Shown here: positions 1 through 37,060 of the stretch, one piece after another | Layout: each line of letters starts with the position of its first letter | How positions within the stretch are numbered: position 1 is the stretch's first letter | Origin: Alphaproteobacteria bacterium | GTDB lineage: Bacteria > Pseudomonadota > Alphaproteobacteria > UBA6615 | Length of the DNA: 37,060 nucleotides | Assembly: GCA_018666195.1 (NCBI GenBank) | Contig: JABJAG010000056.1 | Coordinates: 1 to 37,060 of the forward strand | Reading direction: 5' to 3' | The notes under the pieces: model-generated | The model's input: only the letters and a program-made list of their open reading frames with translations | Database searches by the model: none | What the model was told of the DNA's origin: nothing | Made by a program: the position numbers and the translations under genes

Positions 1-987
1 AACGTCATTCTGGCGACCGGTGCGCGCGCACGAGACATCCCGGGTCTCGAAGCGGATGGCAAGCAGGTCTGGACCTACAAGGAAGCGATGACGCCGGAGA
101 CCTTTCCGAAGTCTCTGCTTGTGGTTGGCTCGGGTGCCATCGGGATCGAGTTCGCATCCTTCTATCGTACGCTTGGTGCAGAGGTGACGGTGGTTGAAGT
201 GCTCGACCGGGTTCTGCCCGTCGAGGATGAGGAAATTTCGAAAATGGCTGCCAAGGCCTTTGAAAAACAGGGCATGAAGCTTTTGACCGGCGCTACCGTG
301 AAGTCCCTCGACAAGAAGAAGGCGGGCGTCACTGCAACCGTCGAGAAGGACGGGAAAAGGGAGAAGATCACGGCCGAACGCGTGATCATGGCCGTCGGGA
401 TTGTTGGCAATGTTGAAAACCTAGGGCTCGAAGGCACGAAGGTGAAGGTGGATCGTTCCCACATCGAAACTGATGAATGGGGCGCGACGGGCGAGAGAGG
501 AATCTGGGCGATTGGCGATGTAGCTGGCGCGCCCTGGCTCGCCCACAAGGCTTCTCATGAAGGAATCATCGTGGTGGAGAAAATCGCGGGTGAAAAAGAC
601 ATTCACCCAATGGACAAGAGCCGCATACCGGGGTGTACCTATTGCCATCCTCAGGTTGCCTCGATCGGCATGACTGAGGCCAAAGCCAAGGAATCTGGCC
701 GAAAGATCAAAGTTGGGCGCTTCCCGTTTCAGGGCAATGGCAAGGCCATCGCGCTGGGTGAACCTGAGGGCATGATCAAGACGATCTTTGATACAGAGAC
801 CGGCGAATTGCTGGGCGCGCACATGATTGGCGCCGAAGTGACCGAACTGATCCAAGGCTACAGTGTTGCCAAGACGCTGGAGACAACAGAACAGGAACTG
901 ATGCATACCGTGTTCCCGCATCCGACCTTGAGTGAAATGATGCACGAATCCGTACTTGACGCTTACGGGCGCACGATCCACTTCTAG
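1..987 (+). CDS. lpdA: dihydrolipoyl dehydrogenase (E3), 5'-truncated by the window edge
   Basis: The reading frame is open from base 1, so the N-terminal FAD domain with its redox-active CxxxxC disulfide lies outside the window. What remains (328 residues) starts in the conserved segment NVILATGARARDIPGL. It continues through the NAD-binding Rossmann motif (VVGSGAIGIEFASFYRTLGA), the FAD-contacting IWAIGDVAG segment and the dimerisation domain. The C-terminal FPHPTLSE carries the His-Glu pair that acts as catalytic base. The enzyme reoxidises dihydrolipoamide in 2-oxoacid dehydrogenase complexes and makes NADH. lipA follows after 3 bases, which ties this copy to lipoate-dependent enzymes. 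In many alphaproteobacteria this lpdA belongs to the pyruvate dehydrogenase cluster, but the E1/E2 genes are not visible here. Mercuric reductase and glutathione reductase are less likely given the sequence match and the lipA neighbour. Confidence 0.96.
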   Translation, partial: NVILATGARARDIPGLEADGKQVWTYKEAMTPETFPKSLLVVGSGAIGIEFASFYRTLGAEVTVVEVLDRVLPVEDEEISKMAAKAFEKQGMKLLTGATVKSLDKKKAGVTATVEKDGKREKITAERVIMAVGIVGNVENLGLEGTKVKVDRSHIETDEWGATGERGIWAIGDVAGAPWLAHKASHEGIIVVEKIAGEKDIHPMDKSRIPGCTYCHPQVASIGMTEAKAKESGRKIKVGRFPFQGNGKAIALGEPEGMIKTIFDTETGELLGAHMIGAEVTELIQGYSVAKTLETTEQELMHTVFPHPTLSEMMHESVLDAYGRTIHF

Positions 988-990
988 CCC

Positions 991-1959
991 ATGACCTCAG
1001 CACCGATCCGCGACAAGAAAACCGATCCGGCTCTCCGCCATCCGGAGAAGCAGAAACGGCCCGATAATCCGATCCAGCGCAAGCCGGACTGGATACGCGT
1101 GAAAGCGCCGACGAGCCCGGAATATCACGAGACCCGCAAGATGATGCGAGAGCTGAACCTCGCGACAGTCTGTGAGGAAGCGGCGTGTCCGAATATCGGT
1201 GAGTGCTGGGCGAAGAAGCACGCGACCATCATGATCATGGGCGATACCTGCACACGCGCTTGCGCGTTCTGCAATGTGGCGACGGGCATGCCCAAGCCGC
1301 TTGATCCGATGGAGCCCGCCAATGTCGCTATCGCACTGGGCGGTATGGGGTTGGAGCATGTGGTTATCACATCTGTTGATCGCGATGATCTGGATGACGG
1401 CGGCGCAACGCATTTTGCCGAAGTGGTGCGTTCCATTCGCAGCGCGGCTCCGAATACCACCGTCGAGATTTTGACCCCGGACTTCAAGGATAAGGCTGGC
1501 GCGATCGAAATCATGGCGGGCAGCCCGCCCGATGTGTTCAATCACAATCTGGAGACCGTGCCGCGGCTCTATCCGACAATTCGGCCGGGATCGCGTTACT
1601 TCACGAGCCTGAAGTTGCTGCATGAGATCAAGGAACAGGTGCCGAGCATCTTCACGAAATCCGGGATCATGGTTGGTTTGGGAGAAACGCGAGAGGAAGT
1701 CGGTCAGGTGATGGACGATCTACGCTCGGCCAATGTCGACTTTCTGACCATCGGACAGTATCTGCAGCCTACACCCAAGCACGCTCGCATTGATCGATTT
1801 GTCACGCCAGACGAGTTCGAGGGCTATGCGACGATGGCGCGCGGGAAGGGGTTTCTGCTTGTTTCTGCGACTCCGTTGACCCGGTCGAGCTATCACGCCG
1901 GTGACGACTTTGCCAAATTGCGCGATGCGCGCGAGGCGAAACTGGCCGCTGCCCAGTAG
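991..1959 (+). CDS. lipA: lipoyl synthase (radical SAM)
   Basis: Inserts two sulfur atoms into protein-bound octanoyl chains to make lipoyl cofactor. Both cluster motifs are present: [12 protein letters not shown] (auxiliary 4Fe-4S cluster, CX4CX5C) and CTRACAFC (radical-SAM cluster, CX3CX2C). The C-terminal [11 protein letters not shown] holds the conserved RSSYHA serine that ligates the auxiliary cluster. At 322 residues it is normal length for the family. It starts 3 bases after the lpdA stop with no strong ribosome binding site, so translational coupling to lpdA is likely. Product and cofactor user are therefore made together. Confidence 0.98.
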
Positions 1960-1977
1960 CATTGTTTCCGAGAGCAC

Positions 1978-2442
1978 GTGCCCGAACATAAAGAAATTCG
2001 CATTCTACCGTATCGGCCTGACCAGATGTTTGATCTGGTGGCAGACATCGAGAGCTATCCCGATTTTCTGCCCTGGTGCATTGCTGCGCGAAACCGTAAA
2101 CGAGATACCGTCGAGCACGGTGAGATCGTTTGGTCTGATCTGGTGGTAGGGTTCAAGCTTGTGCGTGAGCGGTTCACGTCAAAGGTAAGTCTGGTGCCTG
2201 CGAAGGGCGATACGCCATCACGGATTGATGTTGAGTATGTCGATGGCCCTCTTAAATTTCTGCGTAACCACTGGGTCTTCCTGCCGTCGGAAGATGGTGG
2301 ATGTGAAGTCGATTTCTTTGTTGAGTTCGAGTTCCGCAGTAAAATTCTGGAGAAGATGATCGGCGTTCTGTTCCATGAAGCTGTCACGCGCATGGTCGGA
2401 GCGTTCGAGAAACGCGCCGACGTCCTCTACGACTCTGAATAG
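1978..2442 (+). CDS. Coq10/RatA-like START-domain protein (ubiquinone-binding)
   Basis: 154 residues, beginning at GTG with GAGAG a few bases upstream. The sequence opens with a strand, then the family hallmark DQMFDLVADIESYPDFLPWC, and ends with the long C-terminal helix of the START/SRPBCC fold (LFHEAVTRMVGAFEKRAD). Coq10 homologues bind ubiquinone and help its use in respiration. The E. coli relative RatA was reported as a ribosome-association toxin, and databases name these genes either way. Position directly after lpdA-lipA is common in alphaproteobacteria and favours the Coq10 reading. Its stop codon abuts the stop codon of the convergent VOC gene with no base between. Confidence 0.9.
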   Translation: MPEHKEIRILPYRPDQMFDLVADIESYPDFLPWCIAARNRKRDTVEHGEIVWSDLVVGFKLVRERFTSKVSLVPAKGDTPSRIDVEYVDGPLKFLRNHWVFLPSEDGGCEVDFFVEFEFRSKILEKMIGVLFHEAVTRMVGAFEKRADVLYDSE

Positions 2443-2883
2443 CTAGTCGTCTTCGGCCTTCCGGCAGACGGCTTCCACCTTGTTGCCATCCAGGTCGAGT
2501 ACGAAAGCCCCGTAGTAGGTCGGAATGTATTCCGGGCGTAGCCCGGGCGCACCGGCATCCCGACCACCATTTGCCATCGCGGTTTCATAAAAGGCTCGTA
2601 CTGTCGCCCGATCCTGCGCAATCAACGCGTAATGCGCACCGTTGTTGGCGACAACGGCTTGCTCTTTGTCGATTGGTTCGCTCACCCAAAGCCACTGGCG
2701 TCCGGAACCATTGCCAAAGGCAACAGCAAATCCCTTGTCCATGACGACCTCAAGTCCCAGCGCTTCCAGACAAGGGCGGTAGAACGACATTGCAGTTTTG
2801 ATGTCTCGAACGCCGATGGAGATATGGTCGAAGATCGCCGAGAAATCCCGGCTGTCGAAGGCTGTTGTATTGGTTTTGGACAT
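2443..2883 (-). CDS. VOC (glyoxalase/bleomycin-resistance) family protein
   Basis: 146 residues with the paired beta-alpha-beta-beta-beta modules of the vicinal oxygen chelate fold. The first module begins IFDHISIGVRDIKTAMSFY; the second contains HYALIAQDRATVRAFYETA and ends in YYGAFVLDLDGNKVEAVC. His20-type and Glu metal-ligand positions (DHISIGV, NKVEAVC) look preserved. Substrate cannot be assigned: lactoylglutathione lyase, dioxygenases and resistance proteins share the fold. It is last in the ispDF-pgpA-cinA run, 15 bases after cinA, with AAGAGG as ribosome binding site. Confidence 0.88.
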   Translation of the reverse strand: MSKTNTTAFDSRDFSAIFDHISIGVRDIKTAMSFYRPCLEALGLEVVMDKGFAVAFGNGSGRQWLWVSEPIDKEQAVVANNGAHYALIAQDRATVRAFYETAMANGGRDAGAPGLRPEYIPTYYGAFVLDLDGNKVEAVCRKAEDD

Positions 2884-2898
2884 GGGTGCCTCTTGATG

Positions 2899-3393
2899 TC
2901 AGCCCTCAGTGGCAGCGCGGCGCAGCATTGAGAAAGCGGTTTGTACTGTTGCGTCACGGATGTCTGCGCGATCACCCGGGAAAATTTGATGATTTGTCAC
3001 AGTCCTGCGTCCGCGTCCGGCGCAGGCAAGATGGACCAGTCCAACAGGTTTTTCCTTGCTGCCGCCGCCTGGCCCGGCGACGCCCGTCACCGCAACGGAA
3101 ATATCTGCAAGGGAGTGCTTTAGCGCGCCTTCAGCCATGGCGACCGCGACTTTCTCACTGACGGCGCCATTCAGGTTAATGAGCATTCTGGGGACCCCGA
3201 GCATCTCCTGTTTGGCTTCATTGGAGTAGGTCACAAAGCCACGTTCGACAACGTCGGAAGATCCAGCAATCTCTGTCAGGCAACCCGCAATCAAACCGCC
3301 GGTGCAAGATTCGGCGGTGGCGATCTTCAGTCCAGCGCGGCGGCACAGTTCAAGAAGTTCAGCAGCATCTGTGAGCAGTTGGGTATCAAACAT
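2899..3393 (-). CDS. pncC: CinA C-terminal domain protein, nicotinamide-nucleotide amidohydrolase
   Basis: Standalone CinA-C domain of 164 residues. It hydrolyses the amide of nicotinamide mononucleotide to nicotinic acid mononucleotide, recycling a by-product of NAD-dependent reactions. The catalytic serine lies in TAESCTGG, and the conserved VTGVAGPGGGSKEKPVGLV loop is complete. The N-terminal COG1058 (MoeA-like) half of long CinA proteins is absent, which is the usual state in alphaproteobacteria. I chose the ATG at 3393 over a TTG four codons upstream because it follows GGATAG at good spacing. It begins 4 bases after the pgpA stop. Confidence 0.93.
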   Translation of the reverse strand: MFDTQLLTDAAELLELCRRAGLKIATAESCTGGLIAGCLTEIAGSSDVVERGFVTYSNEAKQEMLGVPRMLINLNGAVSEKVAVAMAEGALKHSLADISVAVTGVAGPGGGSKEKPVGLVHLACAGRGRRTVTNHQIFPGDRADIRDATVQTAFSMLRRAATEG

Positions 3394-3397
3394 TATT

Positions 3398-3910
3398 CTA
3401 TCCAAACAAGGTCGGTATGTTTCCGGCTGTTCCCAGCCAGAGTGCGATCAGCCATGTGAGAACACCGGCATAGACGCCCGCTCCGATATCATCAGCCATG
3501 ATTCCAAGACCACCCGGCATGCGTTCGAAGTTCTTTAACGGCCAGGGTTTGGTAATGTCGAGGAAGCGGAACAGTACAAAGGCGATGACATAATAACGCC
3601 AGTCGAACGCGACAGGCAGTATTGCGAGCCATTGACCTGCGACTTCATCGATGACCACCCGCTGTGGGTCTTCCATACGATGAAATGAAGCAAGCTTCCC
3701 GGAAGCCCAGATGCCAACGACAAACGCGATCAGAACAAAGACAGCCAACAGGTACTGGCCGCCAAGTAGAACGATGATGATTGCGAAGGGGATGGCGGCG
3801 AGTGAGCCCCAGGTGCCGGGAGCACCCGGAAGATCGCCGGCACCAAACCATGTTGCCAGCAAGCGGGCGAGACGAGGCTCTTTGGTGGTTTCGGTGGTGG
3901 GCTCGGTCAT
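3398..3910 (-). CDS. pgpA: phosphatidylglycerophosphatase A
   Basis: Membrane phosphatase that converts phosphatidylglycerophosphate to phosphatidylglycerol. The family motifs are visible in order: GAGDLPGAPGTWGSLAAIP near residue 25, VIDEVAGQWLAILP near residue 85 (metal-binding DE) and ADDIGAGVYAGVLTWL near the C-terminus. Several hydrophobic helices separate them. 170 residues is normal. Its ATG overlaps the ispDF stop as ATGA, so translation is coupled. Pairing with ispDF and cinA is a common alphaproteobacterial arrangement. Confidence 0.95.
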   Translation of the reverse strand: MTEPTTETTKEPRLARLLATWFGAGDLPGAPGTWGSLAAIPFAIIIVLLGGQYLLAVFVLIAFVVGIWASGKLASFHRMEDPQRVVIDEVAGQWLAILPVAFDWRYYVIAFVLFRFLDITKPWPLKNFERMPGGLGIMADDIGAGVYAGVLTWLIALWLGTAGNIPTLFG

Positions 3911-5064
3911 GATCTGCTTACGCTCACGGTGACTGTGGCCTGTGCTGCAATGCCTTCGGCCCGTCCGGTAAAGCCCAGACCTTCGGTTGTGGTTGCCTTG
4001 ACCGAAATGCGCGTTGATGAAACACCCATGATTTCGGCAATCCGAGCTCGCATCGCATCTCGATGCGGTCCGACTTTAGGGCGTTCACATATGATTGTCA
4101 GATCGGCATGCACGAGTTCGCCGCCGCGGTCGATCAACAGGTCATGGGCGTGTTTGAGAAACAACGATGAATCTGCGCCACTCCACTGGGGGTCATTCGG
4201 GGGAAAATGAGAGCCGATGTCGCCATCTCCCATGGCTCCGAGAAGCGCGTCAGTGAGGGCATGCAACCCGACGTCGGCATCGGAATGCCCAGCGAGGCTT
4301 TGATCATGACGAATATCTATGCCGGCGAGACGTACGCTGTCGCCGGCCTTAAATTTGTGTACGTCAAAACCTGTTCCTACGCGGGTTTCGCGTGCGGCCT
4401 GAAGCCAAAACGCAGCTCGTTTGAGGTCCTCATCGCGGGTGATCTTTATGTTCTCTTCGGCACCGGGCACGGTCATGACTTTAATTCCAAACTTTTCAGC
4501 GACCGCAGCGTCATCGGTGAGCGAAAGTCCCTTGCTGGCACGATGCGCTTCGAGGATTTTGTGGAAGTGGAAACCTTGTGGCGTTTGCGCACGAACAAGG
4601 CCGGCGCGTTCAACAGTCTCCCCGATGCTTGAAGCATCCATCCGCTTGAGAGTGTCGAACACTTCGAGGACAGGTATCGTGGCTTCGGTCTGTTTGAGAG
4701 ACGAAATAACCCGATCAATCAGTGTGGCCGGCACGAATGGTCGTGCGCCGTCATGGATCAGGACATTTTGTGGTGCGGCAGTTTGCGCAAGATGTTCCAG
4801 CCCCAACATGACCGATTCCTGGCGGGTTGTGCCGCCATGGACAGGAGATTCGAGGTCAAGACCGGCACTTGCTGCCGTGAAGCTCTCGAGGTCGTCCCGA
4901 TGAATAACGGGATAGACCCGTGAAATGACGGGGTGGGACGCAAACGCCTTGAGCGTGCGGCGCAGGACTGCTTGACCGGCAAGCTCGCGATATTGTTTGG
5001 GGACGTCGCCGGACATGCGGGTTCCGCGTCCAGCTGCGACCACCAGGGCTACGGTTTCTGACAC
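3907..5064 (-). CDS. ispDF: bifunctional IspD/IspF (MEP pathway)
   Basis: One 385-residue polypeptide carries two isoprenoid-pathway enzymes. Residues 1 to about 225 are 2-C-methyl-D-erythritol 4-phosphate cytidylyltransferase, with the nucleotide-binding loop VVAAGRGTRMSGDVPKQY and the later IHDGARPF. Residues from about 229 are 2-C-methyl-D-erythritol 2,4-cyclodiphosphate synthase, with the zinc site GFDVHKF and HSDADVGLHALTDALLGA and the tail FTGRAEGIAAQATVTV. The two steps are not consecutive (IspE lies between), but this fusion is well known in alphaproteobacteria. Start is GTG with GAGGA 4 bases upstream. It heads the minus-strand operon. Confidence 0.97.
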   Translation of the reverse strand: MSETVALVVAAGRGTRMSGDVPKQYRELAGQAVLRRTLKAFASHPVISRVYPVIHRDDLESFTAASAGLDLESPVHGGTTRQESVMLGLEHLAQTAAPQNVLIHDGARPFVPATLIDRVISSLKQTEATIPVLEVFDTLKRMDASSIGETVERAGLVRAQTPQGFHFHKILEAHRASKGLSLTDDAAVAEKFGIKVMTVPGAEENIKITRDEDLKRAAFWLQAARETRVGTGFDVHKFKAGDSVRLAGIDIRHDQSLAGHSDADVGLHALTDALLGAMGDGDIGSHFPPNDPQWSGADSSLFLKHAHDLLIDRGGELVHADLTIICERPKVGPHRDAMRARIAEIMGVSSTRISVKATTTEGLGFTGRAEGIAAQATVTVSVSRS

Positions 5065-5191
5065 ACGCGATCCTCATGGGAGCCTAGTTTCGGCGGCACG
5101 TTAGTCGCCTGCTTCCACCTTGCCAAGCTAGAGAACAGTTCAGCGCGTCTTCGAAAGTGACCCACTGCGCAAGCGCGACTATGATGCAGGT
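5065..5191. other. divergent intergenic region between ispDF and the YpjD-like gene
   Basis: 127 bases between two outward-facing genes, so it must hold promoters for both. The ispDF ribosome binding site is at its left edge. A TATGAT hexamer sits 7 bases before the YpjD-like start, too close to serve as its -10 unless translation starts downstream. I see no convincing -35/-10 pair. Confidence 0.4.
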
Positions 5192-6004
5192 ATGAACGGT
5201 TCAATCATATTTGGAATTGCGGCTTTGCTGACGCTCCTGCCAGCCGCGCTTTTACCTGCGCAAAATCAGGTTGAGTCTGCGCAGGGCGAGGGGCGTTTGT
5301 TCTGGCTCTTACTCAGTGTGGCAACGGTCGGCCCGATTGCGCTGGATATATCTGCCGGCGGTGGACTGTGGCAGTCCGGGTTCAGTGCAACATTGTGGAC
5401 CATCGTGGCCGGCACCATGCTGGTGTACTTCGCCATATGTCTGGTCTCGCGATCTTCACGGAAGCTTCGTGCGCTTCTTTTGCCCTATCTCGTGATTTTG
5501 TCGGTCATCGCGTTGTTGTGGTCATCTGTTCCGGATACATCCGTTGCCGGATCGTCGATGACAGTCTGGTTGCAGGTACATATTGGCGTGTCTTTGGTCA
5601 CATATGCACTGATCACAGTTGCAGCGACCGCTGCATTGGGGGTCTGGTTGAAAGAACGGGCCCTGCGTTCACGTAAAATGTCGCGCTTGGTTGACGGTCT
5701 CCCGGCAGTTTCAGATGGTGAAAGCACGCAGTTGAGGCTGTTGACCGCTGCTGAAATTGTTCTCGGCCTTGGCCTCTTGTCCGGAATGGCAACGCAGTTT
5801 TTCATTGCTGGTTCACTGATGGCGCTGGACCACAAGACAACCTTGTCCATCGCGGCATTCCTGGTTCTGGGCGTACTTCTTATGATGCAACGAAGCAGTG
5901 GTCTGCGCGGTCGAAACGCAACGCGTTTGGTGTTGATGACCTATCTCCTGATGACGCTCGCATTTCCAGGCGTCAAATTCGTCACGGACGTAGTTCTTTC
6001 GTAG
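5192..6004 (+). CDS. YpjD/CcsA-like cytochrome c assembly family membrane protein
   Basis: 270 residues with about eight hydrophobic segments. The centre reads VHIGVSLVTYALITVAATAALGVWLKERALR, followed by a polar loop. The C-terminal part contains LLSGMATQFF, the helix HKTTLSIAAFLVLGVLL and a closing GVKFVTDVVL. This layout and the conserved histidines (VHIG, DHKT) match the family that includes E. coli YpjD and is related to ResC/CcsA haem handlers (PF01578). The WWD tryptophan-rich loop of true haem exporters is not evident. The precise role of YpjD-type proteins is unsettled (metal transport or haem handling have been suggested). It is not evidently co-transcribed with dusB, since 90 bases with a promoter candidate intervene. 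Confidence 0.75.
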   Translation: MNGSIIFGIAALLTLLPAALLPAQNQVESAQGEGRLFWLLLSVATVGPIALDISAGGGLWQSGFSATLWTIVAGTMLVYFAICLVSRSSRKLRALLLPYLVILSVIALLWSSVPDTSVAGSSMTVWLQVHIGVSLVTYALITVAATAALGVWLKERALRSRKMSRLVDGLPAVSDGESTQLRLLTAAEIVLGLGLLSGMATQFFIAGSLMALDHKTTLSIAAFLVLGVLLMMQRSSGLRGRNATRLVLMTYLLMTLAFPGVKFVTDVVLS

Positions 6005-6019
6005 ATATATGCTCAAGGC

Positions 6020-6048
6020 TTGTTGCGGTGCACAATTTTGCTTATAGT
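6020..6048 (+). promoter_or_regulatory. putative sigma-70-type promoter of dusB-ntrBC
   Basis: TTGTTG (6020-6025) is separated by 17 bases from TATAGT (6043-6048). These match the -35 and -10 consensus at 4/6 and 5/6 positions. Two copies of TGCACAAT overlap the spacer and the -10/+1 region. Predicted by eye only. Confidence 0.45.
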
Positions 6049-6083
6049 GCACAATAGATAGACATTCAAAATTTCTGCACAAT
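6029..6083 (+). repeat. three direct copies of TGCACAAT upstream of dusB-ntrBC
   Basis: Exact octamers TGCACAAT occur at 6029-6036, 6048-6055 and 6076-6083, all in the same orientation, 19 and 28 bases apart. TGCAC is the half-site of NtrC operators (TGCAC-N7-GTGCA). Copies 1 and 2 also form TGCAC-N13-GTGCA, wider than canonical. A role in autoregulation of the ntr operon is inferred. Confidence 0.5.
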
Positions 6084-6094
6084 ATTTAGCCATT

Positions 6095-7099
6095 ATGTCC
6101 GCAATTGAATATCAGCCATTGGGAATTGGGCCGGTCACGATCCCGAACAGGGTTGTGCTGGCGCCAATGTCTGGTGTGAGTGACCTTCCGTTTCGAAAGC
6201 TTGCTGCACGCTATGGCGTGGGTTTGGTTGTCTCTGAAATGGTCGCGAGCAAGGAGATGCTCCGCGAATCCCGCCAATCTGCTCGCCGTATGCTGTTTGC
6301 AGAGGGATCGGGGCCGGTTTCCATACAACTGGCTGGAACGGAACCGGAAATCATGGGGGAGGCTGCCAAGTTGGCCGTCGACCGTGGTGCAGAGCTCATT
6401 GATATCAATTTTGGCTGTCCGGCCAAGAAGGTTGTGCGCAAGGCCACGGGGTCAGCGTTGATGCGCGACGTGCCTTTGGCGACCGAGATTATGAAGGCTG
6501 TTGTTGGTGCAGTTGAAGTGCCAGTGACCGTAAAAATGCGAACCGGCTGGGACATGCACACTAGAAATGCTGTTGAGTTGGCTCTGATCGCAGAGGACGT
6601 CGGCGTTCAGATGCTCACAGTGCACGGCCGCACGCGCTGTGATTTCTATACGGGCACCGCCGATTGGAATTTTATCGCAGGGGTAAAAGATGCTGTTTCG
6701 GTTCCGCTCATCGCCAATGGCGATATACGCAGTGCTGAAGATGCTTTGTCCTGCCTGAACACGACAGGAGCCGATGCCGTGATGATTGGGCGTGCAGCCC
6801 AGGGCAGACCATGGCTTCCCGGGGATGTTGCGCACTATCTGGCGACCGGTGAGAAACGCGAAGAACCCGACTTACTTCAGCGCTGGTCGATTATGCGCGA
6901 GCATCTGGAGGATATGATGACGCTTTATGGCGCGAATGTCGGCATCCGCAATGCGCGCAAGCATATTGGCTGGTACCTGACTGGCGTGCCGGGAGCCGCG
7001 GAATTTCGCAATGTGGTAAACAACACGCTTGATCCTGCTGTGATTGCTCAGGAACTGGTTCGATTTCGTGAGATGTCTGCTCTGGCGGGCAGTAGATGA
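6095..7099 (+). CDS. dusB: tRNA-dihydrouridine synthase
   Basis: 334-residue flavoenzyme that reduces uridines in the tRNA D-loop. Visible motifs are the FMN-barrel start APMSGVSDLPFRKLAARYG and the catalytic Cys108 in DINFGCPAKKVVRKATGSAL. VKMRTGWD, the conserved TVHGRTR, and the phosphate-binding ANGDI and IGRAAQGRPWL follow. The position directly upstream of ntrBC is diagnostic for alphaproteobacteria, where the gene was once called nifR3. Its stop overlaps the ntrB start as ATGA. The leader contains the promoter and TGCACAAT repeats listed separately. Confidence 0.97.
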   Translation: MSAIEYQPLGIGPVTIPNRVVLAPMSGVSDLPFRKLAARYGVGLVVSEMVASKEMLRESRQSARRMLFAEGSGPVSIQLAGTEPEIMGEAAKLAVDRGAELIDINFGCPAKKVVRKATGSALMRDVPLATEIMKAVVGAVEVPVTVKMRTGWDMHTRNAVELALIAEDVGVQMLTVHGRTRCDFYTGTADWNFIAGVKDAVSVPLIANGDIRSAEDALSCLNTTGADAVMIGRAAQGRPWLPGDVAHYLATGEKREEPDLLQRWSIMREHLEDMMTLYGANVGIRNARKHIGWYLTGVPGAAEFRNVVNNTLDPAVIAQELVRFREMSALAGSR

Positions 7100-8217
7100 A
7101 TACATCAGGCAATGTGGAGCCTTTGCAGGACGAATTATCGGTTGACCCTTGGGCGGTCCTCAACCTCTTGGGTGATGCCGTGGTCGCGATTGGCGATGAC
7201 AATACAATTCGATATGTGAACTACGCCGCCGAGCAGATGTTTGGTATGGGCGCACATACATTGGTTGGGTGCCCACTCCAGGAATTGGTGTCTCCAGATA
7301 ATCCACTGTTTTTCATCATTGAAAAGACCCGCGATGCTGGTTCCAGCTATGCCGAGCGAAGCGTACGACTTGGTGGTCCCCGAATAGAGGAGCGCGAAGT
7401 GTCAGTTCAGGCGCAACCCGGGTTTGATAACTCTGGTGTAGTGGTTTTGAGTTTGCATGAGCAGACCCTTGCTCAGCATATCGACCGACAACTTGTGCAT
7501 CGCGGCGCTGCCCGCTCTGTGACGGCGATGGCTTCGATGCTCGCCCATGAAGTGAAAAATCCGCTCTCCGGTATTCGCGGCGCTGCTCAGCTGCTTGAAG
7601 ACGGGACGGATGATGGCGGGCGTGAGCTCACGCAGTTAATTTGTGACGAAGCTGATCGTATTGTTGCGCTGGTCAATCGCATGGAAGCATTTTCGGATGA
7701 GCGGCTTCTCGAACGCTCGGCCGTTAACATTCATGAGGTGCTCGATCGTGTGAAGAAGATCGCCGAAAATGGTTTTGGGCGAGATTTGACCTTTGATGTG
7801 TCTTTCGATCCGTCCTTGCCGATGGTTCTTGGAAACAGTGATCAATTGATTCAGGTGTTCCTGAATTTGATCAAAAATGCTTGTGAGGCCGTTGACGAAA
7901 AAAACGGTGTGATTTCGCTGGAAACACGCTTTCGCCATGGTCTTCGTTTGGCGATCCCGGGAAGCGGCGAGCGGGTAGATTTGCCCATCGAGATTTCTGT
8001 TCGCGACAATGGAACCGGCGTTCCTTTCGATGTTCAGCCTTATCTTTTTGACCCCTTCGTGACAACGAAGACAAATGGAACGGGGCTTGGGCTCGCGCTT
8101 GTTGCCAAGCTTGTTGGCGATCACGGTGGCGTTGTTGATTTGGAGAGCGACGAAAGGGGCACCGCGTTTAAGGTCATGTTGCCTGTCGATCTTGGTTCGG
8201 AAGGTCAGAAACAATGA
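7096..8217 (+). CDS. ntrB: nitrogen regulation sensor histidine kinase NtrB (GlnL)
   Basis: 373-residue cytosolic kinase without membrane segments. An N-terminal PAS domain (about 20-130) precedes the H-box [20 protein letters not shown], with His151 as the phosphorylation site. The HATPase domain follows, with N-box [15 protein letters not shown], the DNGTGVP G1 box and [13 protein letters not shown]. It phosphorylates or dephosphorylates NtrC according to nitrogen status sensed through PII proteins. ATGA overlaps at both ends couple it to dusB and ntrC. Confidence 0.97.
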
Positions 8218-9662
8218 GTGCGTCGACAATTCTCATCGCGGATGATGATCGCAGCATTCGCACAGTGCTCAGCCAGGCTTTGGGCCGGGCGGGACATGAG
8301 GTGCGGACGACAGGAACAGCAGCAAATCTATGGCGTTGGATTTCTGATGGAGAGGGCGATCTGGTTATCACTGATGTTGTGATGCCGGATGAAAATGGCC
8401 TCGACCTGATCCCGCGCATTCGAAAGATCCGACCTGATTTGCGGATTATTGTGATGAGCGCCCAAAATACGCTTTTGACCGCTGTACGGGCAACAGAACG
8501 CGGAGCCTTCGAATATCTGCCAAAGCCATTCGATCTCAAAGAGGTTGTGGAGGTTGTTCAGCGTGCATTTGCGGAACGGGATGCGCCGCGAAAGTCCGAT
8601 AGCGCGCTCTACGCGGCTGAGGAGGAAGAACTTCCATTGATTGGGCGTTCTGCAGCCATGCAGGATATCTACCGGATCCTCGCTCGGCTCATGAACACCG
8701 ATTTGACAGTCATGGTCACGGGAGAATCCGGGACAGGCAAAGAACTGGTTGCCCGCGCACTTCATGACTACGGAAAACGGCGCTTTGGTCCATTTGTAGC
8801 TATCAATATGGCCGCAATTCCCCGCGAACTGATCGAGAGCGAACTGTTCGGTCATGAAAAGGGGGCATTTACCGGGGCGACAAACAGATATGCAGGGCGT
8901 TTTGAGCAGGCAGAGGGAGGCTCTCTGTTTCTGGATGAAATTGGCGATATGCCAATCGAAGCGCAAACACGGCTGCTCCGGGTTTTGCAGGAAGGGGAAT
9001 ACACCACAGTTGGTGGGCGTGTTCCGATCTCAACCAACGTCCGGATTATTGCGGCAACCCATCGTGATCTTCGCTCAGCTGTTCGACAGGGTTTGTTCCG
9101 TGAAGATTTGTACTATCGCTTGAATGTTGTACCAGTGCGTATCCCGCCACTGCGCGAACGCGTCGAGGATATTCCAGAACTTGTCACCCATTTTCTGTCC
9201 CAAGCAGAAGCGGATGGTATGCCCACCAAGACATTCGTTCCTGAAGCTATGGGGCGCCTGCAGGACTACCGCTGGCCTGGCAATGTGCGCGAGTTGGAGA
9301 ATCTAATTCAACGTCTATCGGCCCTCTACAGTCAGGATGTGATCAATGTAGATCTGGTGGAAGCTGAACTGGCGCATTCTTCGCCGGGAACGGCGGCAGA
9401 GGAACGGGCTGATGAGGAGTCATTATCCGACGCAATCGAGCGTCATTTGCGTAATTATTTCTCGGCGCATCGCGATGGTTTGCCGGCCGCTGGGTTGTAT
9501 AGTCGGATCTTGCATGAAATGGAGCGTCCGCTGATAAATCTGGCTCTTGAAGCGACGCGCGGAAATCAACTTCAGGCAGCCAGTTTGCTGGGTTTAAACC
9601 GCAACACATTACGTAAGAAAATCCGTGAGTTAGACATTGATATAGTGCGCGGCGTAAAATGA
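8214..9662 (+). CDS. ntrC: nitrogen regulation response regulator NtrC
   Basis: 482-residue sigma-54 enhancer-binding protein. The receiver domain has acidic residues in IADDD and phospho-acceptor Asp54 in VITDVVMPD. The AAA+ domain has Walker A GESGTGKE (about 170-177), an intact sigma-54-contacting GAFTGA at 217-222 and the Walker B segment [11 protein letters not shown]. The Fis-type helix-turn-helix closes the protein ([20 protein letters not shown]). Activates nitrogen-scavenging genes when phosphorylated by NtrB. Its stop overlaps as ATGA with the start of a 25-codon ORF that leads into ntrY. Confidence 0.98.
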
Positions 9663-9736
9663 GGCCCGGTGCGTCGTTCGACGTCTTTTCTGGCATCGAT
9701 CCGGAAATCGCACACGTGTTATCGAGCATCAAATGA
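9659..9736 (+). CDS. 25-residue ORF bridging ntrC and ntrY with ATGA overlaps at both ends
   Basis: Starts at the ATG inside ATGA at the ntrC stop (9659-9662) and ends at the TGA inside ATGA at the ntrY start (9733-9736). It thus fills the entire 70-base gap exactly. The peptide begins [20 protein letters not shown] and ends with a lysine. Codon use resembles the neighbouring genes. A terminating-and-reinitiating ribosome could pass from ntrC through this ORF to ntrY without leaving the message, and ntrY itself has no obvious ribosome binding site. I recognise no homologue. It may be a real microprotein, a translational-coupling device, or chance. Confidence 0.4.
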
Positions 9737-12054
9737 GCGACGAGATAACCCCCAATAAATCAGATCGCCGTGGTCTCTATGTGACCTCTGACGCTCCCTC
9801 TGAATTTACCGGTGGTTCGGTGGTTCGAAAGCCCGGTTTGCTGCGCAATATTGTATCGCGCGGGCAACGTGCTGGTGTTGGACGCAGAGTTGCAATTGTC
9901 CTCATGGTCTGCGCGGTAGGCTTTGGGTTTGGCACATTCTTCGCGCTGACTGGAAACACGACATTCGGCATGGGCGAAGACGCCCTGTTTGTATTTCTGA
10001 TCGTCGATCTTGTCCTAGTTCTGGCTTTGGGCGTCGCGGTCAGTTTGGGGCTGGTCCGGATGTGGGCGCAACGTCGCGCAGGGCTGGCTGGTGCACGTTT
10101 GCATGTGCGCCTTGTTGGCTTGTTCTCTGTTGTGGCTATTTCCCCTGCGATTCTGGTCGCGGTTCTGGCCTCGTTGTTTTTCAATCTGGTGATCGAAAAC
10201 TGGTTTAGTGAGCGCGTTCGTGAAGCGGCTGAAAGTTCGGTTCTCGTTTCGGAGGCCTATCTGAATGAACATCGTGAGTCGATACGGTCCGATGCACTGG
10301 CCATGGCCGATGAGCTTAACCGCGTCTGGTCGGGTTTTGGGGTCGACAGTCAGCGCGCAAGACAGATTATCGAGGATGAAGCGTCCAAGCGTTCGATCCC
10401 GGGCGCAGTCCTGTTTGATCAGAATGGTCGGGTCATTGCGAGCGCCGGATTCACCTCGTCATTGCTGTTCGACATTCCGCCGCCACTCGCTGTGGCTGAT
10501 GCAGCAAATGGCCAACCGGTTATCCTGACCAGCGAAAAAGAAGACCGCGTGCGTGCACTTGTCGGTCTGAATGTTCGGCCGCAGGTTTTCCTTTATGTCG
10601 GGCGTTTCATTGACCCGAATGTTTTGCGCTATCGTGAAACGACAAAGCGCGCCGCCAACGAGTATGCGCAGGCAGAAACCAGACGCTCGCGACTGGAGCT
10701 AGAACTCGCCGCGATCTTTGTCATTGTGACTCTTCTGCTGCTATTGACCGCAGTTGGTGTGGGGTTGGGGTTTGCCAATCGACTTTCGCGACATATCGCC
10801 AATCTTGTGCATGCGACGGAAATGGTGCGTTCTGGCAACCTCAGTGTTCGACTCGATGAAGCATCCAGATCGGATGATGAGATCGGAATGCTGACCCGGG
10901 CATTCAACCGGATGACACGGCAACTTGATGGACAGCGTGGTGAATTGACGGAGGCCAACCGTCAACTCGAGGATCGACGCAGGTTTACCGAAGCTGTCCT
11001 TGCTGGCGTTTCAGCTGGCGTGATTGGTCTTGATCGATCTGGCCGTGTGAATTTGCCCAATCCACCTGCGATTGCATTGCTGGGGGTTCGGCTGGAAGAA
11101 ATCATGGGACGGCGGTTGGGGGATTCTGTGCCTGAATTCGAAGGGCTTGTGGAGCGTGTGGTAGCCGACCCCGGGCGTTTGGTCGAAGATGAAATCAGCA
11201 TTGAAACGGGTGAAGCCGTGCGCACGCTTCACGTCCGTATTGCTGCGGAGCACGATGCCAGGCAGGACGTAATCGGTTTTGTGGTCACATTTGATGACGT
11301 CACCGAATTGCAGTCTGCACAGCGAACAGCCGCATGGGCAGATGTGGCGCGGCGTATCGCACACGAAATCAAAAATCCGCTAACCCCCATCCAATTGTCG
11401 GCCGAACGTTTGAAGCGCAAGTATTTGAAAGAAATAGAGACTGATCCCGATATTTTTGAACAGTGCACCGATACAATTGTGCGGCAGGTTGGTGACATCG
11501 GCCGCATGGTGGATGAGTTTTCATCCTTTGCGAGGATGCCAAATCCGGTGATGAAGCCGGAAAATTTAGGCAAGTTGTGCCGTGAGGCTGTGTTTTTGCA
11601 GCAGCAAGCGCATCGGGATATCGCGTTCGAAACCGAATTTCCCAAAAACGACATTGTCTTCAATCTTGATGCAGGCCTATTGAGTCAGGCGTTTACAAAC
11701 CTGCTTCAGAACGCAGTGGATGCAATTGTTGGACGTGAGGGCGATGGGCTTGCCTCGGGTTGGATTTCCCTGCATTTGGTCGAATCAGATAACAACGCAT
11801 CGATTGTCATTGAAGACAATGGACGGGGCTTGCCGGTGAGAGAACGAGACCGGTTAACGGAGCCATATGTAACAACGCGTTCGAAGGGAACGGGGCTTGG
11901 CTTGGCCATTGTCGCGCGGATCGTTGAGCAACATGGCGGTACCTTGCGTTTGAGTGATCGAGACGGACAAATGGGGGCGAGAATTACGATCACTCTGCCG
12001 CAGGACAATCCGGGCACGGGAACAGACCCAACGACAGCAATGCGAGACGCCTAG
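9733..12054 (+). CDS. ntrY: NtrY membrane sensor histidine kinase
   Basis: 773 residues. After a cytosolic N-terminal 45 residues come three hydrophobic helices, including VAIVLMVCAVGFGFGTFFAL. A periplasmic sensor region follows, then a fourth helix (IFVIVTLLLLLTAVGVGLGF), a HAMP domain with DDEIGMLTRAFNRM, and a PAS domain. The H-box RRIAHEIKNPLTPIQLSAERL has His544. The ATPase domain has FTNLLQNAVDAI, EDNGRGLP and GTGLGLAIVARIVEQHGG. NtrY/NtrX systems are linked to nitrogen, redox/respiration and envelope control in alphaproteobacteria. The stop lies 4 bases before the ntrX start. Confidence 0.97.
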   Translation: MSDEITPNKSDRRGLYVTSDAPSEFTGGSVVRKPGLLRNIVSRGQRAGVGRRVAIVLMVCAVGFGFGTFFALTGNTTFGMGEDALFVFLIVDLVLVLALGVAVSLGLVRMWAQRRAGLAGARLHVRLVGLFSVVAISPAILVAVLASLFFNLVIENWFSERVREAAESSVLVSEAYLNEHRESIRSDALAMADELNRVWSGFGVDSQRARQIIEDEASKRSIPGAVLFDQNGRVIASAGFTSSLLFDIPPPLAVADAANGQPVILTSEKEDRVRALVGLNVRPQVFLYVGRFIDPNVLRYRETTKRAANEYAQAETRRSRLELELAAIFVIVTLLLLLTAVGVGLGFANRLSRHIANLVHATEMVRSGNLSVRLDEASRSDDEIGMLTRAFNRMTRQLDGQRGELTEANRQLEDRRRFTEAVLAGVSAGVIGLDRSGRVNLPNPPAIALLGVRLEEIMGRRLGDSVPEFEGLVERVVADPGRLVEDEISIETGEAVRTLHVRIAAEHDARQDVIGFVVTFDDVTELQSAQRTAAWADVARRIAHEIKNPLTPIQLSAERLKRKYLKEIETDPDIFEQCTDTIVRQVGDIGRMVDEFSSFARMPNPVMKPENLGKLCREAVFLQQQAHRDIAFETEFPKNDIVFNLDAGLLSQAFTNLLQNAVDAIVGREGDGLASGWISLHLVESDNNASIVIEDNGRGLPVRERDRLTEPYVTTRSKGTGLGLAIVARIVEQHGGTLRLSDRDGQMGARITITLPQDNPGTGTDPTTAMRDA

Positions 12055-12058
12055 AGAC

Positions 12059-13459
12059 ATGGCTGAAGATATTCTTATTGTCGATGATGAAGACGATATC
12101 CGGCTTGTGATTGCTGGTATTCTCGAAGACGAAGGATATGAAACCCGTCAGGCTGCCAGCGCTGAAGCTGCGGTCGATGAGGTTGCAGCGCGGCGTCCCA
12201 ACCTGATCATCCTCGATATCTGGCTGGAGGGTAGCCGTCTCGACGGCATGGAGCTCTTGCATATTCTGCAACGAGAACATCCAGAAGTTCCGGTTGTGAT
12301 GATAAGCGGGCACGGATCCATTGAGACTGCGGTGCAGGCGATCAAGGTCGGCGCCTATGACTATATCGAGAAACCATTCAAAACAGACCGGCTGATTCTA
12401 ATCGTAAGTCGTGCGATAGAAGCTTCACGACTTCGGCGTGAAAACCGGGAGTTACGTCTTCGTGCCGGACCGGAGACCGAGCTTATCGGTGACGGCGCGA
12501 CGATTAGTCAGTTACGTCAGTCGGTCGACAAAGTCGCACCAACGGGAAGTCGGGTTCTGATCCATGGCGCCGCAGGCTCTGGCAAAGAAGTCGCCGCACG
12601 AATGCTCCATGCGCAGTCGCGGCGGGCGGATCAGCCATTTGTGATCGTCAATTGCGCGGCTATGGCGCCCGAACGGATGGAGTCCGAGTTGTTTGGGGTC
12701 GAAGCGGCACGCGCATCCGATCAGGAAGGACGCAAGATCGGTCTGTTTGAGCAAGCTCATAATGGCACCCTCGTGTTTGATGAAATTGGCGATATGCCAA
12801 TTGAAACACAGGGTAAAATTGTCAGGGTTTTGCAGGAGCAAACTTTTGAGCAAGTCGGTGGAAACCGAAAAATTGAAGTTGATGTTCGTGTGGTGGCAAC
12901 AACCACACGCGATTTGAAGGATGAAATTGATACAGGACGCTTCCGGGAAGATCTGTTCTACCGGTTGAACGTTGTGCCTCTCGAAGTTCCTGATCTTGCA
13001 GACAGGCGTGAGGATATTCCGAAACTGGCCGAGCATTTCATGCGTCGTGCGGCCGAAACCGGCGGCATGCCGGTACGACGTATCGGTCCTGATGCGATGA
13101 CGGCACTGCAATCTCACGATTGGCCGGGGAATGTCCGGCAATTGCGCAACGTTATTGAATGGTTGTTGATCATGGCACCAACGGATCCGAGCCAACCGAT
13201 CCGTGCAGATATGCTTCCTCCGGAATTGGCAGGGAAAGCGCCACGCGCCTTGCTTGGTGCGGGGCAGACGGAATTTCTGACCCTGCCTCTGCGCGATGCG
13301 CGAGAAGAGTTCGAGCGCCAATATCTTGAGGCGCAGGTAAACCGGTTCAGTGGTAATATTTCCAAAACAGCAACCTTTGTTGGTATGGAACGTTCGGCAT
13401 TGCACCGAAAGCTCAAGTCACTTGGAGTGCAAGGGCCAACAATTCGAAACTCGGAATAG
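12059..13459 (+). CDS. ntrX: NtrX response regulator, lacking a canonical GAFTGA loop
   Basis: 466 residues. I start at the ATG giving MAEDILIVDDEDD because the receiver begins there; an upstream in-frame start would overlap the ntrY end by about 100 bases. Phospho-acceptor is Asp53 in LIILDIW. The AAA+ domain has Walker A GAAGSGKE. Where NtrC has GAFTGA, NtrX has a divergent stretch after ESELFGVEAARASDQEGRK. Walker B (TLVFDEIGDMP) and the Fis-type DNA-binding C-terminus (NISKTATFVGMERSALHRKL) are intact. Loss of the sigma-54 contact loop is known for alphaproteobacterial NtrX and suggests regulation of sigma-70 promoters rather than sigma-54 activation. Confidence 0.97.
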   Translation: MAEDILIVDDEDDIRLVIAGILEDEGYETRQAASAEAAVDEVAARRPNLIILDIWLEGSRLDGMELLHILQREHPEVPVVMISGHGSIETAVQAIKVGAYDYIEKPFKTDRLILIVSRAIEASRLRRENRELRLRAGPETELIGDGATISQLRQSVDKVAPTGSRVLIHGAAGSGKEVAARMLHAQSRRADQPFVIVNCAAMAPERMESELFGVEAARASDQEGRKIGLFEQAHNGTLVFDEIGDMPIETQGKIVRVLQEQTFEQVGGNRKIEVDVRVVATTTRDLKDEIDTGRFREDLFYRLNVVPLEVPDLADRREDIPKLAEHFMRRAAETGGMPVRRIGPDAMTALQSHDWPGNVRQLRNVIEWLLIMAPTDPSQPIRADMLPPELAGKAPRALLGAGQTEFLTLPLRDAREEFERQYLEAQVNRFSGNISKTATFVGMERSALHRKLKSLGVQGPTIRNSE

Positions 13460-13523
13460 TTCGAGGTTCGGTGTGTCTTTCCGACGTTAGTTCAAGCGCT
13501 CGTCCGCAACCCGGGATTTTCTC

Positions 13524-14900
13524 ATGAAAGCGATAATTTGTGGCGGAGGCCAGGTTGGCTCAAGTATTGCGCGCGAGCTCGCCGCTGAGCGTGTCGATGT
13601 CACAGTGATCGACCAGAGTCCGGATTTGATCCGTCGGATACGGGATACGCTGGACGTCACGACCATGGTTGGTTTCGCGTCGCACCCCGATGTTCTGGAG
13701 GCCGCCGGCGCACGTGATGCGGATATGATCGTGGCGGTGACCTTTGCCGACGAAGTAAACATGGTTGCGTGCCAGGTCGCACATTCGCTGTTTGATGTTC
13801 CAATGAAAATTGCCCGGGTGCGTGATCAGAGTTACCGCAACCCAATTTGGGCAGATTTGTTCTCACGCGACCATTTGCCGATCGACGTCATCATTTCGCC
13901 TGAAATCGAGGTTGCGCGCGCAATTGGCCGACGTTTTACCGTACCGGGATCATTCGAGATGATTCCGTTGGCTGAGAACCGGTTGCGTTTGATTGGTGTA
14001 CGTTGTGAAGAAAATTGTCCCATTCTCGACACGCCGCTGCGCCAGCTCACCACACTGTTTCCCGACCTTCGGCTTTCGATCATTGGGATCATTCGTGGTG
14101 GCAAGCCCATCGTGCCGACTGGGGATGATCACCTAGAGGTCAATGATGAGGTCTACATCGTCATTGATGGAGAGCATGTACCGCGTGCTATGGCAGCTTT
14201 CGGTCATGATGAACCCGAAGCTCGCCGGGTTGTGATTATTGGCGGCGGCAATATAGGGGAAAGCCTCGCGAAGGATATTGAAGAGCATTTTTCGGGCGTT
14301 TCGGCAAAGTTGATTGAATTGGACAAGACCCGAGCCCAGGAAGTGGCACAGGTGCTTTCCAAAACAACTGTTATCAACGGCGACGCCCTCGATCCCGAGA
14401 TTCTGGAAGAAGCCAGTATCAGTAAAACCAGCACCGTGGTCGCTGTGACGAATGACGACGAAGTCAACATACTGGCTTCGTTGCTTGCCAAGCGATATGG
14501 CGCGGAACGTGCGGTGACCCTGGTCAATAGCAACACCTACAACCCTCTGCTGGCGCCACTGGGCATCGATGTGGTGGTAAATCCGCGTGTGATCACGGTT
14601 TCAACCATCCTGCAGGTGATCCGACGCGGTAAAATTCGTTCGGTTCATTCGATCGGGGAGAATTTTGGCGAAGTGATTGAAGCTGAAGCTCTGGAAACAT
14701 CCAGCCTGGTCGGTAAGCCGATCAAGGATGCGAAGCTTCCAGCAGGCGTTATTGTCGCCTCGATCGTTCGTGATGAAAAGGTCCTGATGGTAGACAAGGA
14801 TTCTGTCATCAATGTTGGTGACACCGTTATTCTGTTCGCGACCAAGGAAGCTGTTCGCAAGGTGGAACGGATGTTTGCCGTGCGACTTGAATTTTTCTAG
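13524..14900 (+). CDS. trkA: Trk-type potassium uptake regulatory subunit TrkA
   Basis: 458-residue cytosolic protein with two tandem RCK units. Each has a Rossmann NAD(H)-binding domain (MKAIICGGGQVGSSIARELA at the start and RRVVIIGGGNIGESLAKDI near residue 235). Each Rossmann domain is followed by a TrkA-C ligand-binding domain; the last one ends in VGDTVILFATKEAVRKVE. It gates the TrkH/TrkG potassium channel, which is not encoded in this window. Location after ntrYX is conserved in the class. Confidence 0.96.
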   Translation: MKAIICGGGQVGSSIARELAAERVDVTVIDQSPDLIRRIRDTLDVTTMVGFASHPDVLEAAGARDADMIVAVTFADEVNMVACQVAHSLFDVPMKIARVRDQSYRNPIWADLFSRDHLPIDVIISPEIEVARAIGRRFTVPGSFEMIPLAENRLRLIGVRCEENCPILDTPLRQLTTLFPDLRLSIIGIIRGGKPIVPTGDDHLEVNDEVYIVIDGEHVPRAMAAFGHDEPEARRVVIIGGGNIGESLAKDIEEHFSGVSAKLIELDKTRAQEVAQVLSKTTVINGDALDPEILEEASISKTSTVVAVTNDDEVNILASLLAKRYGAERAVTLVNSNTYNPLLAPLGIDVVVNPRVITVSTILQVIRRGKIRSVHSIGENFGEVIEAEALETSSLVGKPIKDAKLPAGVIVASIVRDEKVLMVDKDSVINVGDTVILFATKEAVRKVERMFAVRLEFF

Positions 14901-14933
14901 ACGTGAACTGCCTATGCATTTTCGGAGGTTGCG

Positions 14934-15797
14934 GTGCCGCGCATAGCTTACGTTAACGGTCGTTATGTCGATCACGGTGAGGCCGTGGTCCATGTTGAAG
15001 ACCGGGGCTATCAATTTGCAGATGGCGTCTATGAGGTTGTGCACCTATTCCGCAACCGGTTGATTGATTTGGAACCCCATCTGGACCGGTTAGGGCGTTC
15101 GCTGGACGAACTTGATATGGCATGGCCAATTCACCGTTCTGCCCTGCATGTTGCGATGCGTGAAATCATCCGCCGTAACAGGTTTGCAACCGGTCTTGTG
15201 TACATCCAGGTGACCCGGGGTGTTGCTCCGCGAGATCACAAATTCCCAAAAGATGTTCGCTCATCACTGGTGATGACGGTCCGTGCGATCCCTGAATTCC
15301 TCGATGATATGCGCGAGAATGGCGTCGCTGTCATAACCCTTGAGGATATCCGCTGGGCCCGGCGTGACATCAAGTCGGTCTCACTCCTTCCCAATGTTTT
15401 GGGCAAACAGGCTGCTGCTGCGGCAGATGTGTACGAAGCATGGATGTACGACGGTGAGGGTATGGTCACCGAAGGGACATCATCAAATGCCTGGATCATT
15501 TCCGGCGACGGGGTTTTGATCACGCGCGCTGCCGATCACGATATTCTTCAGGGAATCACCCGACAGGCAATTTTGCAATTGGCACAGGAAATGAACATCT
15601 CGTTTGAAGAGCGAAGCTTTTCGGTAGAGGAGGCCTATAATGCGCGGGAAGCGTTCATGAGTAATTCCTCGCATTTCGTAACCCCCGTTACACGGATTGA
15701 TGATCGAGTGATAGCGAACGGAATACCGGGCTCATTGAGTGCCGCGCTGCACAGCCGATATGTAGAATTTATGTCGGAATTTCCAAAAATCAGCTAA
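14934..15797 (+). CDS. dat: D-amino-acid transaminase (PLP fold type IV)
   Basis: 287 residues, GTG start after a clear GGAGGT. It interconverts D-alanine and D-glutamate with their 2-oxoacids, feeding peptidoglycan precursors. The signature PLP lysine lies in RDIKSVSLLPNVLGKQAA, and the glutamate contacting the ring nitrogen lies in VTEGTSSNAW. The N-terminal YVNGRYVDHGEAVVHVEDRG is typical of the family. Branched-chain aminotransferase and aminodeoxychorismate lyase share the fold. The ARRDIKS context and the trkA-dat-hfq gene order favour D-amino acid specificity. Confidence 0.9.
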   Translation: MPRIAYVNGRYVDHGEAVVHVEDRGYQFADGVYEVVHLFRNRLIDLEPHLDRLGRSLDELDMAWPIHRSALHVAMREIIRRNRFATGLVYIQVTRGVAPRDHKFPKDVRSSLVMTVRAIPEFLDDMRENGVAVITLEDIRWARRDIKSVSLLPNVLGKQAAAAADVYEAWMYDGEGMVTEGTSSNAWIISGDGVLITRAADHDILQGITRQAILQLAQEMNISFEERSFSVEEAYNAREAFMSNSSHFVTPVTRIDDRVIANGIPGSLSAALHSRYVEFMSEFPKIS

Positions 15798-15823
15798 ATC
15801 ACGAAATTTATGAATAATTTCAA

Positions 15824-15852
15824 CTGATTGGACTGGAAATCCAGCCGATCAG
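15824..15852 (+). repeat. imperfect inverted repeat in the dat-hfq spacer
   Basis: The arms CTGATTGGACTGG and CCAGCCGATCAG flank an AAAT loop and pair with one bulge and one G-T. No T-run follows on the plus strand, so it is not a standard intrinsic terminator. It could be a weak or Rho-assisted terminator of dat, or a structure in the hfq leader. Confidence 0.45.
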
Positions 15853-15969
15853 TCCTAACCTATGTATGGTAGGGAAGATTGTGACGCGAGCCTGGTTTGT
15901 TGGCGCACAGTCTTTCAACCTGACCAGCGAATAATACAACCAACACAAGAACAAAGCTGAGGTAATAAG

Positions 15970-16245
15970 ATGGCTGCAGAACGGTCACAGAATGTCCAGG
16001 ACGTATTCCTGAACAACATTCGTAAGAACAAAACTCCGGTTACCGTTTTTCTCGTCAACGGTGTGAAGCTTCAGGGTGTTGTGACGTGGTTTGATAACTT
16101 CTGCGTATTGCTGCGCCGTGATGCCCATTCACAACTGGTCTACAAGCACGCTATTTCCACGGTAATGCCATCGATGCCGGTTCAGCTGTTCGAGCCGGAA
16201 ATGGATGACGATGATGACGAATTTGAGACCGAAGCAGCCGAGTAA
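15970..16245 (+). CDS. hfq: RNA chaperone Hfq
   Basis: 91 residues preceded by GAGGTAA. Sm1 is recognisable in [29 protein letters not shown], with the proximal-face glutamine-phenylalanine context. Sm2 is [17 protein letters not shown], with the conserved KH motif. The tail after the Sm core is short and strongly acidic, including five aspartates in a row. Hexameric Hfq pairs small RNAs with mRNAs; acidic tail tips in other Hfq proteins compete with RNA on the rim. hflX follows closely, as is usual. Confidence 0.98.
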
Positions 16246-16254
16246 ATTGTAGTC

Positions 16255-17607
16255 TTGGGTCAGGATAAACATCATTCGACGCGGGTTGGAAACGATCCGA
16301 CGCGCACGATTGTTCTTCAACCTGTTCTCCGAGAACGAGGTGCAGGCAGCGCTGACCGTGACCCCGACATCCTGCTGGAAGAGACGGAGGGGCTGGCGCG
16401 GGCCATCTCTTTGAATATTGTCAGCAGTCGCGCTATTTCACTCAGCCGGCCCCGGCCGGCTACGCTTTTTGGTGAAGGCGTGGTGAACGAGGTGCATGAT
16501 CGTATTGAGGCGGAAGAAGCCGAGTTGGTGATCGTCGGGGGTGCGCTGTCACCGGTTCAGCAGCGAAACCTGGAGCGAGCATGGTCGTGCAAGGTCATCG
16601 ATCGCACCGGGCTTATTCTGGAAATCTTTGGTGAACGCGCTCGCACCCGTGAAGGGCAACTTCAGGTGGAATTGGCCGCACTGACCTATCAACGCAGTCG
16701 GCTTGTACGTTCGTGGACTCATCTCGAGCGGCAGCGTGGCGGTTTTGGCTTTATTGGTGGTCCTGGTGAAAGCCAGATCGAACTTGATCGTCGCATGATC
16801 GACGACCGGATTATTCGCCTGAAGAAGGAACTCAATCAGGTGCGTCGAACCCGCGGTCTGCATCGCAAGGCGCGGGAGCGGGTGCCGTATCCGCTGATTG
16901 CGTTGGTGGGCTACACAAATGCAGGCAAGTCCACACTCTTCAACCGGCTGACACAGGCTGACGTCTTCGCAGAAGACATGCTGTTTGCCACGCTGGACCC
17001 GACAATGCGGAGTTTGGAGCTTCCGTCCGGCCGCAAGGTTATTTTCTCGGACACGGTCGGATTCATTTCCGAATTGCCGCATGATCTGGTCGCCGCGTTC
17101 CGAGCAACACTGGAAGAGGTGGTGGCTGCCAATATTGTGCTGCATGTGCGCGATTGTGCGGACCCGGATACAGAAGCCCAGCGTCAGGATGTCGAAACCA
17201 TTCTGAAAAATCTTCTGAGTGATCGTGCGGCTGACAATGATGACGATCGCAAGTTGCCTACACAGATCGAAATTTTGAATAAAGTCGATCTTCTTGCCTC
17301 CGAAGAGCGGGACGCGCTGGAAGCACGGGCAGACCGCACATCGGATCTGATATCGCTCTCTGCGCTTGACGGTTCTGGTTGCGACACACTGTTGGCGATG
17401 ATTGATGAGAAACTCGCCGAAACAGACACCGTGGCTGATGTGGAAGTGGCTTTGAGTGATGGTGCGACCATGGCCTGGCTCTATGAGAAGGGTGATGTTC
17501 TCGAGCGCATAGATGACGGCATGAGTAGCAAGCTGACTGTCCGTCTTGCACCGCGTGACATGGCGCGCTTCCGCAAGCAGCAGGCCTCCGAGGAAAGTGT
17601 GGAATGA
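16255..17607 (+). CDS. hflX: ribosome-associated GTPase HflX
   Basis: 450 residues. An N-terminal HflX domain (to about 195) has GPGESQIELDRR and is followed by a G domain. That domain has G1 GYTNAGKST, the G3 segment SDTVGFISELP and G4 NKVD. HflX splits stalled or stressed 70S ribosomes. The start is uncertain: TTG at 16255 is the only accepted start codon before the conserved core that does not overlap hfq, and its ribosome binding site is weak. Its end overlaps the next gene as ATGA. Confidence 0.95.
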   Translation: MGQDKHHSTRVGNDPTRTIVLQPVLRERGAGSADRDPDILLEETEGLARAISLNIVSSRAISLSRPRPATLFGEGVVNEVHDRIEAEEAELVIVGGALSPVQQRNLERAWSCKVIDRTGLILEIFGERARTREGQLQVELAALTYQRSRLVRSWTHLERQRGGFGFIGGPGESQIELDRRMIDDRIIRLKKELNQVRRTRGLHRKARERVPYPLIALVGYTNAGKSTLFNRLTQADVFAEDMLFATLDPTMRSLELPSGRKVIFSDTVGFISELPHDLVAAFRATLEEVVAANIVLHVRDCADPDTEAQRQDVETILKNLLSDRAADNDDDRKLPTQIEILNKVDLLASEERDALEARADRTSDLISLSALDGSGCDTLLAMIDEKLAETDTVADVEVALSDGATMAWLYEKGDVLERIDDGMSSKLTVRLAPRDMARFRKQQASEESVE

Positions 17608-18404
17608 GCGTTGTTGTGTCCGACCCTATGCGGGTTATGGATCTGATGAAAACTGCGGCGGCTGAAATTGTCCTGCCGAGATTCCGAACTCTGCAGGATG
17701 GTGAAATCAATGAGAAGGATGGCGGCGAGCTTGTCACCATCGCCGACATTGAAACGGAGAAGTGGTTGACAGCCCGTCTGCCGGACTTGCTGCCTGGCAG
17801 CACTGTGGTTGGAGAGGAAGCTGTCTTTGCGGATGAGAGCGTTTTCACACGACTGGTGGGCGACGATCCGGTCTGGATCATTGATCCGATCGATGGCACC
17901 TGGAATTTTGCCAATGGACGGCCGACATTCGCCGTCATGGTCTCGCTTGTATTCAAAGGAGAGGTCGTGAGTGGTTGGATATATGAACCGGTGACGGGCA
18001 CGACGGTGATGGGCTCACGCGGTGACGGCGTGATCTTCGATGGTGAGCCTGTGCAACTGAATTCTAACAAACGCGAGACCGGCATTGTCGGTACCGCTGC
18101 GCGTCACTTGTTTCAGCGCGCGGAGCAACGCTCTGATGTCATCGAGAATGTTTTTCGACCAAATTGCGCAGGGCATGAGTACGTCCTCATTCTTTCTGGC
18201 GAACGAGCGTTCTCAGCCTATACGAAACTTTTGCCGTGGGACCACGTCGCGGGGAGCTTCCTTGTCACCGAGGCTGGCGGGTACAGTTCTCTGCTCGACG
18301 GAGCGCGTTATGATTTTGCGCGCCCTGAAGGAAATCTACTGACAGCTGAAAGTTTCGAGATGTGGCACAAGATACACGCGATTATCGACCACGAGGACGC
18401 GTAG
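17604..18404 (+). CDS. inositol monophosphatase family protein
   Basis: 266 residues with the metal-binding residues of the FIG superfamily: Glu71 in VVGEEAVF, Asp94 and Asp97 in WIIDPIDGTWNFANG, and Asp213 in LPWDHVAGSFLVTEAGG. Members hydrolyse inositol-1-phosphate, 3'-phosphoadenosine 5'-phosphate (CysQ), histidinol phosphate or fructose bisphosphate. Motifs alone do not decide among these. A sulfotransferase gene nearby produces PAP, the CysQ substrate, which makes CysQ-like activity a testable idea but no more. Coupled to hflX by an ATGA overlap. Confidence 0.9.
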   Translation: MSVVVSDPMRVMDLMKTAAAEIVLPRFRTLQDGEINEKDGGELVTIADIETEKWLTARLPDLLPGSTVVGEEAVFADESVFTRLVGDDPVWIIDPIDGTWNFANGRPTFAVMVSLVFKGEVVSGWIYEPVTGTTVMGSRGDGVIFDGEPVQLNSNKRETGIVGTAARHLFQRAEQRSDVIENVFRPNCAGHEYVLILSGERAFSAYTKLLPWDHVAGSFLVTEAGGYSSLLDGARYDFARPEGNLLTAESFEMWHKIHAIIDHEDA

Positions 18405-18424
18405 GAAAATCAGGAGCGGAATTC

Positions 18425-19303
18425 ATGTCTGACATATTCAAAACAGCATTCATTGGCCTGGGCGTCATGGGCTATCCGATGGCGGGATATCTGCGCAAGG
18501 CCGGACATGAGGTTTCGGTGTTCAATCGAACATCCGCCAAGGCCGAAAAATGGGCTGGCGAACACGGTGGCACATCTTGTGCGAGCCCCCGAGAGGCGGC
18601 CGAAGGCTGTGATGTCGTCTTTGTTTGTGTTGGCAATGATGACGATGTGCGCAGTGTGGTCATGGGAGACAACGGTGTTCTCGCGGGAATGTCGAAGGGC
18701 TCCATTCTTGTTGATCACACCACCGCGTCCGCTGACCTGGCGCGCGAACTGTCCCGGATTTGCTCGGATGCCGGGATCGGTTTCCTCGATGCGCCGGTAT
18801 CGGGCGGTCAGGCCGGGGCCGAGAACGGTGCGTTGACTGTCATGGTTGGGGGCGGTGAGGACATTTTTGCGCGCGCCGCGCCTGTCATTGATGCCTATTC
18901 ACAAGCCTGCACACTGATCGGACCGGCAGGGTCCGGGCAACTGGCAAAAATGGTCAATCAAATTTGTATTGCCGGTGTTGTTCAGGGCCTTTCGGAAGCC
19001 GTGAATTTCGGAATGAAGGCCGGTCTGGACATGGAAAAAGTCATCGGAACCATTTCCAAAGGTGCAGCCCAGAGCTGGCAAATGGAAAATCGTTGGCAAA
19101 CGATGGTTGAAGGAAAGTTTGACTACGGGTTCGCCGTCGATTGGATGCGAAAGGATCTGGGCATCTGCCTTGCGGAAGCCGAAGGCAACAAGGCGCGCCT
19201 CCCGACAACCGCCCTGATCGACCAGTTCTATGCGCAGGTCCAGGCGCGCGGCGGGACACGCTGGGATACGTCCAGCCTTATTCAACTGCTCGCAAACGAC
19301 TGA
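18425..19303 (+). CDS. NAD(P)-dependent beta-hydroxyacid dehydrogenase (3-hydroxyisobutyrate dehydrogenase family)
   Basis: 292 residues from the ATG preceded by AGGAG; an upstream in-frame start inside the previous gene lacks these features. Rossmann motif GLGVMGYPMAGYLRKAGH, substrate motif DAPVSGGQAGAENG, and catalytic Lys175 in GQLAKMVNQI are all present. Candidate substrates are 3-hydroxyisobutyrate, tartronate semialdehyde and other short beta-hydroxyacids; no valine-degradation neighbour helps to choose. The gene ends two bases before the stop of the convergent sulfotransferase gene. Confidence 0.9.
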   Translation: MSDIFKTAFIGLGVMGYPMAGYLRKAGHEVSVFNRTSAKAEKWAGEHGGTSCASPREAAEGCDVVFVCVGNDDDVRSVVMGDNGVLAGMSKGSILVDHTTASADLARELSRICSDAGIGFLDAPVSGGQAGAENGALTVMVGGGEDIFARAAPVIDAYSQACTLIGPAGSGQLAKMVNQICIAGVVQGLSEAVNFGMKAGLDMEKVIGTISKGAAQSWQMENRWQTMVEGKFDYGFAVDWMRKDLGICLAEAEGNKARLPTTALIDQFYAQVQARGGTRWDTSSLIQLLAND

Positions 19304-19305
19304 GG

Positions 19306-21402
19306 TCAGGCTGAAGGCCGACCTTCCAGTCCGTCGAACAGTGGCTGAAGCTGTTCCTCATAGGATTTCCAGCGCGCCAGTGAAGAGCGATAGATGGGCT
19401 GGCGAACCTGCGCATTGCTTCGGGTTCGCACATTACGCTGGGTCTTGTGGAATTCGAGACAAGCTGGCTCCCAGTTTAATCCGCTGAAATCGACCATTTT
19501 CCGCGACAGGGTTTCGTGGTCTTCGACCATGTCCTCATAGCGGATATCCAGAATTCGTCCAGGCAGGACATTGTGCCAATGGGCCATCAAACGTTGGTAC
19601 TCGTGATGATACCGGCCGAGATTGTTGAGGTCGTAGGAATAGGGATGACTGCCGGCGAAATCTCCGAAATAGATGGACAGGCAAGTGTCTCGTGGATCGC
19701 GGATGCAATGGATAATGCGCGCATTGGGGAATAGTGTTGCGATCAGACCCACATGGTGAAAGTTACCGGGCATCTTGTCGACGATATGGGACTTCTTGGG
19801 GTTGGCCCAGCTTAGTTTTTGCAAATAGACAGTGGCAATTTGTGCGGCAGCGTCAGCGGTCATGCTATCCATGCAGAATGGGTAGCTGCGTGCGTCATTC
19901 AATTCCTCTGGTAGCTGATCCGCGAGTTGCAGCATGTCCTCTCGCTCTCCCGACCCATGAACCTGACTGTGACTGGCAAGAATTTGCTCGACGAGTGAGG
20001 TACCTGATCGCGGCATGCCAAGGACAAATATGGGCGTGTCTGAGCTCACTCCCCAGCTTCTTGTTTTTACAAAATGGTCTGTGTCAAAGGTTTCTGTGAG
20101 TGAATCAACGAAAGTTGAATAGTCCTGAATGTCAAAGACAACGTCCTTGAGCAGGTTCCCCCGTCGATAGTGCTCGAATCCGTCAATGTGTGATTTGCAG
20201 TTGTTGTTGGCGGCCCCGGCAGACATGTGCAGCACGGAACGCCTCACCGCTGGAACCTTTTCGTCTTTCAGCGCTTTTTGCAGTGGGACGTATGCCGGAT
20301 CGGCAGGGGTCAGGTCTTTGAGGTTGGCCAGTTCACGCAATGCTCCTGCATGTTCGGGGTCCAGCATAATTGTACGGCGAAACCAGAGTTTGCCCTCTCC
20401 GGACTGACCGGCATCAACGAGCGCTCGGGCACGCCCGTAGTGGGCTTCGACAGATTCTGGTATTTGTTCGAGGACAGTATCGAAAATCGAAATCGCCCGC
20501 TGGCTCTGACCAGCGCGATAGCGTGCCCAACCTAATGCCAGCAAGGGTGCAACCGCATCCGGCATCTGATTGTGACAATCCTCCAGTAGGTCCAAAGCTT
20601 CGTCATGCCGTGCCATACGACTGAGGGTGCGTCCGAGGTCACGTCGAACATCGTTGTTTTCCGGCGCCAATAAACATGCCGCTTCAAGGTGTTCGAATGA
20701 CAGCATGTAATTTTCGGATTCAAAGGCAATTCGCCCCAGCGCGTGCAATGGGCTCTGCGCATTTGGCTGACATTTGTGTGCACGCATATAAGATTGGTAC
20801 GCTTGGGACAGTTCGCCGCGGAGTTCGTAACGTCGCGCCAGTTGCATTGCGATTTTGAGTTCACGTCTCTTGCGATTTCCAGGAACTGTTTTCATGAGTG
20901 TCGAAAAACGGATGAACTGCTCGATGGTCCATTTGCGTGCGCGGTCTGCAAGATTTCGACGCAAAAGCGTCAGTGCGTGTTTCTGCGCGGCAACCGCTTC
21001 ATTTCCCTGCTCGAGTTGCTGGAAGGCGCTTGCCTGTCCGAAAGCTGCCTCATGGGAGAGGGGGGAGAGTATCTGTGCATCATGGAAATGATGCAGAGCA
21101 GCGGCAGGTTCGCCCGTGCGCAACAACGTCTGTCCTAACGCTAGGCGGTAGGGCGCGTATCCTCGTCGCATATCAACGGCGCGCTGCAAATGGGGGACGG
21201 CAACATCCGTTTTACCGTTTCGCAGCGCAGCGACACCCAAGAGGAACCAAGCGTCGGGCTGTTCCGGGTGATCCTCGACGATTGTTTTGCAGGTTTGTTC
21301 GACTTCCCCATATTGACCGACCCGCATGGCTTCGCGTGCGTGTGTGAGCAAATCACTGAGTGCTTGGTGATCGTGAACGCCATCGACAGCAATCGTATCC
21401 AT
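19306..21402 (-). CDS. TPR-repeat sulfotransferase
   Basis: 698 residues from the ATG after AGGAG (an adjacent upstream TTG is less likely). Residues 1 to about 380 are tetratricopeptide repeats, visible as recurrent units such as PDAWFLLGVAALRNGKTDVA and AHYGRARALVDAGQSGEGKL. From about residue 450 comes a PAPS-dependent sulfotransferase domain. Its 5'-phosphosulfate loop is FVLGMPRSGTSLVEQILASH and its 3'-phosphate motif region is RIIHCIRDPRDTCLSIYF. There is no signal peptide. This architecture is frequent in marine and soil proteobacteria; the acceptor, protein tyrosine or glycan, is unknown. Confidence 0.9.
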   Translation of the reverse strand: MDTIAVDGVHDHQALSDLLTHAREAMRVGQYGEVEQTCKTIVEDHPEQPDAWFLLGVAALRNGKTDVAVPHLQRAVDMRRGYAPYRLALGQTLLRTGEPAAALHHFHDAQILSPLSHEAAFGQASAFQQLEQGNEAVAAQKHALTLLRRNLADRARKWTIEQFIRFSTLMKTVPGNRKRRELKIAMQLARRYELRGELSQAYQSYMRAHKCQPNAQSPLHALGRIAFESENYMLSFEHLEAACLLAPENNDVRRDLGRTLSRMARHDEALDLLEDCHNQMPDAVAPLLALGWARYRAGQSQRAISIFDTVLEQIPESVEAHYGRARALVDAGQSGEGKLWFRRTIMLDPEHAGALRELANLKDLTPADPAYVPLQKALKDEKVPAVRRSVLHMSAGAANNNCKSHIDGFEHYRRGNLLKDVVFDIQDYSTFVDSLTETFDTDHFVKTRSWGVSSDTPIFVLGMPRSGTSLVEQILASHSQVHGSGEREDMLQLADQLPEELNDARSYPFCMDSMTADAAAQIATVYLQKLSWANPKKSHIVDKMPGNFHHVGLIATLFPNARIIHCIRDPRDTCLSIYFGDFAGSHPYSYDLNNLGRYHHEYQRLMAHWHNVLPGRILDIRYEDMVEDHETLSRKMVDFSGLNWEPACLEFHKTQRNVRTRSNAQVRQPIYRSSLARWKSYEEQLQPLFDGLEGRPSA

Positions 21403-21534
21403 CAAGTATCTCCTGGAGTATTTCGCTACACCCGATAAATCGGATGTGGTGTCGCCAGGATAGGCTAATGGATGAGGAAGGTGACGCGCTGGATTTCGTC
21501 CGTGATTTTAAGTACTTGGTTCGAATTATTAGAT

Positions 21535-22338
21535 TTAAACTTTATCGATTTTGGCGGCTTGCCAACGTATTTCATATTCGTTGATTGTAACGGTGTCTAA
21601 CTCCACCTGGTCGTCACGCAACGAAGATTCCACGTGGCGGAAACGTGTTTCGAATTTGGCATTGGTTCCGCGCAATGCGAATTCTGGGTCAATTTTTAGA
21701 TGCCGGGCAAGATTAACGCAGGAAAACAAAACATCACCCATTTCGTCAGCAATTCGTTCTGATGGTGCATTTTCACGAATTTCTGTCTTTAGTTCTTCGA
21801 GTTCCTCTTCAATTTTTTCGATCACTGGAACAATAGTCGGCCAGTCAAATCCGACACGTGCGGCGCGTTTCTGCAATTTTTCTGCACGGCTGAGGGCTGG
21901 GAAACCGACGGGAACATCATCCAGAACGCTCGCATCTGCGCCAACCTCAGCAGCTTTTTTGGCGCGTTCATCCGCCTTTTGGGATTCCCATGAATCGCGC
22001 AAGCCGACACCCGGGCTGTGGTTTTCCTTGTCGAAGACGTGAGGATGGCGGCGGACCAGTTTGTCTGCGATTTCGCCAGCCACATCTTCAAAATCAAAGG
22101 ATTTCTCTTCTTCGGCCATGCGCGCGTGAAACACGACCTGGAGCAGCAGGTCACCAAGCTCTTCACGCATTGCTGCGCGGTCATCGCGCTCGATCGCATC
22201 TGCAACTTCATAAGCTTCTTCGACTGTGTAGCGGGCAATGGATTTAGAGGTCTGCTCGACATCCCAGGGGCAACCCTCTTCGGGATCGCGCAAGCGTGCC
22301 ATAATGTTGAGAAGACGGTCGATATTCCGCGTGGTCAT
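21535..22338 (-). CDS. mazG: nucleoside triphosphate pyrophosphohydrolase MazG
   Basis: 267 residues, normal for two-domain MazG. Each half carries an EExxE-type metal site. The first is in YTVEEAYEVADAIERDDRAAMREELGD; the second is around EKIEEELEELKTEI and IADEMGDVLFSCVNLARHL. The N-terminal LRDPEEGCPWDVEQT is the family signature. It hydrolyses (d)NTPs to monophosphates, clearing non-canonical nucleotides and modulating (p)ppGpp-related responses. In many alphaproteobacteria mazG follows hflX directly. Here it lies about 4 kb away on the other strand, 132 bases upstream of the sulfotransferase gene. Confidence 0.96.
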   Translation of the reverse strand: MTTRNIDRLLNIMARLRDPEEGCPWDVEQTSKSIARYTVEEAYEVADAIERDDRAAMREELGDLLLQVVFHARMAEEEKSFDFEDVAGEIADKLVRRHPHVFDKENHSPGVGLRDSWESQKADERAKKAAEVGADASVLDDVPVGFPALSRAEKLQKRAARVGFDWPTIVPVIEKIEEELEELKTEIRENAPSERIADEMGDVLFSCVNLARHLKIDPEFALRGTNAKFETRFRHVESSLRDDQVELDTVTINEYEIRWQAAKIDKV

Positions 22339-22386
22339 TTGTTTCCCATCCTTTGAGACTTGGAGCCCGAAACCCGGAGTTTTTCA

Positions 22387-22409
22387 TCTCACTTCGTGGG
22401 ATTGTGAGA
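22387..22409. repeat. inverted repeat upstream of the YciI-Mo-subunit operon
   Basis: TCTCAC and GTGAGA flank an 11-base spacer in the 126-base divergent region between mazG and the YciI gene. The right arm overlaps TTGTGA, a possible weak -35. This is the size and placement expected of a dimeric repressor operator; no regulator gene is adjacent. Confidence 0.3.
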
Positions 22410-22464
22410 CGGTGACCGGGGTGTCTAGGTTATCTGATGAGACACGCAATTTGGGGGAGTTTGT

Positions 22465-22746
22465 ATGCTTTATTTTGTTTATCGCGTGGATAAGCCGGGT
22501 GTTCATGATCTGCGCATGAAAACGCGTCCCGCGCATATGGAGTTTGCCGAAACCCTGGGAGATACCCTGTATTTCGCCGGACCTGCCATGGATGATGATG
22601 AGAACATGATTGCGAGTGTTTGGATTATTGAGGCAAAGGACCGAGCCGATGCAGAGGCAATAACGGAGCACGATCCTTATGAGCAGGTCGGGTTGTTTGA
22701 AAGCAAGACCATTCGTCGGTTCGTTCGGACCGCGGGAACGGCATAG
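22465..22746 (+). CDS. YciI-like protein
   Basis: 93 residues, with GGGGAG before the start. The YciI ferredoxin-like fold is indicated by YFVYRVDKPG at the start, RPAHMEFAETLGD with the conserved His, and the acidic-aromatic segment HDPYEQVGLFES. YciI proteins have a conserved His-Asp pair. A few have known lyase or dehydrochlorinase activity, but most are of unknown function. The next gene begins 3 bases downstream, so the two are almost certainly co-translated. Confidence 0.88.
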   Translation: MLYFVYRVDKPGVHDLRMKTRPAHMEFAETLGDTLYFAGPAMDDDENMIASVWIIEAKDRADAEAITEHDPYEQVGLFESKTIRRFVRTAGTA

Positions 22747-22749
22747 CGC

Positions 22750-25077
22750 ATGCTTGGAAAGCATGGGATCGCCCAGCCCGTTCGCCGGCGAGAAGATGTC
22801 AGGTTTCTGACTGGGAAAGGGCGATTCTCTGACGATGTTCGCTGTGATGGCCAGGTTTACGCAGCGTTTGTACGCTCACCGGTTGCCCATGGGACGATTG
22901 TGGGCATCGATGTGGCCACTGCCGCTGCCGCACCAGGCGTTGTTGCTGTCTTCGACGGTGATGATCTGGCCGAGGCAGGTGTTGGCCATATTGTGGCACG
23001 CTGGCCCAAATACCAGTCAGCACAAATCCAGTCTGCACGCCCGTTACACACTCCGCGACCCGGGTTGGCGCAAGGCAAGGTCAGGCATGTCGGTGAGGCT
23101 GTTGTTCTTGTTCTGGCCGAAACTCTGGCTCAGGCCCGTGATGCCGCGGATATGGTTGTTCTGGAAATTGAGGAACTGCCTGCCGCGGTCACAATTGCTG
23201 ATGCGGTTGCACCGGGCGCGCCCATAGTCTGGGACGATGCGCCGGGAAATATCGGTCTGGTCTGGCATCGTGGCGATAAGGAAGCGGCCAACGTTGCTTT
23301 CGCCGAAGCCTCTCATGTGTCTCAACTTTCCCTGGTTAACAATCGGCTGGTCGCAGCACCTTTGGAGCCCCGTACGAGTATTGCAGAGTGGGACGAAGAA
23401 GACGGACGCTTCACCCTTATCGCATCCAGTCAGGGTGTTCAGTACTTTATGGAGATCCTGTGTGAGCAGGTCTTCGACATTCCACGTACCGAGATGCGGG
23501 TGCTTACCGGCGATGTGGGCGGTGGTTTTGGCGTTAAAGAACAACCATTTCCTGAAGATATTGCGATCTTGTTTGCCGCGCGTGCGCTGAGGCAACCGGT
23601 CAAATGGACGGGCACGCGGTCCGAACACTTTTTAGGTGATTCCCATGCGCGCGATGCGGTGATCGACGCCTCGATTGCTCTTGATGCGGACGGGAACTTC
23701 CTGGCTCTGCGTGTCGCGGTCGACGATGCTATGGGCTCGTACTACGCCTGTAACGGTACGGGGATGCCGCTACGCAACATGCCCAATGGGCTGGCGCTGG
23801 TGTATCGAACGCCCGTCATAGATATCGATGTACGTCTCATTCTGACGCACACCAATTCTGTTGGACCCTATCGTGGGGCAGGGCGTGAGCAGGCGTCGTA
23901 TATCGTTGAAAGGCTGGTGGATCAGGCGGCACGAGAAACTGGGCGCGATCCGATCGAATTGCGCCGGCGTAACATGATCTCGCCGGATCAAATGCCATAC
24001 GCCACGCCTGTGGATCGAACCTATGATTCCGGCGAGTTCGAAGCGGTTCTCGATAAGACTGTGGAATTGGCTGATTGGGATGGATTTTCTGAACGTCGTG
24101 CCAAAAGCGAGCGGGCTGGAAAATTGCGGGGACGGGGCATCGCGTCCTATCTGGAGTGCATCGGTGGTTCACCCCATGAGGGCGCGAAGATTGAATTTCT
24201 AGATGACGGTACGGTTGACCTGGTTGTCGCAACCCAAAGCCAGGGCCAGGGACACGAAACGAGCTTTGTTCAGGTCATCGCCGAACGACTCGGATTGCCA
24301 TTTGAGGCAATAAATTTGCGTCAGGGCGACAGCGACATCGCACCACGCGGTATTGCAACCATTGCATCAAGGTCCATGACCATGGCCGGGTCTGCGATTG
24401 CTCTGACTTGTGATGCCGTGATCGAGAAAGGTCATGTGGCCGCCGCCCATTTGCTTGAAGCATCGGTAGTGGATATCGAATTTTCAAACGGTGAATTCCA
24501 AGTAAGAGGTACGGACCGGAAAATCCCGCTGCTTGATCTGGCCGTACAGGTTAAGGAGATTCTTGTTGAGGATGTTCCGACAAATTTGGATTCCTCAGAG
24601 GAGTTCGAGGCACCTGAGCAATATTTTCCAAACGGTTGTCATGTGTGTGAACTCGAAATCGACCCGGACACCGGAGTGGTGACGTTGGACCGCTACACTG
24701 CGATCGATGATTGCGGCATAGTAATCAATCCGCCGATCGTGCACGGCCAGGTGCATGGCGGGGTGATGCAGGGGATTGGGCAGGCCCTGATGGAGGAAAT
24801 CATCTATGACCGTGAGACAGGGCAACTCCTGACGGGTTCGTTCATGGATTACAGAATGCCCCGTGCTGTCGATCAGCCACAGATGCAGGTTGATTTCCAC
24901 GAGGTCCCGTCGCCAACAAACCCTCTAGGTGTGAAGGGCGTGGGCGAAGCGGGCATCGTTGGTGCTCTGCCAGCGATCTTCAACGCTCTGGCGGATGCTT
25001 TGGCTACGCGAGGCGCTGTTGTTGATTTTCAGATGCCAGCGACAGCCGAAAAGGTCTGGCGTGCGCTCAACCGTTGA
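22750..25077 (+). CDS. xanthine dehydrogenase/CO dehydrogenase-type molybdopterin-binding large subunit (orphan)
   Basis: 775 residues, full length for the molybdenum subunit. It opens with VRRREDVRFLTGKGRFSDDV (the aldehyde oxidase a/b hammerhead domain). The molybdopterin domains hold VGGGFGVKEQ, PYRGAGREQASY (374 onward) and the catalytic Glu733 in GVKGVGEAGIVGALPAI. The PYRGAGR loop resembles the so-called form II CoxL group and not the AYxCSFR loop of true CO dehydrogenase, so CO oxidation is unlikely. The FAD (medium) and 2Fe-2S (small) subunit genes that normally accompany it are not in the window. Substrate unknown; probably an aldehyde or N-heterocycle hydroxylase. Confidence 0.9.
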   Translation: MLGKHGIAQPVRRREDVRFLTGKGRFSDDVRCDGQVYAAFVRSPVAHGTIVGIDVATAAAAPGVVAVFDGDDLAEAGVGHIVARWPKYQSAQIQSARPLHTPRPGLAQGKVRHVGEAVVLVLAETLAQARDAADMVVLEIEELPAAVTIADAVAPGAPIVWDDAPGNIGLVWHRGDKEAANVAFAEASHVSQLSLVNNRLVAAPLEPRTSIAEWDEEDGRFTLIASSQGVQYFMEILCEQVFDIPRTEMRVLTGDVGGGFGVKEQPFPEDIAILFAARALRQPVKWTGTRSEHFLGDSHARDAVIDASIALDADGNFLALRVAVDDAMGSYYACNGTGMPLRNMPNGLALVYRTPVIDIDVRLILTHTNSVGPYRGAGREQASYIVERLVDQAARETGRDPIELRRRNMISPDQMPYATPVDRTYDSGEFEAVLDKTVELADWDGFSERRAKSERAGKLRGRGIASYLECIGGSPHEGAKIEFLDDGTVDLVVATQSQGQGHETSFVQVIAERLGLPFEAINLRQGDSDIAPRGIATIASRSMTMAGSAIALTCDAVIEKGHVAAAHLLEASVVDIEFSNGEFQVRGTDRKIPLLDLAVQVKEILVEDVPTNLDSSEEFEAPEQYFPNGCHVCELEIDPDTGVVTLDRYTAIDDCGIVINPPIVHGQVHGGVMQGIGQALMEEIIYDRETGQLLTGSFMDYRMPRAVDQPQMQVDFHEVPSPTNPLGVKGVGEAGIVGALPAIFNALADALATRGAVVDFQMPATAEKVWRALNR

Positions 25078-25121
25078 GCCTGACCGCTACACCCCCTAGG
25101 CTACACCCGATCGGGAGAGAG

Positions 25122-26042
25122 ATGTCTGAGATGGCGGATTTATATGCAAAGAGTTCAGGGATGAGCCCAGACGGGAATGTCGGCACCAAACGCGTGCGGG
25201 CGCGAGTGGAGCGTAACTATCGTCATATTGACGTGCGACCTTATGCGCCCAATCTCGGTGCGGAAATTCGCGGCCTGGACTTGGCTGAGGGGATGAGCGA
25301 AGCGCAGTTCGAAGAGGTACATCACGCCTATCTCGACAATCAGGTGCTATTTTTCAAGGAACAGTCACCCATTCCGCCGGGAACTCACATCGAAATAGCC
25401 AAGATGTTCGGGGAACTGCATTTTCACCCCGCCGCGCCGGGCAAGGATGGGTTTCCGGAAATATTTGAAATTCATGCTCACGCGGGATCGAAGATCGCGA
25501 ATGGCGAGTTCTGGCATTCAGACGTGTCCTGCGATGAAATTCCGCCTTTGGGCACCATGCTTCAGATTCATATTTTGCCAGATTGCGGCGGTGACACGAT
25601 GTTTGCTGACAGCTACGCGGCATGGGAAAGCCTGTCTGAGCCGATGCGTAACATGCTTGATGGACTACACGGTGTGCACGAGAGCGAGCATATTTATCGT
25701 GGCCGATACTCGGATCGTGGAATGGAAGACGAAGGGAAAGTCTATCCAAGCGCGATCCACCCCATAGCGAGGGTGCATCCGGAAACCGGGCGAAAGGCGC
25801 TTTACGTCAATCGGGCATTCACAACTGGCATCGCCGAGCTGGAGCCTGATGAAAGTTCCGCCGTGTTCGCGTTGCTGCTTGAACATGCAGAAAAGGTTGA
25901 ATTTCAGATACGGTTTCGCTGGGAAAAGAACGATATGGCGTTTTGGGACAATCGCTGCGTCATGCATCGTGCGCTTTGGGACTACTGGCCCGCTGAGCGT
26001 AAAGGCAATCGGGTAACGATCAAGGGTGATCGTCCAAGCTAA
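25122..26042 (+). CDS. TauD/TfdA-family Fe(II)/2-oxoglutarate dioxygenase
   Basis: 306 residues from the ATG preceded by GGGAGAG; a TTG overlapping the previous stop is the alternative start. The 2-His-1-carboxylate site is complete: His132 and Asp134 in FWHSDVS and His282 in VMHRALWDY. Arg297 in KGNRVTIKGD binds 2-oxoglutarate. The sequence YAPNLGAEIRGLDLAEGM is the usual family opening. It hydroxylates a small acid such as a sulfonate, phenoxyacid or alkyl sulfate, but the substrate is not predictable. It follows the Mo subunit by 44 bases, forming a three-gene oxidative operon. Confidence 0.92.
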   Translation: MSEMADLYAKSSGMSPDGNVGTKRVRARVERNYRHIDVRPYAPNLGAEIRGLDLAEGMSEAQFEEVHHAYLDNQVLFFKEQSPIPPGTHIEIAKMFGELHFHPAAPGKDGFPEIFEIHAHAGSKIANGEFWHSDVSCDEIPPLGTMLQIHILPDCGGDTMFADSYAAWESLSEPMRNMLDGLHGVHESEHIYRGRYSDRGMEDEGKVYPSAIHPIARVHPETGRKALYVNRAFTTGIAELEPDESSAVFALLLEHAEKVEFQIRFRWEKNDMAFWDNRCVMHRALWDYWPAERKGNRVTIKGDRPS

Positions 26043-26045
26043 GCC

Positions 26046-26789
26046 TTAGGTCAGGTTGCGGGCATACAACGCAAACAGCCGTTCCCAGTGTCGTTCGGCT
26101 GCGGGCTTGTCGTAGATCGCGCGCTGGGGAAAAGCGAACCCATGATGCACACCGGGGTGAATTTCGATTTCGCCGAGGGTCCCTGCTTCATCAAAAAGCG
26201 TTTGAAGTTCAGCAACCATGGGAAGTGGCGCCAGATCGTCGATTTCCGCACAACTGATATAGGCCTCGCCTTTGATCTTCGCGAGATTGAGGTGCGGGCT
26301 CTCTTCGGCATCAGAGACAATCCACGTGCCATAGAACGACGCAGCAGCAGCAATGCGATAAGGGAAGCGCGCAGCTGCAGCAAGTGCGTATGGCCCACTC
26401 ATGCAGTAACCGTGAACGCCGACTGATCCTGGTCGTACCATCTCCGGACGGTCATCGATGAATGCGATCATCGCTGCGATGTCGTCCATCACCGGCGGAA
26501 TTGTCATTTTCGTCCGGATCGCGCGCATGCGGGTCCAGTCATCGCTCTCTTTGACCAGAGCGTCCGGTCCAAATTTCGTGTCGGAACCGGCTCGATAGTA
26601 GAGATTGGGGGTGAGAACACAGTAGCCTGCCGACGCCACTCGGCGGGACATGTCGTGAAGTTCTTCGCGAATACCAGGGGCATCCATTAGAAAAAGCACT
26701 GGCGGGCAGGGATTACCCCGCTCAGGCCGACAAATGAAGGTTTCCATCGCACCGTCATTGGTGGCGATGTTCAGAGTTTCCTCAATCAT
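26046..26789 (-). CDS. dienelactone hydrolase family protein
   Basis: 247-residue alpha/beta hydrolase. The DLH hallmark is a cysteine nucleophile: Cys129 in VHGYCMSGPYALAAA. It is completed by an aspartate in SCAEIDDLAP (184-185) and His216 in GVHHGFAFPQR. Classic members open dienelactones in chloroaromatic degradation; many relatives are general carboxylester hydrolases. There is no signal peptide. It converges on the dioxygenase gene with 3 bases between stops and is preceded on the same strand, 27 bases away, by malonyl-CoA decarboxylase. Confidence 0.92.
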   Translation of the reverse strand: MIEETLNIATNDGAMETFICRPERGNPCPPVLFLMDAPGIREELHDMSRRVASAGYCVLTPNLYYRAGSDTKFGPDALVKESDDWTRMRAIRTKMTIPPVMDDIAAMIAFIDDRPEMVRPGSVGVHGYCMSGPYALAAAARFPYRIAAAASFYGTWIVSDAEESPHLNLAKIKGEAYISCAEIDDLAPLPMVAELQTLFDEAGTLGEIEIHPGVHHGFAFPQRAIYDKPAAERHWERLFALYARNLT

Positions 26790-26816
26790 CGGTTTGATAT
26801 CCCGTTTATCTGGTGG

Positions 26817-28250
26817 CTAGAGCAAGCTACGGACAGTGCTGGAAGCTGGAATCTCGCTACCGCTGACATACGATTCGTGGTTCTGCTCAATCAATGTCTT
26901 GTCATAGAGATAGTTGACCATCATTCCGGCGGATTGCTCAAAACCCTTGGGGGACATGTCACCAAGCCAGTTGATGCTTTCAACACGCGCACCATTGCTC
27001 AGGTGGAAATGTGCGACTGAATCAAGCGCGGTGCCTGTCGACTCCCGACGCTGGTAAAGCAGATAGCCCGCGACGAGATGTGTCAAGATCGGCTCCATGA
27101 CCTCAGCAATGGCCGGGTCCAGATGCCAGTTGGTTCGATCAAGGATGGACTGCAATGCCGAATTATCGTCGGAAATGTCTCCAGCCACGGCACGCAATGC
27201 CTCTTCCTGCTCGTGATTGAGCAGTTCAGCCCCATCGGACATGCGACCATCGAGCCAGCGCCGAAATCCGGGGATAGGGGACAGTGTGGCAAATGTTTTG
27301 ACGTTTGGCAGACGCGCCGAAAGGCGCTCAACGACCTGCTTGATCAGGAAGTCACCAAAACTCACGCCTGAAAGGCCGCGCTGAGCGTTTGAGATGGAGT
27401 AGAAAATGGCGCTATCAGCCTGTTCCGGGTCCTTGATCGGCGCGGATTCATCCAGAAGCGTCTGCACGTTACGTGCAATGCCATTCACGAGAGCCACTTC
27501 GACGAAAATAAGCGGCTCATCGGGCATGGAAGGGTGGAAAAAGGCAAAGAAACGCCGGTCGGATTCCAGCCGGTTCTTCATGTCATTCCAGGACCGGATT
27601 TCATGCACAGCTTCGTAAGCGATCAGCTTTTCCAGCAAATCAGCTGGTGCGGCCCAGGTAATGCGGTGCAAAACCAGAAAACCAGCATCGAACCATGTCG
27701 AGAGCAGGTGCTTCAGGTCCGCATCGAGCGCGCGCAGTTCCGGGTTGTCTCGCAGGAGCCCTATAAGGTCGGCCCGAAGGTCAACAAGAAATTTAATTCC
27801 GTGTTCTAATCCGTTGAATTGACGAAATAATTTCATGCGTGGTGATTCAAGTCTCCCCCGCAATGCGGTGATCGCTTTTGCATAAGCGACGGGGTCATCA
27901 GACGTGTCCCGAACAGCATCCATCGACACATTAAGATGGGTGGGTTCAATGCCGTATTCGTCGTTCAGCAGCTGCATGAATCGCAAGCGACCTTCGTCAT
28001 TGAGGTCCAGGTAGCAGCGCGCCAAATCAGATGCATTGGAACGCGCAGAGGCTTCGCCACCACGCCCCGAAAGGCTGGCATCAATCTGCTGTTGCAAACG
28101 GGCCAGATCATCATTGGGAAGGTCGGGGCTGACGCTAAGTCCACCCCGGGATGTCAGGCTTGCGGCACTGTCGACCACATCGCGCAGTGCGCGCCGCAGC
28201 AAACCCCGTGTGCGACTAAGAAAACTGGTGGAAACTGTGGTATCGGACAT
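26817..28250 (-). CDS. malonyl-CoA decarboxylase
   Basis: 477 residues, matching bacterial MCD. The N-terminal helical domain is followed by the GNAT-like catalytic domain. That domain contains TLSPIPGFRRWL (Ser324), FHLSNGARVESINWLGD (His416) and MSPKGFEQSAGMMVNYLYD; Ser324 and His416 correspond by motif to the human catalytic Ser329 and His423. It converts malonyl-CoA to acetyl-CoA, allowing malonate use or control of malonyl-CoA levels. No matB or malonate transporter is adjacent. It lies about 4 kb from a type III polyketide synthase that would consume the same substrate, which may be coincidence. Confidence 0.95.
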   Translation of the reverse strand: MSDTTVSTSFLSRTRGLLRRALRDVVDSAASLTSRGGLSVSPDLPNDDLARLQQQIDASLSGRGGEASARSNASDLARCYLDLNDEGRLRFMQLLNDEYGIEPTHLNVSMDAVRDTSDDPVAYAKAITALRGRLESPRMKLFRQFNGLEHGIKFLVDLRADLIGLLRDNPELRALDADLKHLLSTWFDAGFLVLHRITWAAPADLLEKLIAYEAVHEIRSWNDMKNRLESDRRFFAFFHPSMPDEPLIFVEVALVNGIARNVQTLLDESAPIKDPEQADSAIFYSISNAQRGLSGVSFGDFLIKQVVERLSARLPNVKTFATLSPIPGFRRWLDGRMSDGAELLNHEQEEALRAVAGDISDDNSALQSILDRTNWHLDPAIAEVMEPILTHLVAGYLLYQRRESTGTALDSVAHFHLSNGARVESINWLGDMSPKGFEQSAGMMVNYLYDKTLIEQNHESYVSGSEIPASSTVRSLL

Positions 28251-28315
28251 GGTGCAACTTTGGCGAAGGGGTTAACTGTTAGCAAGAGACAGATTGGCAA
28301 ACTCTTGTGACAGAA

Positions 28316-28331
28316 GCGTGAAACGTCACGC
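28316..28331. repeat. palindrome in the MCD/SDR divergent promoter region
   Basis: GCGTGA-AACG-TCACGC is a perfect 6-base inverted repeat in the 137-base space between divergent genes. TTGTGAC lies just upstream and CAA just downstream, extending the symmetry loosely. This is a plausible operator for a repressor controlling one or both genes. Confidence 0.35.
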
Positions 28332-28390
28332 AATTAGACTATGTTCGGATTATGAAATATTCCGTTGATATATGAATTAGGGAGCAAATG

Positions 28391-29092
28391 ATGGCTGACA
28401 AGGAAGTGGCACTAATTGTTGGTGCGGGTGAGGGGCTCAGCGCGTCGCTGGCGCGTTTGTGTGCAAAGCAGGGTATGGATGTTGCTGTTGCCGCCCGAAA
28501 CCCCGATAAGCTTGCGGATCTTTGTGCCGAAACCGGTGCGGCTGCGTATGCGTGTGATGTCATTGATGAAGCTTCTGTCGATGCCATGTATGACGCGGTC
28601 GTTGCGCAGAAAGGTGTCCCCAATCTCGTGGTGTACAACCCGAGTGCACGGGCGCGTGGTCCGATCACGGAACTAGACCGTGAGGCGGTTAAAAATGCCG
28701 TGTTGATCACGTGTTATGGCGGATTTGTTGTGGCTCAGAAGGCAGCCGAATTGATGCTGGAGCGTGGCAGTGGCTCAATTATGTTCACGGGCGCATCTGC
28801 GAGTGTAAAAGGCTATCCCAATTCTTCATCATTTGCGATTGGGAAGTTCGGTTTGCGCGGTCTGGCGCAATCCATGGCGCGTGAACTACACCCCCAAAAC
28901 ATTCATATCGGCCATTTTGTGATTGATGGCGGAATCGTAAAGAAATCTGGCGACCATCGTGCTGCAGGTCGTGGTGACGATGGCATGCTTGATGCGGATG
29001 CAATCGCCGAGACCTACCTGCACGTTCATGAACAGCACCGCAGTGCCTGGAGTTGGGAGATTGAGATGCGCCCGTGGGTTGAGAAGTTCTAG
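28391..29092 (+). CDS. SDR-family protein with Phe at the catalytic Tyr position
   Basis: 233 residues. Two ATGs are adjacent; I chose the second because it is 6 bases after GGGAG. The Rossmann start is VGAGEGLSASLARLCAKQG rather than TGxxxGIG. The residues YNPSARARG and FTGASASVKG occupy the NNAG and serine positions. The YxxxK motif reads FAIGK (Phe148, Lys152), so the proton-donating tyrosine is absent. Related alphaproteobacterial and actinobacterial SDRs share this substitution. It may be a reductase with altered chemistry or a non-catalytic binding protein. Stop is 11 bases before the next gene. Confidence 0.88.
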   Translation: MADKEVALIVGAGEGLSASLARLCAKQGMDVAVAARNPDKLADLCAETGAAAYACDVIDEASVDAMYDAVVAQKGVPNLVVYNPSARARGPITELDREAVKNAVLITCYGGFVVAQKAAELMLERGSGSIMFTGASASVKGYPNSSSFAIGKFGLRGLAQSMARELHPQNIHIGHFVIDGGIVKKSGDHRAAGRGDDGMLDADAIAETYLHVHEQHRSAWSWEIEMRPWVEKF

Positions 29093-29103
29093 GACGACCC
29101 CTT

Positions 29104-29388
29104 ATGCGAATTGCCATGCTTCGAACGGCGCGAGCGGTCGTAATGGCTGTCTTTGCGCTGTTTGTGGCGGCTTTTGTTGGTTTAAGTGTTTATGCGGTTT
29201 TGCAGTTCGGGCTCTGGTGGCCTAGAAACTTCGAACTAAACAACACGTTAAAACTGATCGGTGCGGCGCTGACGATGTTGCCGTTTCTGTTGCTTTTTAC
29301 AAAGCTGAACTGGTCACGACCTCTGGGTTGTCTCGCGACGGTTTTCAATCGTCTGATCGGACCGATTGACCGGGCGATAGAACGCTAG
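29104..29388 (+). CDS. small two-helix membrane protein of unknown function
   Basis: 94 residues with two clear transmembrane helices, around ARAVVMAVFALFVAAFVGLS and LKLIGAALTMLPFLLLF. A short amphipathic C-terminal segment follows. I do not recognise the family. It lies 11 bases after the SDR gene on the same strand and its stop overlaps the stop of the convergent DM13 gene within CTAG, both signs of a real gene. No strong ribosome binding site is seen, so expression probably depends on the upstream gene. Confidence 0.6.
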   Translation: MRIAMLRTARAVVMAVFALFVAAFVGLSVYAVLQFGLWWPRNFELNNTLKLIGAALTMLPFLLLFTKLNWSRPLGCLATVFNRLIGPIDRAIER

Positions 29389-29834
29389 GGGGTTTCGATC
29401 GTCGAGACAGCAAATGGAACACTGTAGAGGACGCACCAGACCACCACGCTTCCCCAACGCGACAGGTCAACATCCTTCGGGACAACGTAATTCTGATCGC
29501 CAAGGTGCCCTTTGAGCATTCCAAGCGACCTAAACTCTCCGGTCACATCTTCCGGGAAAAGCGGATCCGGATCAGCCACCAGATATACGAAGAGGTCAGG
29601 GCCGGGCAGAGTCGACAAGCCGACCAGGCGAACGATGTTTTGACCGTCAGCTGTTCGGAGAATTTCTACTTTCCCTGACCCCGGATGGGCTGGATTTCCT
29701 TCCCGAAACGTACCAATTGCTATTGTGGTAACCGCATTTGGCCTCAGTTCGGCAAGCGGAGTAATCTGTTCCTGCGCTGATGCTGACCCCAGGAAAATCA
29801 ATATTACGAGAAGACCTCGCGCGATATGGTACAC
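29385..29834 (-). CDS. secreted DM13-domain protein
   Basis: 149 residues from a GTG one base after the stop of the reductase gene. The first 20 residues form a signal peptide (RGLLVILIFLGSASA, then QEQ). The DM13 domain follows: GTFREGNPAHPGSGKVEIL, LPGPDLFVYLVADPD, LKGHLGDQNYVVP and the near-terminal SVVVWCVLYSVPF, which holds the conserved cysteine. DM13 is predicted to be a periplasmic or extracellular redox domain resembling cytochrome-domain partners; direct function in bacteria is poorly known. The long alternative start upstream lacks a signal peptide at the N-terminus and is unlikely. Confidence 0.8.
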   Translation of the reverse strand: MYHIARGLLVILIFLGSASAQEQITPLAELRPNAVTTIAIGTFREGNPAHPGSGKVEILRTADGQNIVRLVGLSTLPGPDLFVYLVADPDPLFPEDVTGEFRSLGMLKGHLGDQNYVVPKDVDLSRWGSVVVWCVLYSVPFAVSTIETP

Positions 29835-29835
29835 C

Positions 29836-30834
29836 TCAGCCGTCGGCGTTGGGCAGCAATACGACTTTGCCGTTGCGCTCACCTTGCATTGCGTGGGCAA
29901 CGGCGTCCTTGATCTTTGCAAGCGGGTAGGTGGCTTCGACCGCGGCGTGCATACGACCATCAGCGATATATCCAGCCAGTTCGTTATAGACCTTCAAGCG
30001 TTCCTCTGCCGTTGAGTATCTGCGTAGCCAGAGGGTGAGCCAGACGCCGGTGAGTGTGATTTCCCGGAAGATGATGTCATCAGGCCAGAGCTGGCATGGT
30101 TTCTTTGACAGCAGGCCGTAATTGGCGATCGTGCCACCGTCAACCAGGCAATCAGCAAGATGCTGGGTTGATTCGCCCGCAACGGCATCAATGGCGAGCT
30201 TAATATCGGCCCCACCAGTTGCTGCTTTCACGCGCTCGCCCAGGTCGGGGCCGTCAACGGCGCAAATATCTCCGCCGGCTTTGGCAATGAAGTCTTCGAG
30301 CCCGTCACGACGCACAACATTGACGGTTCTGAAGCCGTAGATTTTGGCCAGTTGCATGACATACTGCCCCACAGCTGAGTTGCCTGCGTTCTGGATCACC
30401 CAGTCTCCCGGCTCCAAATCAACAACCGTTTTGAGAAGCAGCCAAGAGGTTGGCGGATTGGCCATAATCATAGCCATCTGGATCGGATCTCCCTCACTGG
30501 GAAACTTCACTGCAATGTCCGCAGCTTTGACCACGACCTGTTGGCGCCAGGTCCCCGTATATGGGGGGATCATCACCCGGTCACCAACCTGGACGTTTGT
30601 CACGTTCTTTCCGACCGCCCCGATGATGCCAGTTCCTTCAGCCCCCGGGACCGCCGGAAGTTCTGGCTGAACACCATAGTTGCCCGACAGGGTCAGTAGG
30701 TGAGAAGGGTTGATCGCGGCGGCCTCTACATCAATCAGCGCATCGTCGTCGCCGACGGTTGCGGTTTCCATATTAATAAGCTCGACGACCTCAGACGGGA
30801 CACCTGTACGGGAGAACTGAACGGCTTTTTTCAT
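29836..30834 (-). CDS. MDR-family enoyl reductase/quinone oxidoreductase (MECR-like)
   Basis: 332-residue zinc-independent medium-chain dehydrogenase. The catalytic domain contains VPGAEGTGIIGAVGKNVTNV and TGTWRQQVVV. The cofactor domain contains IQNAGNSAVGQYVMQLAKIYG followed by VNVVRRDG, whose arginines point to NADPH. The NAxNSAVG and VNVVR motifs match mitochondrial trans-2-enoyl-CoA reductase relatives better than classical QOR. It probably reduces an enoyl thioester or quinone-like substrate. Downstream DM13 gene overlaps closely; the ABM-like gene is 33 bases upstream on the same strand. Confidence 0.9.
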   Translation of the reverse strand: MKKAVQFSRTGVPSEVVELINMETATVGDDDALIDVEAAAINPSHLLTLSGNYGVQPELPAVPGAEGTGIIGAVGKNVTNVQVGDRVMIPPYTGTWRQQVVVKAADIAVKFPSEGDPIQMAMIMANPPTSWLLLKTVVDLEPGDWVIQNAGNSAVGQYVMQLAKIYGFRTVNVVRRDGLEDFIAKAGGDICAVDGPDLGERVKAATGGADIKLAIDAVAGESTQHLADCLVDGGTIANYGLLSKKPCQLWPDDIIFREITLTGVWLTLWLRRYSTAEERLKVYNELAGYIADGRMHAAVEATYPLAKIKDAVAHAMQGERNGKVVLLPNADG

Positions 30835-30867
30835 GTCGTATATACTTTGCTTGGGGTGCGAGAGCGA

Positions 30868-31188
30868 TTAACTGGCTTTCTTGATTTCACCCTGTTCGTT
30901 GTCGACGATCACCGGGGTTTCGAAGATCGTGATATCAGGGTCAACGCCGTAGAGAGTCTTGATGGCTGTGCGCCAGGGACCGCCTTCGACATAGACTTTT
31001 TCTGCAGCTTCAAGGTTTTCCCATGTGTACACGCCACCACCGACACCGCGATCACCATCAAATACGAAGTTCTTTCGGATCAGGCCTGGCATGCCTTCAA
31101 ACTTGGGGGCCACGTTCTGCATGTTGGAGAATACTTCGTCACGTGTGGTGCCGTCTTTGACTTTGAACTGTACAAGTGCCGTAATCAT
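30868..31188 (-). CDS. ABM/YdhR-like dimeric alpha-beta barrel protein
   Basis: 106 residues from the ATG preceded by AGGAG; longer in-frame starts have no support. MITALVQFKVKDGTT is the first strand, and FEGMPGLIRKNFVFDGDRGVGGGVYTWEN is the core of the fold as seen in YdhR-type putative monooxygenases. GVDPDITIFETPVIVDN is the last strand. Members act as cofactor-free monooxygenases, haem degraders or cyclases. Nothing identifies the substrate. It is divergent from the EamA-polyketide synthase operon and shares its promoter region. Confidence 0.82.
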   Translation of the reverse strand: MITALVQFKVKDGTTRDEVFSNMQNVAPKFEGMPGLIRKNFVFDGDRGVGGGVYTWENLEAAEKVYVEGGPWRTAIKTLYGVDPDITIFETPVIVDNEQGEIKKAS

Positions 31189-31231
31189 AGCTCTTCTCTC
31201 CTGAGAATAATCATTAGTCTTGCAGGCATTT

Positions 31232-31253
31232 TGCGGCAATCCCAACAGCCGCA
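31232..31253. repeat. inverted repeat between the ABM-like gene and the polyketide operon
   Basis: TGCGGC and GCCGCA are separated by 10 bases within the 93-base divergent intergenic region. Spacing of one helical turn between arm starts and ends fits a dimeric regulator site that could control both directions. Confidence 0.3.
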
Positions 31254-31281
31254 CAACCAACGGCATGCCGGAGTTCACCTT

Positions 31282-32199
31282 TTGAGCAGTTCTGAAATCC
31301 GGCACCCGGTCTGGCTCACCCCCAATCTGCAGGGTATGGGCTGGATGCTGATCACCACGGTGCTCATCGTGATGATGCACACGATGATCAAGTTTCTCGC
31401 TGCCCAGGGGCTGCATCCGTTTGAAATCGGGTTTTTCCGCACGTTCTTCGGTTTTCCGGTGGTCGCGATCCTGTTTTGGAAATACGGGCGAGGAATTCTA
31501 AAAACCGATCAGATTAAGGGTCACGGGATCCGCTCCATCGGTCATGTGACCGCGATGATGATGTTTTTCCTCGGATTGACCACAACCCAGCTCGCAACCG
31601 CCAATTCGCTAGCCTTTACCGCGCCATTGTTTGCCACGGTACTGGCAGTGCTGATCCTGGGGGAGACCATTCGTTGGCGTCGCTGGGTTGCACTTGCGGT
31701 TGGCTTTGCGGGGGCCCTTGTGATTATTCGGCCCGGGATTATCGAGGTCGAAACAGGACCGCTGCTGGTGCTTGGTTCTTCAGCAATCTGGGGGGTGATC
31801 CTGATCGTCATCAAGTCACTGGGACGCCGGGACGCAACTCCGACCATCGTCGTCTACATGGTCATGTTCATGACCCCGCTTTCACTGATCCCGGCATTGT
31901 TCGTCTGGTCCTGGCCGACATTCGATCAGTACATGGTTCTGTTGTTGATGGGGGTGATGGGGACGACTGGGCATCTCACGCTTACTCAGGCTTTGCGTAT
32001 TGGGGATGCGGGCGTGGTGATGCCCGTCGATTTCTTCAAACTCATCTGGGCCGCGGGGTTTGGTTTTATGCTATTCGGCGAATTCCCCGATCTGTTTACC
32101 TGGCTCGGCGGGTTCATGATTTTCTCAAGCGCGACGTATGTTGCGCTGCGTGAGCGCGCCCTGGCGCGTGCGCGAAGTAAGGCTAGTAAGGACGTTTGA
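31282..32199 (+). CDS. DMT-superfamily EamA transporter (first copy)
   Basis: 305 residues with ten predicted helices in two EamA repeats. The first repeat ends in the conserved LGETIRWRRWVALAVGFAGALVIIRPG, and the second ends in FGEFPDLFTWLGGFMIFSS. I chose the TTG at 31282, about 10 bases after GGAG, because EamA proteins have a short cytosolic lead; ATG at 31336 is the alternative. Its stop overlaps the next ATG by one base (TGATG). Coupling to a polyketide synthase suggests it exports the product, although DMT proteins also move amino acids and nucleotides. Confidence 0.9.
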   Translation: MSSSEIRHPVWLTPNLQGMGWMLITTVLIVMMHTMIKFLAAQGLHPFEIGFFRTFFGFPVVAILFWKYGRGILKTDQIKGHGIRSIGHVTAMMMFFLGLTTTQLATANSLAFTAPLFATVLAVLILGETIRWRRWVALAVGFAGALVIIRPGIIEVETGPLLVLGSSAIWGVILIVIKSLGRRDATPTIVVYMVMFMTPLSLIPALFVWSWPTFDQYMVLLLMGVMGTTGHLTLTQALRIGDAGVVMPVDFFKLIWAAGFGFMLFGEFPDLFTWLGGFMIFSSATYVALRERALARARSKASKDV

Positions 32200-33245
32200 T
32201 GTTACCTCATGCACGTATCGCCGCCGTTGCGACCGCCTATCCGCCCTATGTTCTCGATCAGAACGAGGTCGTCGAACGCTCGCGGGAAATTTTTGCTCCC
32301 GACGTGCCGGGGTTTGAACGGTTCACCGATGCATATCGGAACGCCGCGATCGAAACCCGCCATTCCTGCGTGCCAATTGACTGGTATTCCAAGCCACACC
32401 CGTTCTCTGAACGAAATGACTTGTTCATCAAGAACGCCGTCGACCTTCTCGCCAAAGTCGCTGAGAAATTGTTCGCCGAAGCTGGAATAGAGGCAGCAGA
32501 TGTGGATGGCTTGGTTGTCGTCTCCACCACCGGCATCGCGACGCCAAGTCTCGACGCTCTGTTGCTTGAACGTCTGCCGTTTCGCCGCGATGTGCAGCGT
32601 TTGCCGATCTTTGGGCTGGGATGTGGTGGTGGGGTGACCGGGCTCGCGCGGGCGGCCCAGATGGCCATGACCCGGCCCGATTCTTGTGTCCTGTTTCTGG
32701 TCGTCGAGCTCTGTGGTCTGACCTTCCGGGTCAATGACATCTCCAAGAGCAATATCATCGCGACGGCTTTGTTTGGAGATGGCGCGGCCGGCGCGCTGCT
32801 CGGATGTGGACTTGAAGGTCCCGCCGTAAAGGCCTGGGGCGAACACACATGGGAAGACTCCCTCGACGTCATGGGCTGGGAAATCGGCGATGACGGACTG
32901 GGAGTGTTGTTTTCCCGGGATATTCCGCATCTGGTGCGCACGAAGCTTGGAGAACCGGCCAAACGGTTTCTCGAAGGGCAGGGACTGACCGTTGGTGACA
33001 TTGTGCGTAATGCCTGCCATCCCGGTGGGTCCAAGGTGCTGGACGCGCTGGAGGAACTCTACGAGCTTCCGGAGGGCGGGCTTGTTACCGCCCGCAAGGT
33101 GCTCCGCGAAAACGGCAATATGTCGGCAGCAACAGCGATGTTCGTACTGTCAGAAACCCTGAAAGATGGGGCTCCAGGGCCGTGGTTGATGTCCGCCCTG
33201 GGACCGGGCTTCACCGCGACGTTCGCGTTGCTGGAGGCAGATTGA
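32199..33245 (+). CDS. type III polyketide synthase (chalcone/stilbene synthase family)
   Basis: 348 residues, thiolase fold. The catalytic triad is complete: Cys142 in FGLGCGGGVTGLARAAQ, His274 in NACHPGG and Asn307 in GNMSAAT. The 33-residue His-Asn spacing is the same as in plant chalcone synthase. The GDGAAGALLG loop is also present. Such enzymes extend an acyl-CoA starter with malonyl-CoA and cyclise to pyrones, resorcinols or chalcone-like products. The next gene is an isoprenylcysteine-methyltransferase homologue, the arrangement of Bacillus bpsA-bpsB, so alkylpyrones are the best guess. I started at ATG 32199 rather than the TTG one codon earlier. Confidence 0.95.
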   Translation: MLPHARIAAVATAYPPYVLDQNEVVERSREIFAPDVPGFERFTDAYRNAAIETRHSCVPIDWYSKPHPFSERNDLFIKNAVDLLAKVAEKLFAEAGIEAADVDGLVVVSTTGIATPSLDALLLERLPFRRDVQRLPIFGLGCGGGVTGLARAAQMAMTRPDSCVLFLVVELCGLTFRVNDISKSNIIATALFGDGAAGALLGCGLEGPAVKAWGEHTWEDSLDVMGWEIGDDGLGVLFSRDIPHLVRTKLGEPAKRFLEGQGLTVGDIVRNACHPGGSKVLDALEELYELPEGGLVTARKVLRENGNMSAATAMFVLSETLKDGAPGPWLMSALGPGFTATFALLEAD

Positions 33246-33247
33246 GC

Positions 33248-33739
33248 ATGTGGTATTTCCTGGTTGGACTGATTGTCGTGCAACGCCTGATCGAACTGGT
33301 CATTGCGCGGATCAACACCAAACGCCTGCTGGCCGAGGGTGGGGTCGAGCACGGGGCAGGTCATTACCCGTTAATTGTCGTACTCCACGCCGCCTGGCTG
33401 TTCAGCCTGGTGTTGTTCCTGCCGGCGCAGGCGCCGATCAATCCGACATTGCTTGTCGTATTCATCGCCTTGCAACTCGGCCGGGTCTGGGTGCTGACGT
33501 CTCTCGGTCGGTACTGGACCACAAGAATAATTACGGTGCCCGGGCGACCGCTCGTTAAACGGGGACCATTTCGGTTTGTGCGCCATCCAAATTACCTGAT
33601 CGTCCAGGGTGAGATGATCGTGGTGCCGCTGATTGCCGGTGTGTGGGAGTTGGCGATATTCTTCGGAATTGCCAATGCCGTGGTTCTGGCGGTCCGAATT
33701 CGCGCCGAAGAGCGGGCGATTTCCGAGCGTCGCACCTAG
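33248..33739 (+). CDS. isoprenylcysteine carboxyl methyltransferase family protein, candidate alkylpyrone O-methyltransferase
   Basis: 163 residues, with four or five membrane helices. The ICMT signature is complete: LGRYWTTRIITVPG, then RGPFRFVRHPNYL (SAM and substrate pocket) and the C-terminal IRAEERAI with the conserved Glu pair. It begins 2 bases after the polyketide synthase stop. Bacteria lack prenylated CaaX proteins. The Bacillus homologue BpsB methylates alkylpyrones made by the neighbouring type III synthase, and the same role is inferred here from gene order. Confidence 0.9.
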   Translation: MWYFLVGLIVVQRLIELVIARINTKRLLAEGGVEHGAGHYPLIVVLHAAWLFSLVLFLPAQAPINPTLLVVFIALQLGRVWVLTSLGRYWTTRIITVPGRPLVKRGPFRFVRHPNYLIVQGEMIVVPLIAGVWELAIFFGIANAVVLAVRIRAEERAISERRT

Positions 33740-33851
33740 TCAGGCGTTTTTGGAACAGGTGGTGACCATTGTTGAGGCGGGTATATTGTTGCCTGCCATC
33801 GAAACCGGGCAATTTTGCTCTTAGATGAATTCCGGCGGGAGCCGTATCCGA

Positions 33852-34352
33852 ATGAGAACTTCGTTGTCCGGCCCTTTATCAAAGCGCGCCACTGGCATTA
33901 ATCGCTGGCTCGGACTGATTTTGCTGGTGGCACTGGTGGGCCTGGTCACCGGCCTTCTGCTGCCAGCCATTACCATTCGTTCGATGTTCTTGGCGCGCGA
34001 GTTTTCACTGGTCGAAAGCGTTTTTGCGTTTCTGGGTGAGGGTGACTGGTTCCTGTTTGCGATCACGTTCCTCTTTTCGATCGCTTTTCCCGTGGTGAAG
34101 ATCGTCACGGGTTTGCTGTTGTGGTTCTTCCTCGACGCAACGGGATCTTACGCGCGCCCTGTGCTGGGTTGGCTCGCGATGCTGTCCAAATGGTCGATGC
34201 TGGATGTATTCATAATCGCGCTGATCGTACTGGTGGCCGACGGGCGTTTGCTGTCCAGCGCGGATATTCAGATCGGAGCGATCGTGTTTTCCGGTGCGGT
34301 CCTGGTCTCTACCTGGGCCACAAAGCGCCTGAGCGAACTCGCCGGAAATTAG
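33852..34352 (+). CDS. paraquat-inducible protein A (PqiA)-like membrane protein
   Basis: 166 residues, with four helices matching a single PqiA domain. Conserved points are LGLILLVALVGLVTGLLLPAIT, a PVVKIVTGLLLWF helix and the signature LAMLSKWSMLDVFIIALIVL. E. coli PqiA has two such domains and works with PqiB/PqiC in lipid transport across the envelope; here only one domain exists and no MCE-domain partner is visible. I chose the ATG after GGGAG; an ATG nine codons upstream has no ribosome binding site. Its stop overlaps the convergent lipoprotein stop in TTAG. Confidence 0.85.
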   Translation: MRTSLSGPLSKRATGINRWLGLILLVALVGLVTGLLLPAITIRSMFLAREFSLVESVFAFLGEGDWFLFAITFLFSIAFPVVKIVTGLLLWFFLDATGSYARPVLGWLAMLSKWSMLDVFIIALIVLVADGRLLSSADIQIGAIVFSGAVLVSTWATKRLSELAGN

Positions 34353-34837
34353 CGGGCGGGGGCAGCCGGGGCATTCGTGCCCGTTGGCGGTGGCGTACTC
34401 GATTGCCGCGGCGCAACCGTGACCGTAACAGTGCTGCCACCCAGCGTCCGATCTTCGATCTGAACCGTTGCCGCGCGCTCACCGCGTGTAAAAGACAGAA
34501 TACTGACTTCTGCCTGCACACTCATGATCGGTTCCCAGCCAAAATTTGCCATCTGGCTCTGATACAGAGCAAACGTCTTGGTGCTTGCCTGTCCAACATT
34601 CAGGATGATACGTCCCGTCCAGCGGTCCAGATCCCCGAGAATGAGCGAGCGCTCCACATCGAGTGTCGAATTCGGCGGAATCGGGATATCCGTGAGCAGC
34701 GAGAAGTTTTTCTCGATCGCACTTTCATCTGCCGACAGGGTTGGTTGCAGCTTTGCGCCTTGCGCGCAGGCAGCCAAAAACAGGGCCGTGATAATGCAAA
34801 GCCAGACCGGACGTCGAAGATTGCCGAATTGGTTCAT
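34349..34837 (-). CDS. putative lipoprotein of unknown function
   Basis: 162 residues. A signal peptide ends in the lipobox LAAC (Cys24), so the mature protein is predicted to be lipid-anchored. The mature part has alternating strands around PIPPNSTLDVERSLILGDLD, WTGRIILNVGQ, FALYQSQMANFGWEPI and STVTVTVAP, then a Pro/Thr/Ala-rich tail. The folded part looks like a small alpha/beta domain. I do not recognise a named family. An upstream TTG two codons earlier is possible. Convergent with the PqiA-like gene, an association that may reflect shared envelope function. Confidence 0.8.
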   Translation of the reverse strand: MNQFGNLRRPVWLCIITALFLAACAQGAKLQPTLSADESAIEKNFSLLTDIPIPPNSTLDVERSLILGDLDRWTGRIILNVGQASTKTFALYQSQMANFGWEPIMSVQAEVSILSFTRGERAATVQIEDRTLGGSTVTVTVAPRQSSTPPPTGTNAPAAPAR

Positions 34838-34890
34838 TCCCAAGGGGTATCAACCCGCGTTGAGTCGCCACAATTTTAAGTCGCAGTCGG

Positions 34891-35232
34891 TTACGCGCTG
34901 AATGTATCAAACGCGGCGAGGGCATCGGCCCCGTAAACCGTTGCCGGACCCCCGCCCATTTCCACGGCAACCGCGATCGCGTCACAGAGTTCCTCCCGCG
35001 TGGCGCCGTGGGTGACGGATTGTTTGGTGTGGAAAATCAGGCAACCCTCGCAGCGCTGCACAATGGCGATAGCCAGAGCCATGAGCTCGGTGGTTTTCAC
35101 ATCCAGGGCCTTGGGGGATTGCGCAGCCTGGGTCACATTGCGGTGCCCCCGCATGATGTCCGGTGCAGCACGAAAAAGCTCCGCAGCGCGTTTGTCCTGG
35201 GCATCTGATATTTCCTGATAGTCCTTGGCCAT
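34891..35232 (-). CDS. carboxymuconolactone decarboxylase/AhpD-like protein
   Basis: 113 residues of all-helical CMD fold. The AhpD-type redox motif is complete: CEGCLIFH (CxxCxxxH) in the central helix, preceded by LMALAIAIVQR and followed by GATREELCDAIAVAVEMGGGPATVYG. The CxxC indicates thiol peroxidase or disulfide reductase activity rather than true decarboxylation. AAAGGA precedes the start. Divergent from the second EamA gene. Confidence 0.92.
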   Translation of the reverse strand: MAKDYQEISDAQDKRAAELFRAAPDIMRGHRNVTQAAQSPKALDVKTTELMALAIAIVQRCEGCLIFHTKQSVTHGATREELCDAIAVAVEMGGGPATVYGADALAAFDTFSA

Positions 35233-35340
35233 GCTTCGTCCTTTCGAGAAATTGAATGAGATAGTTTGTCGTGTTCAACGCCGCGCGGAAAGCATTGACC
35301 TCTGGCCAAATAGTCCCCCGCGGTTCAGTTTGCTTCCGCA

Positions 35341-36237
35341 ATGAACGTTCCTGTTTCCAGACCCGCTGATGCCCCGTTTCGGGGTGTCCTGATGATGTGC
35401 TTTGCCGTTGCTTGTTTCGCGGCGATGAACACATTCGTCAAGGAACTGCGCGTCCAGGAACTACCGGTTGTAGAGATCATCTGGGGACGCTACTTTTTCC
35501 ACACTATTTTGGTGCTGGCGCTGTTTCCAAAACGTATTCCCACGCTTCTGTCTGGCTCGGATAAGGGGCTGCAGATCTGCCGTTCGATCCTGGTTTTGTC
35601 GGCGACGGCCTGCATGTTCACTGCGGTCGGTTTCATGCCGCTGGCCGATGCCGTGGCGATTACCTTTATCGCCCCGTTGTTGATTACCGCACTGTCTGTT
35701 CCGTTTCTGGGTGAACGTGTCGGATTGCGTCGTTGGATCGCGGTCTGCGTCGGGTTTGCGGGTATGTTGGTGATAATCCGTCCCGGCGGCGGATTATTCC
35801 AGCCCGCAGCACTGCTGCCCATCGGGGTGACGGTCTTCTACGCGATGTATCAGATCATCACCCGGATGATCAGCCGCCGGACCGACCCGATTAATTCCGT
35901 GTTTTACACAGCGATTGTGGGCGGAATTTTGATGTCGGCAATTGTCCCGTTCTTCTGGCAAACCCCGACACTGGAACAATGGGGCATGATGCTGGCGGCG
36001 GGCCTTCTGGGCGGGCTCGGGCATTGGGCGATCATCATCGCCTATCAACGCGCAGAGGCTCCGCTGGTCGCGCCCTTTGCCTATACCGAACTCGTTTGGG
36101 CCACCATGCTCGGTCTCACCTTCTTTGGTGATTTTCCTGATTTGTGGACCTTGGTGGGGGCGGCCATTATCGCGGCCAGCGGGGTCTATATTTTGCAGCG
36201 CGAACGCCAACAACGGGCGAGCGCCAATCTGGTCTGA
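35341..36237 (+). CDS. DMT-superfamily EamA transporter (second copy)
   Basis: 298 residues with ten helices. The first repeat ends in LGERVGLRRWIAVCVGFAGMLVIIRPGG and the second in FGDFPDLWTLVGAAIIAASGVYIL. These closely parallel the EamA copy at 31282-32199, so the two are paralogues. There is no clear ribosome binding site; the initiating ATG gives a normal 15-residue cytosolic lead. Substrate unknown. It does not sit in an operon with neighbours on its strand. Confidence 0.9.
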   Translation: MNVPVSRPADAPFRGVLMMCFAVACFAAMNTFVKELRVQELPVVEIIWGRYFFHTILVLALFPKRIPTLLSGSDKGLQICRSILVLSATACMFTAVGFMPLADAVAITFIAPLLITALSVPFLGERVGLRRWIAVCVGFAGMLVIIRPGGGLFQPAALLPIGVTVFYAMYQIITRMISRRTDPINSVFYTAIVGGILMSAIVPFFWQTPTLEQWGMMLAAGLLGGLGHWAIIIAYQRAEAPLVAPFAYTELVWATMLGLTFFGDFPDLWTLVGAAIIAASGVYILQRERQQRASANLV

Positions 36238-36250
36238 GAATTAATTTCCG

Positions 36251-36739
36251 CTATCGGGCGAAATGCTCGACAAAGACGAGAAGTTTGTCGACGGTTTCGC
36301 CGTCCGAGGCGAGCGGCAGAATGATGTCTTCCGCGGTGACGTATTTGGCGTGCGGACCGACATAGGGCGTCTGGCTTCGCAGCGCTTCGCCGCTACTGGC
36401 CACATCCATACAAGAATTGAAAATTCGGCTGGGAGCGGCCATGTGCGGAATTTTGTCGAACTAGGATCCCGTCCAGTCCTGGGCCAGATGATAAACGACG
36501 TTTGTTCCGATCAGGCGAAACTTGAAATTCCACGGTTCCCGGGTAACATCGAGCAAAATGATTTGGGGTAACAGGGCCGGAATATCCAAGGGTTCGATAT
36601 CCTGACGGGAAGGGATGCGGCCGTCGACGAATTTGGATTTCCAGTAGGTCTGCCCAAGTTCGATCACCCTGCCGCGAACAGAATGGTCCACGTCAGCTGA
36701 GAGTGAGTCACGAGAGCGTGCGGTGCCCGACGACTGCAT
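36251..36739 (-). pseudogene. PAS_5-family protein gene interrupted by an in-frame amber codon
   Basis: Read through, the frame gives 162 residues of a typical alphaproteobacterial PAS_5 protein. It has WKSKFVDGRIPSRQDIEPLD, then LLPQIILLDVTREP and FKFRLIGTNVVYHLAQDWTG, and ends EDIILPLASDGETVDKLLVF. A single TAG at 36461-36463 stops it at codon 93, exactly where related proteins have Tyr in a TGxYFDEI-like motif, and the same frame resumes with FDKIPHM. One base change from TAC or TAT explains it. AGGGA precedes the ATG. Whether this is a real nonsense mutation, a sequencing error or a functional truncated form cannot be told. Confidence 0.8.
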
Positions 36740-36786
36740 TGATGGTTCCCTGAACGAACGCCATTCACGGGCGCTTTGTTGTGAAT

Positions 36787-36792
36787 ATTATA
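36787..36792 (-). promoter_or_regulatory. possible -10 box of the PAS_5 gene
   Basis: A perfect TATAAT on the minus strand lies about 48 bases before the PAS_5 start codon. No matching -35 hexamer is found at 16-18 bases. Confidence 0.3.
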
Positions 36793-36877
36793 ATACCACA
36801 AAGGCGAAACACTCCGAGTCGTTTTTAGCACGTCCACTGTTCCATCTTAGGAATAATGTGATGTGGGAAACACCACC

Positions 36878-36912
36878 AAAGAAAACGGCCGATCCCTAAC
36901 AGGGATCGACCG
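36878..36912 (-). terminator. intrinsic terminator of the tRNA-Asn gene
   Basis: On the minus strand a 12-base-pair stem (CGGTCGATCCCT pairing with AGGGATCGGCCG, one mismatch) with a GTT loop is followed directly by TTTTCTTT. It begins 10 bases after the encoded CCA end of the tRNA, the expected place for a monocistronic tRNA terminator. Confidence 0.9.
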
Positions 36913-36922
36913 CTTTAAGAAT

Positions 36923-36998
36923 TGGCTCCGGCGACAGGACTCGAACCTGTGACCCGCTGATTAACAGTCAGCTGCTCTACCAACTGAGCTACACCGGA
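36923..36998 (-). tRNA. tRNA-Asn(GTT)
   Basis: 76 nucleotides including a genome-encoded CCA. The acceptor stem pairs TCCGGTG with CGCCGGA. The D-arm contains AGCTCAGTTGGTAGAGC. The anticodon stem-loop is GCTGA-CTGTTAA-TCAGC with anticodon GTT. The T-arm is ACAGG-TTCGAGT-CCTGT. It has its own promoter and terminator on the minus strand. Confidence 0.98.
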
Positions 36999-37011
36999 AT
37001 AGGCTGGCGCG

Positions 37012-37039
37012 GTTATATCAAACCCCGCTCAATTCGCAA
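37012..37039 (-). promoter_or_regulatory. promoter of the tRNA-Asn gene
   Basis: On the minus strand TTGCGA and TATAAC are separated by 16 bases, and the -10 ends 13 bases before the mature tRNA 5' end. A GC-rich stretch (CGCGCC) follows the -10, as in stringently controlled promoters. Confidence 0.6.
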
Positions 37040-37052
37040 CAGGTGTGTTGCG
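37035..37052. repeat. perfect inverted repeat at the right edge
   Basis: CGCAACA-GGTG-TGTTGCG forms a 7-base-pair hairpin that overlaps the tRNA -35 box. No T-run follows within the window on the plus strand beyond GTTTCC. It may be the terminator or operator of a neighbouring gene outside the window. Confidence 0.4.
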
Positions 37053-37060
37053 GTTTCCTG

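Follow-up and report, generated by a model that had tools for sequence, protein, structure and literature searches.

The Bacillus bpsA-bpsB operon encodes an alkylpyrone synthase and an O-methyltransferase whose products have been characterized, overexpression of BpsAB yielding triketide pyrones and, in minor quantity, resorcinols (PMC5686519). Other type III polyketide synthases (PKSs) include Pks11 of Mycobacterium tuberculosis, a methyl-branched alkylpyrone synthase, and the alphaproteobacterial RpsA of Rhodospirillum centenum, for which alkyl dimethylpyrones and/or resorcylic acids are described as products; in ArsB, replacement of Trp281 by Gly eliminated resorcinol formation and led to pyrones (PMC6274091). 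Type III PKS genes with transporters nearby have already been reported in cyanobacteria, in clusters that contain RND, MFS and ABC transporters (PMC8086630).

The locus analyzed here lies in a stretch of 37,060 nucleotides of alphaproteobacterial DNA, referred to below as the window, and comprises genes for an EamA transporter, a type III PKS and an ICMT-like methyltransferase (Table 1). An earlier note had described these three as tightly packed, with Cys142, His274 and Asn307 as the catalytic residues of the synthase, and the Pfam matches, motifs and sequence agree with this description. The transporter carries two EamA repeats above the Pfam cut-off (101.6 bits over two matched stretches, cut-off 28.2) and thus belongs to the EamA/DMT group; it starts at TTG 31282, and the equivalent position in genome G019 holds an ATG. 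The synthase is a type III PKS by its chalcone-synthase domains (Chal_sti_synt_N, 75.3 bits; Chal_sti_synt_C, 48.2 bits) and by the Cys-His-Asn triad, which is placed by the GLGC, ACHPGG and ENGN motifs (numbering from the ATG). The methyltransferase belongs to the ICMT superfamily, as its ICMT domain (91.4 bits, cut-off 24) and RHPNY...E motif indicate, and was rejected as a true protein-S-isoprenylcysteine O-methyltransferase, scoring 28.6 bits against NCBIfam NF040696 where at least 160 bits are required. The 1-base EamA/PKS overlap (TGATG) described earlier was confirmed, and the 2-base gap between PKS and methyltransferase holds if the latter starts at ATG 33248. An in-frame TTGA at 33242-33245 is, however, equivalent to the NTGA at which, in 60 of 74 relatives, the methyltransferase begins before the PKS has ended, and the true start may be TTG 33242, which would replace the gap by a 4-base overlap.

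Table 1. Features of the locus, in window coordinates
Feature	Coordinates	Strand	Details
Zinc-type alcohol/quinone oxidoreductase	29836..30834	-	Resident block; Pfam ADH
YdhR-like mono-oxygenase-fold protein	30868..31188	-	Divergent from EamA; resident block; Pfam ydhR
EamA/DMT transporter	31282..32199	+	305 aa (305 codons), TTG start to TGA; Pfam EamA
TGATG	32197..32201	+	EamA ends and PKS begins on the same base
Type III polyketide synthase, BpsA/Pks11-like	32199..33245	+	348 aa, ATG to TGA; Pfam
PKS stop/methyltransferase start	33242..33250	+	TTGA (possible 4-base overlap start), then ATG 33248
ICMT-like membrane methyltransferase, BpsB-like	33248..33739	+	163 aa (165 from TTG 33242); Pfam ICMT
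PqiA-like protein	33825..34352	+	Downstream flank of resident block; Pfam PqiA

Further features of the window were noted in passing. A further EamA transporter, paralogous to the first, is encoded 3 kb downstream (35341-36237) and belongs to the same conserved block in relatives. On the other side, about 4 kb from the PKS, a malonyl-CoA decarboxylase (26817-28250, minus strand) would be a competitor of the PKS for its extender unit, and the stretch 22750-26042 holds genes, assigned by eye from the sequence, for a xanthine-dehydrogenase-like large subunit and a TauD-like dioxygenase, with a 4-base overlap.

The Bacillus bpsA-bpsB operon shares gene families, gene order and a tight junction with the window pair. 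For the Bacillus velezensis pair, which we take to be BpsA-BpsB, the record has no PKS annotation; the N-terminally incomplete frame used is 39% identical to the window synthase over 296 aligned residues, the methyltransferase being 40% identical. No EamA or other transporter adjoins this pair in its record, where the neighbors are a dynamin-family gene and a YpbS-family gene, whereas the window pair has EamA upstream. In a class-wide sample of 385 alphaproteobacterial genomes, many of the comparison genomes being draft assemblies, 85 gave a synthase match, a few of these matches being distant type III PKSs. Eighty loci were fetched and 76 fell in the BpsA-like clade. The methyltransferase lies downstream of the PKS at 74 of the 76, directly at 73 and with a small ORF between at one; the contig ends 186 and 42 bases away from the remaining two loci, one of which holds a partial methyltransferase. 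Four distant type III PKSs (31-35%) are without it. The pair was also present at all 20 loci examined in a second family; one exception is the PKS of a Rhizobium beringeri plasmid, beside which no methyltransferase is annotated. This linkage, conserved class-wide, is more than chance. As judged by homology and gene order, a PKS followed by an ICMT-family methyltransferase with both homologous to the Bacillus proteins, the window pair is an ordinary, well-conserved BpsA-BpsB-type operon with a lineage-specific neighbor; homology, catalytic residues and the near-universal adjacency of the two genes support the BpsA/BpsB-like core proposed earlier. Separately, we observed that Sel1-repeat proteins come after the methyltransferase in several families (L060, L062, L070, L073, L075, L080, L107).

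All 76 clade members share the Cys-His-Asn triad. Pks11 is the best PDB match of the synthase (2.5e-56) and its closest solved structure, sharing the triad and the Trp at the cyclization position; it stems from another phylum, and the comparison covered the synthase. RpsA, likened to the window enzyme by its published description (PMC6274091), is like it an alphaproteobacterial type III PKS. Trp227 of the window enzyme sits at the position of Gly256 in chalcone synthase (CHS) and is likewise invariant in the clade (76/76). On the basis of a 9-residue spacing to Met293 (Phe265 in chalcone synthase), we infer that ArsB Trp281, the ArsB/ArsC cyclization switch, corresponds to Trp227 and hence to CHS 256. 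The Trp/Gly switch was nevertheless set aside as a means of telling pyrone from resorcinol: the pyrone-making BpsA and Pks11 also carry Trp at the position equivalent to Trp227, so that this residue, though invariant in the clade, does not separate the two product classes.

A rival reading, somewhat less likely than not, is that the pair makes a methylated alkylresorcinol, or a mixture of pyrone and resorcinol, as a membrane lipid needing no export. The invariant Trp maps to the very ArsB residue whose exchange for Gly led to pyrones, and resorcinols did appear beside the pyrones in the BpsAB overexpression. The Streptomyces enzymes SrsA-SrsB, which make phenolic lipids, provide a comparison case, and a Streptomyces pair followed by an FAD oxidoreductase-like frame encodes two proteins each about 40% identical to those of the window. 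On the other hand, BpsA and Pks11 make pyrones with the same Trp, the window's operon contains no SrsC-like oxidoreductase, and the equation of ArsB 281 with CHS 256 is of our own inferring. The proposal in the earlier note that a methylated alkylpyrone is made and then exported by the coupled DMT protein keeps its BpsA/BpsB-like core, while the residues do not establish an alkylpyrone and, as set out below, the dedicated exporter does not stand.

The window's own family alone has EamA upstream of the pair, in 12 of its 14 PKS-positive genomes, one of these (G012) being a weak case with EamA at 43% and ~130 bases upstream; in the remaining two PKS-positive members, G008 and G013, no EamA lies upstream of the pair. 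Most relatives with both EamA and PKS, across several genera, keep the 1-base overlap, and every sampled PKS-positive genome within the EamA+PKS clade keeps EamA. A search for EamA orthologues in 24 genomes, the same set as used for the family PKS search, revealed orthologues without PKS and methyltransferase in G018 (71%) and in G014, G015 and G016 (58-60%), the last three forming a genus that lacks the PKS. In G018 the block matches that of the window and is intact, running SDR, ADH, two YdhR-like genes, EamA, MDR, PqiA, lipoprotein-like, CMD-like and second EamA, the sole absence being the PKS-methyltransferase pair. At the junction an intact EamA is followed by a start codon and the first ~29 PKS codons, which then run into the MDR gene; this remnant (L161:4260-4514, minus strand) is 52-62% identical to the N-termini of its relatives. 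The junction is a deletion scar inside one contig, G018 itself being a MAG with ~7% contamination. The SDR-ADH-YdhR-EamA block is also kept without the pair in G014-G016, whose EamAs nest within those of PKS-positive genomes in the EamA tree (the three together 99/96, grouped with G010 92/85), which makes loss of the pair most likely in these genomes as well. Between G015 and G016, sisters that both lack the pair, EamA evolves at a dN/dS of 0.084 against 0.087-0.137 for PKS-positive pairs. Purifying selection is thus no weaker without the pair, which argues for an EamA function independent of the PKS. A search for the three-gene order across alphaproteobacteria had been proposed; the pair stays together there, and EamA precedes it in a single family and outlasts it in two lineages. 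A dedicated exporter gene would be restricted to the biosynthetic genes and lost together with them, and EamA is neither; on these comparisons it is probably not a pump made for the PKS product alone.

We consider the best explanation, with a probability of about 0.75, to be a BpsA-BpsB-type pair placed behind a resident EamA that serves a function of its own, independent of the PKS, and does not act as a dedicated exporter. The synthase would condense a fatty acyl starter with malonyl- and/or methylmalonyl-CoA to a short alkyl polyketide, which would cyclize to a pyrone and/or resorcinol, and the membrane methyltransferase would O-methylate this product to give a more hydrophobic lipid. The pair is probably co-transcribed and translationally coupled with the EamA directly upstream; EamA, with its presumed PKS-independent role, would be kept upon loss of the pair and may move the product opportunistically.

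Exporter genes adjoin the pair in other alphaproteobacteria as well. At three f40 loci and one f5 locus a DHA2-MFS gene has a 4-base overlap with the methyltransferase, and at two more f5 loci the DHA2-MFS gene comes after a fatty-acid-desaturase-family gene. In Phyllobacterium sp. 628, PKS, methyltransferase and MFS genes all follow one another with 4-base overlaps, and the gene order of Rhizobium sp. BG4 is identical; these two share with the window the PKS-methyltransferase core and a tightly overlapping transporter gene, which is however a DHA2 MFS placed downstream instead of an EamA placed upstream. On Sphingomonas plasmids an MFS gene adjoins the pair divergently, and in G074 a single-domain EamA of 145 aa (L110:4022-4456, minus strand) overlaps the methyltransferase by 4 bases. 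The cyanobacterial clusters, like the window locus, contain transporters but are larger and have other transporter families, and the text of that paper makes no mention of isoprenylcysteine methyltransferases (PMC8086630). Export of such products is thus plausible in some lineages, and the coupling of an exporter to the pair, put forward earlier as undescribed, is not new. As a side observation, two genes follow the methyltransferase at L091 and L099, one of the fatty-acid-desaturase family (AlkB-like) and one for a DHA2 MFS protein, possibly for a tailored, exported variant.

Several points run counter to the best explanation: conservation of the 1-base EamA-PKS overlap across several genera suggests selection for joint expression, the repeated joining of exporters to the pair in other lineages makes a need for transport plausible, no sampled PKS-positive genome of the EamA+PKS clade has lost EamA, and G018 is a MAG with some contamination. 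A resident, broad-substrate EamA might have been recruited to flip the methylated polyketide lipid or to export it, convergent with the MFS exporters elsewhere in alphaproteobacteria; we regard this as unlikely. A system of three genes with EamA as the dedicated exporter of a methylated alkylpyrone made by PKS and methyltransferase appears very doubtful. Its gene order and 1-base overlap are conserved across the window's family, and the DHA2-MFS genes and the G074 single-domain EamA are exporters coupled to the pair independently. Yet two lineages that lack PKS and methyltransferase keep an intact EamA under constraint, EamA is syntenic with the ADH-YdhR block irrespective of the PKS, and the great majority of PKS-methyltransferase operons have no EamA; the G074-type EamA, a real case of independent coupling there, was not found in 19 relatives (0/19) and is not conserved in its family. 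The EamA-only relatives lead us to reject a dedicated EamA exporter as the main explanation, and the earlier claim of one is contradicted by this comparative evidence. Horizontal capture of a three-gene cassette found no support, the EamA-associated PKSs forming one group confined to the window's family and EamA tracking the flanking ADH-YdhR block.

The BpsA-BpsB-type pair is widespread in alphaproteobacteria, where, outside the window's family, MFS exporters are the transporters that adjoin it time and again. Were EamA co-opted after all, these lipids would be secreted signals and not membrane components. Tight operon coupling alone does not make an adjacent transporter a dedicated exporter, and loss of synthase and methyltransferase with retention of the transporter in this family constitutes a natural experiment that directly tests exporter dedication.
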